Positions 1 to 64,000 of a DNA stretch of 64,000 nucleotides are shown piece after piece. The stretch comes from Salinilacihabitans rarus (GTDB lineage Archaea; Halobacteriota; Halobacteria; Halobacteriales; Natrialbaceae). The notes beneath the pieces were generated by a model. That model worked only from the letters and a program-made list of their open reading frames with translations. It made no database searches and was not told the origin of the DNA. Location of the stretch: positions 2,418,001 to 2,482,000 of the forward strand of contig NZ_CP100762.1 in NCBI RefSeq assembly GCF_024296665.1. The letters run 5' to 3'. The translations under genes and the position numbers were made by a program. Numbering within the stretch: the first letter of the stretch is position 1; each line of letters opens with the position of its first letter.

Positions 1-196
1 GGAGAGGCGTACACCGCGCGTTGAGCAACCCCACCTGAACGAATTACTGGTCGGAGACTGGACGACGAAACCGCGCTACCACTATACTCCTGCGTGCCCC
101 GTACGGACACGGTGACTGTAATGGACGCTGGCACCTACCGGACGGTCGGCGACGCCGTGCTCGTCGCCGAAACGGCGCGGCCGCCCGCCGCCTGAG

Positions 197-958
197 TCAC
201 TCGACTTTCTCGCCCGCCGGAATCGCCACGTCGAGCCAGTTCTCCTCGGGCGGCAGCGGGCAGTCGAACGTCTCGCTGTAGGCGCAAAACGGCGAGTACG
301 CGAGGTTGAAGTCGAGGACGATCTCGTCGCCGTCCTCGAGGTCGCGCTCGGGGGCCAGTTCCATGTACCGCCCGCCCTCGTAGGTCTGCTGGCCCGTCGT
401 CTTGTCCCGGAACGGGACGAAGAGCGGTTCGTCGCTGCCGGGTCGCTGCTGGTAGGCGTGGAGGTCGAACGTCCCGTCGGTCAGGTCGTCGTCCTCGCGC
501 TCCAGTTCGAACGAGAACGTCGCGACCCGCAGGTAGCGGACCACGCGGCCCGCCGTGGTGTCCATCGTCACCGGGTCCGCCTCGGTGTCGTCCTCGCGGT
601 CACCTTCGGTTCGCGCTGCGGTGTCGTCCTCGCGGTCACCTTCGGTTCGCGCTGCGGTGTCGTCCTCGCGGTCACCTTCGGTTCGCGCTGCGGTGTCGTC
701 CTCGCGGTCACCTTCGGTTCGCGCTGCGGTGTCGTCCTCGCGGTCACCTCCGGTTCGGGCTGCGGCGTCGTCCGGGAGTGAAACGGTCGCGGTCACGCGG
801 TAGTCGGGGTCCGGCGGGAAGTACGCGAGGCCGTCGAAGTCGTCGCGCTCCTCGGGCGGGATCGGCGACTGAGGGTGGCTCGCGAAGAACTCGTCTTTCT
901 CGGCGCGCTTCTCCTCGAGTTCCTCGTGCCAGCGGTCGACGTCGACGTCGTCGGTCAT
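197..958 (-). CDS. DUF1684 family protein with an internal 12-residue tandem repeat
   Basis: The protein has 253 residues. The DUF1684 hallmark is at the C-terminus: an FCAYS segment followed by CPLPPEEN and IPAGEK near residues 225-252. The N-terminal part (residues 1-62) also fits the family, whose members are cytosolic proteins of unknown function. Residues 65-124 are five copies of a 12-residue acidic unit (DDTAARTEGDRE), four identical and the fifth slightly diverged. They sit between two conserved parts of the domain, where I would expect only a short loop. The unit length keeps the frame whatever the copy number. Family assignment is firm; the role is unknown. Confidence 0.85.
   Translation of the reverse strand: MTDDVDVDRWHEELEEKRAEKDEFFASHPQSPIPPEERDDFDGLAYFPPDPDYRVTATVSLPDDAAARTGGDREDDTAARTEGDREDDTAARTEGDREDDTAARTEGDREDDTAARTEGDREDDTEADPVTMDTTAGRVVRYLRVATFSFELEREDDDLTDGTFDLHAYQQRPGSDEPLFVPFRDKTTGQQTYEGGRYMELAPERDLEDGDEIVLDFNLAYSPFCAYSETFDCPLPPEENWLDVAIPAGEKVE
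587..766. repeat. 36-bp tandem repeat, five copies, inside the DUF1684 gene
   Basis: Five head-to-tail 36-bp units beginning GTCGTCCTCGCGGTCACC on the plus strand. The first four appear identical and the fifth differs at three positions; a partial sixth (GTCGTCC) follows. The copies abut with no spacers, so this is not a CRISPR array. Near-identity suggests recent expansion by slippage or unequal recombination. Confidence 0.95.
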
Positions 959-1085
959 GGCCGGACGTGGGCGGGCCAGCCGGGAAGGCGTTGCGTTCCG
1001 CGGACGCGTACCGTGGTTTAGGTACGATGGCGCGGCCAGAGGAGTCCGACACCCCTATGGACGACCGACGCGGAGTACGGGGAAC

Positions 1086-3512
1086 ATGACGAACTGGCGG
1101 ACGGTGTTCGGCCACGACGAGCCCTACGACGAGCAGGTCGACGGGATCGAGACGGTCGTCGAGACCGCGGCGGAGGGTGGCTACGCCGTCGTCGAGGGCG
1201 CCTGCGGGACGGGCAAGACCATGATCGCCCTCACCGCCGGGATCGACCTCGTGCGCGACCCCGACACCGACTTCGAGCGCGTGTTCGTGCTCACGAGCGT
1301 CAAACAGCAACTGCGCCAGTTCGAGGAGGACCTGGAGACGATCAACGCCGACCTGCCCGACGACTGGCACCCCGTCTCGGGGCTCACCCTCGTCGGGAAG
1401 GCGGACGTCTGCCCGTACAACCGCGAGGGGGCCGGCGGCATCGACGACGGCAACGTCTACGACCGCTGTGAGACCCTCCGCGAGCGGACCCGCGACCTCG
1501 TCGGCGAGGGCGGGTCGACGACCGCCGACGACCTCGCCGCGCGGGCGCGCGGCCAGCAGATCGGGCTGGCCGACAGCGGCGCCCGCGGCGGCGGCGCCCG
1601 GTACCTCGAAACCGCGGGCGAACCGTCGCCGTACCCGCCGGCGATCCCCGAGTACGACGACGGCGGCCCCGCCGGGAGCGAGGTCGAGTACTGCCCGTTC
1701 TACGCGCGCTACCTCGCGGATCTGCCCGACGAGGGGACCGACGGCGACGCCGCCGAGGCGGTGCCGTTCGATTTCACCGAGACCGGCCTGCTCACCCCCG
1801 AGGACCTCGTCGCGCGCGCGGTCCGTCACGGCACCTGCCCGCACTCGATCATGGGCGCGGCCCTCGGCCACGTCGAGGTCGTGATCGGCAACTACTACCA
1901 CGCGTTCGACCCGACGACGACCGCGGCGTTCACCGGCGCCTTGCTCGACGAGTCGACGTTCGTCGTCTGCGACGAGGCCCACATGCTCGAACCCCGCGTG
2001 CGCGACCTCGTCAGCGAGGGCGTCGCCGACGCCACCCTCCGGGACGCCGAGACGGAACTCTCGCGGGTCATCCAGCCGATCAAGTTCGAGCGCGAGGGGC
2101 GGCGCGATCAGGGTGGTTCGAAGACCGCCGACGCCGACCTCGTGCGCGCGGAGTTGAACGACACCGACGTCTCGTTCGAGGAACTGGAGGCGACCCTCGC
2201 GTTCGTCCGCGACCTGCGCGAGGAACTCGACCGGCGCGTGCGGGCGCACCTCGACCGGACCCACCGGGGGTGGCGGTCGGAGCCGACGGCCCTCGATGAC
2301 GACGAGATTCCGCTGCGCGACCCCGCCGTCCCGTCCGAGGACGAGATCAGCGAGTGGGCCGCCGAGGCCGGCTACGGCGACGCGACCTGGGTGCGCGCGG
2401 AGGCCGTCGGCGCCGTCGTCGAGCGGGTCCTGAACGAGGCCGAGGACGAGGAGCGCTCGCGGGCGGCGCCGTCGGTCGGGCGCGTCCTCGGGGAGTGGTA
2501 CCGGCGGGGCCACGTCGACCACTTCCGCGAGATCGAACTCGAACGGACCTGGGACGAGAGCGAACCGGGCGACTCCTGGCGGCGGGTCTACACCGCCCGC
2601 CTCGCGTTGCACAACTGCGTGCCGAGCGACGCCATCGGCTCGCGGCTGTCGGCGTTCGGCGGCGGGATCCTCATGAGCGCGACGCTCGAACCGATGGACG
2701 CCTTCGCGGAGGTGACCGGCCTCCAGTACCTCGAACGCGAGGAGGGCCGGCCGGTCGTCACGCGCCGGTATGGCCTGCACTTCCCCGCGGAGAACCGCGA
2801 GAGCTTCGCCGTCGCCGCCCCGAAGTTCACCTACGACAACCGGGGCCGACCCGGCGAGGAGACCCCGACCAGAACCGCCTACGCCGACGCGGTCGCGACG
2901 GTCGCCGCCCTGCCCGGGAACGTCCTCGTCGGGATGCCCAGCTACGCCGAGGCCGAGTGGGCCGCGGACGTCCTCGACGACCGCGTCGACAAGCCCGTCC
3001 TGGTCGACGCCGCGAGCGACGAGGAGACGACGGAGTCGCTCAAAAGCGAGTTCTTCGCCGGCGCGGGGAAGGTGCTCGTGACCAGCCTCCGGGGGACGCT
3101 CACCGAGGGCGTCGACTACCGCGGCGACCGCCTCTCGGCGGCGGTCGTCTGCGGCGTCCCGATCGTCAACACCTCCAGCCCGCGGACGCAGGCGGTCAGG
3201 CGAGCCTACGACGAGGAGTTCGGGGACGTCCCCGAGCGGCGCTCGGGGGGCACGTCAGGCGCGTCAGCGTCTGACGTGGGGTTCGAGTACGCCCTGACCG
3301 TCCCCGCGGTCCGGAAGGCCCGGCAGGCGATCGGTCGCGTCATCCGGAGTCCGACGGACGTCGGCGTCCGGATCCTGCTCGACGAGCGCTACGCGCGCGA
3401 TAGCTGGGACTCCGTCCGGCCGTACCTGCCGGCCGACGAGTTCCAGCCCGTCAGCCCCGACATGCTGGACCTCGGCCTCGACCGGTTTCGCGACCGACTC
3501 GAACGGGGGTGA
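1086..3512 (+). CDS. Rad3/XPD-like ATP-dependent DNA helicase with Fe-S cluster cysteines
   Basis: An 808-residue superfamily 2 helicase. Walker A is GACGTGKT at about residues 38-45, and the DEAH box (CDEAH) is near residue 295. The C-terminal motif GRVIRSPTDVG matches the Rad3/XPD/DinG group. Between the two NTPase motifs lie four cysteines, near residues 107, 128, 202 and 249, in the order expected for the 4Fe-4S domain of XPD-type 5'-3' helicases. The frame is open upstream to 957, but that stretch is the divergent promoter region of the DUF1684 gene, so the ATG at 1086 (MTNWRTVFG) is preferred. Likely role: DNA unwinding in repair. Confidence 0.9.
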   Translation: MTNWRTVFGHDEPYDEQVDGIETVVETAAEGGYAVVEGACGTGKTMIALTAGIDLVRDPDTDFERVFVLTSVKQQLRQFEEDLETINADLPDDWHPVSGLTLVGKADVCPYNREGAGGIDDGNVYDRCETLRERTRDLVGEGGSTTADDLAARARGQQIGLADSGARGGGARYLETAGEPSPYPPAIPEYDDGGPAGSEVEYCPFYARYLADLPDEGTDGDAAEAVPFDFTETGLLTPEDLVARAVRHGTCPHSIMGAALGHVEVVIGNYYHAFDPTTTAAFTGALLDESTFVVCDEAHMLEPRVRDLVSEGVADATLRDAETELSRVIQPIKFEREGRRDQGGSKTADADLVRAELNDTDVSFEELEATLAFVRDLREELDRRVRAHLDRTHRGWRSEPTALDDDEIPLRDPAVPSEDEISEWAAEAGYGDATWVRAEAVGAVVERVLNEAEDEERSRAAPSVGRVLGEWYRRGHVDHFREIELERTWDESEPGDSWRRVYTARLALHNCVPSDAIGSRLSAFGGGILMSATLEPMDAFAEVTGLQYLEREEGRPVVTRRYGLHFPAENRESFAVAAPKFTYDNRGRPGEETPTRTAYADAVATVAALPGNVLVGMPSYAEAEWAADVLDDRVDKPVLVDAASDEETTESLKSEFFAGAGKVLVTSLRGTLTEGVDYRGDRLSAAVVCGVPIVNTSSPRTQAVRRAYDEEFGDVPERRSGGTSGASASDVGFEYALTVPAVRKARQAIGRVIRSPTDVGVRILLDERYARDSWDSVRPYLPADEFQPVSPDMLDLGLDRFRDRLERG

Positions 3513-3515
3513 GCC

Positions 3516-3977
3516 CTACGGGCGCTCGACCGACGGTTCGGGTCGTCGTCGACGGACGACGTCCTTGATCTCGCTGCTCGAGAGCAGGCCGTCGCCCTCG
3601 CGGCCGCTCGCGCGCTCGACCCGGCAGTCGATCCCCCACTCGTCGAGCGCGGCGGCGACCGCGCGCTCGTCGTGGTGCTGGTCGTAGCCGAGGACGAGCA
3701 CGTCGGGGTCGATCTCGCGGATCGGAACCGAGAAGTCCGACGGGTGCCCGAGGCGGGCCTCGTCGACCGGCTCCAGGGCCGCGACCGTCTCGCGGCGCTG
3801 TTCGTCCGGGAGGATCGGCGTCGACTTGTGCGAGACGCTCTCCCGGCGGGCGACGATCACGTGGAGTTCGTCGCCCCAGGCCGCCGCCGCTTCGAGGTAG
3901 TGGGCGTGGCCGGGGTGGAGGAGGTCGAACGTCCCCTGTGCGACGACGCGCGTCGGCGTCGGGGTCACTTCGTCCAC
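3516..3977 (-). CDS. ribL: FAD synthetase (FMN adenylyltransferase), RibL type
   Basis: A 153-residue nucleotidyltransferase of the cytidylyltransferase-like fold. [10 protein letters not shown] near residues 15-24 contains the HxGH nucleotide-binding motif, and SSSEIKD near residues 133-139 is the second family motif. Archaea use RibL to transfer AMP to FMN, giving FAD; length and motifs fit RibL better than the CoA or glycerol-phosphate homologues, but this rests on recall. The start is GTG and lies 13 nt inside the end of the upstream membrane-protein gene, which suggests translational coupling. Its 3' end nearly abuts the convergent helicase gene. Confidence 0.85.
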
Positions 3978-4273
3978 CCCGTGCCGACCCGCGTCGGCTC
4001 CGGTCGCCCGGCGTACAGCGAGTACAGCAGGACGGCGGAGCCGATGGCCGTGGCGAGGCTCTGGATCGCGACGCCGAGGGCGACGTCGTCGAGGAGGTGC
4101 GCGAAGCCGCCGAGGACGGAGCCGACGACGATGAGGCCGAAGCCGGCGGCTAGCGCCTGTAGCGGTCTCGATCCCGTTCGTCGGAACGCCCGGTAGGCGA
4201 AGGCCAGCACCATGCCGCCGGTGAGCAGCGTCGCCGCGTTCGCGGCCGCGATGAGCGTCGTGTACTCGTTCAT
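3965..4273 (-). CDS. Small haloarchaeal membrane protein (DUF7521-like)
   Basis: A 102-residue protein with three hydrophobic stretches (about residues 6-28, 38-60 and 66-88) separated by a basic loop containing FRRTGSR. The pattern recalls the haloarchaeal DUF7521 family of small three-helix membrane proteins, function unknown; the family number is from memory. Its 3' end overlaps the ribL start. Upstream is a 145-bp gap and then the thiamine permease on the same strand. Confidence 0.7.
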
Positions 4274-4418
4274 GGGTTAAGCGTTGGGGGCCGCGGTCGT
4301 CGCGGACGCCGCGGACGTCCCCGTCGTCGACCGTCCCTACTCCGCGGTCGCCCTTCAGTCAGGTTCGCGGTTCCCACTGTCGTGGAATCGGACGAACATC
4401 TTCCCCGAACCGTCGCGG

Positions 4419-6344
4419 TCAGGTCCGCTCGAACCGACCGCCGACGCGGTCGACGACGACGAAACTCGCGGCCGTGACGACGAGCAACACCGTCCCCATC
4501 GCGGTGGCGGCGCCCGAGCGCCGGCCGAGGTACCGCTCGACGGCGACGGGCATCGTGTAGCTCTCGCTCCCGCTGGCGAGGATCACGGTCGAGGAGAACT
4601 CGCCGATCGAGATGGCGAACGCGAACGCCGCGCCGGCGACGACCCCGCCGGCGATCAGCGGCAACTCGACGTCGACTAACGCGCGGGCCCGCGAGGCGCC
4701 GAGCGCGCGGGCGGACTCGACCAGCGCGGGGTCGAGCGTCGACAGCAGCGGCGAGACGTTCCGCGTGACGAACGGGTAGGCGGCGACCGCGTGGGCGGCG
4801 ACGATCGCGACCGCCCCCGTCACCTGCAGGCGCCAGCCGAACGGCAGCGAGATGCCGAAGACGAGCCCCTGGAGCAGGCCGATGCCGAAGACGATCCCGC
4901 TGACCGCCAGCGGGAGCATCGCGAGGGCGTCGACCGCCGTCCCGAGGCGGCCGGCGCGCGCGGTCAGCGCGGAGATCACGATGCCCATCGGCACCGCGAC
5001 GGCGAGCGTCGCGGCGGCGAAGACCAGCGAGTTGCGGATCGCCGGCCACGGCCGGGTCTGGTAGGACTCGCCCGCCAGCTGGCGCTCCAGCAGGAACTCG
5101 TAGTTCGCCAGCGTGAGACCGCTCCCGTCGCTGAAACTGCCGAGCACGAGGCTGGCCATCGGGCCGACGAAGACGACGGCCGCGACGACGCCGTAGGCGA
5201 CGACCGCCAGCCGGCGCGGCGTCAGCGCCGTCCGGAGGTCGGGGAACAGCGGCTCGCGCGGCGGCGGCGAGGCCGCCTGCCCCAGCCCCGCCCGGGCGGA
5301 CTCGTAGCGGAGGTAGGCGTAGACGAGCGCGAGCGAGACGGCCGTCTCGAGGATCGCGAGCGTGGCGGCCTCCCCGAATCGAAGCTGGCGGACGCGGTCG
5401 TAGATCCAGACCTCGACGGTCGCGAGTTCCAGCCCGCCCAGCGCGAGGACGATGGGGAAGGTCATGAACGTGAACACGAACGTCAGCAACGCCCCCGTGA
5501 CGACCGCCGGCACGAGTTGCGGGACGACGACGTCCCGGAACGCCCGCCGGGGGCTCGCCCCGAGGCTGCGGGCGGTCTCGACGGCCGCGACGTCGACCGA
5601 CTCCCAGGCGGCGACGGTGATCCGGGCGACCAGCGGCGCGTTGTAGAACGCGTGGGCGAGGATCACGATCGCCAGCGGGTTCCACTCGACGAACGAGTAC
5701 GGCCCGAGGCCGGCGAGTCCGAGCAGCCAGTTGAGCGTCCCCGCCCGACCGAACGTCGCGTAGAAGCCGACCGCGACCATGATCCCCGGGAGGACGAACG
5801 GGAGGATGGTGAGCGACCGGATCGTCCGCCGGCCGCGGAACTCGTAGTTCGCGAGCACGTAGGCCGCGGGCAGGCCGAGCGCGACGCTCGCGACCGTCGA
5901 GAGCGCCGCCTGATAGGCCGTGAAGCCGAACAGCCCGAGGCGGACGCCCGGCGTCTCGACGGCGATCCACGGGAACGTCGCCGACGGCGAGACGCCGACC
6001 CCCGAGAGCCACGCCCACAGCGACGCCGCGTGATCGCCGACCGACAGCGGCCGTGCGAAAAACTCCGCGAGGAAGCCGACGTAGAAGGGGTCGGTCAGCA
6101 CCGCGCCGAACCGGGCGAGCGTCACCACCCCGTCGACGGTCAGCGCGCTGGCGAAGACGACGCCGACCGGGACGTACTCCATCACGACGAGGACGGCGGC
6201 CGTCGCCAGACCGGTCAGCGCGAGGGCGTGCCGGTCCAGCGCCGCGAGGAGGGCGTCGGCCGGCGCCGACAGCGCTGCGGGGCGCTCCGGGGCCGCTCCC
6301 GTCGCGCCCTCGTCGGTTTCGTCGGCTCGGTCCGCCCCCGTCAC
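4419..6344 (-). CDS. thiP: Thiamine-type ABC transporter permease, two fused permease domains
   Basis: A 641-residue inner-membrane permease with about 12 hydrophobic segments. It contains two copies of the binding-protein-dependent permease signature (EAA loop): ETARSLGASPRRAF in the first half and ESARALGASRARALVDVELP in the second. Such fused permeases are typical of ThiP and ferric FbpB/CysTW-like importers. The substrate-binding partner lies 10 bp upstream on the same strand and looks thiamine-specific. The start codon is GTG. No ATPase gene follows, which is unusual for the family. Confidence 0.85.
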   Translation of the reverse strand: MTGADRADETDEGATGAAPERPAALSAPADALLAALDRHALALTGLATAAVLVVMEYVPVGVVFASALTVDGVVTLARFGAVLTDPFYVGFLAEFFARPLSVGDHAASLWAWLSGVGVSPSATFPWIAVETPGVRLGLFGFTAYQAALSTVASVALGLPAAYVLANYEFRGRRTIRSLTILPFVLPGIMVAVGFYATFGRAGTLNWLLGLAGLGPYSFVEWNPLAIVILAHAFYNAPLVARITVAAWESVDVAAVETARSLGASPRRAFRDVVVPQLVPAVVTGALLTFVFTFMTFPIVLALGGLELATVEVWIYDRVRQLRFGEAATLAILETAVSLALVYAYLRYESARAGLGQAASPPPREPLFPDLRTALTPRRLAVVAYGVVAAVVFVGPMASLVLGSFSDGSGLTLANYEFLLERQLAGESYQTRPWPAIRNSLVFAAATLAVAVPMGIVISALTARAGRLGTAVDALAMLPLAVSGIVFGIGLLQGLVFGISLPFGWRLQVTGAVAIVAAHAVAAYPFVTRNVSPLLSTLDPALVESARALGASRARALVDVELPLIAGGVVAGAAFAFAISIGEFSSTVILASGSESYTMPVAVERYLGRRSGAATAMGTVLLVVTAASFVVVDRVGGRFERT

Positions 6345-6354
6345 GCGCTCACCG

Positions 6355-7503
6355 TCACTGGCTCGCGAACTCGCGGGCCCACTCCTCGATCCAGCCGTCG
6401 AGGTTCCCGCGCAGGTCGTCGTACCCCATCGTCACCGGCTCGGACGGCTCGTGGGCGTACCGGTCGAACTCCTCGGGGAGGTCGACGTGCTCGCCGGCGA
6501 CCGCGGGGAACTGGACGTTCCTGACCGCGATCTCGGCCTGCGCGTCGCCCGAGAGGACGAAGTCGAGGAACGCGTAGGCGAGGTCGCGTTGCTCCGTGTC
6601 CTCGAAGACGGCCATCCCCTCGGGGTTGGCGTAGCCCTGCCCGTCGAGGAACGCGACCCGGTGGCGGCTCATGTCGTAGCCCTCGGCGCTGGCGAACACC
6701 TGGTCGGTCGAGTAGGAGACGACCATCGGCCGCTCCTCGTTCATGTACGCGCCGTAGTAGGACTCGGTCCAGTCGTCGAGGATCCGCACGCCGTTTTCCT
6801 GCAGGCCGCGCCAGTAGTCGAGGTAGCCGTCCTCGCCGAACTCGCTGATCGTCCAGAGCAGGAACGCCCGGCCCGGATCCGAGGTCTGGGCGTTCTGGGC
6901 CAGCAGGGCGTCCTCGTAGGCCGGGTCGAGCAGGTCGTCGAACGTCCCCGGTTCGTCGACCTCGGTCTCGTCGTAGACGAGGCTGATGTAGCCCGTGTCG
7001 TAGGGGAGGACCCGTCCGGAGGGGTCGCCCATCTCGAGTCCCTCCCGGACCCGGTCCGCGCGCTCGACGCGCTCGCGGTCGAGTTCGAGGAACAGGCCGC
7101 CGTCGCCGAGGGCGTCGTCGACGCGCGCGAGGTCGTCGACGTTCAGCCCGAGGTAGACGTCGGCGTCGAGGTCGGCCCCCTGCTGGGCCTGCTGGAGGTA
7201 GAGGTTGAGGCCGCTCTCCGGGACGGTCCAGGTGAGTTCCGCGTCCGGGTACTCGGCCTCGAAGGCCTCCTTGAGCCACGGGCCGGCCGGGTCCTCGCCG
7301 TCGACCATCGACTCGTAGGTGGCCACCCGGAGGGTGCCCTCGTAGGCCGGCCCATCGTCGCCCTCGGCCGTCTCGTTCCCGTCGCTCGGTCGGTCGTCCT
7401 CGTTCTCGTCGGGTCCGTCGTCCCCGTCGCGGGTGAGACAGCCGGCGAGGCCGGCCGCGCCCGCGGCGCCCCCGACGGCACGGACGAACGTTCGTCGATC
7501 CAT
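6355..7503 (-). CDS. thiB: Thiamine-type ABC transporter substrate-binding lipoprotein
   Basis: A 382-residue extracellular binding protein. The N-terminus has a twin-arginine motif (MDRRTFVRAVGG) and a lipobox (AGLAGC), then an acidic, Thr-poor tether to about residue 60. The mature domain starts TLRVATYESMVDG and contains DVYLGLNVDDL, as in TbpA/ThiB proteins. The ATG at 7503 is chosen over an upstream in-frame start because a TATA-like box lies 24-30 nt before it. It captures ligand, probably thiamine or a phosphate ester, for the permease encoded next. Confidence 0.88.
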   Translation of the reverse strand: MDRRTFVRAVGGAAGAAGLAGCLTRDGDDGPDENEDDRPSDGNETAEGDDGPAYEGTLRVATYESMVDGEDPAGPWLKEAFEAEYPDAELTWTVPESGLNLYLQQAQQGADLDADVYLGLNVDDLARVDDALGDGGLFLELDRERVERADRVREGLEMGDPSGRVLPYDTGYISLVYDETEVDEPGTFDDLLDPAYEDALLAQNAQTSDPGRAFLLWTISEFGEDGYLDYWRGLQENGVRILDDWTESYYGAYMNEERPMVVSYSTDQVFASAEGYDMSRHRVAFLDGQGYANPEGMAVFEDTEQRDLAYAFLDFVLSGDAQAEIAVRNVQFPAVAGEHVDLPEEFDRYAHEPSEPVTMGYDDLRGNLDGWIEEWAREFASQ

Positions 7504-7526
7504 TACCGGATGGTTGCACCCGGTCA

Positions 7527-7533
7527 TATTATA
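7527..7533 (-). promoter_or_regulatory. TATA-like box for the thiamine transporter operon
   Basis: TATTATA on the plus strand, reading TATAATA on the minus strand. It lies 24-30 nt before the ATG at 7503, the spacing expected for a leaderless haloarchaeal transcript. Confidence 0.65.
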
Positions 7534-7607
7534 ACCTCTCGACTTCGAACGCGTCGCGACGGTCAGCGGAAGCGAACAGTTTTGGGCGCCGCGTGCGACC
7601 CTCGTTC

Positions 7608-8702
7608 GTGGACTGGAATCGTCGATACGTCCTCGCGGGCGTCGTCGTCACGCTCGGCGCGGTGACGGGGTTGATCCTCCTCGAGGTACTCGGAACGATC
7701 CTCTTCGCGCTCACCGTGGCGCTCGTCCTCGCGCCGGTCAAGCGGTTGCTGGTCCAGCGTGGCTTCTCGGCGTGGACGGCGTCGGCCGCCGCCACCGTCG
7801 CGGGGTTCGTCGGCGTGGTCGCCGTGTTCTCGCCGATCGTCCTCACGCTCTACCTCCGGTTCGACGAACTGGTCGTCCTCGTCGAGGGGCTCCCCGCGGA
7901 ACTGTCGGTTACGTTCCTCGAGGAGACCTACGTGCTCCGCGCCGACGACCTGCGCCAGCCGGTACTCTCGTACCTGCGAAGCCTCGCGCTCTCGCTGGCG
8001 GCCGCGGCGCCCGTGCTCGCGATCAAGTTCGCGCTGTTTGTCATCCTGCTGTTCGCGCTGGTACTCGAAGGCGGCGCCGTCGGCCGGGCCGCCATCGCGC
8101 CGGTTCCTCACGAACACCGCGACGTCGCCTACGCGCTGGCCCGCCGGGCCCGCGGGACGCTGTACGCGCTCTACGTCCTGCAGGTCGCGACCGGCGTCGC
8201 CACGATGGCCATCGCCTACCCCCTGTTCTCCCTGCTCGGCTACGAGTCGGCGCTCGCGATCGCGCTGATCGCCGGCATCCTCCAGTTCGTCCCGATCATC
8301 GGCCCGAGCATGCTGGTCGCCCCCATCGCGCTCTACCACGTCGCCGCGGGGGAGGTCGCGTCCGGAATCCTCGTCGGCGTCCTCGGACTGGGGCTGATCG
8401 CCTGGCTCCCGGACGTGCTCGTCCGGCCGCGACTCGCTCGCCGCTCGGCGGGCCTGCCCGGCAGCCTCTACTTCGTCGGCTTCACCGGCGGGCTGTTCAC
8501 GATGGGTGCGATCGGTATCGTCGTCGGGCCGCTGGTCGTCGCCCTCTTCGTCGAGGCGGTCGACCTGCTGGCCGCCGAGGTCAACGCCGACGACTCCTTC
8601 GCCGAGTACGTCTACGACGACCTCCCGCCCGGGGGCGAGGACGGGGACGAGAGCGACGCGACCCCGCGACCCCCGGACGTCACCGACTCCCCGTCGGACT
8701 GA
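7608..8702 (+). CDS. AI-2E family transporter (PerM/YdiK-like membrane protein)
   Basis: A 364-residue protein with about eight hydrophobic segments. IAGILQFVPIIGPSM near the middle and GLFTMGAIGIVVGPLVV near the end are characteristic of the AI-2E/UPF0118 permease family. Members have been linked to quorum-signal export or Na+/H+ antiport, and the substrate here is unknown. I prefer the GTG at 7608 (VDWNRRY) because a T-rich box lies about 26 nt upstream; a GTG at 7593 would add five residues. The C-terminal tail is hydrophilic and acidic. Confidence 0.85.
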   Translation: MDWNRRYVLAGVVVTLGAVTGLILLEVLGTILFALTVALVLAPVKRLLVQRGFSAWTASAAATVAGFVGVVAVFSPIVLTLYLRFDELVVLVEGLPAELSVTFLEETYVLRADDLRQPVLSYLRSLALSLAAAAPVLAIKFALFVILLFALVLEGGAVGRAAIAPVPHEHRDVAYALARRARGTLYALYVLQVATGVATMAIAYPLFSLLGYESALAIALIAGILQFVPIIGPSMLVAPIALYHVAAGEVASGILVGVLGLGLIAWLPDVLVRPRLARRSAGLPGSLYFVGFTGGLFTMGAIGIVVGPLVVALFVEAVDLLAAEVNADDSFAEYVYDDLPPGGEDGDESDATPRPPDVTDSPSD

Positions 8703-8740
8703 CCGGCCGTTTTTTGTCGGCGCCGCCCCTACGGGTGCCC

Positions 8741-9298
8741 ATGACTTCCGGTCGAACCGTCGTCAACGCGCTCATCGGGGCGGTCGTCTCGATCGTCCTG
8801 TCGTTTCTCATGTTCTCCCCGATCATCGGCGGCGCCGTCGCGGGGTTCCTCGAAGGGCCGGACGGCCGCGACGGGGCCGTCGTCGGGGCGCTCTCGGGTG
8901 CGATCGTCTTCCTCCCGTTCGCCGCCGTCGTCTTCTTCGTCTTCTTCGTCTTCTTCGGCTTCGGCTTCGGCGTCGGCGCCGCCCCGATCGAGGGGGTCGC
9001 CGTCGTCCTGTTCCTGTTTGGCTTCGTCGGCGCGATCACCCTCGTCGGGACGGTCGGTCTCTCGGCGCTCGGGGGCTACCTCGGCGCGTACCTCGCCCGT
9101 GAGCACCCCGAGACGCGGACGTCGACGCGCCAGACGATCGGGATGGGTGCCGACGACCCCCGCGATCGGAGCGGCCCGCGCGACTCGCGGGACCGCCGGG
9201 ACCGTCCGGCCCGAGGCGACGACCCCCGCACGTCGCGTGATCGCGCGGAACCGTCGGCGGACGTCGAGCGCGACGACGCCGACGGCCACACCGAGTGA
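8741..9298 (+). CDS. DUF5518-like haloarchaeal membrane protein
   Basis: A 185-residue protein with four hydrophobic stretches in residues 5-120, then a charged Arg/Asp-rich tail of about 60 residues. Glycine-rich membrane segments such as GAVAGFL fit the DUF5518 family, function unknown; the assignment is from memory. The third segment is encoded by a TTC-rich repeat (phenylalanine-rich, about positions 8925-8965). It follows the AI-2E gene by 38 bp and is convergent with the ABC permease gene, abutting it with no gap. Confidence 0.7.
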   Translation: MTSGRTVVNALIGAVVSIVLSFLMFSPIIGGAVAGFLEGPDGRDGAVVGALSGAIVFLPFAAVVFFVFFVFFGFGFGVGAAPIEGVAVVLFLFGFVGAITLVGTVGLSALGGYLGAYLAREHPETRTSTRQTIGMGADDPRDRSGPRDSRDRRDRPARGDDPRTSRDRAEPSADVERDDADGHTE

Positions 9299-10570
9299 TC
9301 ACTCGTATCGCAGCGCCTCGATCGGGTCCGTGCGTGCGGCCCGCCACGCCGGGTACAGCCCCGAGGCGATCCCGACGAGGACGCCGACGACGATCGCAAG
9401 CGCGACGTACTCGTAGGGGTAGACGAGCGGCAGGTCGACGTACCACGCCCCCGCGTAGCCGGCGACCAGCCCGAGGCCCGTCCCGAGCACCGCGCCGATC
9501 GCGCCGAGGATCACCGCCTCGGTCAGGAACAGCCCGAGGACGTCGCGGTTGCCGGCGCCGACGGCCTTCATGATCCCGATCTCGCGGGTGCGTTCGGTCA
9601 CCGAGACGAGCATGATGTTCGCGATGCCGATCGAGCCGACCAGAAGCGAGATCGCCGCGATGCCGACGATGAAGTTCCGCAGCAGGTCGAGCACGTCCTG
9701 TAGTTGCTGGAGCAACTCCGTGCTCGTCTGCATCGTCACTGTCATCTCCTCGTCTATCACCTCGCTCGCGTCGGCCTCGTCGCTCTCGAGGTAGGCGGTC
9801 GCCCGGTCGCGGGCGGCGTCGATCGCCGCCTGATCGGTCGACGGCGCCTCGACGACGATCGCGAGGTAGCGGGCCTCCTCGGTGCCGCCGTCACTGCCGC
9901 CGCCCAGCCCGATCCCGGCCGCCTGCTCGGTGTAGTAGGGGTCGGTCGGAACGTAGATCCGCGGCGCGGTGTCGAACCCCTCGAACGGGCTCAGCCCCTC
10001 GGAGTTGTCGGTGATCCCGACCACCTCGGCGGTCACCCGCTGGCCCCCGAGGATCGCGATTTCGATCTCGTCGCCGACGGTCACGTTCTCCTCGAACTGC
10101 TCGGCCGCGGCGGGGTTGAGCACGGCCTCGCGCTCGCCCATCTCGAACTGTCTCCCCTCCCGGAGGTCGTCCTCGCGGATGTACGACGGCCCCGAGGCGA
10201 CCAGCCCGTCCCCCTGTGCGACCCGCTCGTCGCCGTTCGAGACCGCCTGCGTCTGGATCGACGCGTAGCCGTAGGCCGCCTCGACCTCCTCGAACTCCTC
10301 GACGGCCGCGAGGTCGTCGTCGGTGAACACCGGCTGGGCGCCCGCCAGCGGTCCGCCCTCGGCGTCGGATTCGGCCGCCCAGCCGTAGAGGTTACGCCGG
10401 TCGTCGGGGCTGATGTCGCCGACGATCCCGGCCTGCAGGCTCGCCCCGAGCGTGACGAACGCGATCACCGCCGCGATCCCGATGACCACGCCCAGCGTCG
10501 TCAGCGCCGACCGCAGGCGGTGGCCCCGAATCGAGCGCCACGACAGCCGGAGGCTCTGGAGCGGACGCAT
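9299..10570 (-). CDS. MacB/FtsX-like ABC transporter permease
   Basis: A 423-residue protein with one N-terminal transmembrane helix (about residues 22-45), a large extracellular domain (about 50-275) and three C-terminal helices. The typical MacB core is visible: SIGIANIMLVSVTERTREIGIMKAVGA, given here only as a landmark near residues 305-330. Such permeases work with a LolD/MacB-type ATPase in lipoprotein handling, peptide export or mechanotransmission across the membrane. The partner ATPase gene ends one base inside the start codon of this gene (TAATG), so the two are translationally coupled. Confidence 0.9.
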   Translation of the reverse strand: MRPLQSLRLSWRSIRGHRLRSALTTLGVVIGIAAVIAFVTLGASLQAGIVGDISPDDRRNLYGWAAESDAEGGPLAGAQPVFTDDDLAAVEEFEEVEAAYGYASIQTQAVSNGDERVAQGDGLVASGPSYIREDDLREGRQFEMGEREAVLNPAAAEQFEENVTVGDEIEIAILGGQRVTAEVVGITDNSEGLSPFEGFDTAPRIYVPTDPYYTEQAAGIGLGGGSDGGTEEARYLAIVVEAPSTDQAAIDAARDRATAYLESDEADASEVIDEEMTVTMQTSTELLQQLQDVLDLLRNFIVGIAAISLLVGSIGIANIMLVSVTERTREIGIMKAVGAGNRDVLGLFLTEAVILGAIGAVLGTGLGLVAGYAGAWYVDLPLVYPYEYVALAIVVGVLVGIASGLYPAWRAARTDPIEALRYE

Positions 10571-11307
10571 TAGACGGGGTCCCCCTCGCTTCCGCGTTCG
10601 TCATCGCTCCCCGCGTCTTCGAACTCCTCGATCCGCTCGATCCGGCCGTCGAGCAGGTGGACGATGCGCTCGGCGCGCTCGGCGACGTGGCGCTCGTGGG
10701 TGACGACGACCATCGTCGTGCCGGCGTCGTGGAACTCCTCGAAGAGGTCGAGGACGTCGGCCTCCGTCTCCGTGTCGAGGTTCCCGGACGGCTCGTCGGC
10801 CAGTACGATCGCGGGATCGTTCACCAGCGCACGGGCGAGGGCGACCCGCTGTTGCTGGCCGCCGGAGAGTTCGCTCGGCAGGTGGTCGGCCCGGTCGGCG
10901 AGGCCGACCCGCGCGAGCAACTCGCTTGCGCGGTCGTACCGCTCGTCGCGGTCGACCCCCCGGAACAACTGGGGGAGAGCGACGTTCTCGATGGCCGTCA
11001 GCCGGGGCATCAGATTGAACGTCTGGAAGACGAAGCCGACCTCCTCGCCCCGGAGCCGGGTTCGCTCGCGGTCGCTCAGCGCCGTCACCTCCCGACCGTC
11101 GACGACGATCGACCCCTCGGTGGGCGTGTCCAGACAGCCCACGAGGTTCATCAGCGTCGACTTCCCGCTCCCGCTGGGACCCATGATCGCCGTGTACGAG
11201 CCCCGCGGGACCTCGATGGAGACGCCGTCGAGGGCGCGAACCGGCTCGCCGCGCAGATAGGTCTTGTGAACGTTTTCGAGTGCGACTGCCGTCCCCGGAT
11301 TCGCCAT
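10570..11307 (-). CDS. MacB/LolD-like ABC transporter ATP-binding protein
   Basis: A 245-residue ATPase. Walker A is GPSGSGKST, the Q-loop is FQTFNLMPRL, the signature is LSGGQQQR and Walker B is IVLADEPSG. The phenylalanine and NLMPRLTAIENV segment is typical of the LolD/MacB branch. The ATG at 11307 (MANPGTAVAL) is used rather than the start seven codons upstream. It pairs with the downstream permease gene. The exported substrate cannot be inferred. Confidence 0.92.
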   Translation of the reverse strand: MANPGTAVALENVHKTYLRGEPVRALDGVSIEVPRGSYTAIMGPSGSGKSTLMNLVGCLDTPTEGSIVVDGREVTALSDRERTRLRGEEVGFVFQTFNLMPRLTAIENVALPQLFRGVDRDERYDRASELLARVGLADRADHLPSELSGGQQQRVALARALVNDPAIVLADEPSGNLDTETEADVLDLFEEFHDAGTTMVVVTHERHVAERAERIVHLLDGRIERIEEFEDAGSDDERGSEGDPV

Positions 11308-11355
11308 GACGTATACAGTGCACATCACCGCCGAAAAACGTTCGGACGGTCTCGC

Positions 11356-11526
11356 TCACTCGTCGCCGACGAACACCGTCTTCAGCCGGTTGCCACAGTG
11401 TGGACAGCACAGCGTTTGCCACTTCGTCGGGTCGAGGTCCCCCATCGTCTCCGTGCGTCGCGCGTCCTCGAACGCGACGACGGCGCCACACGCCTCGCAC
11501 TCGAAGGTGTCGTCCCCGCTGGGCAT
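11356..11526 (-). CDS. Small double-CxxC zinc-ribbon protein
   Basis: A 56-residue protein. One knuckle is CEACG near residue 10 and the second is CCPHCG near residue 41, spaced for a single zinc ribbon. Haloarchaea encode many such proteins of 40-70 residues; several affect swarming or biofilm formation in Haloferax, but I cannot assign this one to a named family. It stands alone between the ABC ATPase and DUF5788 genes, all on the minus strand. Confidence 0.75.
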   Translation of the reverse strand: MPSGDDTFECEACGAVVAFEDARRTETMGDLDPTKWQTLCCPHCGNRLKTVFVGDE

Positions 11527-11572
11527 CGGTCGACGGTACGTCGGCCGTCGCCTTCGGTGTACGGGTTCCGGC

Positions 11573-11980
11573 TCACCCCCGGACGGACTTCATGAAGTCG
11601 ACCCACCGCTTGTAGTCGTCGATCGACGAGGACCTGGCCTCGGCGGCGAACCCGCGGCCGCGGAGGCTCCGCAGTGCGTTCAACGCGCGGTCGATGCCGA
11701 CGATCGTGTCGGCGACCTCCTCGGCCTCCTCGCGGTCGAGGGGCTCCGACCTGAGACGGTCGGCGAGGCGCTCGCGCTCCCGTGACAGCTTTCGCTGGGT
11801 CTCCCTGACCAGCGGCTTCGCGTCGTCCGGGATTCCCTTTACCTTCCGCGTCTCGATCAGGAACTCCTCCAGCGGGAGTTCCTCGTCCCCGACCGTGATC
11901 GTGTCGGGGATGTCCCGGCCGACGGTCGCGCTCTGGCGGTTGACCTGCTTGAGCAGCTCCCGTCGCTCCGATTCGTCCAT
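11573..11980 (-). CDS. DUF5788 family protein
   Basis: A 135-residue hydrophilic, mostly helical protein beginning MDESERRELLKQVNRQS. The central region (about residues 60-110) is rich in charged heptad-like segments (RKLSRERERLADRL) and could form a helical hairpin. It resembles the haloarchaeal DUF5788 family, function unknown. The ATG at 11980 gives the family-like N-terminus; the open frame continues 29 codons upstream without similarity. It is divergent from rpiA, with 119 bp between the start codons. Confidence 0.75.
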   Translation of the reverse strand: MDESERRELLKQVNRQSATVGRDIPDTITVGDEELPLEEFLIETRKVKGIPDDAKPLVRETQRKLSRERERLADRLRSEPLDREEAEEVADTIVGIDRALNALRSLRGRGFAAEARSSSIDDYKRWVDFMKSVRG

Positions 11981-12099
11981 GCCCGTCCGTAGCGGCAGCC
12001 GACTGAAAGGCGTGTCGACGATTCGAACGCGCCGGGAGTCGGCGCGGCGAACCGGTCCGAGATGCAACGTTTTTGGCCTCCCCGCTCGCTCGTTCGACC

Positions 12100-12807
12100 A
12101 TGAAGACCCAGGGTGGCTCCGATGCGGCGAAACGGCGCGCGGGCAGGCGCGCGGCCGCGGACGTCGAGGACGGGTCGGTCGTCGGGCTCGGAACCGGGTC
12201 GACGACCGCCCACGCCATCGAGGCCGTCGGCGAGGCAGTCGCCGACGGCCTCGACGTACGGGGGATCCCGACCTCCTTCCAGTCCCGGCGGCTGGCGCTT
12301 GCGGTCGGCATCCCGCTGACCGACCTCGACGCCGTCGATCGGATCGACCTCGCGATCGACGGCGCCGACCGGGTGGTCGACGCCCCCGGGGCGGACGCCC
12401 ACGGCGCGTTACTCAAAGGCGGCGGGGCGGCCCACGCCCGCGAGAAACTCGTCGACGCGGCGGCCGACCGGTTCGTCGTCGTCGCCGACCCCTCGAAACT
12501 GGTCGACGCGCTCGGGGCCCCGGTTCCCGTCGAGGTCCTGCCGGCCGCTCACACCGTCGTCGCCGACCGCGTCCGCGACCTCGGCGGCGACCCCGAACTG
12601 CGCGCGGCCGACCGCAAGGATGGCCCCGTCGTCACCGACAACGGCAACCTCGTGCTCGACTGTGACTTCGGGTCGATCGACGACCCGGCGGCGCTGGCCG
12701 CCGACCTGTCGGCGATCCCGGGCGTCCTCGAACACGGGCTGTTCGTCGACCTCGCGGACGCGACCTACGTCGGCACCGACGACGGCGTCGAGGTCCGGGA
12801 GTACTGA
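12100..12807 (+). CDS. rpiA: Ribose-5-phosphate isomerase A
   Basis: A 235-residue enzyme interconverting ribose-5-phosphate and ribulose-5-phosphate for nucleotide synthesis. RpiA motifs are clear: GLGTGSTT near residue 29 (phosphate binding), DGADRVV near residue 87 and KGGGAAHAREK near residue 106, which contains the catalytic lysine and glutamate. The ATG at 12100 is preferred; a T-rich box lies 26-32 nt upstream, fitting a leaderless transcript. Confidence 0.95.
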   Translation: MKTQGGSDAAKRRAGRRAAADVEDGSVVGLGTGSTTAHAIEAVGEAVADGLDVRGIPTSFQSRRLALAVGIPLTDLDAVDRIDLAIDGADRVVDAPGADAHGALLKGGGAAHAREKLVDAAADRFVVVADPSKLVDALGAPVPVEVLPAAHTVVADRVRDLGGDPELRAADRKDGPVVTDNGNLVLDCDFGSIDDPAALAADLSAIPGVLEHGLFVDLADATYVGTDDGVEVREY

Positions 12808-12809
12808 CC

Positions 12810-13226
12810 TCACGCGGCGGCGTCGTCGGCCGTCTCGTCGGGCGCGTCGACCCGCGCGGAAAACAGCGCGACGGCGAGGTAGACGGCCCCGAGCAGCCGC
12901 GTCGCCGGCAGCACCCACGGCCTCACCTCGATCTCGTCGGGGTTCTCGTAGGCGACCTCCAGCGCGGCCGCGAGGACCGCCCGCGGCGCCAGCGCCGCCG
13001 GCACGCCGACCAGCGCCACTATGGGCCGGAGCCCGGGCAGCGCCCGCTCCCAGCGTAACGCGAGCCAGACGGCGGCGAGCCCCTCCAGCCGGGCCATCGG
13101 GAGCGTCCACGCGCGCAGGCGCGCCGCCTCGGGGTTCTCGTACGCGAGGCGCTCGCACCGGTCGACGAGCCGAGCGGGCGCGAGGAGTTCGAGCGCGCCG
13201 AAGCCGGCGAGCAGTGTGCGCAACAT
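12810..13226 (-). CDS. Membrane protein made of two related halves
   Basis: A 138-residue hydrophobic protein with about four membrane segments. It has an internal duplication: YENPEAARLRAWTLPMARL (about residues 32-50) and YENPDEIEVRPWVLPATRL (about 94-112), each followed by a helix of similar pattern. I do not recognise a family. It lies convergent to rpiA with only 2 bp between the stops, and its start faces the HlyC-like gene. Confidence 0.65.
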   Translation of the reverse strand: MLRTLLAGFGALELLAPARLVDRCERLAYENPEAARLRAWTLPMARLEGLAAVWLALRWERALPGLRPIVALVGVPAALAPRAVLAAALEVAYENPDEIEVRPWVLPATRLLGAVYLAVALFSARVDAPDETADDAAA

Positions 13227-13442
13227 GGCTCCGGGTACGCGGTCCGACGACAAAAGCGTGGACGGCTTTCGCACTCGGAACCGTTCGTCACGCACCGAAC
13301 CCCGACGCACGACACCCGATAGCGCCCCCGGGTCGAATACGGCGGGCGTCGTCGTCGGAGCCGACGCGATTACAGGCACGCGGAACGAGAGGCAGAATAT
13401 GGACGCACGACGACCGAACGGCGGTACTTTCCGGAGGCACCG

Positions 13443-14774
13443 ATGGTAGACGTCGCGCTCTCGGCGGCACAACTCGTCGTCGCGCTGATTCTCGTGGTGT
13501 TGAACGGCTTTTTCGTCGCTGCGGAGTTCGCCTTCGTCCGGATCCGGGGAACGTCGGTCGACCAGCTCGTCGAGGAGGGACGGACCGGCGCGGGGACGCT
13601 CCAGGAAGTGATGGCGGGCCTCGACGACTATCTCGCGACGACGCAACTCGGGATCACCATCGCGTCGCTCGGGCTGGGGTGGGTCGGCGAACCCGCCGTG
13701 GCGTCGCTGATCTATCCCGTGCTGGAACCGGTTCTTCCGGCGGATCTCATCCACCTCGTCGCCTTCGCGATCGGCTTCAGCCTCATCACGTTCCTCCACG
13801 TCGTCTTCGGCGAACTCGCGCCGAAGACGCTCGCAATCGCCAAGACCGAGCGACTCTCGCTGTTCCTCGCCCCGCCGATGAAGGTCTTCTACTACGTCCT
13901 CTATCCGGGGATCGTCGTCTTCAACGGGACGGCCAACGCGTTCACGCGGTCGCTCGGCGTGCCGCCCGCGTCGGAAACGGACGAGACGCTCGGCGAACGG
14001 GAACTCCTTCGGGTGCTTACTCGATCCGGCGAAGAAGGTGACATCGACGCGGCAGAAGTGACGATGATCGAGCGCGTCTTCGATCTCGACGACACCGTGG
14101 TGCGGGAGGTCATGGTCCCACGACCGGACGTGGTAGGCGTTCCGGCGGATGCCACGCTGTCCGAACTGCAGTCGATCGTCTTCGAGGCCGGTCACACGCG
14201 CTATCCGGTTCTCGATGCCGACGACGGCGACCAGGTGGTCGGATTCGTCGACGTCAAGGACGTGCTGCGAGCGGAGGTAGACGGCGGGGATTCCGAGCTA
14301 GTCGGCGACATCGCCCGCGAGGTTCTCGTCGTCCCGGAGACGATGGCAATTAGCGATCTCCTGAGAGAGTTCAGGGAGAATCGCCAGCAGATGGCCGCAG
14401 TCATCGACGAGTGGGGGGCATTCGAGGGGATCGCAACGGTCGAAGACATCGTCGAGGCCCTCGTCGGAGACATTCGAGACGGCTTCGACCTCGACGAGCG
14501 CGAACCCTCGATACGCCGGCGCGACGACGGGGGGTACGACATCGACGGCGGCGTCCCACTATCGAACGTTAACGACACCCTCGACGGGGACTTCGAAAGC
14601 GAGGAGGTCGACACGATCGGTGGACTGGTACTCGAACGGCTCGACCGCGCGCCACGGGACGGCGACCGCGTCGAGGTCGCCGGTCACGTCGTCGAGGTGA
14701 CGAGCGTCGAGGGGAACCGAATTTCGACGGTGTGGGTCCACGAGAGAGATATCGACGATCCAGCGGTGAACTAA
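13443..14774 (+). CDS. CorC/HlyC family protein (CNNM membrane domain, CBS pair, CorC_HlyC domain)
   Basis: A 443-residue protein. Residues 1-180 form the DUF21/CNNM membrane domain, with helices around 8-30, 65-85, 100-130 and 140-165, and the conserved GELAPKTLAI segment near residue 122. A CBS pair spans about 215-335, including REVMVPRPDVVGVPAD. The C-terminal CorC_HlyC domain (about 350-440) includes DTIGGLV. Family members are implicated in Mg2+ or Na+/Mg2+ export; the hemolysin name is historical. Codon use seems a little less GC-biased than in neighbouring genes, judged by eye. Confidence 0.92.
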   Translation: MVDVALSAAQLVVALILVVLNGFFVAAEFAFVRIRGTSVDQLVEEGRTGAGTLQEVMAGLDDYLATTQLGITIASLGLGWVGEPAVASLIYPVLEPVLPADLIHLVAFAIGFSLITFLHVVFGELAPKTLAIAKTERLSLFLAPPMKVFYYVLYPGIVVFNGTANAFTRSLGVPPASETDETLGERELLRVLTRSGEEGDIDAAEVTMIERVFDLDDTVVREVMVPRPDVVGVPADATLSELQSIVFEAGHTRYPVLDADDGDQVVGFVDVKDVLRAEVDGGDSELVGDIAREVLVVPETMAISDLLREFRENRQQMAAVIDEWGAFEGIATVEDIVEALVGDIRDGFDLDEREPSIRRRDDGGYDIDGGVPLSNVNDTLDGDFESEEVDTIGGLVLERLDRAPRDGDRVEVAGHVVEVTSVEGNRISTVWVHERDIDDPAVN

Positions 14775-14924
14775 GCGAGCAGGGACCCGCTCGTTCGTAC
14801 GTAACTGGTACTCCCGGCGGTGGATTCGCCCGTTCTACGTCACGATCCGACCTTCGGCCGGCCGCCGTGGCGAATGGACACCTTTTCAATAGCACCCCCC
14901 GAGTTCCGCGTAGGAGCCGAAGCG

Positions 14925-15992
14925 ATGCCTGAGACATCCGACAGGAAAGACGACCACATTCGTATCATCGAGGAAGAAGACGTCGAGACCTCGGGGACCG
15001 GGTTCGAGGACGTCGAACTCGTCCACGAGGCACTGCCGGAGATCCACCGCGACGAGATCGACACGACGACGACCCTGTTCGGACGCGAACTGTCGGCCCC
15101 GATCGTCATCGAGAGTATGACCGGCGGCCACCCGAACACGACGAAGATCAACCGGGCGCTGGCCGCGGCCGCCGGCGAGACGGGGATCGCGATGGGCGTC
15201 GGCAGCCAGCGGGCCGGCCTCGAACTCGACGACGAGGACTTGCTCGAATCCTACACCGTCGTCCGCGACGCCGCGCCCGACGCCGTCCTCTACGGCAACG
15301 TCGGCGCGGCCCAGTTGCTCGAGTACGACGTCGGGGACGTCGAGCGGGCCGTCGAGATGATCGAGGCCGACGCGATGGCGATCCACCTCAACTTCCTCCA
15401 GGAGGCCGTCCAGCCCGAGGGCGACGTCGACGCGCGGGGCTGTCTCCGCGAGATCGAGCGCGTCGCCGCCGAACTGTCGGTCCCGGTGGTCGTCAAGGAG
15501 ACGGGCAACGGCATCTCGCGGGAGACGGCCACACGGCTCGCGGAGGCGGGCGTCGACGCCATCGACGTCGCCGGCAAGGGCGGCACCACGTGGTCGGGCA
15601 TCGAGTCCTACCGGGCGGCGGCCGTCGGCGCGAGCCGTCAGCAGCGGGTCGGCCAACTGTTTCGCGCGTGGGGCGTCCCGACGGCGGTCAGCACGCTCGA
15701 GGCCGCGAGCGTCCACGACTGCGTCGTCGCCAGCGGCGGCGTCCGCTCGGGACTCGACGTCGCGAAGGCCATCGCCCTCGGCGCGCGCGCCGGGGGCCTC
15801 GCCAAGCCGTTTCTCGCCCCCGCCGGTCAGGGGACCCAGGCGGTCGTCGACCTGATCGAGACGCTCGAACTCGAACTGCGAACGGCGATGTTCGTCACCG
15901 GGTCGGCGTCGGTCGCGGAACTGCAGGAGGCCTCGTACGTCGTCCGCGGGCGGACACGCGAGTACCTCGACGGTCGGGAGCGCGGGGAGTAG
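14925..15992 (+). CDS. fni: Type 2 isopentenyl-diphosphate delta-isomerase
   Basis: A 355-residue FMN-dependent enzyme converting IPP to DMAPP, feeding the isoprenoid chains of archaeal lipids. Recognisable blocks are [13 protein letters not shown] near residue 64, [11 protein letters not shown] near 90, [15 protein letters not shown]-type sequence near 147-160, and [17 protein letters not shown] near 267. The ATG at 14925 ([12 protein letters not shown]) matches the family N-terminus (RKDDHI); the frame is open further upstream but that part is not conserved. Confidence 0.95.
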
Positions 15993-16001
15993 CCCCGCAC
16001 C

Positions 16002-18431
16002 TCAGAAGAGGTAGAAAAGCGGGAAGAGGAAGACCCAGACGATGTCGACGAAGTGCCAGTAGAGGCCGAAGTACTCGACCGGCCGTTCGTCGTCGAGGTA
16101 GGCGTCGGCCGTCAGCACGCGGGAGACCATGAAGCCGGCGACGAGCAACCCGAAGATGACGTGTAAGGCGTGCAGTCCCGTCGTCACGAAGTACAGCGAG
16201 TACTGGAGGTCGGTGAACCAGTAGATGTCGTGGGCGAACTCCTGTCCCCACTCCCAGGCCTTGATGCTCAGGAACGTCAGCCCGAGCAGGAGCGTCGCCG
16301 AGAACGCACCGAGCAGGCCCTTCTTGTTCCCGCGTTCGGCCATCACGAGCGCGAGGACGACCGTGAAACTCGACGTGATCAGGACGTACGTGTTGATCAG
16401 CCCGGGCAGCGCCGACGGCGGCACCGGGTCCCAGGTCCCCCAGCCGACGTAGATGCGCATGAAGACGTACGCGCCGATGACGGCGCCGAAGACGACGACG
16501 TCCGAGGCGAGGAAGAACCAGACGCCGAGTTTCGTCCGCCCGACGCCGTCGAACGGCCAGCGCTCGGCGATCGCCATCTCCGGCGCGTCGAACCGCTCGC
16601 GGCCGAACCCGACGAGGGCGTAGCCGAGCACCGCGACCCCGAGGAGCGTCAGCGCGGGGTAGAAGGCGCCGACGCTCGTGAGGGCGGTCTCCGGCTCCTG
16701 CATCGCCTCGAACAGCGGCCGGAGCCCCGCGAAGCCGGCGATCATCACGGTCAGCCCCGCACCGATGGCGAACGGCCAGATGCTCGCGTGGTCGGCGTGG
16801 GCCTCGGCGGGCCGCGCCCGCTCGACCGCCTCGACGGCGCCGCCGTCGGGCGCGGCGGCGTCCTCGCGGAACTCGAGACGGCCGCTGGCGTAACTCGGCC
16901 GGCCGGACCAGTTGTCAAGCGGCGGCGGCGAGGGGATCGCCCACTCGAGGGTCCGCGAGTACGTCCACGGGTTGTCGGGCGCGTCGGGGCCGGAGACGAG
17001 GCTCTTGCCCAGCGTGTAGAAGATCAGGAGCCACGACGCGCCGAGGACGAACGCCCCGACGGTCATCACCTGGTGGTAGATCCCCAGTTCGGGCGCGAAC
17101 TCGAAGACCCGGCGGGGGGTCTCCCAGGCGAGGAACATCGGGAAGTAAAGCAGGTTGAACCCGAGGAAGTAGACGGCGAAGCTGAGTTTCCCGAGGAACT
17201 CGTCGTACATCTTGCCGGTGATCTTCGGCCACCAGTAGAAGAGGCCGCCGACCAGCGCCGTCACCCCCGAGACCATCACGTAGTGGAAGTGGGCGACGAC
17301 CCAGTAGGTGCCCCGGAACTCGAAGTCGAGTACGACCGCGCCGAGGAACACCCCGGTGATCCCGCCGAGGATGAACAGCAACAGCGCGCCGAGGTTGAAC
17401 AGGAACGGGGTCGTCAGCCGGATCTGGCCCTTGACGAGGGTGTAGATCAGGGCGAAGACCATGAGGTCGAACGGCAGGGAGATGCCGATGGTCGTCGCCA
17501 TGAACAGCGTCTTGATGGGCAGGTTGATCGTCGTCAGGAACATGTGGTGCATCCAGACGAGGAACGACTGGACCGCTACCAGCACCATCGCGATGATGAC
17601 CCACTTCCGGCCGACGATCCGGCGACCGGCGAACGTCTGGAACGTCTCGAACATGATCCCCAGCGCCGGGAAGAAGACGATGTACACCTCCGGGTGCCCG
17701 AAGAACCAGAACACGTGCGCCCACAGGAGGCTGCCCGCGCCCTCGCGCGAGAAGTACTGGGTCAGGAGGACGCGGTCGGCCGACAGCAGGATCAGCGCGG
17801 CCAAAAGCGCCGCGAACGCGAACAGCATCATCCACACCGTCAGCAGCCACGACCACGTGAAAAGCGGCACGTTCCAGAGGCCGAGCCCCTCCGCGCGGGA
17901 GTAGTGGATCGTCGTCAGGAAGTTCACCGAGCCCAGCGTGATCGAGAGGACGAACACGCCGAGCGCGAGGATCGTGGTGTTGCCGCCGATACTCGGCGTG
18001 TAGATCGGGATGTTCAGCGGGGCGTACATCGTCCAGCCGCCCATGAACGCCCCGTCCTGGAAGAACGAGAGGAAAAACAGCACGACCGACGAGAGGTAAA
18101 ACCAGTACGAGAGGGCGTTCAGCCGGGGGAACGCGAGGTCCTTCGCTCCGATCTGCAGCGGGACGAGGTAGTTCGCCAGCCCCGCCGCGAACGGCGAGAG
18201 AAACAGGAAGACCATCACCAGCCCGTGGATGGTCACGGCCTGATTGTAGCCGCTTGCCGAGAGGAGGATCTCGCCGGTGCCTAGGAGTTCGATCCGGAAC
18301 AGCAACGAGAGCACGCCCCCGAAGACGAGCGTGAAAAGCGCCGTCAGGAGGTAGAGGACGCCGATGTCCTTGTGGTTGGTCGTGACGAACCAGCGCTTGA
18401 TCGACGTTCGCGGGGGGAGGTCGCCGGCCAT
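16002..18431 (-). CDS. coxAC: Cytochrome c oxidase subunit I-III fusion
   Basis: An 809-residue membrane protein. Residues 1-520 are heme-copper oxidase subunit [12 protein letters not shown] near 17, [15 protein letters not shown] near 240-255 (CuB histidine and cross-linked tyrosine), WMHHMF near 288, and [10 protein letters not shown] near 375 (heme ligands). Residues about 545-809 are subunit III, with [19 protein letters not shown] and a C-terminal [15 protein letters not shown]. It reduces O2 and pumps protons. The upstream gene encodes subunit II and overlaps the start by one base. Confidence 0.93.
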
Positions 18432-19258
18432 CAGTTCTCACCTCCGTCCGCGGTTTCGTTCCCGCCGTCGGTCTCGTTGCCGCCGGCAGTTTCGTTGCCG
18501 GCGGTCTCGTTGCCGGCGGTCTCGTTGCCGCCGTCACCGCCTCCGCCGTTCTCGCCGCCGTCCCCGGACGCCTGCTCGTCGACCCACCCCTCGTACTCCT
18601 CCTGCGGGACGACGACGAGGTCGGCTTCCATCTGGGAGTGGCCCTCGCCGCAGAGTTCGAAGCACTCGATGCGGTACTGCTCCTCCTCGCCGCCGTCGAG
18701 CGCGGGCGTCTGGAACCACGTCCGGTCGTACTCGTTCGGGATCGCGTCGGCCTTGACGCGTAGCTCCGGCGCGCCGAAACTGTGCCAGACGTCCGTCGAC
18801 GTCACCGTCAACCAGACCGTCGTGTCCTCCGGGACGACCATCTCGCCGCTTGACTCGAACTCCCCGCCCTGTCCGTCGTCGTAGATGAACGTCCAGCCGA
18901 ACGCGAAGCCCTCGACGTCGATTTCGAGGGCCTCCTCGTCGGGTTCGTTCGCGTCCGGGCCGTCCTCGACGTACAGCAACAGGCCGTAGGTCCAGACGAT
19001 CAGCGAGATGACGATGATCGCGCTCAGGCCGAACGAGACGAACAGTTTCCGGCCGCTGCCGCCGCCGGTCGGCAACTCGCCGACCGACGGCCGATCCTCG
19101 TCTCGATCCTCCGCGCCGTCGTGACGGTACTTGTAGACGTTGTAGAGGACGTACGCCACGACGACGATGCCGACGAGCGTCCCGAGCCCGAGGAAGACGA
19201 GGAAAATTTCCTCGAAGACGGCTACGCGCGACTGGACGCCGCTTTGGAGGGGGATCAC
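18431..19258 (-). CDS. coxB: Cytochrome c oxidase subunit II with a sequon-rich tail
   Basis: About 275 residues from a GTG at 19258 ([15 protein letters not shown]); the frame is open further upstream but lacks conserved sequence. It has two transmembrane helices (about 15-38 and 72-95) and an extracellular CuA domain with WHSFGAPEL and [12 protein letters not shown], the binuclear-copper ligand set. The last 45 residues are Gly/Asn-rich with five NET triplets, each a possible N-glycosylation sequon. It delivers electrons to the CoxI-III fusion encoded immediately downstream. Confidence 0.9.
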
Positions 19259-19477
19259 CGGGCTCCGGTACCGCCTCGTCCCCCGTTGCCTTTCCCGTTG
19301 CAAGTGCAGGGCCGACGCCGTCGGGGACCGAGCGGGGCCGCGTCTGCCCGTACGGGTCGCGTAACCCAATCTATTTTGAGCGTACCCTTAACTGGGCGTC
19401 GGCGCAAGGGAGGAGTAACCGATGGGAACGAACGGGTGTGCGGTCGGGGGGACGGTCGAGGGCGCGACGGGGGCGCG

Positions 19478-19927
19478 GTGAACGGTCGGTATCCCGACGG
19501 GCCGGTCGAGATTCTGCTCGTCGAGGACGATCAGGACGACGTCCGCCTCACCCGGGAGGCGTTCGAGGCGGCGGACGTCGACGTCGACGTCGACGTCGCC
19601 ACCGACGGCGAGGGGGCGCTGTCGTACCTCTCCCGGCGTGCCGACGACGGCCCGCCGCGACTCCCGGACCTCGTGTTGCTCGGCCTGAACCTGCCGGGGG
19701 TAGACGGGCTGGCGGTGCTCGGTTCGATCAGGGACGATCCGACCCTCGCGCGCCTGCCGGTGATCGTCCTGACGCGTTCCACGGACGACGCGGACGTCGT
19801 CGAGAGCTACGAGCGCCACGTGAACGCCTACCTCACGAAGCCGTCGACCCCCGACGAGTTCGTCGCGCTGGCCGAGGCCGTCGCGGAGTTCTGGTTCGAG
19901 ACGGCCCGTCTGCCGCCGCTGCCGTAG
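19478..19927 (+). CDS. Receiver-domain protein lacking the phospho-acceptor aspartate
   Basis: A 149-residue stand-alone receiver domain from a GTG at 19478. The acidic pair is present (VEDDQDD), as are the switch Thr (VLTRST) and the conserved lysine (LTKPST). Where haloarchaeal receivers normally read LLDLNLP, this one reads LLGLNLP, so glycine replaces the phosphorylated aspartate near residue 67. A GAC-to-GGC change would suffice. It is therefore probably a phosphorylation-independent pseudo-receiver. No histidine kinase is adjacent; the next gene is an MBL-fold hydrolase. Confidence 0.85.
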   Translation: MNGRYPDGPVEILLVEDDQDDVRLTREAFEAADVDVDVDVATDGEGALSYLSRRADDGPPRLPDLVLLGLNLPGVDGLAVLGSIRDDPTLARLPVIVLTRSTDDADVVESYERHVNAYLTKPSTPDEFVALAEAVAEFWFETARLPPLP

Positions 19928-19979
19928 GCGGCGACCGAGACCACAAGAGGGTAATCGATCGACGCGAAACCCGAGGGCG

Positions 19980-20960
19980 ATGCACCGGATCGCGCTCGGC
20001 AACACCGTCTTCGAAGGGAACAACGACGCGTACCTCTTCGTCGGCGAGTCGACCGTCCTGCTCGACACCGGCGTCGCCGTCGGGGAGGCCCGCGAGGACC
20101 TCGCGGCCGGCCTCGCCGACCGCGGCGTCACGTTCGCGGACGTGGACGCGGTGGTCCTCACCCACTACCACGCCGACCACTCGGGGCTCGCGGGCGAGAT
20201 TCAGGCCGAAAGCGGCGCGCCCGTCTACGCCCACGCGGCCGACGCGCCGCTGATCGCCGGCGACGCGGACGCGTGGGCGGACCTCGAAGCGACCCAGCGG
20301 CGCCTGTTCGAGGAGTGGGGAATGCCCGAAGACGCCCGCGAGGAACTGCTCACCTTCTTCGAGGCCGGCGAGGGAATCTACGGCGACCCCGTCGACGTCA
20401 CGCCCGTCGCGGACGGCGAGACGCTCTCGTTTGGCGACCTCGAACTGGAGGTGCTCCACGCCCCCGGTCACACCGCGGGGCTCTGCTGTTTCGTCCCGAC
20501 CGACGGAAACGAGGTCTTCACCGGCGACGCCCTCCTGCCGAAGTACACGCCGAACGTCGGCGGCGCGGACGTCAGGGTCGACCGGCCGCTCGAACGCTAC
20601 GTCCGGACGCTGGAGACGCTCGCCGACCGCGGGTTCGACCGCGCGTGGCCGGGCCACCGCGATCCGATCGACGACCCGTCGGCCCGCGCCCGGGAGATCG
20701 TCGCCCACCACGAGGAGCGCGCCTACCGCGTCCTCTCGGCGCTCGCGGAGGGCGGCCCGGCCGACGCGTGGACCGTCAGCGCGCGGCTGTTCGGCGACCT
20801 CGAGAACATCCACATCCTCCACGGCCCGGGCGAGGCACACGCCCACCTCGAACACCTCGTCCGGACCGGCGACGTCGAACGCGACGGTGACGGGTACCGG
20901 ATCGCGGACGGGATCGCGGAGCGACTCGCGGTGCTCGACGGGGAGCGCTGGCCGCTGTAA
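19980..20960 (+). CDS. Metallo-beta-lactamase-fold hydrolase
   Basis: A 326-residue protein. The zinc-binding motif LTHYHADHSG is near residues 60-69, a further histidine is in HAPGHTAG near 160, and FTGDALLPK near 180 supplies the metal-bridging aspartate. The last 90 residues (HHEERAYRVLSAL onward) resemble the winged-helix C-terminal domain of LACTB2-like proteins. Substrate is unknown; thioesters, glyoxalase-type substrates or RNA are all possible for this fold. Confidence 0.88.
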   Translation: MHRIALGNTVFEGNNDAYLFVGESTVLLDTGVAVGEAREDLAAGLADRGVTFADVDAVVLTHYHADHSGLAGEIQAESGAPVYAHAADAPLIAGDADAWADLEATQRRLFEEWGMPEDAREELLTFFEAGEGIYGDPVDVTPVADGETLSFGDLELEVLHAPGHTAGLCCFVPTDGNEVFTGDALLPKYTPNVGGADVRVDRPLERYVRTLETLADRGFDRAWPGHRDPIDDPSARAREIVAHHEERAYRVLSALAEGGPADAWTVSARLFGDLENIHILHGPGEAHAHLEHLVRTGDVERDGDGYRIADGIAERLAVLDGERWPL

Positions 20961-21029
20961 GGGGTCCCGCCGGGAGAGAGCCCCGGCTACGGGGTCGGCG
21001 TCGATAAAAGGGTGTTCCGGTGGCGTTCC

Positions 21030-21197
21030 TTACAGGTCGCGGGGCTGGACCGTCTTCCGGTCGTTGGCCTCCGCGCGTCGGGCGGCGTCGTCGAGCAGCT
21101 CGGAGACTTCCTCGTCGAGTGCGTCGTAGAAGTCCGAGGCGACGTTCTTCTCATCGAGCGCTTCCTTCACGGCGGCTTTGACGATAAGGTCTGCCAT
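21030..21197 (-). CDS. DUF1931 histone-fold protein
   Basis: A 55-residue protein (MADLIVKAAVKEALDEKN...). The sequence matches the small, highly conserved haloarchaeal DUF1931 proteins predicted to adopt a histone fold, ending in RKTVQPRDL. The ATG at 21197 is preferred to a longer frame because a TATA box lies 27-33 nt upstream. It might bind DNA, but its role in chromatin is unproven. Confidence 0.9.
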   Translation of the reverse strand: MADLIVKAAVKEALDEKNVASDFYDALDEEVSELLDDAARRAEANDRKTVQPRDL

Positions 21198-21223
21198 ACG
21201 GTGTATCCGTTTCCCCTTACCCC

Positions 21224-21230
21224 TTATAAT
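21224..21230 (-). promoter_or_regulatory. TATA-like box for the DUF1931 gene
   Basis: TTATAAT on the plus strand (ATTATAA on the minus strand) in an AT-rich patch, 27-33 nt before the ATG at 21197. The position fits a leaderless or very short-leader transcript. Confidence 0.65.
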
Positions 21231-21462
21231 AATTGTGGTTGTGTTCTCCCAAAACGGGCTGTCGGCGGCCGACACGGGAGTTTCGACACGGCCACCCACC
21301 GGAAAGTATATGACTGATGAGTTACCGACGGGTATCGCTGGTCCCGTTCAGCGGGCGAGATGCGCTCGCGCGCGGTCGTACGACGGATGCGCTCTCGCGC
21401 GCGCGCCCTCGGCCGCGGTCGCGCGCCGACGGATTCGAGTAGTCGGCCCCCCGACTGGAGGT

Positions 21463-22221
21463 ATGCGCGAACTCCTCGAGGCCGTCGCCGCGGGCGAACT
21501 CTCCCCCGCCCGGGCGGAGGCCGAACTCAGGGGCTACGTAACCGACGAGGCGGGCCGGTTCGACGCGGCGCGGACGGCCAGACGGGGGATTCCGGAGGCG
21601 ATATTCGCGCCCGGGAAGACCCCCGAGCAGGTCGCACGCCTCGCGCTCGCGGCCGTCGAGACGACCGACCGGGCGCTGGTCACCCGCGTCACCGACGCGC
21701 AGGCCGGGGCCGTCGAGGCCGCCGTCTCCGACGAGTTTCCCGACGCCTCGTTCGACCGCCGGGGGGTGACCCTGCTGGCGGCGGCCCCGGGGTACGAACC
21801 GCCGGACCTCGACGCCACGGTGGGCATCGTCACCGCGGGGACCGTCGACGGGCCGGTGGCCGAGGAGGCGCAGGTCGTCTGCGAGGACGCCGGCGCCGCC
21901 GTCGACCGAATCGACGACGTCGGCGTCGCCGCGCTCGACCGCCTCCTCGATCAGGTCGACCGCCTCCGCGAGGCGGACGTGCTGATCGTCGCCGCCGGCC
22001 GGGAGGGGGCGTTGCCGACGGTCGTGGCGGGACTGGTCGACACGCCGGTCGTCGGCCTGCCGGTTTCGAGCGGCTACGGTCACGGCGGCGACGGCGAGGC
22101 GGCCCTGCTGGGGATGCTCCAGTCCTGTACCGTCCTCTCGGTCGTCAACGTCGACGCGGGGTTCGTCGCCGGCGCGCAGGCGGCGCTGATCGCCCGTGCG
22201 GTCGACGGCGCCGGGGAGTGA
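21463..22221 (+). CDS. larB: Nickel-pincer cofactor biosynthesis protein LarB
   Basis: A 252-residue protein of the LarB family, related to PurE (AIR carboxylase). LarB carboxylates and hydrolyses nicotinic acid adenine dinucleotide in the first step of pincer cofactor synthesis. Visible landmarks are the N-terminal RGIPEAIFAPGKTPEQ near residue 42 and the PurE-like end VVGLPVSSGYGHGGDGEAAL near residue 195. The ATG at 21463 gives the family N-terminus. No larC or larE is in this window. Confidence 0.9.
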   Translation: MRELLEAVAAGELSPARAEAELRGYVTDEAGRFDAARTARRGIPEAIFAPGKTPEQVARLALAAVETTDRALVTRVTDAQAGAVEAAVSDEFPDASFDRRGVTLLAAAPGYEPPDLDATVGIVTAGTVDGPVAEEAQVVCEDAGAAVDRIDDVGVAALDRLLDQVDRLREADVLIVAAGREGALPTVVAGLVDTPVVGLPVSSGYGHGGDGEAALLGMLQSCTVLSVVNVDAGFVAGAQAALIARAVDGAGE

Positions 22222-22358
22222 AGGGTGACACGTGGTGACGTGACAGTTACCAGATTACGGAATATCGTTGTGGGATCGCAAAATCCTAACAGCGTTTGGG
22301 AAAGCGTATTTACCTGCTGCCCGGGTAGCTTCGCGTGCCGGTTCCCGCCGGCGTGACC

Positions 22359-22508
22359 ATGCCCGAGTGTGACCACTGCGGCGCGCACGTCTCGGAGCGA
22401 TTCGCACGCGTCTTCGCCGACGAGTACGGCGAGATTCACGCGTGTATTAGCTGTTCGGCGAACGCCGGAATCGCCGAAGTCGCGAGGGAGCGCGCCCGGA
22501 GCACCTGA
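22359..22508 (+). CDS. Small zinc-finger protein (DUF7563-like)
   Basis: A 49-residue protein beginning [15 protein letters not shown], with a second pair at CISC near residue 29, so one four-cysteine zinc site. It resembles the haloarchaeal DUF7563 family, from memory. A TATA-like TATTTA at 22307-22312 suggests transcription starts near 22335, leaving a short leader. Its partner is unknown. Confidence 0.75.
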
Positions 22509-22593
22509 CCCCTCTCCAGCCCACCGAACCGTACGACGACCACCCGCCCCCGCGTACGTGACACTTTTCGTAGCGGCCGCCGAACGACGGCCG

Positions 22594-22842
22594 ATGACCG
22601 ACCACGTCGTCTACGTGCTCGAGTGCGCCGACGGCACCCTCTACACCGGCTACACCACCGACCTCGAGCGCCGTGTCGCCGAACACGAGGCCGGCGACGG
22701 CGCGAAGTACACCCGCGGGCGCGCCCCCGTCGAGGTCGTCCACAGCGAGCGCTACGCCTCGAAGTCGGCGGCGCTGTCGCGCGAACACGAGATCAAGTCG
22801 CTCTCGCGCGCGGAGAAGGAGACGCTGGTCGGCCTCGACTAG
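22594..22842 (+). CDS. GIY-YIG nuclease-superfamily protein (UPF0213-like)
   Basis: An 82-residue single-domain protein. [20 protein letters not shown] carries the GIY-YIG core with the conserved arginine following; HNxGxGAKYTRG-like sequence ([12 protein letters not shown]) and a terminal KSLSRAEKE fit UPF0213/YhbQ. Its terminal glutamate and lysine pattern (EHEIKSLSR) is also conserved. Members are presumed DNA-processing nucleases. It is convergent with the FMN reductase gene, with a 4-bp overlap. Confidence 0.88.
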
Positions 22843-23432
22843 TCGTCGACCGCGGCCGTCCGCGGCGTGGTCACGTCGGGGTCGATGGAGGCGTACTCGA
22901 CGAGCATCCGACCGAGTTTCCCGACGCGCTCTTCGAGGTCCGGGTCGACGAACGCGCGGCCGTCGACCGCGTCGGGGTCGGCCTCGAACCGCTCGGAGGC
23001 GTTTCGGATGCCGACCTGGTGGGGCAGCACCCAGCCGTGGACGCCGCGGACCGTGATCCGGAGGTGGTCGAGCGTGCTTCCGTAAGAGCCCCCGCCGGCG
23101 GTCGCGAGCAGGCCGACGGTGGTGTCCTCGTACTCGTCGAACCCGCAGTAGTCGTGGAAGTTCTTCAGCGCGCCCGAGTAGGAGCCGTGATAGACCGGCG
23201 AGCCGAGGGCGACGGCGTCGGCCTCGCGGACGGTCCGCGTCAGCTCCGCGGCGTCGCCCCGCTCGCCGACGTCGGGGTCGTAGACGGGGAGGTCGTACTC
23301 GCGGAGGTCGAGCAGCCGGGTCTCGGCGCCGGCGTCCTCGGCGGCGTCGAGGACGTATCGCAACGCGGTCCGGGTGTAACTTCCGTCGCGAAGACTGCCG
23401 GAGACGGCGACGACGGAGGGCGTCGGGTCCAT
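22839..23432 (-). CDS. NADPH-dependent FMN reductase
   Basis: A 197-residue flavodoxin-fold protein. [14 protein letters not shown] near residue 11 is the FMN phosphate-binding loop, and [19 protein letters not shown] near residue 78 is the second flavin-contact block. The family reduces FMN, quinones or azo compounds using NAD(P)H; the physiological acceptor is unknown. The start at 23432 is divergent from the phosphohexomutase gene, so both promoters share about 90 bp. Confidence 0.9.
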
Positions 23433-23522
23433 ACGCCGGCTAACGGATCGATCCTGAAAACCGCGTCGCTCCCTCGGCCCCGCCCCCGTCGCCTTTTTCG
23501 ACCCGCGCGACGACATGCGCGT

Positions 23523-24911
23523 ATGGAGACGATCAGCTTCGGCACCGACGGCTGGCGGGCGACCCTCGAGGAGTTCACCGCGCCGCGGGTCCGCGCGGTC
23601 GGGCAGGCGGTCGCCTCGTACCTCCGCGACGAGGGCCTCGACGCGCCCGTCGCGGTCGGCTACGACGCCCGCGGGAGTTCCCGCGGCTTCGCCGAGGAGT
23701 TGGCCCGCGTCCTCTGTGCGAACGGCTTCGACGTCCTGCTGCCCGAGCGCGACCGGCCGACGCCGCTGTTCGCGTTCGGCATCGTCGACCGCGACCTCGC
23801 CGGCGCGCTGGTCGTGACGGCCTCGCACAACCCGCCGGAGTACAACGGCGTGAAGTTCGTTCCCGCCGACGGCGCGCCGGCGCTCCCCGAGGTGATGGAC
23901 GCCATCGACGACCGCCTCGCCGAACCGGACCCGCTGCCCGAGTCCGAGCACGGCCGCGTCCGCGAGGTGGACTTCGTGGACCCGCACGCCGAGAGCTGTC
24001 TCGAACTCGTGGCGTCGGTCGCCGGCGAGGCCGACCTCGACGGCCTCACGGTAGCCTACGACGCCATGCACGGCAGCGGCCGGGACACCACCGACGCGTT
24101 GCTCTCTCGTGCCGGCGCCTCGGTCGAGCGTCTGCGCTGCGAGCGCGACCCCGAGTTCGGCGGCGCCTCGCCCGAACCCGCCCCGGAGAACCTCGCCGAC
24201 CTCGTCGAGACCGTCCGATCGGGCGAGGCCGACCTCGGAATCGCCAACGACGGCGACGCCGACCGGCTGGCGGTCGTCACCCCCGAGCGGGGTTACCTCG
24301 ACGAGAACCTCTTTTTCGCCGCGCTGTACGACTTCCTCCTCGAAGCCGACTCGGGGCCGGCGGTCCGCACCGTCTCGACGACGTACCTGATCGACCGCGT
24401 CGCCGAGGCCCACGGCGAGTCGGTCCACGAGGTCCCCGTCGGCTTCAAGTGGGTCGCCGAGGCGATGGCCGACAGCGACGCCCTCGTCGGCGGCGAGGAG
24501 TCAGGCGGCTTCACGATCCGGGGTCACGTCCGGGAGAAAGACGGCGTGTTGATGGCGCTCGTGGCCGCGGCCATGCACGCCGCGGAACCGATCGACGAGC
24601 GCGTCGACCGCCTGCTCGACGAGCACGGGACCGTCGTCCAGAACAAGATCAGCGTCGCCTGTCCGGACCACGAGAAGGCGCGCGTCCTCGGGGACCTCGA
24701 AGCGGAGATTCCCGACGCCGTCGCCGGGACGCCCGTCGCCGACGTCAACACCGCCGACGGTTTCAAACTCCGCCTCGAAGACGGCTCGTGGCTGCTCGTC
24801 CGCCCCAGCGGCACCGAACCCGTCCTCCGGGTGTACGCCGAGGCCGAGAGCGACGACCGGGTCGCGGAGTTGCTGGAGGCCGGCGAGGGACTCGTCGAAC
24901 CGCTGGTCTGA
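23523..24911 (+). CDS. Phosphohexomutase (phosphoglucomutase/phosphomannomutase family)
   Basis: A 462-residue alpha-D-phosphohexomutase. The phosphoserine loop is TASHNPPEYNGVK near residue 100, the metal loop is NDGDADRL near residue 243, the sugar-binding loop is GGEESGG near residue 325, and the phosphate-binding loop is RPSGTEPVLRVYAE near residue 424. It interconverts hexose-1- and hexose-6-phosphates for glycan synthesis. Glucose, mannose and glucosamine specificity cannot be separated by eye. Confidence 0.92.
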   Translation: METISFGTDGWRATLEEFTAPRVRAVGQAVASYLRDEGLDAPVAVGYDARGSSRGFAEELARVLCANGFDVLLPERDRPTPLFAFGIVDRDLAGALVVTASHNPPEYNGVKFVPADGAPALPEVMDAIDDRLAEPDPLPESEHGRVREVDFVDPHAESCLELVASVAGEADLDGLTVAYDAMHGSGRDTTDALLSRAGASVERLRCERDPEFGGASPEPAPENLADLVETVRSGEADLGIANDGDADRLAVVTPERGYLDENLFFAALYDFLLEADSGPAVRTVSTTYLIDRVAEAHGESVHEVPVGFKWVAEAMADSDALVGGEESGGFTIRGHVREKDGVLMALVAAAMHAAEPIDERVDRLLDEHGTVVQNKISVACPDHEKARVLGDLEAEIPDAVAGTPVADVNTADGFKLRLEDGSWLLVRPSGTEPVLRVYAEAESDDRVAELLEAGEGLVEPLV

Positions 24912-24930
24912 GTCCGTCCTCCGCCCGGTC

Positions 24931-25452
24931 CTACCGCGGTCCCGTCTCGCCCTCCCGAGAACCGATCCACGACCCGAGGGTCAGCCCGTAGATCGCGTGG
25001 CCGACGTGGAACACCGTCGTCTCACCGGCGTCGAGGTCCTCATCGAGCAGGCCGTCGAGAACGACGCGCTTCCCGACGACCGACAGCGCGAGTCCGTAGC
25101 AGAGTCCGAGCAGCGTCGCTCGCGTCTCGGGTGCCGTCGACCTCGACGGGGGCAGGCGTTCGTGTGCGAGGGCGAACGCCGCGCCGGCGCTCGCCCCGTA
25201 CAGCAGGTGGAGGTGTAGCGCAAGCAGCGAGTACTCCTCCGGCCCCTGCCCCTCCCGGCCGGCGTACTTCGCCCAGAGCGGGGCCGCCGGCGGGAGCGCC
25301 CGCGTGAGGGGGAGCCGGTAGAGGGTCATCGCCACCGTAGCGATCACGCCACCGACGACGCCCCACACGAGCGTCTCCACGAGCCGGGAGTCGTCGCCGA
25401 GGTCGGCGGACGCCTCGCGAACGTCGCGTCGGAAGGAACGGTCGAGCGCCAT
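24931..25452 (-). CDS. Unrecognised membrane protein
   Basis: A 173-residue protein with about four hydrophobic segments (residues 27-45, 75-100, 110-130 and 145-165). It includes LHLHLLYGASAGAAFALAHE, and a GWIG-type glycine pattern near the end. Such proteins, with a hydrophilic N-terminus and histidine-containing helices, are common in haloarchaea, but I cannot name the family. It is convergent with the mutase gene. Confidence 0.65.
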   Translation of the reverse strand: MALDRSFRRDVREASADLGDDSRLVETLVWGVVGGVIATVAMTLYRLPLTRALPPAAPLWAKYAGREGQGPEEYSLLALHLHLLYGASAGAAFALAHERLPPSRSTAPETRATLLGLCYGLALSVVGKRVVLDGLLDEDLDAGETTVFHVGHAIYGLTLGSWIGSREGETGPR

Positions 25453-25562
25453 CGGTACTCGTTCGTCCGTCGCGGGGAAAGGCCTACCACTTGCGAGGGG
25501 GCCCGTTGCGGGTTGCCATCTCCGGGCCGGCGTTTACCGGTCCGCGCCCCGTCGAGGGGGAC

Positions 25563-26042
25563 ATGAGCCAGCGCGAGCACGACGAGGCGGCGTACATGGA
25601 GTTGCCGCCGGACGCGTGGCACCAGACCGAGGAGGGCAACTACTACGTCGACTGCCCGGAGTGTGGGTCGGCGGCGACGCTGACGAACGTCGTCACGCAC
25701 GGCCGCTGTAACGGCTACCTCGACCAGCGCGAGGACGAGACCGAACTCGACGAGGAGGCGATGGACTGCACCGCGAAGCTCTGGTTCGAACTCGGCTACG
25801 TCTCCGACCCCGACGGGACGACGACCGACGGGGCCGTCGGCGAGTCGGCGGGCGAGGACGAGGCCGCGGCGCGAGCGGAGGGCGACCGCGAGGACGACAC
25901 CGTCGGCCGGGACCGGCCGCCGGGGACCGACGGCACGGTCGAGGACGCGGGACCGGAGGCGGGGACCGGCACGCGGGACGAGGACGAGAACGTCGCCGGC
26001 CCCGCCTCGGAGGAGGCCGAGGATTCGAGCGCCGGCCACTGA
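25563..26042 (+). CDS. Zinc-binding DUF7093-like protein with an acidic tail
   Basis: A 159-residue protein. Residues 20-85 contain CPECGSAATL, then single cysteines at GRC and DC, enough for one zinc site. The last 70 residues are low-complexity and acidic. The tail includes ARAEGDREDDT near residue 103, which is almost identical to the 12-residue unit repeated in the DUF1684 protein at the start of the window. The DUF7093 label is from memory. Confidence 0.7.
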   Translation: MSQREHDEAAYMELPPDAWHQTEEGNYYVDCPECGSAATLTNVVTHGRCNGYLDQREDETELDEEAMDCTAKLWFELGYVSDPDGTTTDGAVGESAGEDEAAARAEGDREDDTVGRDRPPGTDGTVEDAGPEAGTGTRDEDENVAGPASEEAEDSSAGH

Positions 26043-26049
26043 CCCGTCT

Positions 26050-26709
26050 TCACTGCCCGCGCGCGAGGCGCGCCCCGATCCGTTCGGGCAGGCCCGCCTC
26101 GGCGACCGCCTCCTGGACGCGGTCGACGTCGTAGGCGACGCGGTGGGTCTCGACCGCCATCGTCTCCAGGTCGACGACCGCGTAGGCCGCCCGCGGGTCG
26201 CCGTCGCGGGGCTGGCCGACGCTCCCCGGGTTGACGACGATCCCTTCGGCGTACTTCTCGGCGTGCTGGACGTGGGTGTGGCCGAGCACGAGCACCTCCT
26301 CGCCGTCGAGTAGCCGCGGCGAGAACTCCTCGGGGTAGGTGTACCGGTCGGGGTCAGCCGGGTGGCCGTGGACCAGTTTGACCCGGTCGTCGAACTCCCG
26401 GCGCTCGGTCGGCAGCGATTCGAGCCACTCCCGCTGGTCCTCGTGTAACTCCTGACGGGCGTGTTCGACGCCGGCGCGGGCCATGCTGTTGAACCCGAAC
26501 GCGGTTCCCTCGACGACGGCCGCGTCGTGGTTGCCGAGCACCGTCGGCACGTCGCGCTCGCGGAGTTCGTCGACGCACTCGGCCGGCCACGGGTTGTAGC
26601 CGACGACGTCGCCCGCGCAGGCCAGCGCGTCGACCGCGGGCATGTCCGCGAGGACCGCTTCGAGCGCCGGCAGGTTACCGTGGAGGTCGGAGACGAGTCC
26701 GACTTTCAT
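26050..26709 (-). CDS. Metallophosphoesterase (YfcE/MJ0936-like)
   Basis: A 219-residue calcineurin-like phosphoesterase. The motifs are in order: SDLHGNLPALE near residue 7, GDVVGYNPWP near 33, GNHD near 59, HGHP near 114 and GHTHVQ near 140, followed by NPGSVGQPRDGDPRAAY. These fit the small phosphodiesterase family related to MJ0936. The physiological substrate is unknown. Confidence 0.92.
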   Translation of the reverse strand: MKVGLVSDLHGNLPALEAVLADMPAVDALACAGDVVGYNPWPAECVDELRERDVPTVLGNHDAAVVEGTAFGFNSMARAGVEHARQELHEDQREWLESLPTERREFDDRVKLVHGHPADPDRYTYPEEFSPRLLDGEEVLVLGHTHVQHAEKYAEGIVVNPGSVGQPRDGDPRAAYAVVDLETMAVETHRVAYDVDRVQEAVAEAGLPERIGARLARGQ

Positions 26710-26763
26710 GGTCGTCGGGTACGCCCGCTATCGGTTTGTAGTTTCGCCGCCGCGGTCGGTCGA

Positions 26764-27354
26764 TCACTCACCGTTCTCGACCGCCGTCTCGAACCCGTCG
26801 TCGGTCCGGGCGACCCCCGCCGCGCAGACGGCGTGCTCGAACTCGAGGTCGTAGGCCTCCCGCGCGGCGGCCGCGGCGTCGTCGGCCTCGAACGGGAACG
26901 CCTCGGGCGCGTCCCGCTCGTAGGTCGCGACCAGCGTCGGTTCCTCGACGGTCTCGACCAGCAGGGCGTCCCGGCGGACGGTGCCGATCAGTGCCGCGCC
27001 GTCGTCGTCGATCGTCGCGGCGATGCGGGGCGTGTCGTAGTCGTCTTTCTCGTAGTCGAGCGCGAGCAAACTCGTCGCGAGGGCGTCGCGGGCGGGGTAG
27101 CCCAGTTCGAGTTTCTCCGCGATCGGGTCGACGTGCGAGCCGTTGCCGACGGCGACCGCCTCGCCCGCCGGCGTCTCGACGACGCGCAGGCAGTTGTACG
27201 AGACGTAGGGGTTGTCCGTCTCCGGGGCGTCCGCGGTCGGCCCGACGGTGAGGGCGTCCTCGCGCTCTGCGATCTTTCGATTCGGGAACGACCGCGAGGA
27301 GACGCGGTAGGCGCCGACCCCGGGTCCGACGACGACGAAGCGTCCGACGTACAT
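26764..27354 (-). CDS. purO: IMP cyclohydrolase, archaeal PurO type
   Basis: A 196-residue enzyme closing FAICAR to IMP, the last step of de novo purine synthesis in archaea that lack bifunctional PurH. The sequence [21 protein letters not shown] and [10 protein letters not shown], plus [12 protein letters not shown], match the PurO family (MTH1020-like Ntn-hydrolase fold). It is divergent from the HNH gene, with both promoters within 90 bp. Confidence 0.9.
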
Positions 27355-27414
27355 ACTCGGTGGTGGGCGGGAGAGGGGAAAAGGGGTGGCGGTTCGCGGC
27401 CGCCGAACCCCGAG

Positions 27415-27420
27415 TTTATC
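27415..27420 (+). promoter_or_regulatory. TATA-like box for the double-HNH gene
   Basis: TTTATC preceded by GAG, 25-30 nt before the GTG at 27445. This spacing supports that GTG as the start of a leaderless message. Confidence 0.5.
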
Positions 27421-27444
27421 TACCAGAACGCGGCGAAACGGGGC

Positions 27445-28233
27445 GTGACGACGGAAGCGGAGTGCCTCGAAGCGTTGTGCGAGGCCGCGACCCGATTCGG
27501 CGAGTCGCCGACGAAAGCACAGTACGAGGCGCTGGGGCTGACGCCCGCGTCGGCGACGATCGTCCGGACGGTCGGCGGGTGGAACGAGGCGAAAAGACGG
27601 GCGGGTCTCGAGACGTACCCGTCTACGGGCCCTCGCGTCCGGCCGAAACCGCCCGACGTCGACCTTCCGGACGGTCTCGTCTGGGAGGAGCTATCGGCCG
27701 ATCAGCGGTGGTACTACCGGAACGTCGAGTGGAACACGGAACGGTCGCTTCGCCGCCGTTCCCGCCTTCGTTCGTGGCTCACCGACCGAAAACGCGAACG
27801 TGGTTGTGCCCGGTGTGGGCTCGAGACGCCGGCGTGTCCGGATTTCCACCACGTCGACCGAACCGCCAAGGAGATGGCGGTCGGTCGAATGATCACGTAC
27901 GGGTACGGGAAAGACGCGCTCCGAGAGGAACTCGCGAACTGTGAGGTCCTGTGTGCGAACTGCCACCGGAAGCTACACTATACGCCACCGGAACGGAGCC
28001 AGCGACGGTGGGTTCACGAGCAAAAACGGGCTACCGGGTGCCGCCGCTGTTCGGAGACGGACCCCGCGTGTCTGGACTTTCACCACGTGAGCGGAACGAA
28101 GGAGGCAACCGTCGCGGAACTGATCTCGGACGGCCGACCCAGAGAGCGGATTCGCGCCGAAATGGACCGCTGTCGTGTTCTCTGTGCAAACTGTCACCGA
28201 ACCGAACACGCCCGGGACCGACGGAATCAGTAG
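27445..28233 (+). CDS. Protein with one HNH-associated repeat and two HNH-type zinc domains
   Basis: A 262-residue protein from GTG. Residues 4-55 match the homing-endonuclease-associated repeat ([20 protein letters not shown]), a likely DNA-binding helix-turn-helix. Two HNH-like domains follow: one with CARCG, DFHH and VLCANCHRK (about residues 112-175), the other with CRRC, DFHH and VLCANCHRT (about 190-250). Both keep the paired His and the CxxCH zinc site. Codon use is less GC-biased than its neighbours by eye, suggesting transfer. It may be a nicking or double-strand nuclease; no recognition site or host gene is evident. Confidence 0.8.
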
Positions 28234-28300
28234 CGGCCGGTGCCGGCCGATACGCACGAGCGTCTCGCGTTCACCGCCGCCCGTGTCCGAATCGAAAGGG

Positions 28301-28306
28301 ATAAAC
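28301..28306 (+). promoter_or_regulatory. TATA-like box for tRNA-Gln
   Basis: ATAAAC after an A-rich run (AAAGGG), 30-35 nt before the tRNA 5' end. The spacing fits an archaeal box A. Confidence 0.55.
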
Positions 28307-28335
28307 GACCCCCCACCATACGTTGCACCGCGCGT

Positions 28336-28408
28336 AGTCCATTGGGGTAGTGGCCAATCCTGTCAGCTTCTGGGGCTGACGACCCTGGTTCGAATCCAGG
28401 ATGGACTA
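28336..28408 (+). tRNA. tRNA-Gln (anticodon CTG)
   Basis: The 73-nt cloverleaf was read by eye. The acceptor stem pairs AGTCCAT with ATGGACT, with A as discriminator. The anticodon stem TCAGC/GCTGA encloses the loop TTCTGGG, giving anticodon CTG, which decodes CAG. The T-arm is CCTGG-TTCGAAT-CCAGG. No intron is visible and CCA is not encoded. Confidence 0.93.
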
Positions 28409-28640
28409 CTTCTCCGCCGCTTCGTTTCGACTCGAAGATATCCCCAGCGACGCCCGTCGATCTCCAGTCGAAACGAAGGGGTCGCCGAGCGCCATCGTCG
28501 ACGCCGCTAGCTCCCTTTCGGCCGCCCCACGGGCGGCTACGGGCCAACTCCGCTCCGACGGGACGGGAGGTGGGGTCGATTCGCGCTCCGCTCGCTCTCC
28601 CTGCCGTCGGTCACGGGCCGTGGCGCGTCGTCGATTCCGG

Positions 28641-28808
28641 CTACTCCTTGGCCCGGACCCGTTCGAGCAGGCAGTCGACGCCGCAGTAGTAGTGTCGAAT
28701 CTCCCGCGTGGAGCCTTTGAACTCCATCGGTTTGACGACCTCGATCCGCGAGTCGGTCCCTTCGTCGATCGGTTCCATGCAGACGGTACACTGTGGCACG
28801 TCCCTCAC
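28641..28808 (-). CDS. Small zinc-binding protein (DUF7576-like)
   Basis: A 55-residue protein from a GTG at 28808. CTVC near residue 8 and YYCGVDC near residue 42 give a four-cysteine zinc site of the treble-clef type seen in small haloarchaeal DUF7576 proteins; family from memory. The frame is open to another GTG at 28922, which would add 38 basic residues, so the start is uncertain. It lies downstream of the old-yellow-enzyme gene on the same strand. Confidence 0.6.
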   Translation of the reverse strand: MRDVPQCTVCMEPIDEGTDSRIEVVKPMEFKGSTREIRHYYCGVDCLLERVRAKE

Positions 28809-28918
28809 CCGTTGTCGCCCGGTTTCGGTTCGCCCTCGGCGGGCGGTCGGTCCCCCCTTCTCCGCCGTGGTACGTGTTGACGTCACGCACTTCTGACTTA
28901 TCGGTGTATCGGCCGAAC

Positions 28919-30277
28919 TCACTCCCCGCCGGTCCCGTACGCGCCCGCCCGCTCCAGTTCGCCCCGCCGACGGAGTACGGGCGGCGTCCGGCAGATGCCC
29001 GGTGCGCCGGTCACCTGCGGGACCGTGCAGTTGTTACAGCTCTCGCAGAGGACCCGGACGTCGGACTCGCGGCCTCCCTCGTCCGCCGCTCTCTCGCCGT
29101 CGAGCAGGCGCGCGCCCAGTCGCGGTTCGGCGTAGAACGGTCGGGCCATCCCGACCGCGTCGCAGGCGGGCGGTTCGTTCGACCCGCCTCCGAGCAGCCG
29201 ATCCATCCGGCCGCGCTCGCGGATCCCGCCTTCGGCGAGCACCGGAATCGCGACCGCCTCGCGCACGCGCCGACAGAACCCCTCGTTCCACGCCGGTTCG
29301 AAGTCGTACCACAGCGACTCGGCCCGGTTCGCGGCCGCGACCAGCCGCCGGCGCCGGGGGCCGCCGAAGGCCGCGTCGTAGCCCTCGCGGAGCGACTCGT
29401 TCTCCCACGCCCTGTCGGGATAGGCGCCGCGGACGACGCTCATGTCCCAGAAGACGGAGGTTTCCACCGGCACGACGGCGTCGTAGCCGAGCCGTTCGAG
29501 CCGGCGTGCGATCTCGACGCCGTCGTCGAGCGAGAGCCGCGGCCCGATCCCGGGCGGGCTGGGCGTCTCGGCTGGCACCTTCGTCATCAGGGGGACGTCG
29601 CCGGCCCGGTCGCGGACCTCGTCGCGGACGAGCGCGAGGAACGCGAGACGGGCCTCCGGCGAGCCGCCGAACTCGTCCTCCCGGCGGTTGTAGAACGGCG
29701 AGAGGAACTGCTGGACGATCCCCATGTTCGCCCCCGAGACGTGGATGCCGTCGTAGCCCGCGTCGACGGCGTACGCCGCCGACCGGCCGAAGTCGGCCGC
29801 CAGTTCGTACACCTCGTCGGTCGAGAGGACGTGCGGGTCGTAGTCGAGAACCCCCAGCCGGTCTAGCAGCCGCAGGGGCCACGGCGGTCGGGAGACCGCG
29901 AGCTGTTCGAGGCCGGGGTTCGCCGCGCGGTAGGCGGCGTGCCACGTCTCCATGCTCCGGAGGCCGCCGTGTTCCAGCTGGAGGAAGATCCGGCCCCCGT
30001 GGTCGTGGATCCGGTCGGTGAGCCGCGAGAGCCGCGAGACGAACGCCGGGTCGTGGACGCGGGTCATCCCCGGCGCCGCGCAGCCGCCCTCGCCGCGGAC
30101 GATCGTCGCCCCCTGACAGACGAGGCCGACGCCGGACTCGGCCGCGGGTTCGAGGTCGTCGATCAGCGTCTCGACGGCGTCGGGGCCGTTGCCCGCGCAT
30201 TCGAGCAGCGGCGCCCGGTAGAGCCGGTTCGGTACCTCGACGCCGCCGATATCGAGCGGGTCCTCGAGGGTCGCCAT
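28919..30277 (-). CDS. Old yellow enzyme family oxidoreductase (NADH:flavin oxidoreductase)
   Basis: A 452-residue TIM-barrel flavoprotein. RLYRAPLLECAGNG near residue 20, FLQLEHGG near 100, GANMGIVQQFLSPFYNRREDEFGGSPEAR near 180-205 (landmark only) and MARPFY near 398 follow the family order. The C-terminus has CESCNNC and a further cysteine in GAPGIC, the pattern that binds a 4Fe-4S cluster in dienoyl-CoA and trimethylamine reductases. However, the FAD/NAD domain that normally follows in those enzymes is absent. The electron donor is therefore unclear. Confidence 0.88.
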   Translation of the reverse strand: MATLEDPLDIGGVEVPNRLYRAPLLECAGNGPDAVETLIDDLEPAAESGVGLVCQGATIVRGEGGCAAPGMTRVHDPAFVSRLSRLTDRIHDHGGRIFLQLEHGGLRSMETWHAAYRAANPGLEQLAVSRPPWPLRLLDRLGVLDYDPHVLSTDEVYELAADFGRSAAYAVDAGYDGIHVSGANMGIVQQFLSPFYNRREDEFGGSPEARLAFLALVRDEVRDRAGDVPLMTKVPAETPSPPGIGPRLSLDDGVEIARRLERLGYDAVVPVETSVFWDMSVVRGAYPDRAWENESLREGYDAAFGGPRRRRLVAAANRAESLWYDFEPAWNEGFCRRVREAVAIPVLAEGGIRERGRMDRLLGGGSNEPPACDAVGMARPFYAEPRLGARLLDGERAADEGGRESDVRVLCESCNNCTVPQVTGAPGICRTPPVLRRRGELERAGAYGTGGE

Positions 30278-30374
30278 ACGCCGGGTATCACGGGGGCACA
30301 CAAGAGGGTAGTGCCGGTGGGAACGGCTGTCACACCGCGGCGAGCTTGAAGTGCGGGCGCGCCGAGTTCCGGGT

Positions 30375-30905
30375 ATGCCCGGTGCCGTCTTTCTCGACGG
30401 GGACACCGTCGAACTGCGAACGATCGAGCGCGAGGACGCCGCGTTCCTGACGGGACTCCTCGACGACCCGCGGGTCCGCCGCGACATCGGCTCCTACGCG
30501 CCGCTGAACGAGGTCCAGGAACGCGAGTGGATCGACTCCCTCGGCGAGTCGGAGGGCGTCCGGCTTCTGGTCGCCGTCGACGGGGACCCGGTCGGGACCG
30601 TCGGCCTCGACGACCCGAACGACGTCTGGGGGACGACCGAACTCGGCTACATGATCGATCCCGACCACTGGGGGAACGGCTACGCGACGGACGCGGTCTC
30701 GCTCGCCTGTCGGTACGCGTTCGCCGAGCGGCGACTCGACAAGGTGTACGCCTGCGTCTACGAGACGAACCCCGCGTCACAGCGCGTCCTCGAGAAGGTC
30801 GGCTTCGTCGAGGAGGGGCGGCTCCGCGAGGAGGCGTTCGTCGAGGGCGAGCGCGTCGACCTCCACCGGTACGGGCTGCTCGCCGACGAGTGGTTCGACG
30901 ACTGA
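30375..30905 (+). CDS. GNAT acetyltransferase, RimJ/RimL-like
   Basis: A 176-residue acetyltransferase. VELRTIEREDAAFL starts the domain, ELGYMIDPDHWGNGYATDAV carries the acetyl-CoA pyrophosphate loop (W-GNGYAT), and ACVYETNPASQRVLEKVGF is the typical RimJ/RimL motif. The ATG at 30375 is chosen over one eight codons upstream. The target, a ribosomal protein N-terminus or small molecule, is unknown. Confidence 0.9.
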   Translation: MPGAVFLDGDTVELRTIEREDAAFLTGLLDDPRVRRDIGSYAPLNEVQEREWIDSLGESEGVRLLVAVDGDPVGTVGLDDPNDVWGTTELGYMIDPDHWGNGYATDAVSLACRYAFAERRLDKVYACVYETNPASQRVLEKVGFVEEGRLREEAFVEGERVDLHRYGLLADEWFDD

Positions 30906-30912
30906 ATCGCCG

Positions 30913-31410
30913 TCACTTCTCGACGTCGAGCAGCGCCACCCGCTCGCGGACCAGGTCCCCGAGGGTCGCGTCGGTCGCCGCCAGTTCGGCGTCGGTGACG
31001 CCGAAGAACGACTGCAGGGTCGTCTCGTCGTGCTGGTCGAGCGCCGGCCCGGGGTCGACGAGCGCTTCGAGGTCGGCGATGGCCCCCTCCTCGCCGTCGT
31101 CGTCGTCGCCGTCGACCAGCACGACGACCCGGTTCTCGCCCTCGTCGACGCCCATCTCGAGTGCCCGGTCGATCTGCCGGCGGCCGGCGGCGTACAGCAG
31201 GATCTCGACGGCCCGGTCGCGGGCGACGTTCTCGCCGCGTTCGATCGCGCGGTCGGCCAGTTCGACGGCCCGTTCGAGGTGCGCGTGGTCGACGACGTAG
31301 CGGGCGTCGAACGCCTGCACCGTCGTCCCGTGGCGGTCGCCGATCTCGCCCAGCCGCGCGACGAACTCGTCGAGGTCGTCGATCTCGACGGTGCCTTCGA
31401 GTAGCTTCAT
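30913..31410 (-). CDS. cgi121: KEOPS complex subunit Cgi121
   Basis: A 165-residue protein resembling the Cgi121/TPRKB family, which carries tRNA to the KEOPS complex for N6-threonylcarbamoyladenosine formation at A37. Recognisable parts are the central ERAIERGENVARDRAVEILL-like helix and YAAGRRQIDRALEMGV, where the glycine-arginine loop and the Gln-Ile pair are conserved. The start codon shares one base with the stop of hel308, so the two are translationally coupled. Other KEOPS genes are not in this window. Confidence 0.88.
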   Translation of the reverse strand: MKLLEGTVEIDDLDEFVARLGEIGDRHGTTVQAFDARYVVDHAHLERAVELADRAIERGENVARDRAVEILLYAAGRRQIDRALEMGVDEGENRVVVLVDGDDDDGEEGAIADLEALVDPGPALDQHDETTLQSFFGVTDAELAATDATLGDLVRERVALLDVEK

Positions 31411-33746
31411 CAGAAATCACTCAGGCTGGACTGGCTCTCGGCGTCGTCGGTCTCGGCCGCCGGTTCCTCGGCGGCCGTCGTGTGCCCGCTCGACGCGCTC
31501 TCGAACGCCGCGTCCTCGCGCTCGCGCTCCTCGACGCCGTCCATCGAGGGGTCCTCGCGGCCGGCGTTCTCGAGGATCGTCTCGGCGGTCTTCGTCCCGC
31601 GCAGCGCCGCGAGGACGACGCCCTTGTCGGCCTCCCGGAGGTCGGCCGGCGTCTCGATGCCCGCCGCGTACAGCCGGCGGGCGCGCTTGCGGCCCACGCC
31701 GCGGATCGAGACGAGTTCGAGCAACTCCTCGCGCACGCCGTGTTCGACCCGCGCGCGGGCCTCGCGGACGGCGACGGTCCACTCGCTGTCGATCTCTGCC
31801 GCGAGCGACTCCGCCGCGCCGAGCAGCCACTCGGCGGTGTCGACCTTCCCGCGGAGGTCGCCCGGCCCGATCTTGTAGCGGTCGGTGAGCCGATCCTCGT
31901 CGGTCTCGTCGGCCCAGTCTTCGAGCAGTTTGCCGGTCTTCAGCGCCGCGAGCCAGTCCTCGAAGCGGTCGTCCTCGTACTCGCTCGGCAGGTCGCCCAG
32001 CAGTTCGTCCTCGCGCTCGTAGAACAGCTCCGCGAAGCGCTCGTCCTCGCCCGAACGCAGGTAGAGCTCGTACATGTCCGGCGTCCGGGAGAGAAGCTGG
32101 TAGAGCCCGAGCGCCGTGGGCCGCTCGTCGGCCGATTCGAGGCCGTGGACGATCGTCGCGGCGCTCATCGGGTCGAGGTAGAGCCGCGAGACGGTGTGGC
32201 CGAGCCCCGTCGCACGCAGTTCGACCTCGTCGGGGTCGGCCAGTTCGGCGGCGGAGGTGAACCCGTCCGGCTCCTCGCGACCCCCGTCGCGCTCGACGAA
32301 GTCGTTCGTTTCGAGGTACGCGAGCACGGAGTCGGTGACCGTCTCCAGCCGGCCCGCCTCGGTCGACTGGCTGGCGTACAGCGTCTCCTCCATGAACTCG
32401 AGCAGCCCCTCGCGCGTGCGGGCGAAGCCGGAGGCGATCGTCGCCAGCACGTGGGTCCGGAGCGCGGGCTCGGCGGCGAGTTTCGACCGGACGGGCTCGG
32501 GGTCGGCCCAGACGTAGCGCTCGAACAGGTCCTCGCGCTCGTCGTGGCTCTTCGCCAGCAGGACGGCCTCGCCGTAGGGGTCGAGCCCCGGCCGGCCCGC
32601 CCGGCCCATCATCTGGTGGACTTCGAGCACCGACAGCGGGGCCATCCCGCCCGCGCTCGGGTCGAAGCGGCGCCAGTCGCGGACGACGACGCGCCGGGCG
32701 GGGGTGTTCACGCCCGCCGCGAGGGTGGGCGTCGCCGAGATCACCTTCAGCAGGCGCTCGCGGAAGGCGTCCTCGACGAGGCTACGGTGTTCGTTCGCCA
32801 GCCCCGCGTGGTGGAAGGCGGCCCCGCGCTCGACGCAGTCGGCGAGGTCGTCGCTCGTCTCGCTGTCGCTCACGTCGCGGATCTCGGCCGCGAGGTCCCG
32901 CAGGTCGTTGCGCTCGCCCTCTTCGAGCACGCGCGAACTGACGCTCGCGAGCCGGCGGGCGGCCGCCTCGGCGTTCCGGCGGGAGTTGACGAAGACGAGC
33001 GAGGAGCCCCCCTCGTCGAGAATGTCGGCGACGATCGCGGTCTCCTGTTTCTCCGTCCCCTCGACCGGGACCTCGCGGGTCGTCCCGTCGTCGAAGTGGA
33101 GCGCGTTCCCGTAGTGGACGCCGGTCCGGAGGTCGATCGGCCGCCAGTCGGTGTCGACGAGGTCGGCGTCGAGCCACTCCGCTATCTCGCCCGCGTTGCC
33201 GACGGTCGCGGAGAGGGCGACGACCTGCAGCCGCGGGTTCAGCTTCCGGAGTTTGGCGAGGGTGACTTCGAGCGTCGGTCCCCGCGAGCGGTCGTCGATG
33301 AGGTGGACCTCGTCGCTGACGACGCAGGTGAGGTCGGAGAGCCAGTCGGCGCCGTTTCGCACGAGCGAGTCGACCTTCTCGCTCGTGGCGACGATCAGGT
33401 CCTTCGTCGCGAGCCACTCGCTGGTCGACTCGTAGTTGCCCGTCGCGACGCCGGTGGTCACGCCGAACGCCTCGTAGGCGTCGAACTCCGCTTTCTTCTC
33501 GCTGGCCAGCGCCCGCAGGGGGACGATGTACAGCGCCGTCCCGCCGCGTTCGATCGCCGACAGCATCGAGAGGGCGGCGATCATCGTCTTCCCGCTGGCG
33601 GTGGGGACGGCGGCGACGAGGTTCTCCCCGTCGAGGATGCCCGCCTCCACCGCCTCCGCCTGCGGCGGGTAGAGCTCCTCGATGCCCTCCTCGCGGAAGT
33701 GCGAGACGGCGCCGGGCGGGAGCCCCGACAGCTCCTCGATACTCAT
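31410..33746 (-). CDS. hel308: ATP-dependent DNA helicase Hel308
   Basis: A 778-residue superfamily 2, 3'-5' helicase acting on stalled forks. Near the N-terminus are [12 protein letters not shown] (Q motif) and Walker [10 protein letters not shown] near residue 45. DEVH is near residue 145. The motif VI region is [19 protein letters not shown] near 372-390. The C-terminus has the helical and HhH region [19 protein letters not shown] near 680-698. A TATA-like box lies 26-31 nt upstream of the ATG. The acidic tail after about residue 745 is haloarchaeal in style. Confidence 0.95.
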
Positions 33747-33771
33747 TACCCTCGATTGGGGCGTCCGGCGG

Positions 33772-33777
33772 TTTAAA
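33772..33777 (-). promoter_or_regulatory. TATA-like box for the hel308-cgi121 operon
   Basis: TTTAAA within GTTTAAAC, 26-31 nt before the hel308 ATG at 33746. It fits a leaderless transcript covering both genes. Confidence 0.6.
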
Positions 33778-33856
33778 CTGTCGTCTCGGGGACCGCTCGC
33801 CGGCCCGGCGTCCGCGCGGCGACAGAGGGATGGGGACGGCGGTCGAAGCCCGTCCC

Positions 33857-34291
33857 ATGGTCGATCCCGATCTCGTCCTCGTCCCGTCGCTTGGGCGTCC
33901 GGACGAGGACGAGGCGCTCGCGTACGCCCTCGACGCGTTCCCCGGGGCCGACGTGATCCTGCTCGCGGTCGTCACGCCGCTGGACGCGCCGCTGAGCGAG
34001 GGGGCGGTGCTCGAACGGGACGAGAAGCGGGTCGAACGGGCGCGCCGTCGCTCGGCGGCCCTCATCGAGTCGGTGGCCGACCCGGAGACGGCCGACCGGG
34101 TCCGGATCGAGGTCGCGGAGGGCCGGCCCGGAACCGTCGTCCCCCGGCACGCGGCCGACCGGGACGTCGACCACGTCGTCGTATACGGCCACGACGGCGG
34201 GTCTGCGGGCCTCGTGCGTCGCGTCCTCGGGCGCGACGTCGCCACCACGGTCGTCGAGCGGACCTCGCGGCCCGTGACGGTCCTCAAGTGA
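33857..34291 (+). CDS. Universal stress protein (UspA family)
   Basis: A 144-residue single UspA domain. It opens with [20 protein letters not shown] and has [10 protein letters not shown] at the second strand. The nucleotide-loop region [23 protein letters not shown] shows only a partial G-x2-G-x9-G motif, so ATP binding is uncertain. The ATG at 33857 gives the standard domain start. Its end is 6 bp from the convergent phosphate transporter gene. Confidence 0.85.
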
Positions 34292-34297
34292 CGTCGC

Positions 34298-35533
34298 TCA
34301 CCCGCCGACGACCGCCGCCAGCAGGTGGTAGACGCCGTAACCGACGACGGTCGAACTCCCGAGTGTCAGCAGCCAGAACGTGACCGTGACCCCCACCTTG
34401 CGCCGCGAGATGCCGGCCGACCCCGCCGCCAGCCCGCCGCCGACGACCCCCGAGAGGATGATGTTGTTCAGCGAGATCGGAATGCCGAGCGCGATCGCCA
34501 GTTGTGCGATGACGAACCCCGGGACGAGCGCGGCGATCGAGCGCCGGACGCCGAGTTGCGCGTACTCCCGGGAGGTCGCCTGTAGCAGCCGCGGTGCGGC
34601 CATCCAGGCGCCGGCGAGGATGCCCGCGGCGCCGAGCGCGAGCAGGGCCGTCCCCGGCAGGCCGAGCTGGATCCGGAAGAGGTGTTCGAGCGGCCCGGTC
34701 GCGAGCCCGACCTGAGAGCCGCCGGAGGAGAAGGCGACGATGCCGCCGAGGATAAGCAGGAACGACCGGATCCCGCCCTCGACCGAGGCGAGGACGCGCC
34801 GTCGCACCAGGTAGAACGCGAGGACGCCGATCGCCGCCGTCACGAGGACGGTCCCGAGGTCGACGCCCGCGACGAGCGTCGGACCGCCGCCGAACTGCCG
34901 GGCGACGAACCCCGAGAGCGTCCCCTGCTCGCCCGCCGGGTCCGGGACGACCCCGAGGCGGACGTTCGCGAGGATCACGCCGACGAGCCCCGCGAGCAGC
35001 GGCACGCCGACCGCCTCGGGGACGTCGTCGCGCCGCAGCAGGGTCGCCGTCGCGTAGGCCAGTCCGCCGGACATGATCGGCACCAGCAGCCAGAAGGTGC
35101 CGAGCCGTCGGTACATCTCGAACGCCGGATCGCCGCCGAGGGCGAGGCCGGCGCCGATGATCGCGCCCGTGGTGGCAAACGCCGCCGGGATGGGATAGCG
35201 CGTGTAGATTCCGATCGCCATGAACGTCGCGGCGGTGAGCAGCCCCGCGGTGGCCGCCAGCGGGGTGATCGTCACGCCGTCTATCAGGTCGGTGCCGATG
35301 GTCTCGGAGATGCTCCCGCCCTGAACGAGCGCCCCCGCGGCCGCGAGCAGGCCGACGACGAACGCCGCGCGCATCGTCGAAATCGCGTTCGCGCCGATGG
35401 CCGGCGCGAACGGCGGCGAGTTGCTGTTGGCGCCGAGCACCCACGCCATGAACAGACACGTGACGACCGCGACGCCCACCAGCAGCGTAAACGAGGACGG
35501 TACCACCCGATACAGTACGTTCGACTCGGGCAA
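34298..35533 (-). CDS. pitA: Inorganic phosphate transporter, PiT family
   Basis: A 411-residue membrane protein with about ten helices. The PiT signature is doubled as expected: GANSNSPPFAPAIGANAIS near residue 34 and, in the second half, SLNNIILSGVVGGGLAAG near residue 353. It imports phosphate using an ion gradient. A haloarchaeal PiT often has a PhoU-like DUF47 partner, but none is adjacent here; a universal stress protein gene lies at its 3' end instead. Confidence 0.92.
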   Translation of the reverse strand: MPESNVLYRVVPSSFTLLVGVAVVTCLFMAWVLGANSNSPPFAPAIGANAISTMRAAFVVGLLAAAGALVQGGSISETIGTDLIDGVTITPLAATAGLLTAATFMAIGIYTRYPIPAAFATTGAIIGAGLALGGDPAFEMYRRLGTFWLLVPIMSGGLAYATATLLRRDDVPEAVGVPLLAGLVGVILANVRLGVVPDPAGEQGTLSGFVARQFGGGPTLVAGVDLGTVLVTAAIGVLAFYLVRRRVLASVEGGIRSFLLILGGIVAFSSGGSQVGLATGPLEHLFRIQLGLPGTALLALGAAGILAGAWMAAPRLLQATSREYAQLGVRRSIAALVPGFVIAQLAIALGIPISLNNIILSGVVGGGLAAGSAGISRRKVGVTVTFWLLTLGSSTVVGYGVYHLLAAVVGG

Positions 35534-35552
35534 AACAGTTCCGTCGACTGTC

Positions 35553-36305
35553 TCATTCTCTCTCCAGTACGGCCGCGTACGTCCGGTCCCTGACGTCGAC
35601 GTCGGCCACGGTCCACGGCGTGCCGATCGTCGCGTCGGCGAGGCGGTCGGGGCCGAAAAGCAGGAACTGCAGCGTCGGTCCGACCTCGCGGGCCGGGTCG
35701 CGGTCGTCGGCCGGTTCGTACTCGAAGTGGAAACACCGGCGGGCGATCCCCTCGCGGGGGTCCGGCCGGTACCCCAGCAACGCCTCGTCGACCGCCGCCG
35801 GGTCGTAGTTGTGGACGACGGCCCGCCCGTCCTCGTCGGTGAGCCGGGCGAACTCGGCGAGGAGGTCGCGCACGCCCGCGAGCGACCCGGCGAGGCCCAC
35901 CTGCGTGCCGAACGCGAACGCGGTTCGGAACCGGTCCCGTTCGAACGCCGGGTCGAACATGTCCATCACGCGCGCGTCGTCGACGCCGCGCTCGCGCGCC
36001 GCTTCGACGGCGGCCGGACTCGCGTCGATCCCGGTCACGTCGACGCCCCGGTCCTGTAACCACAGCGCGTGCTTTCCCGCGCCGCAACCGGCGTCGAGGA
36101 CGGGCCCGCCCCACGAGGCGATCCGGTCGAGGAGCGCGACCGTGTCGTCGTCCCACTCCGCCGGCGGTGCGAAGTAGTACTCGCGGACGCGCCCGTCGGC
36201 TGTCCGCGCGCCGTCGCGGTAGCGGAGGTCACCGGGGTCGCCGCGCCCGTAGTCGCGCATCGCCCGTCCGAGCGGATCGGCCCGCCGGCGTGCGTCGGTC
36301 GCCAT
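35553..36305 (-). CDS. SAM-dependent methyltransferase
   Basis: A 250-residue class I methyltransferase. Motif I is VLDAGCGAGKHALWL near residue 72, then GVDVTGIDASPAAVE near 92, and FAFGTQVGLAGS near 135. The ATG at 36305 (MATDARRRADPLG) is used. FHFEYEP and QFLLFGPDRLAD later in the chain suggest a small-molecule or protein target, which I cannot identify. It sits tail-out next to the phosphate transporter gene on the same strand, 19 bp upstream of it. Confidence 0.85.
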   Translation of the reverse strand: MATDARRRADPLGRAMRDYGRGDPGDLRYRDGARTADGRVREYYFAPPAEWDDDTVALLDRIASWGGPVLDAGCGAGKHALWLQDRGVDVTGIDASPAAVEAARERGVDDARVMDMFDPAFERDRFRTAFAFGTQVGLAGSLAGVRDLLAEFARLTDEDGRAVVHNYDPAAVDEALLGYRPDPREGIARRCFHFEYEPADDRDPAREVGPTLQFLLFGPDRLADATIGTPWTVADVDVRDRTYAAVLERE

Positions 36306-36454
36306 GGTGGGGCCGACGGCCGAGCCGATAATAAAACCACGACGAAATGTGGTCACGAGTAACACGTGACATGGTATCGATGCACGTGATTCCGGAACGG
36401 ACCCCGATTCGCCCCTCCGTCAGGGCTTTACCCGCGACCTGCAAAGATCGAGGC

Positions 36455-36700
36455 ATGAAAATCGAGTTCGACCGCGACACCTGCATCGGGATGTACCAGT
36501 GTGTCGCCGAGTGGAGCGAGTTCGAGAAGGACACGTCCGCGGGGAAGGCCGTCCTCAACGACAGCGAGGAGGTCGAGGCGGACGTTTTCGTCCGCGAGGT
36601 CCCCGAGGGCGCGGAACTGGATGCGAAGTTCGCCGCGCGCACCTGCCCCGTCGACGCGATCACGATCTACGACGACGACGGCGAGCAGTTGATCCCGTAG
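36455..36700 (+). CDS. Single-cluster ferredoxin with three cluster cysteines
   Basis: An 81-residue ferredoxin. Cysteines are at residues 10, 16 and 64 (CIGMYQC and TCPVDAI). The position that holds Cys or Asp in 4Fe-4S ferredoxins is Met13, so a 3Fe-4S cluster is more likely. An insert between the two halves is acidic. A CTTTACC box 23-29 nt before the ATG fits a leaderless start. Its redox partner is unknown; malate dehydrogenase is the convergent neighbour but is not a known partner. Confidence 0.88.
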   Translation: MKIEFDRDTCIGMYQCVAEWSEFEKDTSAGKAVLNDSEEVEADVFVREVPEGAELDAKFAARTCPVDAITIYDDDGEQLIP

Positions 36701-36778
36701 CCCGCTCGCACGAACGCGCCACGGGGTCCTCGACGCGTCGACGGCGACGAAAAACGCGGTGTAGGGGGACGACTCCGT

Positions 36779-37693
36779 CTACGCGATCTTCTCGTACTGT
36801 TCGGTGAGCTTCTCGGCGGCCTCGCCGAGCTGGTTGCGCTCGAACTCGGTGAGGTCCCACTCGACGATCTCCTCGACGCCGTCGGCCCCGAGCTTCGCGG
36901 GGACGCCGAAGGCGGTGTCCTCGTGGCCGTACTCGCCTTCGAGTTTGACGCTGGCGGGCAACACCTCGCCGGTGTCCCGGAGGACGGCCTCGACCATGTG
37001 GCCGACGCCGGTGGCGGGGCCCCACTCGGTCGCGCCTTTCTTCTCGATGACGTTCATCGCCGAGGTCTGGAGTTCGCCGAGGAGCTCCTCTTTCTCGTCG
37101 TCGTCGAACTCGAGGTCGCGGCCGTTGACCCGCACCTTCGAGAAGACCGGCACCTGCGCGTCGCCGTGCTCGCCGAGGATCGTCGCCTCGACGTTTTGCA
37201 CCGGCGCGTCGTAGCGCTGGGAGATGACGTAGCGAAACCGGGCGGAGTCGAGCCGGCCGCCGAAGCCGATCACCTTCTCGCGGGCGCGCTCGCCCGTCTC
37301 GTAGAGGTGGCGGTTGAGCAGGTCGACGGGGTTCGAGGTGGTGATGGTGACGAAGTCGTCGTTGTACTCGGCGATCGAGGAGCCGATGTCCTCCATGATC
37401 GGCGCGTTGTCGCCCGCGAGGTCGATCCGCGTCTGGCCCGGCGAGCGCGGGATGCCCGCGGTGATCACGACGACGTCCGACCCCTCGGTGTCCTCGTAGC
37501 CGCCCTGACGGACCGTCGTGTTCGAGTCGTAGGCCGCGCCGTGGTTGACGTCCGCGGCCTGCCCGACCGTGTCGTCTTCCTTGTCCGGGATGTCCACGAA
37601 GACGAGTTCGTCCGCGATCCCGCGCAGTGCGATGTTGTACCCCGCTGCGGCGCCGACCGTCCCGGCCGCGCCGACCACGCTAACTTTCGACAT
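36779..37693 (-). CDS. mdh: Malate dehydrogenase
   Basis: A 304-residue LDH-like malate dehydrogenase, the same length as the well-studied Haloarcula enzyme. [13 protein letters not shown] near residue 8 is the NAD-binding loop. The substrate-specificity segment [13 protein letters not shown] near residue 81-93 has the arginine typical of malate. [10 protein letters not shown] is near 120 and the catalytic histidine is in [10 protein letters not shown] near 174. It oxidises malate to oxaloacetate in the citric acid cycle. Confidence 0.95.
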
Positions 37694-37720
37694 ACCACGT
37701 GAGGATCGGCCCGCCGGCGC

Positions 37721-37727
37721 GTTAAAT
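37721..37727 (-). promoter_or_regulatory. TATA-like box for mdh
   Basis: GTTAAAT on the plus strand (ATTTAAC on the minus strand), 28-34 nt before the ATG at 37693. Confidence 0.5.
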
Positions 37728-37856
37728 CCGTCGAAACCTGCGTTCCCGCACGTTTTGACGACACTCGGGTCGACGATCGTCGAAACGCTCGAACGCGTTC
37801 GACCCGCCCGCGGGGCGACCGAACCCGTCATGGCGCTCGCGCACGCTCGATCGAGT

Positions 37857-38303
37857 ATGCGCGTCAGCGTCATCGGCGGCGGATCGATCCCGGACGAGGC
37901 GGCGGAGCGAGCCGCGGCCGTCGGCCGCGAACTGGGCCGGCGCGGCCACGTCGTCGTCTGCGGCGGCCGCGGCGGGACGATGGAGGCGGTCTGTCGGGGC
38001 GCGACGGCGGAGGGCGGCGAGACGATCGGCATCCTCCCGACTGCTCGCCCGTCGGACGCAAACGAGTACGTCGACGTTCCGATCGCGACCGGCCTCGGCC
38101 ACGCCCGGAACGCGCTCGTGCCGCTGAACGGCGACGCCGTGATCGCCCTCTCGGGCGGTCCCGGCACCCTCACCGAGATCGGGTTCGCGCTGATCTACGA
38201 CCTGCCCGTCGTCGGCCTCGAAACCCACGAGATCGCGGGCGTCGAGGCCGTCGAGACCCCCGAAGCGGCCGTCGATGCGGTCGAGGCGGCCGTCGAACGG
38301 TAG
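37857..38303 (+). CDS. TIGR00725 family (LOG-like, Rossmann-fold) protein
   Basis: A 148-residue protein. [13 protein letters not shown] near the start, [17 protein letters not shown] near residue 38 and [15 protein letters not shown] near residue 102 are the markers of TIGR00725. This family is a relative of the LOG (cytokinin phosphoribohydrolase) and molybdenum-cofactor carrier proteins. Function is unknown. The ATG at 37857 (MRVSVIGGG) is chosen over one nine codons upstream. Confidence 0.85.
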
Positions 38304-38353
38304 ACCCGCGTTCGATCGTCACCGCTTTCTCCGTGCCGTCCCCGTCGCCCCGC

Positions 38354-38785
38354 ATGGGCGACGAACCGACCCCGTCCGACGCGTACGCGATCCGGGAGGA
38401 ACTCCCCGACGCCGAGACGTTCGCCGCGTTGCGCGAGGCGGCCGGCATGACGCCTCGCTCCCCCGAGGGGATCGAACGCGGCCTCCCCAACTCGCTGTTC
38501 GGCGTCGTCGCGGTCCACGAACCGACCGACGAGGTGGTCGGGATGGGCCGGATCGTCGGCGACGGCGGCACCGTCTACCACGTCTGTGACATGGCCGTCC
38601 ACCCGGACCACCAGGGCCGCGGCCTCGGGACGCGGATCATGATCGCCATCGACGACTACCTCGCGGCGACGGCCCCGGAAGGCGCCTACGTGAACCTCGT
38701 GGCCGACGTCGACGGCTTCTACGAGCGCTTCGGCTTCGAGGAGACCCGGCCGGCCTCGAAGGGGATGTACCGCCGGATCGAGTGA
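38354..38785 (+). CDS. GNAT acetyltransferase
   Basis: A 143-residue acetyltransferase. The acetyl-CoA loop is VHPDHQGRGLGTRIM near residue 80, with CDMAVHP just before it and a C-terminal YERFGFEETRP. The ATG at 38354 (MGDEPTPSDAYAIREEL) is preferred. The substrate is not evident; the short type resembles stand-alone YjgM/PA4794-like enzymes. Confidence 0.88.
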   Translation: MGDEPTPSDAYAIREELPDAETFAALREAAGMTPRSPEGIERGLPNSLFGVVAVHEPTDEVVGMGRIVGDGGTVYHVCDMAVHPDHQGRGLGTRIMIAIDDYLAATAPEGAYVNLVADVDGFYERFGFEETRPASKGMYRRIE

Positions 38786-38834
38786 ACCGCGTCGGGTCGC
38801 AGGTTTTTCGACGTCCGGGAACCTGTAAACGCAT

Positions 38835-39515
38835 ATGAGCGACTTCGACAAGGAAGCCGAGCGCGAGAAACTCCGGGAGAAGTACGAGCGCGACGAGGCC
38901 GACCGGGAGGCCACCCGGCGGATGAGCGACCTCCTGCTCAAGGGCGCGACGATGACCAACACCCACTGTGGCACCTGCGGCGACCCGCTCTTCCGACAGG
39001 ACGGCGTCACCTTCTGTCCGACCTGTCACGGGGGCCCCGCGGGCGTCGAGGGTCCGGATCTCGAACGGGAACCCGAGGCGGCCGGCGCCGAAGCGGACCG
39101 ACCCGACGCCGAAGGCGAGACCGAGGCCGCCGACGCGTCGACGAAGCCGGAACCGACCGACGCGACCGGTCCGGGCGGGGCCGACTCGCCCTCCGAAATC
39201 GAGGTCGCGACCGCCGCTTCCGACCCGGCAGACGCGTCCCCGGGCGCCGCCGACGCCGCCGAGTCCGGCGACCGCACCGCCCGCGCCAGCGAGTCGAGCG
39301 CGGACCGTCGCGGGACGGACCGCCGCGGTCGCGACCGCCCCGCGGCGTCGAGTCCGGCGGTCTCCGGCGACCTCGAAGCCGGCCGCGACGCGCTCGTGGC
39401 CGCGCTCGAACGCTTCGCCCGCGAGGCGGCCGAGACCGACGACCCCCGGTACGCGCTGGAGTGTCTGGAGGCTGCCCGCGAGGCGAGCGAGGCGCTGGCG
39501 GCGCTGCGGGGCTGA
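38835..39515 (+). CDS. SSSCA1 (autoantigen p27)-like zinc protein
   Basis: A 226-residue protein. The first 70 residues match the Sjogren's syndrome/scleroderma autoantigen 1 family: helical start (EKLREKYERDEADRE), MSDLLLKGATMTNTHC, then CGTCGDPLF and CPTC, one zinc ribbon. The middle (about 75-165) is low-complexity Ala/Asp/Glu/Pro. The last 60 residues are again helical (ALVAALERFAREAAET). A coiled-coil or tether role is possible; the molecular role in archaea is unknown. Confidence 0.88.
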   Translation: MSDFDKEAEREKLREKYERDEADREATRRMSDLLLKGATMTNTHCGTCGDPLFRQDGVTFCPTCHGGPAGVEGPDLEREPEAAGAEADRPDAEGETEAADASTKPEPTDATGPGGADSPSEIEVATAASDPADASPGAADAAESGDRTARASESSADRRGTDRRGRDRPAASSPAVSGDLEAGRDALVAALERFAREAAETDDPRYALECLEAAREASEALAALRG

Positions 39516-39677
39516 CGCGGGTCGATCCCGGATCGGGACGGTCAGGCTATCACGCCCACCGGGGAGACGACTCCCTCACGATCCGCTCCCACGGGAATCA
39601 CGGACGAGACTCGAAGCGTTTCCGGGCCCGAGACACCGTGAACGGCCCCGCCGAGAAGGCGGGAGCCGTCGCGACAC

Positions 39678-40106
39678 TCAGTCGAACGACGTGCGCACGA
39701 GGTTCAACTGCGGACTGAACATCGAGGCGCTATCGCTCAGCGTCTCCGAATCGCCGTCGTCGAGTTTGTTCTCGCGTGTGAAGAGGAACGCCGTCACCCC
39801 TTCCGCGTCGCCGCCGCCGTTGTCGTACCGGATGACGTGGCCGGCGTAATCGTCCGGGCTGTCGATCTCCGGAACCGTCTCCTCGTCGACCGTCTGCAGG
39901 ACGCGCACGGTTATCGGTTTCGGCAGTTGCGCCATCACGTCGAGGCTCTCGCCGGGGTAAAAGTTAGGCGAGAACACCAACACTCGCTCCCCCTGTGCGG
40001 CCGCTGCCCCCGCCCCGGCGCCCGTGCCGAGTGCGAGCGCGCCCGACGCGAGCGCGCCCTTCTTCAGGACGGATCGGCGTGATTCGCCAAGCTGGTCGTA
40101 TTTCAT
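39678..40106 (-). CDS. Unrecognised Tat-exported protein
   Basis: A 142-residue secreted protein. The signal is SRRSVLKKGALASGALALG with the twin arginines at residues 10-11 and a probable cleavage near AAAAQG (residue 39). There is no lipobox cysteine, so it should be released or cell-wall bound. The remaining 100 residues contain FSPNFYPGESLDVMAQL and a TVRVLQTVDEETVPEID segment. I recognise no domain. An 8-bp inverted repeat sits directly upstream of the ATG. Confidence 0.7.
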   Translation of the reverse strand: MKYDQLGESRRSVLKKGALASGALALGTGAGAGAAAAQGERVLVFSPNFYPGESLDVMAQLPKPITVRVLQTVDEETVPEIDSPDDYAGHVIRYDNGGGDAEGVTAFLFTRENKLDDGDSETLSDSASMFSPQLNLVRTSFD

Positions 40107-40574
40107 GCTTTCGTGCCCACCCCCTTGGGCACGAATTTGTTGCGTGCTAGCATACTTAACGACCGCAGATCGTTCCCGATTTGGTCGTCTATTGTCCGAC
40201 CGGATGTCAGTAGTTACGTTCCGGCGGCACCGTCACGGTAAGTAGCCTGTTCAGTCGGCGGATAGTTACGTCACGTTGTTACAGCTGTCGAGTACGACTC
40301 CACGCCTGATACCACGCCGAAGCAGTCGTCGGCGCTGAAACGGACGACCGGCCCGCGTCGGCGTCGGCCCCGTCCGGTTCCGAGCGCGGTCACCGACGGA
40401 CGCCGGTCGTCGATGGGGTAAACGGCTATTTCCGCGCTCCGATTCTCCGGACCGAGAACGTCTTCCGGGGCGACACGACCCGGTCCCTCCGAAGGCCCGA
40501 ACGGGATGGGGACGTCCCGCCGGCCCGCGGCCCCGTCCCGGGGGGACCACCGTGAGGGGTTCGTCCGCGGGGTC
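40107..40574. other. 468-bp intergenic region, no convincing gene
   Basis: Between the Tat-protein start and the end of hef. Apart from the inverted repeat near 40111-40134, I see an AT-richer stretch (about 40135-40290) with two copies of TAGTTACGT (near 40210 and 40265), and a minus-strand open frame that I do not accept as a gene. Confidence 0.6.
40111..40134. promoter_or_regulatory. 8-bp inverted repeat next to the start of the Tat-protein gene
   Basis: TCGTGCCC, eight bases, then GGGCACGA: a perfect inverted repeat ending five bases before the ATG at 40106. It could be an operator or a hairpin in a short 5' leader. A TATA-like CATACTTAAC lies near 40151-40160, so transcription would start within or near the repeat. 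Confidence 0.6.
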
Positions 40575-42995
40575 TCACTTCGTCCCCGTGTATTCACTCC
40601 CGACGACCTCGCGGATCCGCTCGGCGGTCACCGTCCCGACGCCGTCGGCGTCCTGTAGTTCCCCCTCGCTCGCGGTCATCACCGCCTCGACGCTGCCGAA
40701 CTCGTCGAGCAGCGAGCGGGCGGTGACGGGACCGATCTCGGCGATCGAGGAGACGACGTACTCCTGTTGTTCGCCCAGCGTCTTCGCGCCCTTCTCGCCG
40801 TGGACCGACACCTCGCGGTCGGCGGTCTCCTGCTCCCGGCGGGCGATCACCGCGAGCAGTTCCGTCGTGTCCTCCTCGCTTTCCGTTCTGAGCACGCTCG
40901 CGCCGAAGTCGACCGCGAGGCTCGACAGGGCGCCGCGGACGGCGTTCGGGTGGACGTCGCGTTGCTCGTACAGCCCTTCGCCTTCGACGATCACGACGGG
41001 CCGGGAGTAGCCCCGCGCCATCGCGCCCACCTGCTCGAACACCGACCGCTCGCCGCCGACGAGCGAGTCGACGAAGTCCGCGACGGACTTGCGCTCGACG
41101 ACGACGCGGTCCGAGCAGACGTAGTCGCCCACGTCGAGCGTCTCGAGTCGGATCTCGATCCCGTCGCGCCGCGAGAGGTCGCGGGCGATGTTGGCGTCCA
41201 TCTCCCGCTGGTCGGCGACGATTTCGACCGCGTCGCCCTCCGCGTGCGGGTCGTGGGTCTCGACGTCCTCGGCTTCCGCCCCGTCGGCGTCGCCCGCGAA
41301 GTCGTCGAGTCCGGGCCGGCTTCGAACCCCCCCGCTTCCACTGGACGTCCCGTTGCCTTCCTTCGATTCGCCGCCCCCGGCGTTCACTTTCGCTCCGCTC
41401 TCGAACGCGTCGAGCGACCGCTGGGCGTCGTCGAGTTCCTCCTCCAGGTCGTCGGCCATCCCCTTCAGGTCGCGCAGTTCCGACTCCATCTCCTTCTCGC
41501 GCCGGCGGGAGATCCAGAAGTAGGCCTCGTCGCGGGTGTCCTCGGCCATCAGGACGACGACCCGGCCCTCCGACTGCCGGCCCGTCCGGCCCTTGCGCTG
41601 GATCGACCGGATCGCCGTCGGCACGGGTTCGTAGAAGAGCACGAGGTCGACCTCCGGCACGTCCAGTCCCTCCTCGGCGACGGAGGTGGAGACGAGCACC
41701 TCGAACTCGCCGGCGCGGAACCGGTCGAGGACCGCCTGTTGCTGGGTCTGGGTCATTCCGTCCGACCCTTCGCGGTCGCCCTGCCCGACGAACCGCTCGG
41801 CGTCGAAGCTCTCGGAGAGGAAGTCCGTAAGCGCCTCCGCCGTGTCGCGGGACTCGGTGAAGACGATGACGCGCTCGCCGCCCTCCAGACCGAGGGTCTC
41901 GGCGAGTAGCATGCGGGTCTTGCGGTACTTCGGGTGGAGTTCGTCGAAGCTCTCCGCCTTGCGCATCGCCTCGCGGACCCGGGGATCGCTCACGAGCCGT
42001 TGGCTCGCCTTCGACGCCCCCGAGGTGCGCGCCTGGTTGCGCTGGCGCTCGAAGTACCGCCGGACGGCTTCGACGCTCTGGGTCTCGACGAGCGTGACCG
42101 CCTGCCGGAGCTTCATCACCTCCGCGTGGACGGACATCCCCTTGTACCCCTCCGACTGGTCGTTGTTGATGAGCGTCTGCAACTCCGCGCGCATCCGGTT
42201 GAGGTCCGTCTGTGACTGGTCGGGCTGGGTCGACTTCGCCACCCCCAGCTCCTTCAGCTTCTCCAGTCGGTCCCGGATCACCTCGTTTAGCGCGTCGCGG
42301 ATCTCGAGGACCTCCTCGGGAAGTTCGATGCGCTCCCACTCGACGTCGGTGTCGTGGGTGAACTCCGCGACGTCGGCGTCCTCCTCGGTCATCACCTCCA
42401 CCTCGCGGATGCCGAGGTTCTCGCAGACTTCGAGGATCGCCTCCTCGTCGCCGCCCGGCGAGGCCGACATGCCCGTCACGAGCGGGTCGCGGGCGTCCTC
42501 GTGGTAGCGCTCGGCGATGTAGTTGTACGCGTAGTCGCCGGTCGCGCGGTGGCACTCGTCGAAGGTGAGGTGGGTGACGTCCGAAAGCGAGATCCGACCC
42601 CCGACGAGGTCGTTCTCGATCACCTGCGGGGTCGCCATCACGATCCGGGCGTCCTCCCAGAGGGCGGCGCGGTCGTCGGGGCTGACGTCGCCCGTGAAGA
42701 CGACGATCTCCTCGTCCGGAATCCGCAGCGCCTCCCGGTAGAAGTCGGCGTGTTGCGACACGAGGGGTTTCGTCGGCGCGAGCATCAGCGACTTGCCGCC
42801 GACCTCGTCGAGGCGGCGGGCCGTCACGAGCAGGCTCACCGTCGTCTTGCCGAGGCCGGTCGGCAGGCAGACGAGCGTGTGGTCGTTCGCCGCGGTACCG
42901 GCGAGTTTCAGCTGGTAGAGCCGCCGTTCGAGGAGGTCGGGTTCCAGCAGCGGGTGTTCGATCGTCGGCTGGCTCCCCTCGTCCGTCGCTGCCAT
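40575..42995 (-). CDS. hef: Hef-type helicase/nuclease (XPF family)
   Basis: An 806-residue protein with a superfamily 2 helicase at the N-terminus: CLPTGLGKTT near residue 44 and DECHRAT near 147. Motif VI is QRKGRTGRQ near residue 467. After a Glu/Asp/Gly-rich linker (about 535-600), the XPF nuclease domain has ADQREMDANIARDL near 610 and the catalytic ERKSVADFV near 648-656. Tandem HhH motifs end the protein. Hef cleaves stalled forks and replication intermediates. Both helicase and nuclease active-site residues are retained. Confidence 0.95.
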   Translation of the reverse strand: MAATDEGSQPTIEHPLLEPDLLERRLYQLKLAGTAANDHTLVCLPTGLGKTTVSLLVTARRLDEVGGKSLMLAPTKPLVSQHADFYREALRIPDEEIVVFTGDVSPDDRAALWEDARIVMATPQVIENDLVGGRISLSDVTHLTFDECHRATGDYAYNYIAERYHEDARDPLVTGMSASPGGDEEAILEVCENLGIREVEVMTEEDADVAEFTHDTDVEWERIELPEEVLEIRDALNEVIRDRLEKLKELGVAKSTQPDQSQTDLNRMRAELQTLINNDQSEGYKGMSVHAEVMKLRQAVTLVETQSVEAVRRYFERQRNQARTSGASKASQRLVSDPRVREAMRKAESFDELHPKYRKTRMLLAETLGLEGGERVIVFTESRDTAEALTDFLSESFDAERFVGQGDREGSDGMTQTQQQAVLDRFRAGEFEVLVSTSVAEEGLDVPEVDLVLFYEPVPTAIRSIQRKGRTGRQSEGRVVVLMAEDTRDEAYFWISRRREKEMESELRDLKGMADDLEEELDDAQRSLDAFESGAKVNAGGGESKEGNGTSSGSGGVRSRPGLDDFAGDADGAEAEDVETHDPHAEGDAVEIVADQREMDANIARDLSRRDGIEIRLETLDVGDYVCSDRVVVERKSVADFVDSLVGGERSVFEQVGAMARGYSRPVVIVEGEGLYEQRDVHPNAVRGALSSLAVDFGASVLRTESEEDTTELLAVIARREQETADREVSVHGEKGAKTLGEQQEYVVSSIAEIGPVTARSLLDEFGSVEAVMTASEGELQDADGVGTVTAERIREVVGSEYTGTK

Positions 42996-43067
42996 TGGCG
43001 GTCGTTCACTCCCGTCGCGAATAAGGGTTCCCGTACCGCGGTGAAAGTGGTCCCGCGTCGGGCCCGT

Positions 43068-43658
43068 TCAGACCGGCGCGAACTCGACCGCGAGCCACGC
43101 CAGCGCGCTCGCGTAGATCGGGATCGTCAGGTTGTCGTCGACGACGAACCCCCGGATCGTGACTTTCACGCCGTCGGCGATCGTCGCGCCGAGGGCGGCC
43201 GCGAGGACGGCGAGCGGGGACTCGGAGAGAAACGGCGCCGCGAGGGCGGCGCTGACGACGAACATCGTGACGAGCACCGTCGGACCCTTGACGGTCTTGA
43301 GGCTGTCGTCCGATACCGCGCCGCTGATCGGGTCGCCGATCGCCAGCATCAGCATCGACGGGAGGGCGATCGACGCCGGGAACGCGAGGACGACGGCCGT
43401 CATGCTGACCATGTAGTAGCCGTAGCCGGCGAACTGATCTTGCTCGTACTCGCGGGTCAACTTCTCGTAGATCCACCAGTCGAGTCCGACGCGAAGCCGC
43501 AGGAACTCGAGGCCGATCGCCCCGAGCGCGAGCGCGAGCATCAGGACGCGAAACCGGGCCCAGGTGAGCGGCCACCCGAGGGCGTCGGCGAGCAGCCAGA
43601 GCGCGACCAGTCCGGAACCGCTCGCGTGGACCAGCCGTCGCTTCAGTTCGTCGGCCAT
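43068..43658 (-). CDS. Dolichol kinase/phosphatidate cytidylyltransferase-like membrane protein
   Basis: A 196-residue membrane protein with about six hydrophobic segments. It begins MADELKRRLVHASGSG, as in the DGK1/SEC59/VTE5 group of CTP-dependent lipid kinases. IGDPISGAVSDDSLKTVKG near residue 106-124 resembles the conserved G-D-P-x-x-x-hydrophobic motif plus lysine of that family. It may phosphorylate a polyprenol or geranylgeraniol. The ATG at 43658 is preceded by an in-frame GTG. It is 45 bp downstream of glyS on the same strand. Confidence 0.8.
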   Translation of the reverse strand: MADELKRRLVHASGSGLVALWLLADALGWPLTWARFRVLMLALALGAIGLEFLRLRVGLDWWIYEKLTREYEQDQFAGYGYYMVSMTAVVLAFPASIALPSMLMLAIGDPISGAVSDDSLKTVKGPTVLVTMFVVSAALAAPFLSESPLAVLAAALGATIADGVKVTIRGFVVDDNLTIPIYASALAWLAVEFAPV

Positions 43659-43702
43659 CACCTCTCCCCTCGAAAGACGTGACCTTCAGTACGTCGATCG
43701 GG

Positions 43703-45457
43703 TCACGCCCCGTCGACGTCCTCGAAGGTCAGGTCGCCCGATCGAAGCGCCGCCAGCGTCTCCGGCAGGTCGTCGATCGGCAGGCGCTTCTGGACCGTCG
43801 AGTCGCGCTCGCGGACGGTGACGGCGCGGTCGTCGAGGCTCTCGTAGTCGACCGTGACGCAGAACGGGGTGCCGACCTCGTCCTGTCGGCGGTAGCGCCG
43901 GCCGATGTTGCCCGAGTCGTCGTAGGTGACCGACAGCCCGGCCGCGCGCAGGTCGGCGGCGATGGCGCGGGCCTCGGCTTCGAGGTCGTCGTCGCTTTGC
44001 AGCGGGAAGACACCGACGAAGGTGGGCGCGACCTCCGGTTCGAGCGCGAGGTGGGTCCGCTCCTCGCCGTCGACCTCGTCCTCGCGGTAGGCGTGGTGGA
44101 GGACCGTGTACAGCAGTCGGTCGACGCCGAAGGAGGGCTCGATCACGTGCGGGACGACGTGCTCGCCGGCGATCGTCTCCTCGTCGACCGAGAAGCCGAC
44201 CTTCTCGGTCGGGACCTCGTGGGTCTCGCCGTCGAGGTCGACCGCGACCGTCTCGCCCTCGAAGGCGGTCCGGTCGCGCCCGGCCAGTTTCTCGAGTTCC
44301 TCGACGATCGCGCCCGCGTCGGCGCCGAACTCCGGCCCCAGATAGCTCATGTCGGGGTCGACGGTCGCGCGCTCGACGGTCTTGGGTTCGTCGTACTGTC
44401 TGAAGATCGTGAACCGCTCGTCGGAGTACTCGTCGTGTTTCGAGAGGTCGTAGTCGCCGCGGTGGGCGAAGCCGGCGATCTCGATCCAGTTGCCGTCGAC
44501 CTCGCTCTCTGCGTCCCAGCAGTCGCTCGCGTAGTGGGAGCGCTCGCCGGCGAGGTGCTGGCGGAACCGGAACCGATCCATGTCGACGCCGACGGCCGCG
44601 TACCACTCGCGGGCGACGCCGAGGAAGTACGCGATCCACGGGTCGGCGATCACGCCGTCTGCGACGGCGTCGCCGATCGTCGTCTCGACCTCGCTCCCGT
44701 CGTCTGCGACCTGCTCGGTCGCCGGGTAGAGCGTCACCGGGACGTCCTCGACGGACGAGAGGTCGGGACCCTCGCCCTCGGGGTCGACGAACTGTTCGAG
44801 TTCGGCCTGCGTGAACTCCCGCGTGCGGACGATCGACCGCCGGGGGCTGATCTCGTTGCGGTAGGCCCGGCCGATCTGCGTGACGCCGAACGGCAACTGG
44901 TTGCGGGCGTACTCCTTCAGGCGGGGGAACTCGACGAAGATGCCCTGGGCCGTCTCGGGCCGGAGGTAGCCGGGGTCGGCGTCGCCGGGGCCGATGTTCG
45001 TCGCGAACATGAGGTTGAACGACTCGACGGCCTGCTCGGCGAGGCCGGCGCCGCAGGTCGGACAGCCGATCTCGTACTCGGCGATGACCTCCTCGACCTC
45101 CGGGATCGGGAGGCTCTCGGCGTCCTCGATGTCGGTCGCGTCCTCGACGACGTGGTCCGCGCGGTGGCTCTCGCCACACTCCGGACACTCGACGAGCATG
45201 TCGTCGAACGTCTCGAGGTGGCCCGACGCCTCGAAGACGGGTTCGGGCATGACCGTCGGCGCGTCGATCTCCATGTTGCCCTCCGCGACGGCGAAGCGCT
45301 CGCGCCAGGCGTCCTCGAGGTTGCCCTTCAGCGACGCCCCCTGCGGGCCGAACGTGTAGAAGCCGCCGACGCCGCCGTAGGCGTTCGACGCCGGGAAGAA
45401 GTAGCCCCGTCGCTTGGCGAGTTCGACCAGTTTCTCGCTCGTTCGCTCCTCACTCAT
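43703..45457 (-). CDS. glyS: Glycyl-tRNA synthetase, class II archaeal type
   Basis: A 584-residue homodimeric-type enzyme. GVGGFYTFGPQGASLKGNLE near residue 26 begins the class II core. The zinc-like CPECGESHRADH near 75 and CPTCG near 133 are typical of archaeal GlyRS. ETAQGIFVEFPRLK near 172 and QIGRAYRNEISPRRSIVRTREF near 201 are motif 2. EPSFGVDRLLY near 448 is motif 3, followed by the anticodon-binding domain. Its start overlaps the CBS-protein stop by eight bases. Confidence 0.95.
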   Translation of the reverse strand: MSEERTSEKLVELAKRRGYFFPASNAYGGVGGFYTFGPQGASLKGNLEDAWRERFAVAEGNMEIDAPTVMPEPVFEASGHLETFDDMLVECPECGESHRADHVVEDATDIEDAESLPIPEVEEVIAEYEIGCPTCGAGLAEQAVESFNLMFATNIGPGDADPGYLRPETAQGIFVEFPRLKEYARNQLPFGVTQIGRAYRNEISPRRSIVRTREFTQAELEQFVDPEGEGPDLSSVEDVPVTLYPATEQVADDGSEVETTIGDAVADGVIADPWIAYFLGVAREWYAAVGVDMDRFRFRQHLAGERSHYASDCWDAESEVDGNWIEIAGFAHRGDYDLSKHDEYSDERFTIFRQYDEPKTVERATVDPDMSYLGPEFGADAGAIVEELEKLAGRDRTAFEGETVAVDLDGETHEVPTEKVGFSVDEETIAGEHVVPHVIEPSFGVDRLLYTVLHHAYREDEVDGEERTHLALEPEVAPTFVGVFPLQSDDDLEAEARAIAADLRAAGLSVTYDDSGNIGRRYRRQDEVGTPFCVTVDYESLDDRAVTVRERDSTVQKRLPIDDLPETLAALRSGDLTFEDVDGA

Positions 45458-46301
45458 AGAGCGCCTCCAGCAGGTCGACGTCGCAGACGATGCCCACCAG
45501 TCGCTCGCCGGTGACCATCGGGATCTGCTCGATGTCGTTGCTGATCATCTGCTGGGCGGCGTCCTGAATCGACTTCCGGGTCGAGACCGTCACCACGTCG
45601 TCGCTCATGAACTCCCGGACGGGTCCGGTGGGGATCTCGATGTCGCGGGTCGGCAGGTACCGGCTCCCGACGGCCTTGATGCCCTCCCAGGACCAGTCTG
45701 CGTCCTGATCGGGGAAGTTGTTCCCCGTCTCCTCCTCGCCCTCGACGATGCGCGCGACGTCGATGATGTCGACCTCGGTGAGGATGCCGCTCATCCGGCC
45801 GTCGTCGTCGAGGGCGATCGTGTAGGGGACGTTCGCGTAGTGGAGTTCGCGCTCGGCGACCGGCAGCGGCGCCCCCTCGTAGGTCGCGTTCACGTCGGTG
45901 CAGGCGTAGGTCTCGACGACGCCGTCGGTCTCCTGGTCGCCGGCGGCGATCGCGTGGATCACGTCGGTCACCGTGACGATCCCCTCGAACTCCCCGTCGA
46001 CGACGGGGACCCGGCGGGCACCCTCCTCGACCATCACGCGGGCGACCTCTTCGAGGCTCGCCTCCGCCGTGGTCGTCGGGACGTCCTCGATCAGCATGAC
46101 GAGCTGGTCCTCGTCGGGCTGTTCGATCAGCGACTCCCGGGAGACTAGCCCCCGGTACTCGGGGCCGTCGTCGGTCTCCGTGACGACCGGCACCGAGGAA
46201 AACGACCGCTCCTGGAGGTACTCGAGAACGTCGTTTCGCGTCCCCGGCAACTCAACGGTCACCACGTCCGCGCGAGACGTCATGGCGTCGGCTACGTTCA
46301 T
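45450..46301 (-). CDS. Four-CBS-domain protein
   Basis: A 283-residue protein that is wholly CBS domains: MTSRADVVTVELPG and VVTETDDGPEYRGLVSRESL, VVDGEFEGIVTVTDVI, MSGILTEVDIIDVARIV, and VSTRKSIQDAAQQMISNDIEQIPMV followed by LVGIVCDVDLL. Four domains make two Bateman modules, which bind adenosine nucleotides. The gene overlaps glyS by eight bases, so the two products are made together. A TATA-like box lies 26-31 nt before the ATG. A regulatory tie to translation is an inference only. Confidence 0.9.
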   Translation of the reverse strand: MNVADAMTSRADVVTVELPGTRNDVLEYLQERSFSSVPVVTETDDGPEYRGLVSRESLIEQPDEDQLVMLIEDVPTTTAEASLEEVARVMVEEGARRVPVVDGEFEGIVTVTDVIHAIAAGDQETDGVVETYACTDVNATYEGAPLPVAERELHYANVPYTIALDDDGRMSGILTEVDIIDVARIVEGEEETGNNFPDQDADWSWEGIKAVGSRYLPTRDIEIPTGPVREFMSDDVVTVSTRKSIQDAAQQMISNDIEQIPMVTGERLVGIVCDVDLLEALYE

Positions 46302-46326
46302 GTCACGTCGGTACGGCGAAAATGCG

Positions 46327-46332
46327 TATAAA
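46327..46332 (-). promoter_or_regulatory. TATA-like box for the CBS-glyS operon
   Basis: TATAAA on the plus strand (TTTATA on the minus strand), 26-31 nt before the ATG at 46301; the position fits a leaderless transcript. Confidence 0.65.
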
Positions 46333-46414
46333 CCCAGTGTTTCGCGTGCAGGCGCCTTCGAGTCCGATTCGGACTGCTCGACGGAGCCACCGGACCGGCC
46401 CTCAATTCGACGGT

Positions 46415-46420
46415 TTTATA
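46415..46420 (+). promoter_or_regulatory. TATA-like box for the DUF7556-like gene
   Basis: TTTATA, 25-30 nt before the ATG at 46445. Together with the box at 46327 it forms a divergent promoter pair. Confidence 0.65.
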
Positions 46421-46444
46421 CGTCGCCGGTTGTGAATCTCTATC

Positions 46445-46612
46445 ATGGTGGTCGAACACAGTCAGCGCGCGCCGACCCGGAGCGAGACGGTCGTTTCGGC
46501 GATCGATTCCGACGGCACGACCGCCCAGTACGTCATCGCCGACATCTCCGCGGACGGCGCGTGGCTCTCGATGGCCGCCGAGGACGCGCCGACGCTCCCG
46601 GCCTGGCGTTGA
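46445..46612 (+). CDS. Small DUF7556-like protein
   Basis: A 55-residue protein. The end of the chain, VIADISADGAWLSMAAEDAPTLPAW in outline, resembles the haloarchaeal DUF7556 proteins; family recalled, not searched. It has no cysteines or membrane segment. A leaderless promoter 25-30 nt upstream supports expression. It is convergent with the DUF7529-like gene, with 11 bp between them. Confidence 0.7.
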   Translation: MVVEHSQRAPTRSETVVSAIDSDGTTAQYVIADISADGAWLSMAAEDAPTLPAWR

Positions 46613-46623
46613 GTCCGGTCGCT

Positions 46624-47169
46624 TCACCTGGAGAACTCCCCCGCGTCGGGGACGAACTTCGCGTACTTCTCGTGGCGGAACGAGCCCACCACCGTCCCGT
46701 CGAGCTTTCGGACGTGCGTGTACATCTCCTCCTCTCGCTGTGCGATCTTGGCCATGTCCTCCGCCCGTTCGAGGGAGTACGCGCCCGCGACGAGGACCGC
46801 AAGCTCCTCCTCGGGGTCGAGGTACTCGACGACGAGGAAGACGTGTCGATCTGCGGTGTTGCGGTAGACCTCGTACCGCGGGAAGGTCCCGCGCTCGAAG
46901 GCCTCGGCGAACGCCTCGGCGTCGCTGCCCGGGACGACGAACACGAGTCCGAAGCTGTCGTCCCGGCTGGTCGAGGGGGTCGTCGGGGCGGTGTCGCCCG
47001 CGACGAGCGAGACGACCTCCCACCCCTCCTCCTCGCGTTGCGCTTCGAGGGCACGCATGTCCTCGAGGGTCTGCTGCCACGCGGTCTTGATCGCGGGCGA
47101 GCCGAGTTCCCCCGGCCCGCGGGAGTCGGTGCGTTCGTCGGGTGCATCGTCGGGGCCGATGTCGGTCAT
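46624..47169 (-). CDS. DUF7529-like haloarchaeal protein
   Basis: A 181-residue soluble protein. TAWQQTLEDMRALEAQREEE near residue 29 is an amphipathic helix, followed by beta-rich sequence (GLVFVVPGSDAEAF, YEVYRNTADRHVFLVVEYLD). The C-terminus reads VVGSFRHEKYAKFVPD. It matches my recollection of DUF7529. The ATG at 47169 is nine codons inside a longer frame. It is downstream of the DUF7555-like gene on the same strand. Confidence 0.7.
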   Translation of the reverse strand: MTDIGPDDAPDERTDSRGPGELGSPAIKTAWQQTLEDMRALEAQREEEGWEVVSLVAGDTAPTTPSTSRDDSFGLVFVVPGSDAEAFAEAFERGTFPRYEVYRNTADRHVFLVVEYLDPEEELAVLVAGAYSLERAEDMAKIAQREEEMYTHVRKLDGTVVGSFRHEKYAKFVPDAGEFSR

Positions 47170-47221
47170 ACTCCCACCAAGCGGCCGGCGACTCATAACG
47201 CTTGTTCGTCCGGCTCGCGGC

Positions 47222-47659
47222 TCAGGCCCCGATGCCGAAGGCCGCCTCCATGACGAAGGAGACGGCCATGATCATCAGGCCGGCGACGAGGAGCTTCGAC
47301 GCCGGCGAGACCGCCTCCCGCGGGGTGAGGTCGACCCACCGACGCGGCGGCACGCGCTCGACGAACCGCTGGAACCGGGTCCCGCCCCGTTTCGGGATCG
47401 CTGCCGACCCCGTCAACGAGCCGGTCTCCTCGGCGTCGTCCTGCCAGTAGGGCGCGGCCAGCCACAGGCGCGCGGTCCCGTACCCGAGGACGAGCGTCCC
47501 GACGACGAACAGCACCGCCTTGACGGTGACCCAGTCGCCGCCGGACGCGAAGCTGGCGAGCGTCGATCCGACGAACACGAGGGCGGTCACGACGGCGCCG
47601 TAGACGACCGCGTCGACCGCGACCGCGGCAGCCGTCCGCAGCCGACCCGTCGTCCGCAT
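47222..47659 (-). CDS. DUF7555-like membrane protein
   Basis: A 145-residue protein with three hydrophobic segments (about residues 10-32, 42-64 and 120-142) and a hydrophilic loop between the last two (YWQDDAEETGSLTGSAAIPK). It resembles DUF7555, often near DUF7529 in haloarchaea, as far as I recall. The ATG at 47659 is preferred to the longer frame that enters the dppF gene. It is four bases downstream of dppF. Confidence 0.7.
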   Translation of the reverse strand: MRTTGRLRTAAAVAVDAVVYGAVVTALVFVGSTLASFASGGDWVTVKAVLFVVGTLVLGYGTARLWLAAPYWQDDAEETGSLTGSAAIPKRGGTRFQRFVERVPPRRWVDLTPREAVSPASKLLVAGLMIMAVSFVMEAAFGIGA

Positions 47660-47663
47660 CCGT

Positions 47664-49007
47664 TCAGTCGCTCCGGGACAGTTCCCGTTCGGGCGACTCG
47701 TACTCGGGGAGGTGGCGGTGACAGAAACTGGTCCGCCCGGACTCGCTGACGTGGTGGTGGTCGGGCGTCTCGACGTCACAGACGCTGTCGAACTCGGCGT
47801 TGAGGTACTCCAGCGCCCGCTCGTCCTCGCCGACCTCCATCGCCTCGAACACCTCCTCGAGGTGGCGATCGATCTCCGACGGGACGTCGAGGTCGCCGAA
47901 CAGCTCCCCGCGGACGGCCTCGACGTTCTCGAAGCGGGTGTCCTTCCCGCGCCACTCCTTGATCCGTTCGAGGACCGTCAACTCGGCGCGCTCGCGTTCT
48001 TCGAGGACGACCCGCAGGAGGATCAGCGCCTCCCAGAGTTCGTCGTCTATCCCCTCGTACCCTTCGGGTTTGATCTTGGCCGGACAGCGGGTGCTGAACG
48101 GACACCCGGAGGGCGGGTCGCGCGGGCTCGGCGGCGTCCCGTGGAGGATGATCCGGTCGTGATCGGCCGTGGGGTCCGGGTCGGGGATCGCCGACAGCAG
48201 CGCGTGGGTGTAGGGGTTGGCCGGGTTCTGGAAGAGCTCCTCGGTCGGTCCGATCTCGAGGACGTTCCCGAGGTACATCACGGCCACCCGGTCGCAGATG
48301 TGCCGGACGACGCTCAGGTCGTGGGCGATGAACAGGTACGTGAGGCCGAACTCGTCCTGGAGGTCCTCAAGCAGGTTGAGCACCTTCGCCTGGACGGAGA
48401 CGTCGAGCGCGCTCGTCGGCTCGTCGAGGACGACGAAATCCGGTTCGAGCGCGAGCGCCCGCGCGATGCCGACGCGCTGGCGCTGGCCCCCGGAGAACTG
48501 GTGGGGGTAGCGGTAGTAGTGCTCGCGCTGGAGGCCGACCGTCTCGAGCAGTTCGCGCACGCGCTGGCGGCGCTCGCGCGGGGTCTTCCACTCGTGGACG
48601 TCGAGCGGCTCGCGGACGATCTCCCCGACGGTCATCCGGTCGTTGAGGCTGGACTGGGGGTCCTGGAAGACCATCTGGGAGTTTCGCCGCCACTTCTTCA
48701 GTTCGGCCCCGCTGAGGGTCGTCACGTCGGTGCCGTCGAACAGCACCTCGCCCTCGGTCGCCTGTTCGAGCTGGATGAGCGTCCGCCCGAGGGTCGTCTT
48801 CCCGCAGCCGGACTCGCCGACGAGCCCGAGGGTCTCACCGCGGCGGATGTCGAAGTTGACGCCGTCGACGGCTTTCACCGGCTTGCCGCCGAACAGCCCG
48901 TCGCCCTCGTAGTAGGTCTTGAGGTCGCGGACCTCGACCAGCGTCTCGCCCAGTTCCTCGTCGCGATCGGGGGCGACGGCCTCCGAGCCGGTTACCTCGC
49001 CGCTCAT
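47664..49007 (-). CDS. dppF: Dipeptide/oligopeptide ABC transporter ATPase, DppF type (locus 1)
   Basis: A 447-residue ATPase. Walker A is GESGCGKTT near residue 64, the Q-loop is [10 protein letters not shown], the signature is FSGGQRQR and Walker B is [12 protein letters not shown]. The oligopeptide C-terminal domain begins [11 protein letters not shown] near residue 312. About 90 residues of helical sequence then intervene before [12 protein letters not shown], so the domain is split compared with the usual compact cysteine motif. The start overlaps dppD by four bases. It energises the permease pair of this operon. Confidence 0.9.
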
Positions 49008-50377
49008 CGGCGCTCACCCCCGTCGCCGCCGATGCGGTCGTGGTGTTCGATCCGCTCGACTTTCCCTTCGTCCTCGGGGTAGAGGAGACACGCCGCCACG
49101 TGCTCGTCCTCGCCGGTTCGCACCGGGACCGGTTCGGGGTGGACGTGCAGACACTCCTCGAACTGTTCCGGACACCGCGGCGCGAACCGGCAGTGGGTCG
49201 CCGGCTCGTTCGGCGTCGGCACGTCGCCCTCGATCGTCGACAGCCGTTCGCGCCCGACCTGGTGGCCGGGGATCGATTCGAGCAGTCCCCGCGTGTAGGG
49301 GTGTGCCGGCTCGCCGAACAGCGTCTCGACGTCGGCGGTCTCGACCACTTCGCCGGCGTACATGACGTTGACGCGGTCGGACACCTCGGCGATGACGCCC
49401 ATGTCGTGGGTGATGAACATGATCGAGAGATCCCGTTCCGCCTGCAGTTCCGCGAGCAACTCGAGGATCTGCGCCTGAATCGTCACGTCCAGCGCGGTCG
49501 TCGGCTCGTCGCAGATGAGCAACTCGGGGTCACAGGCGAGCGCCATCGCGATCACCGCGCGCTGGCGCATCCCGCCGGAGAACTGGTGGGGGTACTCCTT
49601 GAGGCGGCGCCGGGCGTCGGGGATGCCGACGGCTTCGAGCAACTCGACGGCCTCCTGGGTGGCGTCGCTGCCGGTGAGCCCCTGGTGGAGCTTCAGCGCC
49701 TCTTTGATCTGGTTCCCGACCGTGTAGACCGGGTTGAGGCTCGTCAGCGGGTCCTGGAACACCATCGCGATGTTCCCCCCGCGGAGGCGACGCAGCGGCT
49801 TCCCGCTGGTTCGGGTCACCTCGACGTAGCCGCTGACGGGGACGCGCTCGCCGCCGTCGCGGCCGTACTCCTCGACGAAGACGAAGTCGTCCTCGTCGAC
49901 CAGTCCGAGGCGCTCGCCGTAGCCGGCGTCGATGACGTCCTTGACGGTGATCTCGTCGCGCGACGGCGGCGACTCGCCCGCCTCGGCGAACTCCTCGACC
50001 GACGCGTCGACCTCGGGGTCGTCGAACAGGTCCGAGGGGTCGTACGACTCCCGGAGGTCCGTCAGGTCGACGGTCCGGCCGGGGTAGTCGGCGGCGAACT
50101 GCCTGACCGTCTCGAGGTGGCGAAACCGGACGCTGCTGCCGTCGAGCACCCGGCCGGGGGACTCGACCAGCCCCATGATCGAGCGGGCGGTGACGCTCTT
50201 GCCCGACCCGCTCTCGCCGACGATGCCGACGGTCTCGCCGACGTCGATCTCGAAGTTGACGCCGTCGACGGCCCGGATCGTCTCCTTGTCCGTGAAGAAC
50301 GCCGTCCGGAGGTTGCGAACCGACAACAGCGGCTCGTTCCGGCCGACGGCCTCCTCGCGGGCGGCTTCGGCGGCCAT
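49004..50377 (-). CDS. dppD: Dipeptide/oligopeptide ABC transporter ATPase, DppD type (locus 1)
   Basis: A 457-residue ATPase. Walker A is GESGSGKS (residues 54-61) and the Q-loop glutamine is Q208 ([12 protein letters not shown]). The distance between them is about 148 residues, roughly 90-100 more than usual, and the excess (about 90-195) is acidic and looks like an inserted segment. The signature is FSGGMRQR and Walker B is [12 protein letters not shown]. The C-terminal [14 protein letters not shown] motif is compact, unlike in DppF. The start overlaps dppC by one base. Confidence 0.9.
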
Positions 50378-52098
50378 CAGCCACCACCCCCGGTGGCGGC
50401 GGCGCCACCAGCGGCCTCGCTACCGCCCTCGCTCTCGGGGTCGATCGCGTCGCGGATGCCGTCACCCAGCGCGTTGAACCCCGTCACGACCAGCACGACG
50501 AGGATCCCCGGCAGCGTGGAGATGTGCCAGGAGGCCGTCGAGACGTACGACCGCCCCTCGTAGACCGCGCGCCCCCACTCGGGGGTCGGCGCCTCGACGC
50601 CGAGGCCGAGGAACGAGAGGGCCGCGACGCCGATGATGACGCCGCCGAGCGACAGCGACGCGTAGACGAGCATGTAGCCGGCGATGTACGGCGACATGTG
50701 CTTTTGCATCGTCGCCACGGGGCTTTGACCGTAGCTCCGCGCGGCGTCGACCCACTCCTGTCCAGCGATCTGTAGCGCCGGGCCGCGGACCGCACGCCAG
50801 AGCAGCGGCCAGCCCGTCGCCGCGAATATCAGTGCCAAGAGTATCCCCCCGTCGTATATCGTCGCGATCGGATGGTTCGCCTCCTTGAAGACCACCGAGA
50901 GCAACAGGACCAGCAGGAACCGTGGCAACGAGATCACCGAGTCGGCGGTGACGACTGTCACGAGGTCGACCAGCCCCTTGTAGTAGGCGGTGATCAGCGC
51001 GAGCGCGGTCGCCGCGAACGCCATCAGTGCCGTCGCTAACACCCCGATGACGAGTGAGACGCGCGCGCCGTAGGCGACGAACGTGAACAGGTCCTTCCCG
51101 TCCTGATTCGTCCCGAACGGATGGTACCGATCGTACTGGTCGTAGCTCAGCATGCCGACGTTACTGTCGCCACCCTGCGAGCGGGTCATGATGTTGGCCT
51201 CGCCGTGGGTGAGCGTCTGGTAGTCGTCGCCGTCGAGGTGGGTGAACTCGTGTTCGTACGGGCTGTAGATGTTCGCCTCCGCCGTGTACGGGCTCAGCGG
51301 CTGGGCCCACAGCGCCATCACGACGAACATGAAGACGACGAGGAGTCCGAACACCCCCCAGTAGTGGTTGCGCAGGCGATTGATGCTGTCGTCGCGGGGC
51401 GTCCAGTCGGCCTCGCGGTAGTGTTCCCGGAAGATCTCGTAGCCCTTCCAGAGCCAGCCGAGCCAGACGAACGCGTAGGCGTAGATGACCGCCACGCGAA
51501 GCGCCCACGCCCACGCCGGCGAGAGCCCGAACGCGGTGCCCTCCCAGCCGCCGTCGACCGCCCGGTACCCCTCGTTGGGGATCGTCTGGCGGCTGGTCAG
51601 CGTCGGCAGGTCGCTCGCCGCCTCCAGCCCGGCCGCGAGCCGGGCGATGACGGCGTCGACGACGCCGCCGAGCGGCGTCGCGACGACCAACGCGACGAGG
51701 ACGCCGAGCAGGACCGTCACCAGCGCGCGTTCGAGGACGTCCTCGACGCCGGTGCTCGCTTCGATCCCGAGTCGGTCGACGAGCGAGATCGGGACGAACA
51801 GCCACTTGACGACGATCGCCACCAACGCGAGCAACAGCAGCGCCGTCACGAGGAAGCCGACCCACCCGACGACGGAGCCGGCCGACTCCGCGAGCGACGC
51901 CTGCACCTGACTCGGCAGCGTCGCGGTCGTTTCGATCCCGTACCGGGTCGCTCCTGCGACCCGGAGGAAGCCGGCGGCGGCCCGGCCGAACTCGAGGGCG
52001 ACCAGCACCAGTGCCCCGAGGAGCCAGAGCAGCGCCGGCTTCGGGTTCTCGGCGATACGTTCCCGAAGCGTTCTCTCGTCGAATTCGTTCGTACTCAT
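50377..52098 (-). CDS. dppC: Peptide ABC permease DppC with a large N-terminal membrane extension (locus 1)
   Basis: A 573-residue permease. The canonical DppC core begins around residue 275 (PLSPYTAEAN) and includes HPFGTNQDGKDLFTFVAYGA and LSFLGLGVEAPTPEWGR, with EWVDAARSYGQSPVATMQKH as the EAA loop. Before it lie about 250 residues with four or five extra hydrophobic stretches (about 25-45, 75-100, 118-140, 195-220 and 250-272), far longer than usual. The tail is Gly/Ala-rich. It overlaps dppB by four bases (ATGA). Confidence 0.88.
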   Translation of the reverse strand: MSTNEFDERTLRERIAENPKPALLWLLGALVLVALEFGRAAAGFLRVAGATRYGIETTATLPSQVQASLAESAGSVVGWVGFLVTALLLLALVAIVVKWLFVPISLVDRLGIEASTGVEDVLERALVTVLLGVLVALVVATPLGGVVDAVIARLAAGLEAASDLPTLTSRQTIPNEGYRAVDGGWEGTAFGLSPAWAWALRVAVIYAYAFVWLGWLWKGYEIFREHYREADWTPRDDSINRLRNHYWGVFGLLVVFMFVVMALWAQPLSPYTAEANIYSPYEHEFTHLDGDDYQTLTHGEANIMTRSQGGDSNVGMLSYDQYDRYHPFGTNQDGKDLFTFVAYGARVSLVIGVLATALMAFAATALALITAYYKGLVDLVTVVTADSVISLPRFLLVLLLSVVFKEANHPIATIYDGGILLALIFAATGWPLLWRAVRGPALQIAGQEWVDAARSYGQSPVATMQKHMSPYIAGYMLVYASLSLGGVIIGVAALSFLGLGVEAPTPEWGRAVYEGRSYVSTASWHISTLPGILVVLVVTGFNALGDGIRDAIDPESEGGSEAAGGAAATGGGG

Positions 52099-53162
52099 CG
52101 TTCGTACCCCACGCGCGGATCCAGAATCGTGTACAAGATGTCCTGCAGGATGTTGATCGAGACGATCAGCAGGATGAAGACGAACATCAGCGAGCCGACC
52201 ATCGGGAGGTCACCCTGGATCGCCGCCTGAAAGAACAGGTAGCCGATGCCGTTGATGCCGAAGATCACCTCGACGATGACCGACCCGCCGATGAGGACGA
52301 ACGCCTCGTTGGTGATGATCGGCACGAGCGGGACCAGCGCGTTGCGGAACACGTGCTTCCAGACGATCACCCGGTTGGAGACGCCCTTGGCCTTCGCGGT
52401 CTCGACGTAGTTCGAGTTGATCGTCTCGAGGACGGCCGTCCGGCTGATCCGGAGTTCGTTACCCATCAGCGCCGACCCGAGGACGATCGCCGCCGGCGCG
52501 ATCTGCTTGATCGAGGCGGCGAGCGTCGTCGCCGAGAAGTGCAGGCCGGTCGGGATGCTGAGGACCCCGATCGTCGCCCACCCGGTGATGCCGATGAAGT
52601 CCAGCGGCGGCTGGCCGACGATGCTGCTGATGTCGGGCCCGATCGTGTACCAGTCGATCCCGAAGAAGAACTTCTCGGACTGCCGGAGGACCGCAAGCAG
52701 CATGATCGCAAGCCAGAAGTTCGGCATCGCCCGCCAGATGATGCCGCCGAACGAGGCGAGGTAGTCCCCCCAGGTGTTCGGGTTGAGCCCGGCGTAGAAG
52801 CCAAGCGGGATGCCGACGAAGATCGGAATCGTCACCGCCCAGAACCCGAGCCAGAGCGTCCGGGGGGCGTAGGTGCCGAGCAGGCTGTAGACGTCCCGGC
52901 CCGGCTGGATGACCCACGACTGGCCGAGGTCGAACGTGAGGAGACTGACGACGAAGTCGAGGTACTGCTCCCAGAGCGGCCGGTGGAGTCCGAGTCGCCG
53001 TTCGATCTGCACCCGCTGGGCCGGCCCCGACTGCTCGCCGAGGATCGCGGCGACGGGGTCGATCGGCCCCATGCGAACGATGATAAACGTAATCGTAATC
53101 CCGATCAAAACGACCGGAATCGCCAGCAGGAGGCGGCGCAGGAGGTAGCGCCAGCGACTCAT
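52095..53162 (-). CDS. dppB: Peptide ABC permease DppB (locus 1)
   Basis: A 355-residue permease with six hydrophobic segments. It begins YLLRRLLLAIPVVLIGITIT and has ETAKAKGVSNRVIVWKHVFRN, the EAA loop, near residue 247. The end is IVSINILQDILYTILDPRV, as in DppB. It pairs with DppC to form the channel. The start is separated from the dppA stop by 198 bp, so this part of the operon may have its own promoter or be processed separately. Confidence 0.92.
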   Translation of the reverse strand: MSRWRYLLRRLLLAIPVVLIGITITFIIVRMGPIDPVAAILGEQSGPAQRVQIERRLGLHRPLWEQYLDFVVSLLTFDLGQSWVIQPGRDVYSLLGTYAPRTLWLGFWAVTIPIFVGIPLGFYAGLNPNTWGDYLASFGGIIWRAMPNFWLAIMLLAVLRQSEKFFFGIDWYTIGPDISSIVGQPPLDFIGITGWATIGVLSIPTGLHFSATTLAASIKQIAPAAIVLGSALMGNELRISRTAVLETINSNYVETAKAKGVSNRVIVWKHVFRNALVPLVPIITNEAFVLIGGSVIVEVIFGINGIGYLFFQAAIQGDLPMVGSLMFVFILLIVSINILQDILYTILDPRVGYER

Positions 53163-53360
53163 GGCGTTTCACCCGTCCCATTCGTGTGTTTCGCGTGTCG
53201 TACTATCGATTGATCGAGCATTCCTAGATCACAAATTCTACCGTTTTGGGTAGCTCGTTGGTACGCTACGATTGTGTGTGTAGCGCTCTCCAATAAAGGC
53301 AACTATTACGACCGAGCGTATCGCGGGCCTGACCGGTCGGAGACGGCCCTTCGAGGGGGG

Positions 53361-55196
53361 TCAGTTGTTCAGCGAGACTTCGTTGAAGACCTGCTGGTAC
53401 TCGCCCATTGCCCCGAACGGCGCGGCGTCGACGTGGTCGTAGTAGAACTGCTCCATCACCTGGTGGTACAGCGGCATACAGACCATGTCCTCCCAGATGG
53501 CCTCCTCCATCTCGACGTAGGCCTCGTTGCGGACGTCCTCCGCGTCGGGCTCGGGGTTGTCGACGACGGTCTCCCAGGCCTCCTGGGCCTTCTGCGAGGC
53601 GTCGGAGTCCGCCTCGTCCCAGTCGAGGTAGTAGCCGTTGGTCTCCTCGGGCATCCGGGAGGTGTCGGTGTTCTCCGGTTCGAAGCCGAACATCCCGTAG
53701 CCGGGGTCGGGCCAGCTCCAGGTCCAGCCCAGCGAGTAGAACTGCAGCTCACCGTTCTGGCCGCGTTCGATGAGCGTCGAGAACGGCGACTCCTCGAGTT
53801 CGAGTTCGATGCCGAGCCCGGAGAGCTTGTCGCGGGTGAGGCGACCGAACTCCTGGAACGCGTCGGACTCGTAGGTCGTCAGCGTCAGCTCGTAGGGGTC
53901 GTCCTCGGTGTAGCCCGCATCTTCGAGCACCTCGCGGGCGGAGTCGCGGTCGGTCTCGTTGGCCGCGTAGGGGTAGTCCTGGATGAACTCGTCGCGGGCG
54001 TCGGGACCGCCGGGGAAGACGCCCGGCGGCAGGAAGGTAAACGCCGCCTCGCCGCGCTCCTTGAAGATCTGGGTGATCAGCTCGTCGTGGTTGGTCACGT
54101 ACGCGATCGCCTGTCGGACGGGCCGCGGCGTGTTCGCCGCGTTGAACGCGAGGTAGTACGTGCTCAGCTGCGGGACGCCGACGTAGTCGGCGGTCTCGCC
54201 GTTCTCCATGGGCCCGTAGGTCCCGATCTCGCGGCCGCGGTCGTCGGTCTCGGCGTCGACCAGGCTCGGATCGTACTGGGCGGTCGGCAACGTGAAGATG
54301 TCGAGGCTCCCCTCCATCGCGGCCGTGTACCGCGCTTCGTCGTCTTCGAGGATCTGCCAGTGGACCGCGTCGACGTTCGCGACGCTCCCGTGGTAGTCGT
54401 CGAACCGGGTGACGCGCGCCTCGGCGTCGGGGTTCCAGGTGTCGAACTCGAAGGGACCGGTGCCGACGGGGGCCTCGGTCGAGAACTCGCCCTGGTCGAC
54501 CTCGCCGTCGTACCCCTCGATGTCGCCGACGTACCCTTCGGGGATCACCGCGAACGAGTCGTACGCGAGGATCTCGAGGGCGTTCGGCAGCGGCGTGCCG
54601 ACCGTGAACTCGAGGGTGGTGTCGTCGACGGCCTCGACCGCGAGGCTGTCGGGGACGAGCTCTCCCTCGTCGTCGACTTCGGACTCGATGTTCAGGGCGC
54701 TCGAGTCGTTGGTGATGAAGTTCCCGCGCTCGCTGTTCGGCGACTCGGCCAGCCGCCGCCAGGAGTAGACGAAGTCGTCGGCCGTCATCTCCTCGCCGTT
54801 GTGGAACGTCACGCCCTCTTTCAGCTGGAACGTGTACGTCAGTCCGTCCTCGGAGATCTCGAAGTCCTCGGCGAGGATGGCTTCGACGTCGGTCACCCCG
54901 TCGGGGTAGTGCGCGAGCCCCTCGTACATCTGCAAGACGACCCGCCCCGACGCGGTGTCGGTCGACTGGATCGGGTCCAGCGAGGTCATCGTGGAGTTCT
55001 GGAGGTTGAGGACGTTGTCGTCCGACCCGGACCCGCCGTCCGAGCCGTCCGAGCCGTCAGAGCCGTCCTCGCCGTCCGAGCCGTCAGAGCCGTCGTCACC
55101 GTCGCCGCCGAAACAACCGGCGAGCGCGGCGGCGCCAGCAGCCCCACCAGTCGCCTTCAGAAACCGTCGTCGCTTCAGGGTCGAATCCCGTGGCAT
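53361..55196 (-). CDS. dppA: Peptide ABC transporter substrate-binding lipoprotein DppA (locus 1)
   Basis: A 611-residue extracellular protein. The signal has RRRFLKATGG followed by the lipobox LAGC near residue 27. A long Gly/Ser/Asp tether follows. The SBP_bac_5 domain shows LDPIQSTDTASG, YTFQLKEGVTFHNGEEMTAD and AGYTEDDPYELTL. The ATG at 55196 is favoured over a GTG two codons upstream because GTTAAA lies 25-30 nt before it. It captures peptides for DppBCDF, encoded downstream. Confidence 0.9.
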   Translation of the reverse strand: MPRDSTLKRRRFLKATGGAAGAAALAGCFGGDGDDGSDGSDGEDGSDGSDGSDGGSGSDDNVLNLQNSTMTSLDPIQSTDTASGRVVLQMYEGLAHYPDGVTDVEAILAEDFEISEDGLTYTFQLKEGVTFHNGEEMTADDFVYSWRRLAESPNSERGNFITNDSSALNIESEVDDEGELVPDSLAVEAVDDTTLEFTVGTPLPNALEILAYDSFAVIPEGYVGDIEGYDGEVDQGEFSTEAPVGTGPFEFDTWNPDAEARVTRFDDYHGSVANVDAVHWQILEDDEARYTAAMEGSLDIFTLPTAQYDPSLVDAETDDRGREIGTYGPMENGETADYVGVPQLSTYYLAFNAANTPRPVRQAIAYVTNHDELITQIFKERGEAAFTFLPPGVFPGGPDARDEFIQDYPYAANETDRDSAREVLEDAGYTEDDPYELTLTTYESDAFQEFGRLTRDKLSGLGIELELEESPFSTLIERGQNGELQFYSLGWTWSWPDPGYGMFGFEPENTDTSRMPEETNGYYLDWDEADSDASQKAQEAWETVVDNPEPDAEDVRNEAYVEMEEAIWEDMVCMPLYHQVMEQFYYDHVDAAPFGAMGEYQQVFNEVSLNN

Positions 55197-55220
55197 ACTC
55201 ACACACTCGAAGAGCTCTAT

Positions 55221-55226
55221 GTTAAA
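55221..55226 (-). promoter_or_regulatory. TATA-like box for dppA (locus 1)
   Basis: GTTAAA on the plus strand (TTTAAC on the minus strand), 25-30 nt before the ATG at 55196. A 10-bp palindrome, ATCAATTGAT (55236-55245), lies just upstream of it. Confidence 0.5.
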
Positions 55227-55277
55227 GCTAACGTTATCAATTGATTATACGAGTTGCTGAAATTCAGTCTAACTATA

Positions 55278-55308
55278 GTCACTCGTCCAATATAATATTA
55301 TGAGTGAC
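55278..55308. promoter_or_regulatory. Inverted repeat upstream of dppA (locus 1)
   Basis: GTCACTC and GAGTGAC flank a 17-base AT-rich core containing AATATT-like sequence, about 80-110 bp upstream of the dppA start. It could be an operator for a peptide- or nitrogen-responsive regulator. Confidence 0.45.
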
Positions 55309-55486
55309 AATCTTCGGTGAAAGTCCCGAAATAATGACTCTAAGGCACTCTATCTGGTAAAAACGTCTTTACCGTGTTCGAACGTTTCCGACCCGAATCT
55401 GACGACATTACTTTAATTTATCTATCAATGTACGCACCAATATCCCGGTGGGATCGGGCACGCGTAGTTGCCGGTTCTGGCACGGG

Positions 55487-55492
55487 TTTATA
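55487..55492 (+). promoter_or_regulatory. TATA-like box for the DUF7974-like gene
   Basis: TTTATA 73 nt before the ATG at 55565; the message would carry a leader of about 45 nt. Confidence 0.5.
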
Positions 55493-55564
55493 CGTAGCGG
55501 GTCGCCCCGCTCGCCGAGCGAGGACCCCCACCGCTTTCGGGGGTCGCGTCGTCGGTACCGATGG

Positions 55565-56047
55565 ATGCCCGCCCGAACGGACGACGGGACGGACCGGCCG
55601 CTCCTCGCGGCCGACCGGTACTCCCTGACGGCGCTCGTCGGCGCGTTCGTGCCCGCCGCCCTCGCGCGACGGGCCGTCTCGGTCTCGGTCGAGACCGACC
55701 GCGACTCGTACGCCGTCGGCGACCCGGTCGAGGTGTCGGTTACGTTCCGCAATCGGCTCCCGGTTCCGGTCGCCGTCCCCACGCCCGAACGTCGGCTGTG
55801 GGGGTGGTGTGTCGGCGGCGAACTCGAGGCCAGCGACGAGCGCCGGTACACGCGGCCCGAACCCGCCGAGTTCGCGTTCCGTCCCGGCGAAACCAAGCGC
55901 GTCACGTTCGTCTGGAGCGGCCGCTTCGAGCGCACCGGCGACGACCACGAGTCGGTGCTCCCGGACCCCGGCGAGTACGAGATCGCGGCGTTCGTCGCCA
56001 CCGCGGACCGGCGGCCGCGGGACGCGACGACCGTCACCCTCCGCTGA
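55565..56047 (+). CDS. DUF7974-like beta-rich protein
   Basis: A 160-residue protein. Residues 40-160 look like an immunoglobulin-like beta domain, with RDSYAVGDPVEVSVTFRNRL and FRPGETKRVTFVWSGRFE, similar to haloarchaeal DUF7974, which is recalled rather than searched. A membrane-like stretch (about 20-38) may anchor it. It separates the two dpp operons and points the opposite way. A role in peptide uptake is only positional. Confidence 0.7.
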   Translation: MPARTDDGTDRPLLAADRYSLTALVGAFVPAALARRAVSVSVETDRDSYAVGDPVEVSVTFRNRLPVPVAVPTPERRLWGWCVGGELEASDERRYTRPEPAEFAFRPGETKRVTFVWSGRFERTGDDHESVLPDPGEYEIAAFVATADRRPRDATTVTLR

Positions 56048-56063
56048 TACACGACCAGCGGTA

Positions 56064-57443
56064 TCAGTCGTCGGCCGTCATCGGTTCGTCGCGGTTGAGG
56101 TGACAGGCCGCGAAGTGCCGTCCCTCGCCGTACGCCGTCTCGACCTCGTAGGCCGGTTCCTCCCGGGCGCAGATGCTCCGCTCGGCGAACGCCTCCGTGA
56201 GCAAGGCGACGGCCTCCTTCCACGCCTCGGTCTCCGCGCTCTCGTCCGGCCGCTCCTCGCGGGGCCCGTCGACCGCGACGAGGCGGATCGCCTCCTCGAC
56301 GATCTCGCCGGCCTCGCCGTCGGGCGTCCCGTCCGGGAAGTACTCCCGGCGGATCTCGCTCGCGGGTTTCGCCTCGAACGCGCGCCGGTCGACCGCGCGC
56401 AGGTACGTCCGCGCGTCGTCCCACTCGGCGTCGGTCAGCCCGTACTCCTCGGGCGCGATCAGCTTCGGACACCGCGTCCGGAACCGACAGCCCGACGGCG
56501 GGTCGACCGGGCTCGGCACCTCCCCTTCGAGGACCCCGCGGGTCCCGTCGGATCGGGGGTCCGGGACGGGGATGGACTCCAGCAGCGCCTCCGTGTAGGG
56601 GTGTTGCGGGTTCTCGAACAGTTCCTCTTTCTCCGCGAGTTCGACGATCTTTCCGAGGTACATCACGGCGACCCGGTCGGAGATGTACCGGATGACCGAG
56701 AGGTCGTGGGCGATGAAGAGGTAGGTGAGGCCGAACTCCGCCTGCAGGCGGCGCATCGTGTTCAGCACCTGCGCCTGAATCGAGACGTCCAGCGCCGAGA
56801 CGGGTTCGTCACAGACGATGAAGTCGGGGTCGACCGACAGCGCGCGGGCCAGATTGACGCGCTGGCGCTGGCCGCCGGAGAACGCGTGCGGATAGCGGTT
56901 GTAGTGGCGCGGGTCGAGGCCGACCTTCTCCAGTAACTCCTTCGCGCGGGCCTCGCGGCCCTCGTCGTCGAGCATCCCGTGGGCGCGCATCGGCTCCTCG
57001 ATGATCTGGCCGACTTTCATCCGCGGGTCCAGCGACGACTGGGGGTCCTGGAAGATCATCTGGATCTCCGAGCGCCTCTGCCGGAGGGCCTCGCCGCTCA
57101 GGGCCGCGAGGTCCTCGCCCTTGAAGTAGATGCTCCCGTCGGTCGGTTCGAGCAGCCGCAGGATCGTCCGCCCGAGCGTCGACTTGCCACAGCCGGACTC
57201 CCCGACCAGCCCGAGCGTCTCGCCCTGTTCGACCTCGAAGTTGACGCCGTCGACCGCCTTCACCCGGTCGGCCCCGAGGCTGAACGGCGGGAACCGATCC
57301 GGCTCGACGTTGAACCCGGCGAGCAGCCCCGACTCGGCGTCGAAGTGCTTTCGCAGCCCCTCGACCTCCAGCAGCGTCTCCCCCTCGGGTACCGGCTCGC
57401 CCCGGAGGTCGCCCCACGTGCGGTCGGCGCGCTCGCTACTCAT
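56064..57443 (-). CDS. dppF: Dipeptide/oligopeptide ABC transporter ATPase, DppF type (locus 2)
   Basis: A 459-residue ATPase. Walker A is GESGCGKST, the Q-loop is [10 protein letters not shown], the signature is FSGGQRQR and Walker B is [23 protein letters not shown] marks the C-terminal cysteine domain, again followed by about 90 helical residues before [11 protein letters not shown] 20-residue loop ([20 protein letters not shown]) lies before Walker A. The start overlaps dppD by eight bases. Confidence 0.9.
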
Positions 57444-58599
57444 CGTCACCTCCGTCGCTGAGGCGTTCGGGCTCGGGTTCGGACCCTCCGCCGTCGCCAC
57501 CGCCCCCGACCTCCGCCGTCAGCGTGGGTTCGACGTCGAGCGGGGGGCTCTCGTCGTAGCCGACGTCGAAGGCGTCGTGTTTCACGCAGGCGGCGCGCTG
57601 GGGTTCCTCGCCCGCCCGGTCCACTTCGAGCAGGTCGGGGTGGACCCGCCGGCAGACCTCGTGTGCGTCGGGACAGCGCGGGTGGAACCGACAGCCCGGC
57701 GGCGGGTTGATCGCCTCGGGCATCACGCCCTCGATCGGGTCGAGGTCGTCGACCGTCCGGTCGGGGCGGGGCATCGAGTCGAGCAGCGCCTCGGTGTAGG
57801 GGTGTTTGGTGTCGTAGAACAGTTCGTCGACCGGCGCCTGCTCGACGATCTCGCCGAGGTACATGACGTTGACGCGGTCGCAGATCTCGGCGACGACGCC
57901 CATGTCGTGGGTCACCCAGATGAAACTCGTCCCGTACTTCTCCTGGAGGTCGTCGACGAGGTCGAGGATCTGGCCCTCGACGGTGACGTCGAGGGCCGTC
58001 GTCGGCTCGTCGGCGATGATGAGGCTCGGCTCGCAGGCGAGCGCCATCGCGATCAACACCCGCTGGCGCATCCCGCCGGAGAACTGGTGGGGGTACTCGT
58101 CGTATCGCTCCTCGGGGTCGGGGATGCCGACCTCGCGGAGCATCCGGACCGCCTCGGTCTTCGCCTCCGACGTCGGGAGGCCGCGGTTGAGTTCGATGAA
58201 CTCCCGGAGCTGACCGCCGACGGTGAACACCGGGTTCAGCGACTCCATCGGGTCCTGGAAGATGACGGCGATCTCCCGCCCGCGGATCCGGTCGCGGATC
58301 TCGCGCTCGGAGAGCATGTCGTCGCGCTTGCGCAGTTCGCCGTCCGGCCCCTCCTCGAGGCCGAAGATCGTCTCGCCCCGGTAGGTGATCTCGCCGTCGA
58401 CGATCTCCCCGGGGCTCTCGACCAGCCGCAGGAGGCTCATCGACGCGACGCTCTTGCCCGCGCCGGACTCGCCGACGAGGCCGACGATCTCGCCCTCGCG
58501 GACATCGAAGGAGATGCCGTCGACGGCGCGGACGGTACCGCTCTCGGTGAAGAACTGGGTCTTGAGGTTCTCGACGCGGAGGAGTGGCTCGTCGCTCAT
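57436..58599 (-). CDS. dppD: Dipeptide/oligopeptide ABC transporter ATPase, DppD type (locus 2)
   Basis: A 387-residue ATPase. Walker A is GESGAGKS near residue 43, the Q-loop is [12 protein letters not shown] near 115, the signature is FSGGMRQR and Walker B is [12 protein letters not shown]. The C-terminal domain starts [14 protein letters not shown]. There is no long insert between Walker A and the Q-loop, unlike in locus 1. The tail is acidic and Gly-rich. The start is 2 bp from the dppC stop. Confidence 0.92.
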
Positions 58600-58601
58600 G
58601 G

Positions 58602-59606
58602 TCACTCTTCGATTCGGGGATCGAGGGCGTCCTGGAGGCCGTCGCCGAACAGGTTGAACCCCATGATGGTCACGAGGATGGCGAGGCCGGGCCAGATCGA
58701 CAGCCAGATGTTCGAGTGCATGTACCTCCCGTGGGCGATCCGGAGCATCTCTCCCCAGTCGGGCGTCGGCGGCTGGGCGCCGTAGCCGAGAAACGAGAGG
58801 CCGGCGACGATGAGGATCGTCACGCCGATCTGTAGCGTCGCGTACACCAGCACCGGCGCGAAGCTGTTGGGGATGACGTGTCTGCGGATGATCTCGCGGT
58901 CGCGGACGCCGGCGGCCCGGGCGGCCTCGATGTAGTCCATCTCCCGCACGGAGAGCACCCGACTGCGGATGATCCGGGCGAACACCGGGATGAACGCCAG
59001 CCCGACGCCGATGACGGCGTACTGGATGTCCGGGTTCCCGCCGCTGACGAACACCGTGAAGACGATGATGAGCACGAGCGGCGGGATCGCGTACAGCGTC
59101 TCGACGCCGCGCATCAGGACGTCGTCGATCCAGCCGCCGTAGTAGCCCGCGATCGCGCCGACGATCGTCCCGCCGAGGAGGCCGATGCCGGTCGAGGCGA
59201 GGCCGACGCTGACCGACACCTGCGAGCCGTAGACGATGCGCGTGAAGTAGTCCCGCCCCTGCGGGTCGGTCCCGAGCGGGTACGACCACGTGCCGCCGTC
59301 GAGGAACGCCGGCGGCACGTTCCGCTCGCCCTCGCCCGGCGGCGGGATCTTCGTCGGGTGGTCGAAGATCGGCAGCGCCTCCGCGGCCGTGAAGTCCTCG
59401 AACGCCCCGAAGGTCAGCCGCGAGAGGTTGCTGTCCACCGCCGCGAACGCCGCGACGAACAGGACGGCCGCCACGATGTAGAGGCCGATCCGGGCCGTCG
59501 CGTCCCGGCGGATCTTCGCGAGGGTGTAGCGCCACCCGACCCGCGCCTCGACCTCCTCGTCCACGTCGCCGCCCGATTCGTCGAGTTGGGATTCGGCCTG
59601 TGCCAT
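58602..59606 (-). CDS. dppC: Peptide ABC permease DppC (locus 2)
   Basis: A 334-residue permease of normal length, unlike the locus 1 copy. It has [17 protein letters not shown] at the first helix, HPF-like [19 protein letters not shown], and [20 protein letters not shown] as the EAA loop. The end is [20 protein letters not shown]. The ATG at 59606 lies just after the dppB TAA, with one base between; a GTG at 59615 would overlap dppB. Confidence 0.92.
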
Positions 59607-59607
59607 G

Positions 59608-60606
59608 TTACTCACGGTCTCCGTAGGTGACCCGGGGATCGACGTACGCGTAGGAGATGTCCGTCACGATGACGCCGACGACGAACATGAACCCCAGCAC
59701 GAGCGTGATCCCCATCACGAGCTGGTAATCGAGTTGCTGGATCGCCTCGATGAACAGCCGGCCCATCCCGTTGATCGCGAAGACGGTCTCGATCAGCACC
59801 GCGCCGCCGAGCGCCGTCGAGAGGTTGAGGCCGACGATGGTGATGATCGGTAGCTGGGCCGACCGGAACGCGTGTTTCCGCAGGATCGTCCGCTCGGGGA
59901 CGCCGTAGGCGCGCGCGAGCCTGACGTACTCCTGCTGGAGCGACTCGATCATCTGGGTGCGCTCGACGCGCATCAGCGTCGCCATCTGGAGCGTCCCGAG
60001 CGCGATCATCGGCAGGACGAGGTGTCTGACCGTCTGGTAGAGGTGCTCGCCGTACCCCGAGTAGCCGTACGCCTCCGGCGGCCGCCACGGGTAGACGAGG
60101 CCGGCCGACGGGAGGACGTTGAGGCGGACGGCGAAGATGATGATGAGCATGATGCCGATCCAGAACGACGGCGTCGAGACGCCGATCAGCGCGACGATCC
60201 GGGAGACGTGGTCGGCCGGCTTGTTGCGCCGGTTCGCCGCGACGATCCCGAGCGGAATCGCCGTCAGGAGCGCGAACACGTACGCCGACAGCACCAGCAG
60301 CAGCGTCGGACCGGCCCGCTCGACCATCAGCTCCGAGACCGGCCGGTCGCGGTGGATGCTGTGGCCGAGGTCGCCCTGCGCGAGCCCGGTCATGTAGTTC
60401 CAGTACCGGACGTGCAGCGGCTGGTCGAGGCCGTAGCGGCGCTCGATGGTTCTGATGAGTTCCTCGTTGACCTGCTGGCCCTGGAGCATGATCTGTACCG
60501 GATCGCCCGGCGCGAGGTTCACGAGGACGAACGTGATGAGGGAGATACCGATCAGGACCGGAATCGCCTGCAACAGCCGGTAGGCCGTGTACCTGAGCAG
60601 ACTCAT
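59608..60606 (-). CDS. dppB: Peptide ABC permease DppB (locus 2)
   Basis: A 332-residue permease with about six hydrophobic segments. It begins YRLLQAIPVLIGISLITFVL and carries LARAYGVPERTILRKHAFRS as the EAA loop near residue 225. The end reads VIVTDISYAYVDPRV, as in the DppB family. It forms the channel with the DppC encoded next. Confidence 0.93.
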   Translation of the reverse strand: MSLLRYTAYRLLQAIPVLIGISLITFVLVNLAPGDPVQIMLQGQQVNEELIRTIERRYGLDQPLHVRYWNYMTGLAQGDLGHSIHRDRPVSELMVERAGPTLLLVLSAYVFALLTAIPLGIVAANRRNKPADHVSRIVALIGVSTPSFWIGIMLIIIFAVRLNVLPSAGLVYPWRPPEAYGYSGYGEHLYQTVRHLVLPMIALGTLQMATLMRVERTQMIESLQQEYVRLARAYGVPERTILRKHAFRSAQLPIITIVGLNLSTALGGAVLIETVFAINGMGRLFIEAIQQLDYQLVMGITLVLGFMFVVGVIVTDISYAYVDPRVTYGDRE

Positions 60607-60641
60607 GGTGGATTATCGGGCGACGGCGCGGCCGGCGGCCG

Positions 60642-60659
60642 GCGACCGCCGGCGGTCGC
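60642..60659. promoter_or_regulatory. 18-bp perfect palindrome between dppA and dppB (locus 2)
   Basis: GCGACCGCC then GGCGGTCGC, a perfect palindrome in the 74-bp gap just after the dppA stop. In RNA, its tip would need to open to form a loop. It may protect the 3' end of dppA mRNA or attenuate reading into dppB; function is inferred. Confidence 0.5.
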
Positions 60660-60680
60660 TCGTCGCGGGTACCCCGCTCG

Positions 60681-62339
60681 CTACTCGACGGAGACGTTGT
60701 TGTCCTCGGAGACGAGCCGCGGGTTGTACGCGACCGCGGGGTGTGCCTGGAGGTCCTGTACGTAGCTCTGTGCGGCCATCGTGTTGTACGGCGAGTAGAC
60801 GGGCCGGACGGGCACCTGCTCGACGATTTCGTCGATGACGTCGGTGTACAGTTCGCGGCGCTCCTCCTGGTCGGCCGTCTGGCGGGCCTGGAGGATGTTG
60901 TCGTGGAAGTCCTCGCTTCCCTGGTAGTAGTGACCCTGCGAGATGCCCGCGTTGTCCTCGTGGAACAGGTTGTAGAGGTAGACGTCGGGGTCCGGACCGC
61001 CGGTCCAGCCGAGGATGTACATCTCGTAGTCGTCGGCGTTCCCGGTGGTGTACGTCTCACCGAGGGTCGCGAAGTCCAGACTCTGGACCTGTGCTTCGTA
61101 GCCGAGTTCGTTCAGCCGCGCGGCGATCAGTTCCCCGAGGGCGATCCGGACGTCGTCCGGCGGCACGATGATCGTCGGGTTCCAGCCGCTCGGGGCGGCC
61201 CCGTCGAGGAGTTCCTGGGCGCGCTCCGGGTCGTACGAGGGCGCGGCCTCGTTCCACTCCTCCATCGGGAAGTCCCAGCCCAGTCCGTCGACGATCGGCG
61301 GGATCGGCGTCGACAGCGGAATCGCGCTCTCGCCGAGGTTGGCGTCGACGAACTCCGTGACCGAGAACGCGTGGGAGACGCCGCGGCGGACGTCCGGATC
61401 GGTGGTGCCGCCCTCGTTGCAGTTGAACGCGACGTACATGTACGACGGGCTCTCGGCCCGGTACGTCTCGATGCCTTCCTCGGCGTCGATCTGGTCCCAG
61501 TCGGCGGGCGGGACGGTCGCGATGGCGTCGGTGTCGCCGGCGAGGATCTGCGAGACGCGGCCGGCGTCGTCCTCCGCGGCCTCGAACCGGACGCTCTCGA
61601 GTTCGGGAACCGGCTCGTCCCAGTAGTCGTCCCAGCGTGCGAGTTCGATGTACTCGTCGGGCGCGTACTCCTCGAACGTGAACGGACCCGATCCGATCGG
61701 ATCGGTGTTGTACGCGTCCGGGTCCTCCTGTCGGACCTCCGCGTTGACGATGGTGGAGGCCAGCTGTATCTCGGCGAACGCGCCGTACGGGAACTCGAGG
61801 TCGATCTGCGCCGTCCGCTCGTCGATAGCCTCGGTGCCTTCGACGTCGACCATCTCGTAGGTCGGCAGGTTCTCGGTCTCCTCCTCGATCGGCGCGGTGA
61901 ACGTGTGGACGACGTCCTCGGCCGTGACCGGGTCGCCGTTGTGGAACTGCGCGCCCTCGACGAGTTCGACGATGTACCGCTGTCCGTCGCGTTCCACCTC
62001 GGGCTCGCCGGCGGCCAGTTTCGGCTGGGGCTGCAGGTCGAAGTCGTACTCGTACAGCCCGTCGTAGACCTGGCTGTTGATCTGGGCGCTGTAGGCGTCG
62101 AACGTGACGATCGGGTCGAAGTCGCCGTCCGGCCTGATCTCCTGGGTGTAGACGAGGCGGCCGGCCTCTCCCTGTGACGCGGCGGCCTGACCGCCGTCGC
62201 CGTCGCCGCCGTCGCCGCCGCCGTCGCCGCCGTCGCCGTCGTCGTCCTGACCGCCGAAACAGCCGGCGAGGGCGGCCGTGGTCGCTACGCCTGACGCGAG
62301 GAGCGCCCGTCGGGTCGGGCTGAACTGGTCGGACACCAT
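60681..62339 (-). CDS. dppA: Peptide ABC transporter substrate-binding lipoprotein DppA (locus 2)
   Basis: A 552-residue extracellular protein. TRRALLASG begins the signal and the lipobox is LAGC near residue 26. A Gly/Asp tether (about residues 30-55) follows. SBP_bac_5 features include YDFDLQPQPKLAAGEPEVE, VELVEGAQFHNGDPVTAEDV, and GPFTFEEYAPDEYIELARW. The ATG at 62339 is used rather than a TTG three codons upstream. It captures peptides for the second transporter. Confidence 0.9.
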   Translation of the reverse strand: MVSDQFSPTRRALLASGVATTAALAGCFGGQDDDGDGGDGGGDGGDGDGGQAAASQGEAGRLVYTQEIRPDGDFDPIVTFDAYSAQINSQVYDGLYEYDFDLQPQPKLAAGEPEVERDGQRYIVELVEGAQFHNGDPVTAEDVVHTFTAPIEEETENLPTYEMVDVEGTEAIDERTAQIDLEFPYGAFAEIQLASTIVNAEVRQEDPDAYNTDPIGSGPFTFEEYAPDEYIELARWDDYWDEPVPELESVRFEAAEDDAGRVSQILAGDTDAIATVPPADWDQIDAEEGIETYRAESPSYMYVAFNCNEGGTTDPDVRRGVSHAFSVTEFVDANLGESAIPLSTPIPPIVDGLGWDFPMEEWNEAAPSYDPERAQELLDGAAPSGWNPTIIVPPDDVRIALGELIAARLNELGYEAQVQSLDFATLGETYTTGNADDYEMYILGWTGGPDPDVYLYNLFHEDNAGISQGHYYQGSEDFHDNILQARQTADQEERRELYTDVIDEIVEQVPVRPVYSPYNTMAAQSYVQDLQAHPAVAYNPRLVSEDNNVSVE

Positions 62340-62483
62340 TTTGATCAATAGTTACAGTACTCCTATTTTGGTATCAGTAGGGTACTGGACGCAAATGGTT
62401 GCTTACCATTCGCTAATCGATCACGACCGCCACGACCGCGGCCGAACGATAGTTCTTTTCCCTCGGCGACGTACACGACCGAT

Positions 62484-62903
62484 ATGCACTACAGGGCCGT
62501 CGACACGGAAGCGGCGTACGTCGCCCGCCTCGAGACGGGGGCGGACTGGCGGGCGGAGATCGAGTCCCTCGCCGACGAGGTCGGCGCCGACGCCGCCTGG
62601 TTCACCGCGCTCGGCGCCGTCCAGGACGCCGAACTCTGGTTCTACGATCAGGACGACCTCGAGTACCGTCCGATCGAGTTCGACGAGCCACTGGAGGTGG
62701 CCAGCTGCGTCGGTAACGTCTCGTTGCTCGATGGCGAGCGGTTCGCACACACCCACGCGGTGCTCTCGCGGCCCGACGGCGAGGCGGTCGCGGGCCACCT
62801 GAACGCCGCGACGGTCTTCGCCGGCGAGGTCCACATGCGCGTCTTCGAGGACCCGCTGGAGCGCGCCCACGACGAGACCACCGACCTCGACCTCTGGCTC
62901 TGA
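62484..62903 (+). CDS. DUF296/PPC-domain DNA-binding-like protein
   Basis: A 139-residue single PPC domain. It opens [19 protein letters not shown], contains [13 protein letters not shown] and [11 protein letters not shown], and closes with the conserved [15 protein letters not shown]. In plants PPC is attached to AT-hooks; stand-alone prokaryotic versions form trimers whose role is unclear. It is two codons upstream of polC and probably co-transcribed with it. Confidence 0.92.
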
Positions 62904-62904
62904 C

Positions 62905-64000
62905 ATGCGCGAGGCAGACGAACGCTACTTCCGGCGGCTGGAGCGCCGCCTCGACGAGGCGTTCGACGTCGCCGAGCGCGCGAAAGGACGCGGCGCCGAC
63001 CCCGAACCCGAAGTCGAGATTCCGGTCGCCCAGGACATGGCCGACCGCGTCGAGAACATCCTCGGCATCGACGGCGTCGCCGAGCGCGTGCGCGAACTCG
63101 AAGGGGAGATGTCCCGCGAGGAGGCCGCGCTCGAACTCGCGAAGGACTTCGCCGAGGGGACCGTCGGCGACTACGAGACGAGAGCGGGCAAGGTCGAGGG
63201 CGCCGTCCGGACGGCGGTCGCCCTGCTCACGGAGGGGGTCGTCGCCGCCCCCATCGAGGGCATCGACAGGGTCGAGATCCTGGAGAACGGCGACGGCACG
63301 GAGTTCGTCAACGTCTACTACGCCGGCCCCATCCGGTCGGCGGGCGGGACCGCACAGGCGCTGTCGGTGCTCGTCGCCGACTACACGCGCGCGCTCGTCG
63401 GTCTGGAGCAGTACGACGCCCGCGAGGAGGAGGTAGAACGCTACGCCGAGGAGGTCGCCCTCTACGACAAGGAGACCGGCCTGCAGTACTCCCCGAAGGA
63501 CGAGGAGACGAAGTTCATCGCGGAACACCTCCCCATCATGCTCGACGGGGAGGCGACCGGCGACGAGGAGGTCTCCGGTTATCGGGACCTCGAACGGGTG
63601 GACACCAACTCCGCCCGCGGCGGGATGTGCCTCGTCATGGCCGAAGGGATCGCGCTGAAGGCGCCGAAGATCCAGCGGTACACCTCGCAACTCGACGAGG
63701 TCGACTGGCCGTGGCTCCAGGACCTCATCGACGGCACCTACGACGACGCGGCCGAGGACGACGGCGACGAGGGAGGTGAGGGGGCCGACGACGGCGACGG
63801 GACGGCTGACGACGCCGACAGCGGCGCTGACGGCCCCGCGTCCGACGACCCCGGCGGGCCGCCCCGCGTCGAACCCGCCACGAAGTACCTCCGGGACCTG
63901 ATCGCCGGCCGGCCGGTCTTCTCTCACCCCTGTGCGAAGGGCGGCTTTCGCCTGCGATACGGCCGCGCGCGCAACCACGGCTTCGCGACCGCGGGCGTCC
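62905..64000 (+). CDS. polC: DNA polymerase D large subunit DP2 (N-terminal part)
   Basis: The first 365 residues of the large subunit of the archaeal replicative polymerase PolD; it continues beyond the window. [20 protein letters not shown] begins the protein. [20 protein letters not shown] near 135-155, [18 protein letters not shown] near 197 and [21 protein letters not shown] near 235 are strongly conserved. A low-complexity acidic segment of about 40 residues (near 280-315) interrupts the chain before [12 protein letters not shown]. Catalytic residues and any intein lie outside the window. Confidence 0.95.

Follow-up and report, generated by a model that had tools for sequence, protein, structure and literature searches.

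A probable 36-nucleotide DNA element carried in frame by unrelated protein genes of haloarchaea

An acidic peptide common to two proteins of Salinilacihabitans rarus, a DUF1684 protein and a small zinc-ribbon-like protein, most likely marks a haloarchaeal DNA element of about 36 nt that is dispersed within genes, keeps their reading frame and is prone to tandem expansion. A tiny spreading piece of DNA seems to account for the match better than coincidence does. Both genes lie in the window, by which we mean the whole 64,000-nucleotide stretch that was analysed. The sequence-only reading had noticed the peptide in both proteins, and it is present in each, as is the matching DNA. The features concerned are as follows.

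200..958, minus strand: host gene 1, a DUF1684 protein of 253 aa (PF07920, E=4e-45).
584..763, minus strand: five tandem 36-nt units of 12 codons each (covariance-model matches, E 7e-14 to 8e-10), bounded at 763-728, 727-692, 691-656, 655-620 and 619-584.
770..775, minus strand: host sequence CCGGAC(GAC) on the left of the array, similar to GAGGAC(GAC) at the right end of the element; a presumed microhomology for insertion, from empty DUF1684 sites and host contexts.
25563..26042, plus strand: host gene 2, a small CxxC zinc-ribbon-like protein of 159 aa with an acidic tail.
25852..25902, plus strand: single dispersed copy (model match in the whole genome, E=9e-9).
25866-25901, plus strand: the 12-codon unit AARAEGDREDDT of that copy, which also has 14 matching upstream bases.

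At the shared peptide the zinc protein reads DEAAARAEGDREDDTVG, also given as DEAAARAEGDREDDT. The DNA similarity had been put at 27 of 33 bases by eye; the similarity is real and the figure was too low, since 29 of 33 bases are identical between the zinc copy and the DUF1684 unit over the peptide-coding stretch and 44 of 51 once the upstream flank is included. The ungapped alignment (51 bp, 86%, window 25852-25902 against 583-633) contains a 19-bp exact core, GACCGCGAGGACGACACCG, and reaches 51 bp because the zinc copy goes on upstream into bases equivalent to the end of a preceding unit. Using null models drawn from a 400-kb sample of genome stretches, we found that among 1500 36-mers taken at random from the S. 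rarus genome 1 reached a match of at least 31/36 in the window, and among 1500 acidic-coding 36-mers none did. These controls bear out the earlier judgement that the similarity exceeds chance acidic low complexity.

In an all-against-all comparison of the window, the zinc/DUF1684 pair was the top pair outside ABC-transporter-like paralogs, with a score of 30 against 21 for the next, and very few non-paralogous pairs reached 30 in a 464-kb sample with about fifty times more comparisons. Large internal paralogy was also seen at 48000-58600, the repeated matches reaching 95% over 65 bp; duplicated transporter genes are the presumed cause. When a 69-nt two-unit query was run against the 3.62-Mb genome, the array came first and the zinc copy second (59.9 bits, E=2e-10); the best match beyond both loci had 37 bits.

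The DUF1684 array opens with a single DDAAARTGGDREDDT and continues with four AARTEGDREDDT; no differences separate units 2-5, and unit 1 has two changes relative to them. Relative to its relatives the protein has a net insert of exactly 60 codons (180 nt, 5x36), LPDD-P-EADPV becoming LPDD-A-[5x12]-EADPV, and the array was found in none of about 110 aligned DUF1684 relatives. Growth of a simple tandem repeat from host sequence by slippage was considered and rejected: the segment is absent at this position in orthologs, and the array unit matches inserts in other genes. Residues 69-124 have pLDDT < 50 in the AlphaFold model, which places the array in a predicted disordered loop. Haloquadratum orthologs (L153, L154) carry a different, unrelated acidic insert of about 23-32 residues in the same loop, so this loop accepts insertions repeatedly. 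A second DUF1684 paralog in the same genome (G000:C1:995540-996061), 49% identical, is without the array.

The second window copy sits in a protein whose zinc-ribbon matches in Pfam are sub-threshold only. Orthologs of this protein were found in 31 of 61 genomes searched. Its copy is no clean 36-nt insert: the orthologs are about 8 residues shorter, and the tail varies anyway.

Genome-wide DNA and covariance-model searches found no third locus in the S. rarus genome, the one genome by which its genus is represented in the comparison set. Taken alone this result would favour rejection, because many dispersed copies had been named beforehand as the mark of a spreading element. The relatives gave the opposite answer, with the unit in many unrelated genes. 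Among 125 genomes of the family (group f1, Natrialbaceae, placed through the closest named DUF1684 relatives), matches stronger than the zinc copy were found in other genera and in other genes. The consensus of the 36-nt unit is ACCGCAGCGCGAGCCGAAGGCGACCGCGAGGACnnC, also written as ACCGCAGCGCGAGCCGAAGGCGACCGCGAGGAC plus one variable codon, and it encodes TAARAEGDREDx. Across haloarchaea we identified at least 11 further unrelated host genes, about 13 with the DUF1684 and zinc proteins, their identities being taken from NCBIfam and Pfam:

CobJ/CbiH, precorrin-3B methyltransferase: six genomes in four genera.
Trm5/Taw2 methyltransferase: one copy in genome G026, five in G119.
MutS2-like protein: two copies in G067, one in G068.
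MutS: G015 and G093.
M32 carboxypeptidase: G118.
Hel308 helicase: family group f6.
Ferredoxin: family group f6.
Lipoate-ligase-like protein: family group f6, four genomes.
GvpL: family group f6.
L15/L18e-like protein: family group f6.
OB-fold protein: family group f6, G290.

One genome (G373) has the unit in three host genes at once. Tandem arrays comprise five units in DUF1684, five in Trm5/Taw2 and two in the MutS2-like gene. In a class-wide sample of 391 genomes, 30 had a match at E<=2e-4, some of these being weak matches that we rejected; in one small genus (g34) the figure was 7 of 10 at E<=1e-3. Copy number is 1-6 per genome, low compared with most mobile repeats, and no confident copies were seen outside genes. 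Model matches of 23-25 bits were discarded as chance, matches at <=25 bits having mixed frames and no common peptide. We did not count as copies the 30-nt tandem arrays of two unrelated genes, TAREDGTTAG x4 in G013 (L214, ~1480-1620) and REDGTAAGHA x3 in G421 (L286, ~1500-1610). They have the 22-nt block CCGCGAGGACGGCACCGCAGCG, or something near it, in common with the 36-nt element, and are possibly a shorter sister family.

Codon choice bears on whether the peptide or the DNA is what these hosts have in common. In an alignment of 22 distinct copies (A1), the arginine at codon 8 is encoded by CGA in 21 and by AGA in one, and GCA accounts for 17 of the 20 alanine codons at codon 6; the GvpL copy, which lies outside A1, has GGA at codon 8. 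In the window genome CGA makes up 10% of arginine codons and GCA 3% of alanine codons, so that with usage taken from this one genome the probabilities of the choices at both codons lie far below any level expected by chance. Peptide convergence is insufficient, because different hosts retain the same rare synonymous codons, GCA and CGA, and by this codon evidence it is descent of the DNA that lies behind the shared peptide.

The sequence-only reading had offered convergence on a useful peptide as one of two explanations, and these conserved codons are what it leaves unexplained. In a more general form, acidic linkers built from few codons would yield DREDD-type peptides and their DNA independently. 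Weak matches are abundant in all genomes, and an unrelated acidic linker of another genus (GDEGDREDDT, in G076), which we set aside as a chance match, agrees with the zinc copy at 26 of 26 bases. Against this, 33-48 nt including the rare CGA and GCA are conserved in about 12 hosts, exact 36-nt indels occur at empty sites, and acidic control 36-mers never matched as well as the observed pair. We therefore regard independent origin as very improbable.

Distances between copies address a narrower possibility, that of one copying event between the zinc and DUF1684 genes, 25 kb apart, followed by amplification in DUF1684. That the genome has only these two loci, and that the 51-bp match has the period of the array, would fit such an exchange. 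Within the 36-nt core, however, 7 differences separate the zinc copy from the DUF1684 unit and 6 separate it from copies in CobJ and M32 genes of other genera, whereas between the DUF1684 unit and CobJ copies there are only 3. These core distances show the two window copies to be separate family members and no special pair. A direct zinc-to-DUF1684 template switch, our first model, was rejected on the same lack of special kinship and on the stronger copies elsewhere, and private exchange in general is hardly probable at all.

Empty sites give the most direct view of insertion. CobJ provided the first clean one and DUF1684 the second. The CobJ gene is 819 bp long in most orthologs and exactly 855 bp in the six carriers, the empty site reading ..ATC CGC GAG GAC GGC TTC.. 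and the filled site ..GTC CGG GAG GAC [GAC ACC GCA GCG CGA GCC GAA GGC GAC CGA GAG GAC] GGC TTC... The comparison of flanks in relatives proposed by the sequence-only reading thus returned an exact 36-nt insert in CobJ and a 5x36-nt insert in DUF1684 against empty orthologs. Of its two explanations, the movement of a short sequence gains from the unrelated genes in other genomes and from the empty CobJ sites; movement to further loci within the S. rarus genome did not appear.

Presence of the unit in CobJ is sporadic for the same gene even inside one genus. On a CobJ tree of 48 genes, with the loop left out, presence needs 5 changes, at least 3 of them forced by well-supported branches. We rely on the forced minimum only, because the tree was a quick build in which several rows were poorly aligned. 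Since several changes are needed, gain or loss of the unit at the CobJ site has happened more than once. Some copies at the same site are nevertheless explicable by inheritance with losses or by transfer of the whole host gene. In another genome (G083, L350), CobJ has a 15-nt insertion, TRADDDHQDGHEQ, at the element site, which may be what is left of a decayed unit or may have arrived independently.

All confident copies share one strand, the coding strand, and one reading frame. The search was made by DNA and was blind to frame, and the weak matches (<=25 bits) with their mixed frames serve as an internal control. Only this one frame gives a net negative peptide; the other five give +1 to +6 per 12 residues. 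Halophilic proteomes are acidic. Purifying selection could therefore leave only the one acidic frame among the copies that survive. In this scheme selection would keep only copies that lie in disordered surface loops and are read in the acidic, halophile-compatible frame, and the element itself would probably have no protein function.

Use of a single frame would also be expected of a functional peptide tag, an acidic peptide useful for solubility, binding or turnover and spread by selection, and DRED is the most constant part of the peptide. Such a tag fits poorly with the sporadic presence in the same gene inside a genus, with the unrelatedness of the hosts and with several synonymous sites that are as constant as non-synonymous ones; we consider it very improbable.

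How this element might move is suggested by its ends. The right end, CGCGAGGAC, is nearly constant across copies, and the left flanks (CGGGAGGAC, GCGGAAGAC, CAGGAAGAC, CTCCCGGAC and CACGACGAT) are host-like but resemble the right end. The core is thus flanked by near-direct repeats, 4-9 of 9 positions being identical, of which the left one is variable; this leaves the precise boundaries of the element, and a target duplication if there is one, loosely defined. A copy, we guess, inserts behind a GAC or GAT codon of the host, in most cases inside a (C)GA(G)GAC sequence similar to its own right end. Insertion would probably proceed by microhomology-mediated template switching or recombination, with a tandem or circular intermediate possible, and the near-direct end repeats would then allow expansion by whole 36-nt units or clean loss. 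These putative steps are offered as a proposal. No enzyme or carrier was found in viral contigs, and plasmids and phages gave only chance-level matches. That a 36-nt selfish DNA spreads through microhomology to its own ends by this candidate route, with the acidic-loop frame of salt-in proteins as its landing pad, is a tentative reading to which we give somewhat less than even weight.

The main alternative for the movement is that a transposase mobilises the unit as a very short MITE-like element, with a palindrome-dependent enzyme of the REP/RAYT or IS200/IS605 type acting in trans. Most copies preserve a hairpin, CGCG-A-GCC-GAA-GGC-GAC-CGCG, that has undergone three independent double changes (ACC/GGT, GGC/GCC, GTC/GAC); the number of doubly changed cells was reached in 0 of 500 shuffles, in which sequence kinship is ignored. 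However, the inner stem has 3 bp, the whole unit is very short at 36 nt, the predicted DNA folds are no better than those of shuffles, and viral, plasmid and phage collections held no carrier. Because the covariation is suggestive and the folding energy ordinary, we do not claim a palindromic element, and transposase mobilisation seems unlikely.

Rickettsia is the best-known setting for repeats inserted in frame into conserved genes, and a haloarchaeal family would show protein-tolerated DNA of this kind arising in another domain. The unit could supply halophilic enzymes with new surface loops. It also carries a warning that short peptides common to unrelated haloarchaeal proteins need not imply a common function. 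Because the host group includes culturable organisms, the mechanism of spreading is testable. A search of Rfam with window positions 450-900 gave no match above the gathering score, and we found no earlier report of the haloarchaeal unit in open-access papers.

Among known repeats, cyanobacterial small dispersed repeats and REP/BIME elements are mostly intergenic and of high copy number. The haloarchaeal unit is like them very short and dispersed, and unlike them intragenic, with 1-6 copies per genome. REP elements are described as very short repeats in the 20-40 nt range (PMC3733652). PARCELs are tandem in-frame coding repeats with dyad symmetry that have spread between genomes, encoding 25-residue amphipathic tracts in ORFs without assigned functions that are often membrane-targeted (PMC2996958). 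The likeness lies in the tandem in-frame coding repeat; the haloarchaeal unit, by contrast, encodes 12 acidic residues with no hydrophobic pattern and lies inside ordinary enzymes. Coding palindromic repeats of Methanocaldococcus jannaschii, fused into protein genes (Suyama et al. 2005, cited in PMC2229807), are also archaeal, from another archaeal class. Rickettsia palindromic elements (RPEs) are in-frame repeats found in many unrelated conserved protein genes, where the extra peptide is tolerated; they are about 100-150 bp long, strongly palindromic and also intergenic (PMC2229807, PMC10969869). The haloarchaeal unit resembles them in lying in frame in unrelated protein genes that have uninserted orthologs. 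It differs in being 36 nt long, at most weakly palindromic and often tandem, and with folds no better than shuffles it does not match the RPE combination of length, long stem-loop and terminal inverted repeats. No other in-frame intragenic repeat family in this comparison is as short, and the nearest known kinds to the unit are RPEs and other small intragenic repeats.

Follow-up and report, generated by a model that had tools for sequence, protein, structure and literature searches.

Related systems

T4 SegB is a free-standing homing endonuclease located at phage tRNA genes and, in the passages which two publications give to it, is tied to preferential inheritance of the tRNA region (PMC2988022, PMC13096335). 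Homing with co-conversion is also described, in the relevant part of PMC2988022, for the HNH free-standing endonucleases of T4 and Aeh1 (MobE), the targets of which are phage protein genes. The locus described here lies in a window of 64,000 nucleotides of the Salinilacihabitans rarus chromosome (NZ_CP100762.1, positions 2,418,001–2,482,000). As far as those passages go, it shares with SegB a free-standing nuclease gene adjoining tRNA genes, and with the MobE-type enzymes of T4 and Aeh1 the HNH family and the free-standing arrangement. Unlike SegB, which is presented there as a GIY-YIG enzyme in a phage genome with a phage tRNA array, we find an HNH protein, an archaeal chromosome, and one cellular tRNA with compensated alleles. 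Unlike the MobE-type enzymes its probable target is a tRNA gene, and the part of PMC2988022 dealing with those enzymes does not mention tandem HNH modules.

By anatomy and comparative evidence, the exchange of tRNA and nuclease at this locus appears to resemble intronless homing. It differs from the known cases in the nuclease family, the archaeal chromosomal host and the recoded cellular tRNA. A literature search of titles and abstracts, in which subscription journals were thinly covered, found no tRNA-linked homing nucleases in archaeal chromosomes.

The nuclease gene and its product

The host genome (3.6 Mb) is the only member of its genus in our sample; the relatives are haloarchaea. The locus contains the following features, PurO and FMNox being shorthand names for families backed by Pfam.

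26764..27354 (−): left flank, IMP cyclohydrolase-like gene (PurO), vertical marker
27445..28233 (+): HNHR-HNH-HNH nuclease gene, 262 aa, GTG start (ORF, domain and conservation analysis)
27451..27612 (+): HNH-associated repeat PF18780, residues 3–56 (Pfam)
27790..27987 (+): first HNH module, residues 116–181, in one-HNH and two-HNH relatives alike
27988..28218 (+): second HNH module, residues 182–258, missing in the one-HNH class
28234..28335 (+): spacer between nuclease gene and tRNA, 102 bp
28336..28409 (+): tRNA-Gln(CTG), hypervariable partner and probable target
28362..28380 (+): anticodon stem-loop, suggested target region by inference, the sole part of the tRNA differing in two sister pairs
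28919..30487 (−): right flank, NADH:flavin oxidoreductase gene (FMNox), vertical marker

The original prediction, made from the sequence, had described one HNH-associated repeat and two HNH modules with DFHH and VLCANCHR, encoded 102 bp ahead of tRNA-Gln by a gene of less GC-biased codon pattern. All of this was borne out. The product has one HNHR repeat followed by two complete HNH modules, both with CxxC...DFHH...VLCANCHR, and the stop codon is 102 bp from tRNA-Gln(CTG). GC3 is 0.748, whereas eight of the nine genes around it have 0.89–0.955 and one, a short ORF, has 0.753. The nuclease is an ORF of its own outside the tRNA gene and is within neither intron nor intein.

Residues 3–56 match PF18780 [HNH_repeat] (E 1.1e-6, 29.3 bits against the curated Pfam cut-off of 26). 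Other haloarchaeal PF18780 proteins contain the same repeat but differ in that many have several copies of it, with no tRNA in the stretch examined. Two stretches match PF01844 [HNH] below threshold (18.5 against a curated cut-off of 21.4 bits), and there are two matches to phrog_3106 [HNH endonuclease] (E 5e-43). The zinc-binding CxxC pairs and invariant His/Asn/His of the HNH superfamily are present, and among the two-HNH relatives the checked residues are invariant in 32/32 (module 1) and 31–32/32 (module 2). An NCBIfam search with the protein gave no match and a PDB fold search gave none at E≤0.001; a sequence search against solved structures gave a single weak match, a 5-methylcytosine-specific restriction enzyme (E 0.027). 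The AlphaFold2 model is a confident one, with a mean pLDDT of 91.6 and a pTM of 0.70.

Purifying selection acts on both HNH modules (dN/dS approximately 0.10 for module 1 and 0.18 for module 2 in two-HNH relatives, dS being near saturation). Since both are under such selection one might guess that a single chain with two modules may cleave the two strands.

The locus across the family

A match to the protein was found in 85 of 125 family genomes searched. The tRNA-Gln locus was sampled in 122 family stretches and, window included, 119 tRNA-Gln(CTG) loci were classified; one contig-end locus, one duplicate contig and two tRNA-Gln(TTG) loci were left out. In the slot separating the IMP cyclohydrolase gene from the tRNA, 36 loci have a two-HNH gene, 26 a one-HNH gene and 24 a broken copy; in 33 the slot is empty. 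Tandem HNH modules in one chain, which had been called unusual, are therefore not so within this family. Presence and absence are polymorphic at one site, and nuclease copies are decayed or absent in many of the loci. The comparison did not find what would have spoken against inserted DNA, namely a gene kept at this site in every relative and matching in codon use.

Linkage to the tRNA is strict. For 91 of the 100 family protein matches tRNA-Gln(CTG) is no more than 3 kb away, and for 88 no more than 600 bp. The remaining nine end by residue 100, eight of these by residue 66, and seven of the nine adjoin tRNA-Gly(CCC). Where classifiable, intact nuclease genes are 5′ of an intact tRNA on the same strand, an arrangement recurring across the family. 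The link to tRNA-Gln(CTG) extends outside it, to records named Halovenus, Natronomonas, Halolamina, Halorientalis, Halobacterium and Halorhabdus. The IMP cyclohydrolase-like flank was found at 108 of 123 loci and the NADH:flavin oxidoreductase flank at 102 of 123.

It had been proposed that the gene is inserted DNA at a tRNA gene, no integrase being seen. Polymorphic presence and foreign codon use agree with the first half of this proposal, and taken with the tRNA neighbour they would also suit a conventional integrated element that uses the tRNA as its attachment site. The gene is, however, 5′ of the tRNA and not at its 3′ end, slot and orientation recur from locus to locus in the family, and the identified neighbours are housekeeping-type genes with, as already noted, no integrase among them. 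An integrase-type insertion was rejected on the position of the gene and the nature of these neighbours. Moreover the entire tRNA allele is exchanged along with the gene (see below). Integration associated with the tRNA is thus largely contradicted already, and we consider it highly improbable.

In two genomes (G004 and G003, loci L136 and L170) two HNH copies occur approximately 2 kb apart ahead of the tRNA, the farther copy having a stop codon. The right spacer, between tRNA-Gln and the oxidoreductase gene, is ~95–220 bp in some family genomes and ~810–1000 bp in many, suggesting that something has been gained or lost there too. A clean uninterrupted empty site was sought in one filled/empty pair and none was found.

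Variation of tRNA-Gln(CTG)

The variability of the tRNA itself, missed in the original prediction, is the stronger observation. tRNA genes are usually seen as near-fixed landmarks; here one has apparently been exchanged repeatedly between close species, and a nuclease gene with it. In their first 73 bases the 121 loci show 34 alleles, the commonest in 18, with a mean pairwise difference of 8.6 bases and a maximum of 24. Acceptor, anticodon and T stem pairs are standard in 610 of 612 cells, so that the tRNA genes look functional and altered by compensation. The tRNA-Gln(CTG) of the window has an identical match in its own genome only, among 120 genomes with a match, two of these matches being tRNA-Gln(TTG).

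Two control tRNAs with no linkage to the nuclease, in contrast, vary little: the same tRNA-Phe sequence occurs in 121 of 123 genomes (of the other two, one is 99% identical and one is without a close copy), and the same tRNA-His in 91 of 122, the others being 92–99% identical. tRNA-Gln(TTG) was rejected as a control, being itself variable and nuclease-linked, and tRNA-Gly(CCC) matches were mixed with those to other tRNA-Gly genes.

Variation in the tRNA goes with the nuclease gene. Loci with CCGAG/TCGAG anticodon stems have the gene or a remnant in 16/16 cases as against 70/103 for other stems (P 0.005). Same-genus pairs with no gene on either side (n=27, of which 21 come from a single genus represented by 7 loci) have tRNAs a mean of 0.9 bases apart, as against 7.8 for pairs in which one or both members carry a gene or remnant (n=477). 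The gene-free pairs are nevertheless the more diverged in their flanks (0.133 versus 0.112).

One might suppose that this is simply a recombination-prone spot at which ordinary homologous recombination swaps tRNA and slot, the nuclease gene being a passive passenger. Exchange bounded by conserved flanks would be expected on that basis, and the nuclease activity is a predicted one. A passenger, however, would hardly leave the tRNA so stable in gene-free pairs, nor would it account for the much lower variability of tRNA-Phe and tRNA-His or for purifying selection on both HNH modules. We regard this explanation as quite unlikely.

Sister species

Replacement occurs between unchanged flanks. In sister pairs whose left-flank genes are 93–97% identical, identity outside is mostly 85–100%; there is none over the HNH slot and it is lower in the tRNA, and in two pairs the reduced identity runs several hundred bases beyond the tRNA. 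Sister species with near-identical flanks and different HNH slots typically have tRNAs 8–19 bases apart. The tRNA difference in pair G070/G069 is confined to the anticodon stem, with both strands changed; in pair G103/G106 that stem again differs on both strands, along with one unpaired tRNA base.

Leaving out broken copies, close pairs in the same slot state (n=19) have a median tRNA difference of 0, although five of the 19 are at least 8 bases apart, and close pairs in different states (n=16) differ by 3–19 bases with a median of 9 (P 5e-4 versus same-state pairs).

Co-inheritance of nuclease and tRNA

Based upon 51 loci with an intact nuclease gene and both flanks, nuclease class and tRNA allele are co-inherited. 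The two flanks are mutually correlated (r 0.76). With the flanks corrected for, the tRNA is correlated with the HNH protein (r 0.28, P 0.001); with HNH corrected for, it is not significantly correlated with either flank (r 0.10, P 0.08 and 0.075).

On the flank tree the tRNA characters are distributed as if shuffled: 14 changes against 13.4 for the acceptor stem, 14 against 14.3 for the anticodon stem and 26 against 25.0 for the T stem. Genus labels are clustered there (19 changes versus 35.1 shuffled). On the HNH tree the corresponding stems require 7, 11 and 16 changes, values reached by 0, 3 and 0 of 500 shuffles. The one/two-HNH class requires 15 changes on the flank tree (15.5 shuffled) and 2 on the HNH tree (0 of 500 shuffles as low), G078, a frame-shifted two-HNH copy, having been counted in this test as one-HNH. 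Vertical inheritance with loss only was rejected because the class is random on the flank tree. Co-conversion of nuclease and tRNA is thus supported by comparative evidence, namely the tree and pair tests.

Among two-HNH loci a considerable share of the species signal persists in the HNH protein (r 0.39 and 0.42 against the flanks), and the protein is weakly correlated with the tRNA (r 0.18). Recent cross-genus transfer, looked for as low synonymous divergence, was not found: between genera the HNH gene is more diverged at four-fold sites (0.556) than the flanks (0.355 and 0.448), so exchange between genera is not recent.

The main rival holds that the protein is an RNA nuclease cutting tRNA-Gln, the linked allele being immune, and that a toxin-antidote or defence cassette is exchanged by homologous recombination. 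It predicts the same linkage, stem changes and exchange. The nuclease subunit of the defence system Septu is an HNH protein. Cleavage of tRNA-Tyr by Septu, as given in the portion of PMC13096335 concerned with it, provides a precedent, and the viral relatives likewise adjoin tRNA genes. Pfam, however, describes the HNHR repeat as homing-endonuclease associated. Covariation with the nuclease is just as strong in the acceptor and T stems as in the anticodon stem, a pattern for which co-conversion is the simpler account, and a single slot per genome, broken in 24 of 119 loci, fits a homing cycle, though it would also fit a lost toxin. Cleavage of the tRNA itself therefore strikes us as unlikely, if less so than passive recombination.

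Proposed homing mechanism

We think it probable, judging from the sequence comparisons, that the protein is a free-standing homing endonuclease, the mobile unit being a cassette of nuclease gene and tRNA-Gln(CUG) that includes the probable target, that is, intronless homing with co-conversion. Donor DNA from a cassette-bearing strain, presumably brought in by mating or by viruses, would enter a related cell. The nuclease, acting upon DNA, would break the resident tRNA-Gln(CTG) gene, most likely in the anticodon stem-loop, with guidance probably provided by the HNHR repeat and helical linker and cutting by the HNH modules. Repair from the donor via the homologous flanks would confer nuclease gene and donor tRNA allele together, and the acquired allele, its stem altered yet base-paired, would no longer be cut. 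The nuclease gene would afterwards decay and be lost, as is suggested by the 24 slots with a broken copy and the 33 that are empty.

Recognition is best placed, as a candidate region, in the anticodon stem-loop, given the changes in two sister pairs and the ~33-base anticodon-loop inserts in two genomes. If the mechanism is correct, intronless homing takes place on the chromosomes of archaeal cells, a cellular tRNA serving as both target and cargo, and would be a driver for turnover of tRNA sequences and introns. The locus would then offer dozens of naturally occurring pairs of alleles on which cleavage could be tested directly.

Other tRNA loci

At nine of 20 tRNA-Gln(TTG) loci (L235, L239–L241, L243 and L247–L250, among L231–L250) the tRNA is, as we read the sequences, preceded by a cysteine-rich HNH ORF of a different kind, ~40–160 bp upstream and in the same orientation. 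Two of the nine look broken, and one example matches Pfam HNH. The anticodon stem of tRNA-Gln(TTG) is variable and several loci have an intron of ~30 bases.

Seven of nine repeat-only matches (L172–L178) involve a different HNHR protein just 3′ of tRNA-Gly(CCC), with an HNH_3-like domain in one example. A further HNHR protein is found by tRNA-Gly(CCC) in Natrinema zhouii (L049).

In two loci from other families (L197, 940–1027, −; L203, 2121–2208, +) a tRNA that reads as tRNA-Gln(CTG), its anticodon loop enlarged by an insert of ~33 bases, lies beside HNHR genes. ARAGORN labels these tRNAs as Ala and Glu; the insert is probably an intron.

More tentatively, and with the balance tipping slightly against it, there might be a general class of haloarchaeal chromosomal gene drives directed at tRNA genes of the cell, each nuclease paired with the tRNA next to it (HNHR-HNH-HNH with Gln-CTG, cysteine-rich HNH with Gln-TTG, HNHR-HNH_3 with Gly-CCC) and forcing tRNA replacement and recoding, stem variants and anticodon-loop introns being forms of resistance. 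Such a class, if real, would explain fast-evolving archaeal tRNA genes and the gain and loss of introns in them.

Viral relatives

The viral homologs include gp59 of Haloarcula virus HCTV-16 (49% identity to the window protein), which overlaps a tRNA-Gln(TTG) on the same strand, and gene 102 of Halogranum tailed virus 1 (HGTV-1; 46.5% identity), inside a tRNA array and again on the same strand. Both are like the window gene in being beside same-strand tRNA genes. They differ in being shorter, matching the linker and HNH part, in the tRNAs concerned (Gln-TTG in HCTV-16, Ala and Phe in HGTV-1) and in residing in a virus genome. HCTV-5 has a related HNH gene with no tRNA close by.

Viruses are possible carriers of the cassette. 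Among distant relatives from IMG/VR (L254–L333), 30 of the 80 loci kept have a tRNA within 300 bp, with many different isoacceptors and often in tRNA arrays; for the first 50 loci the figure is 24, where the tRNA content of the records would lead one to expect no more than 10.3.
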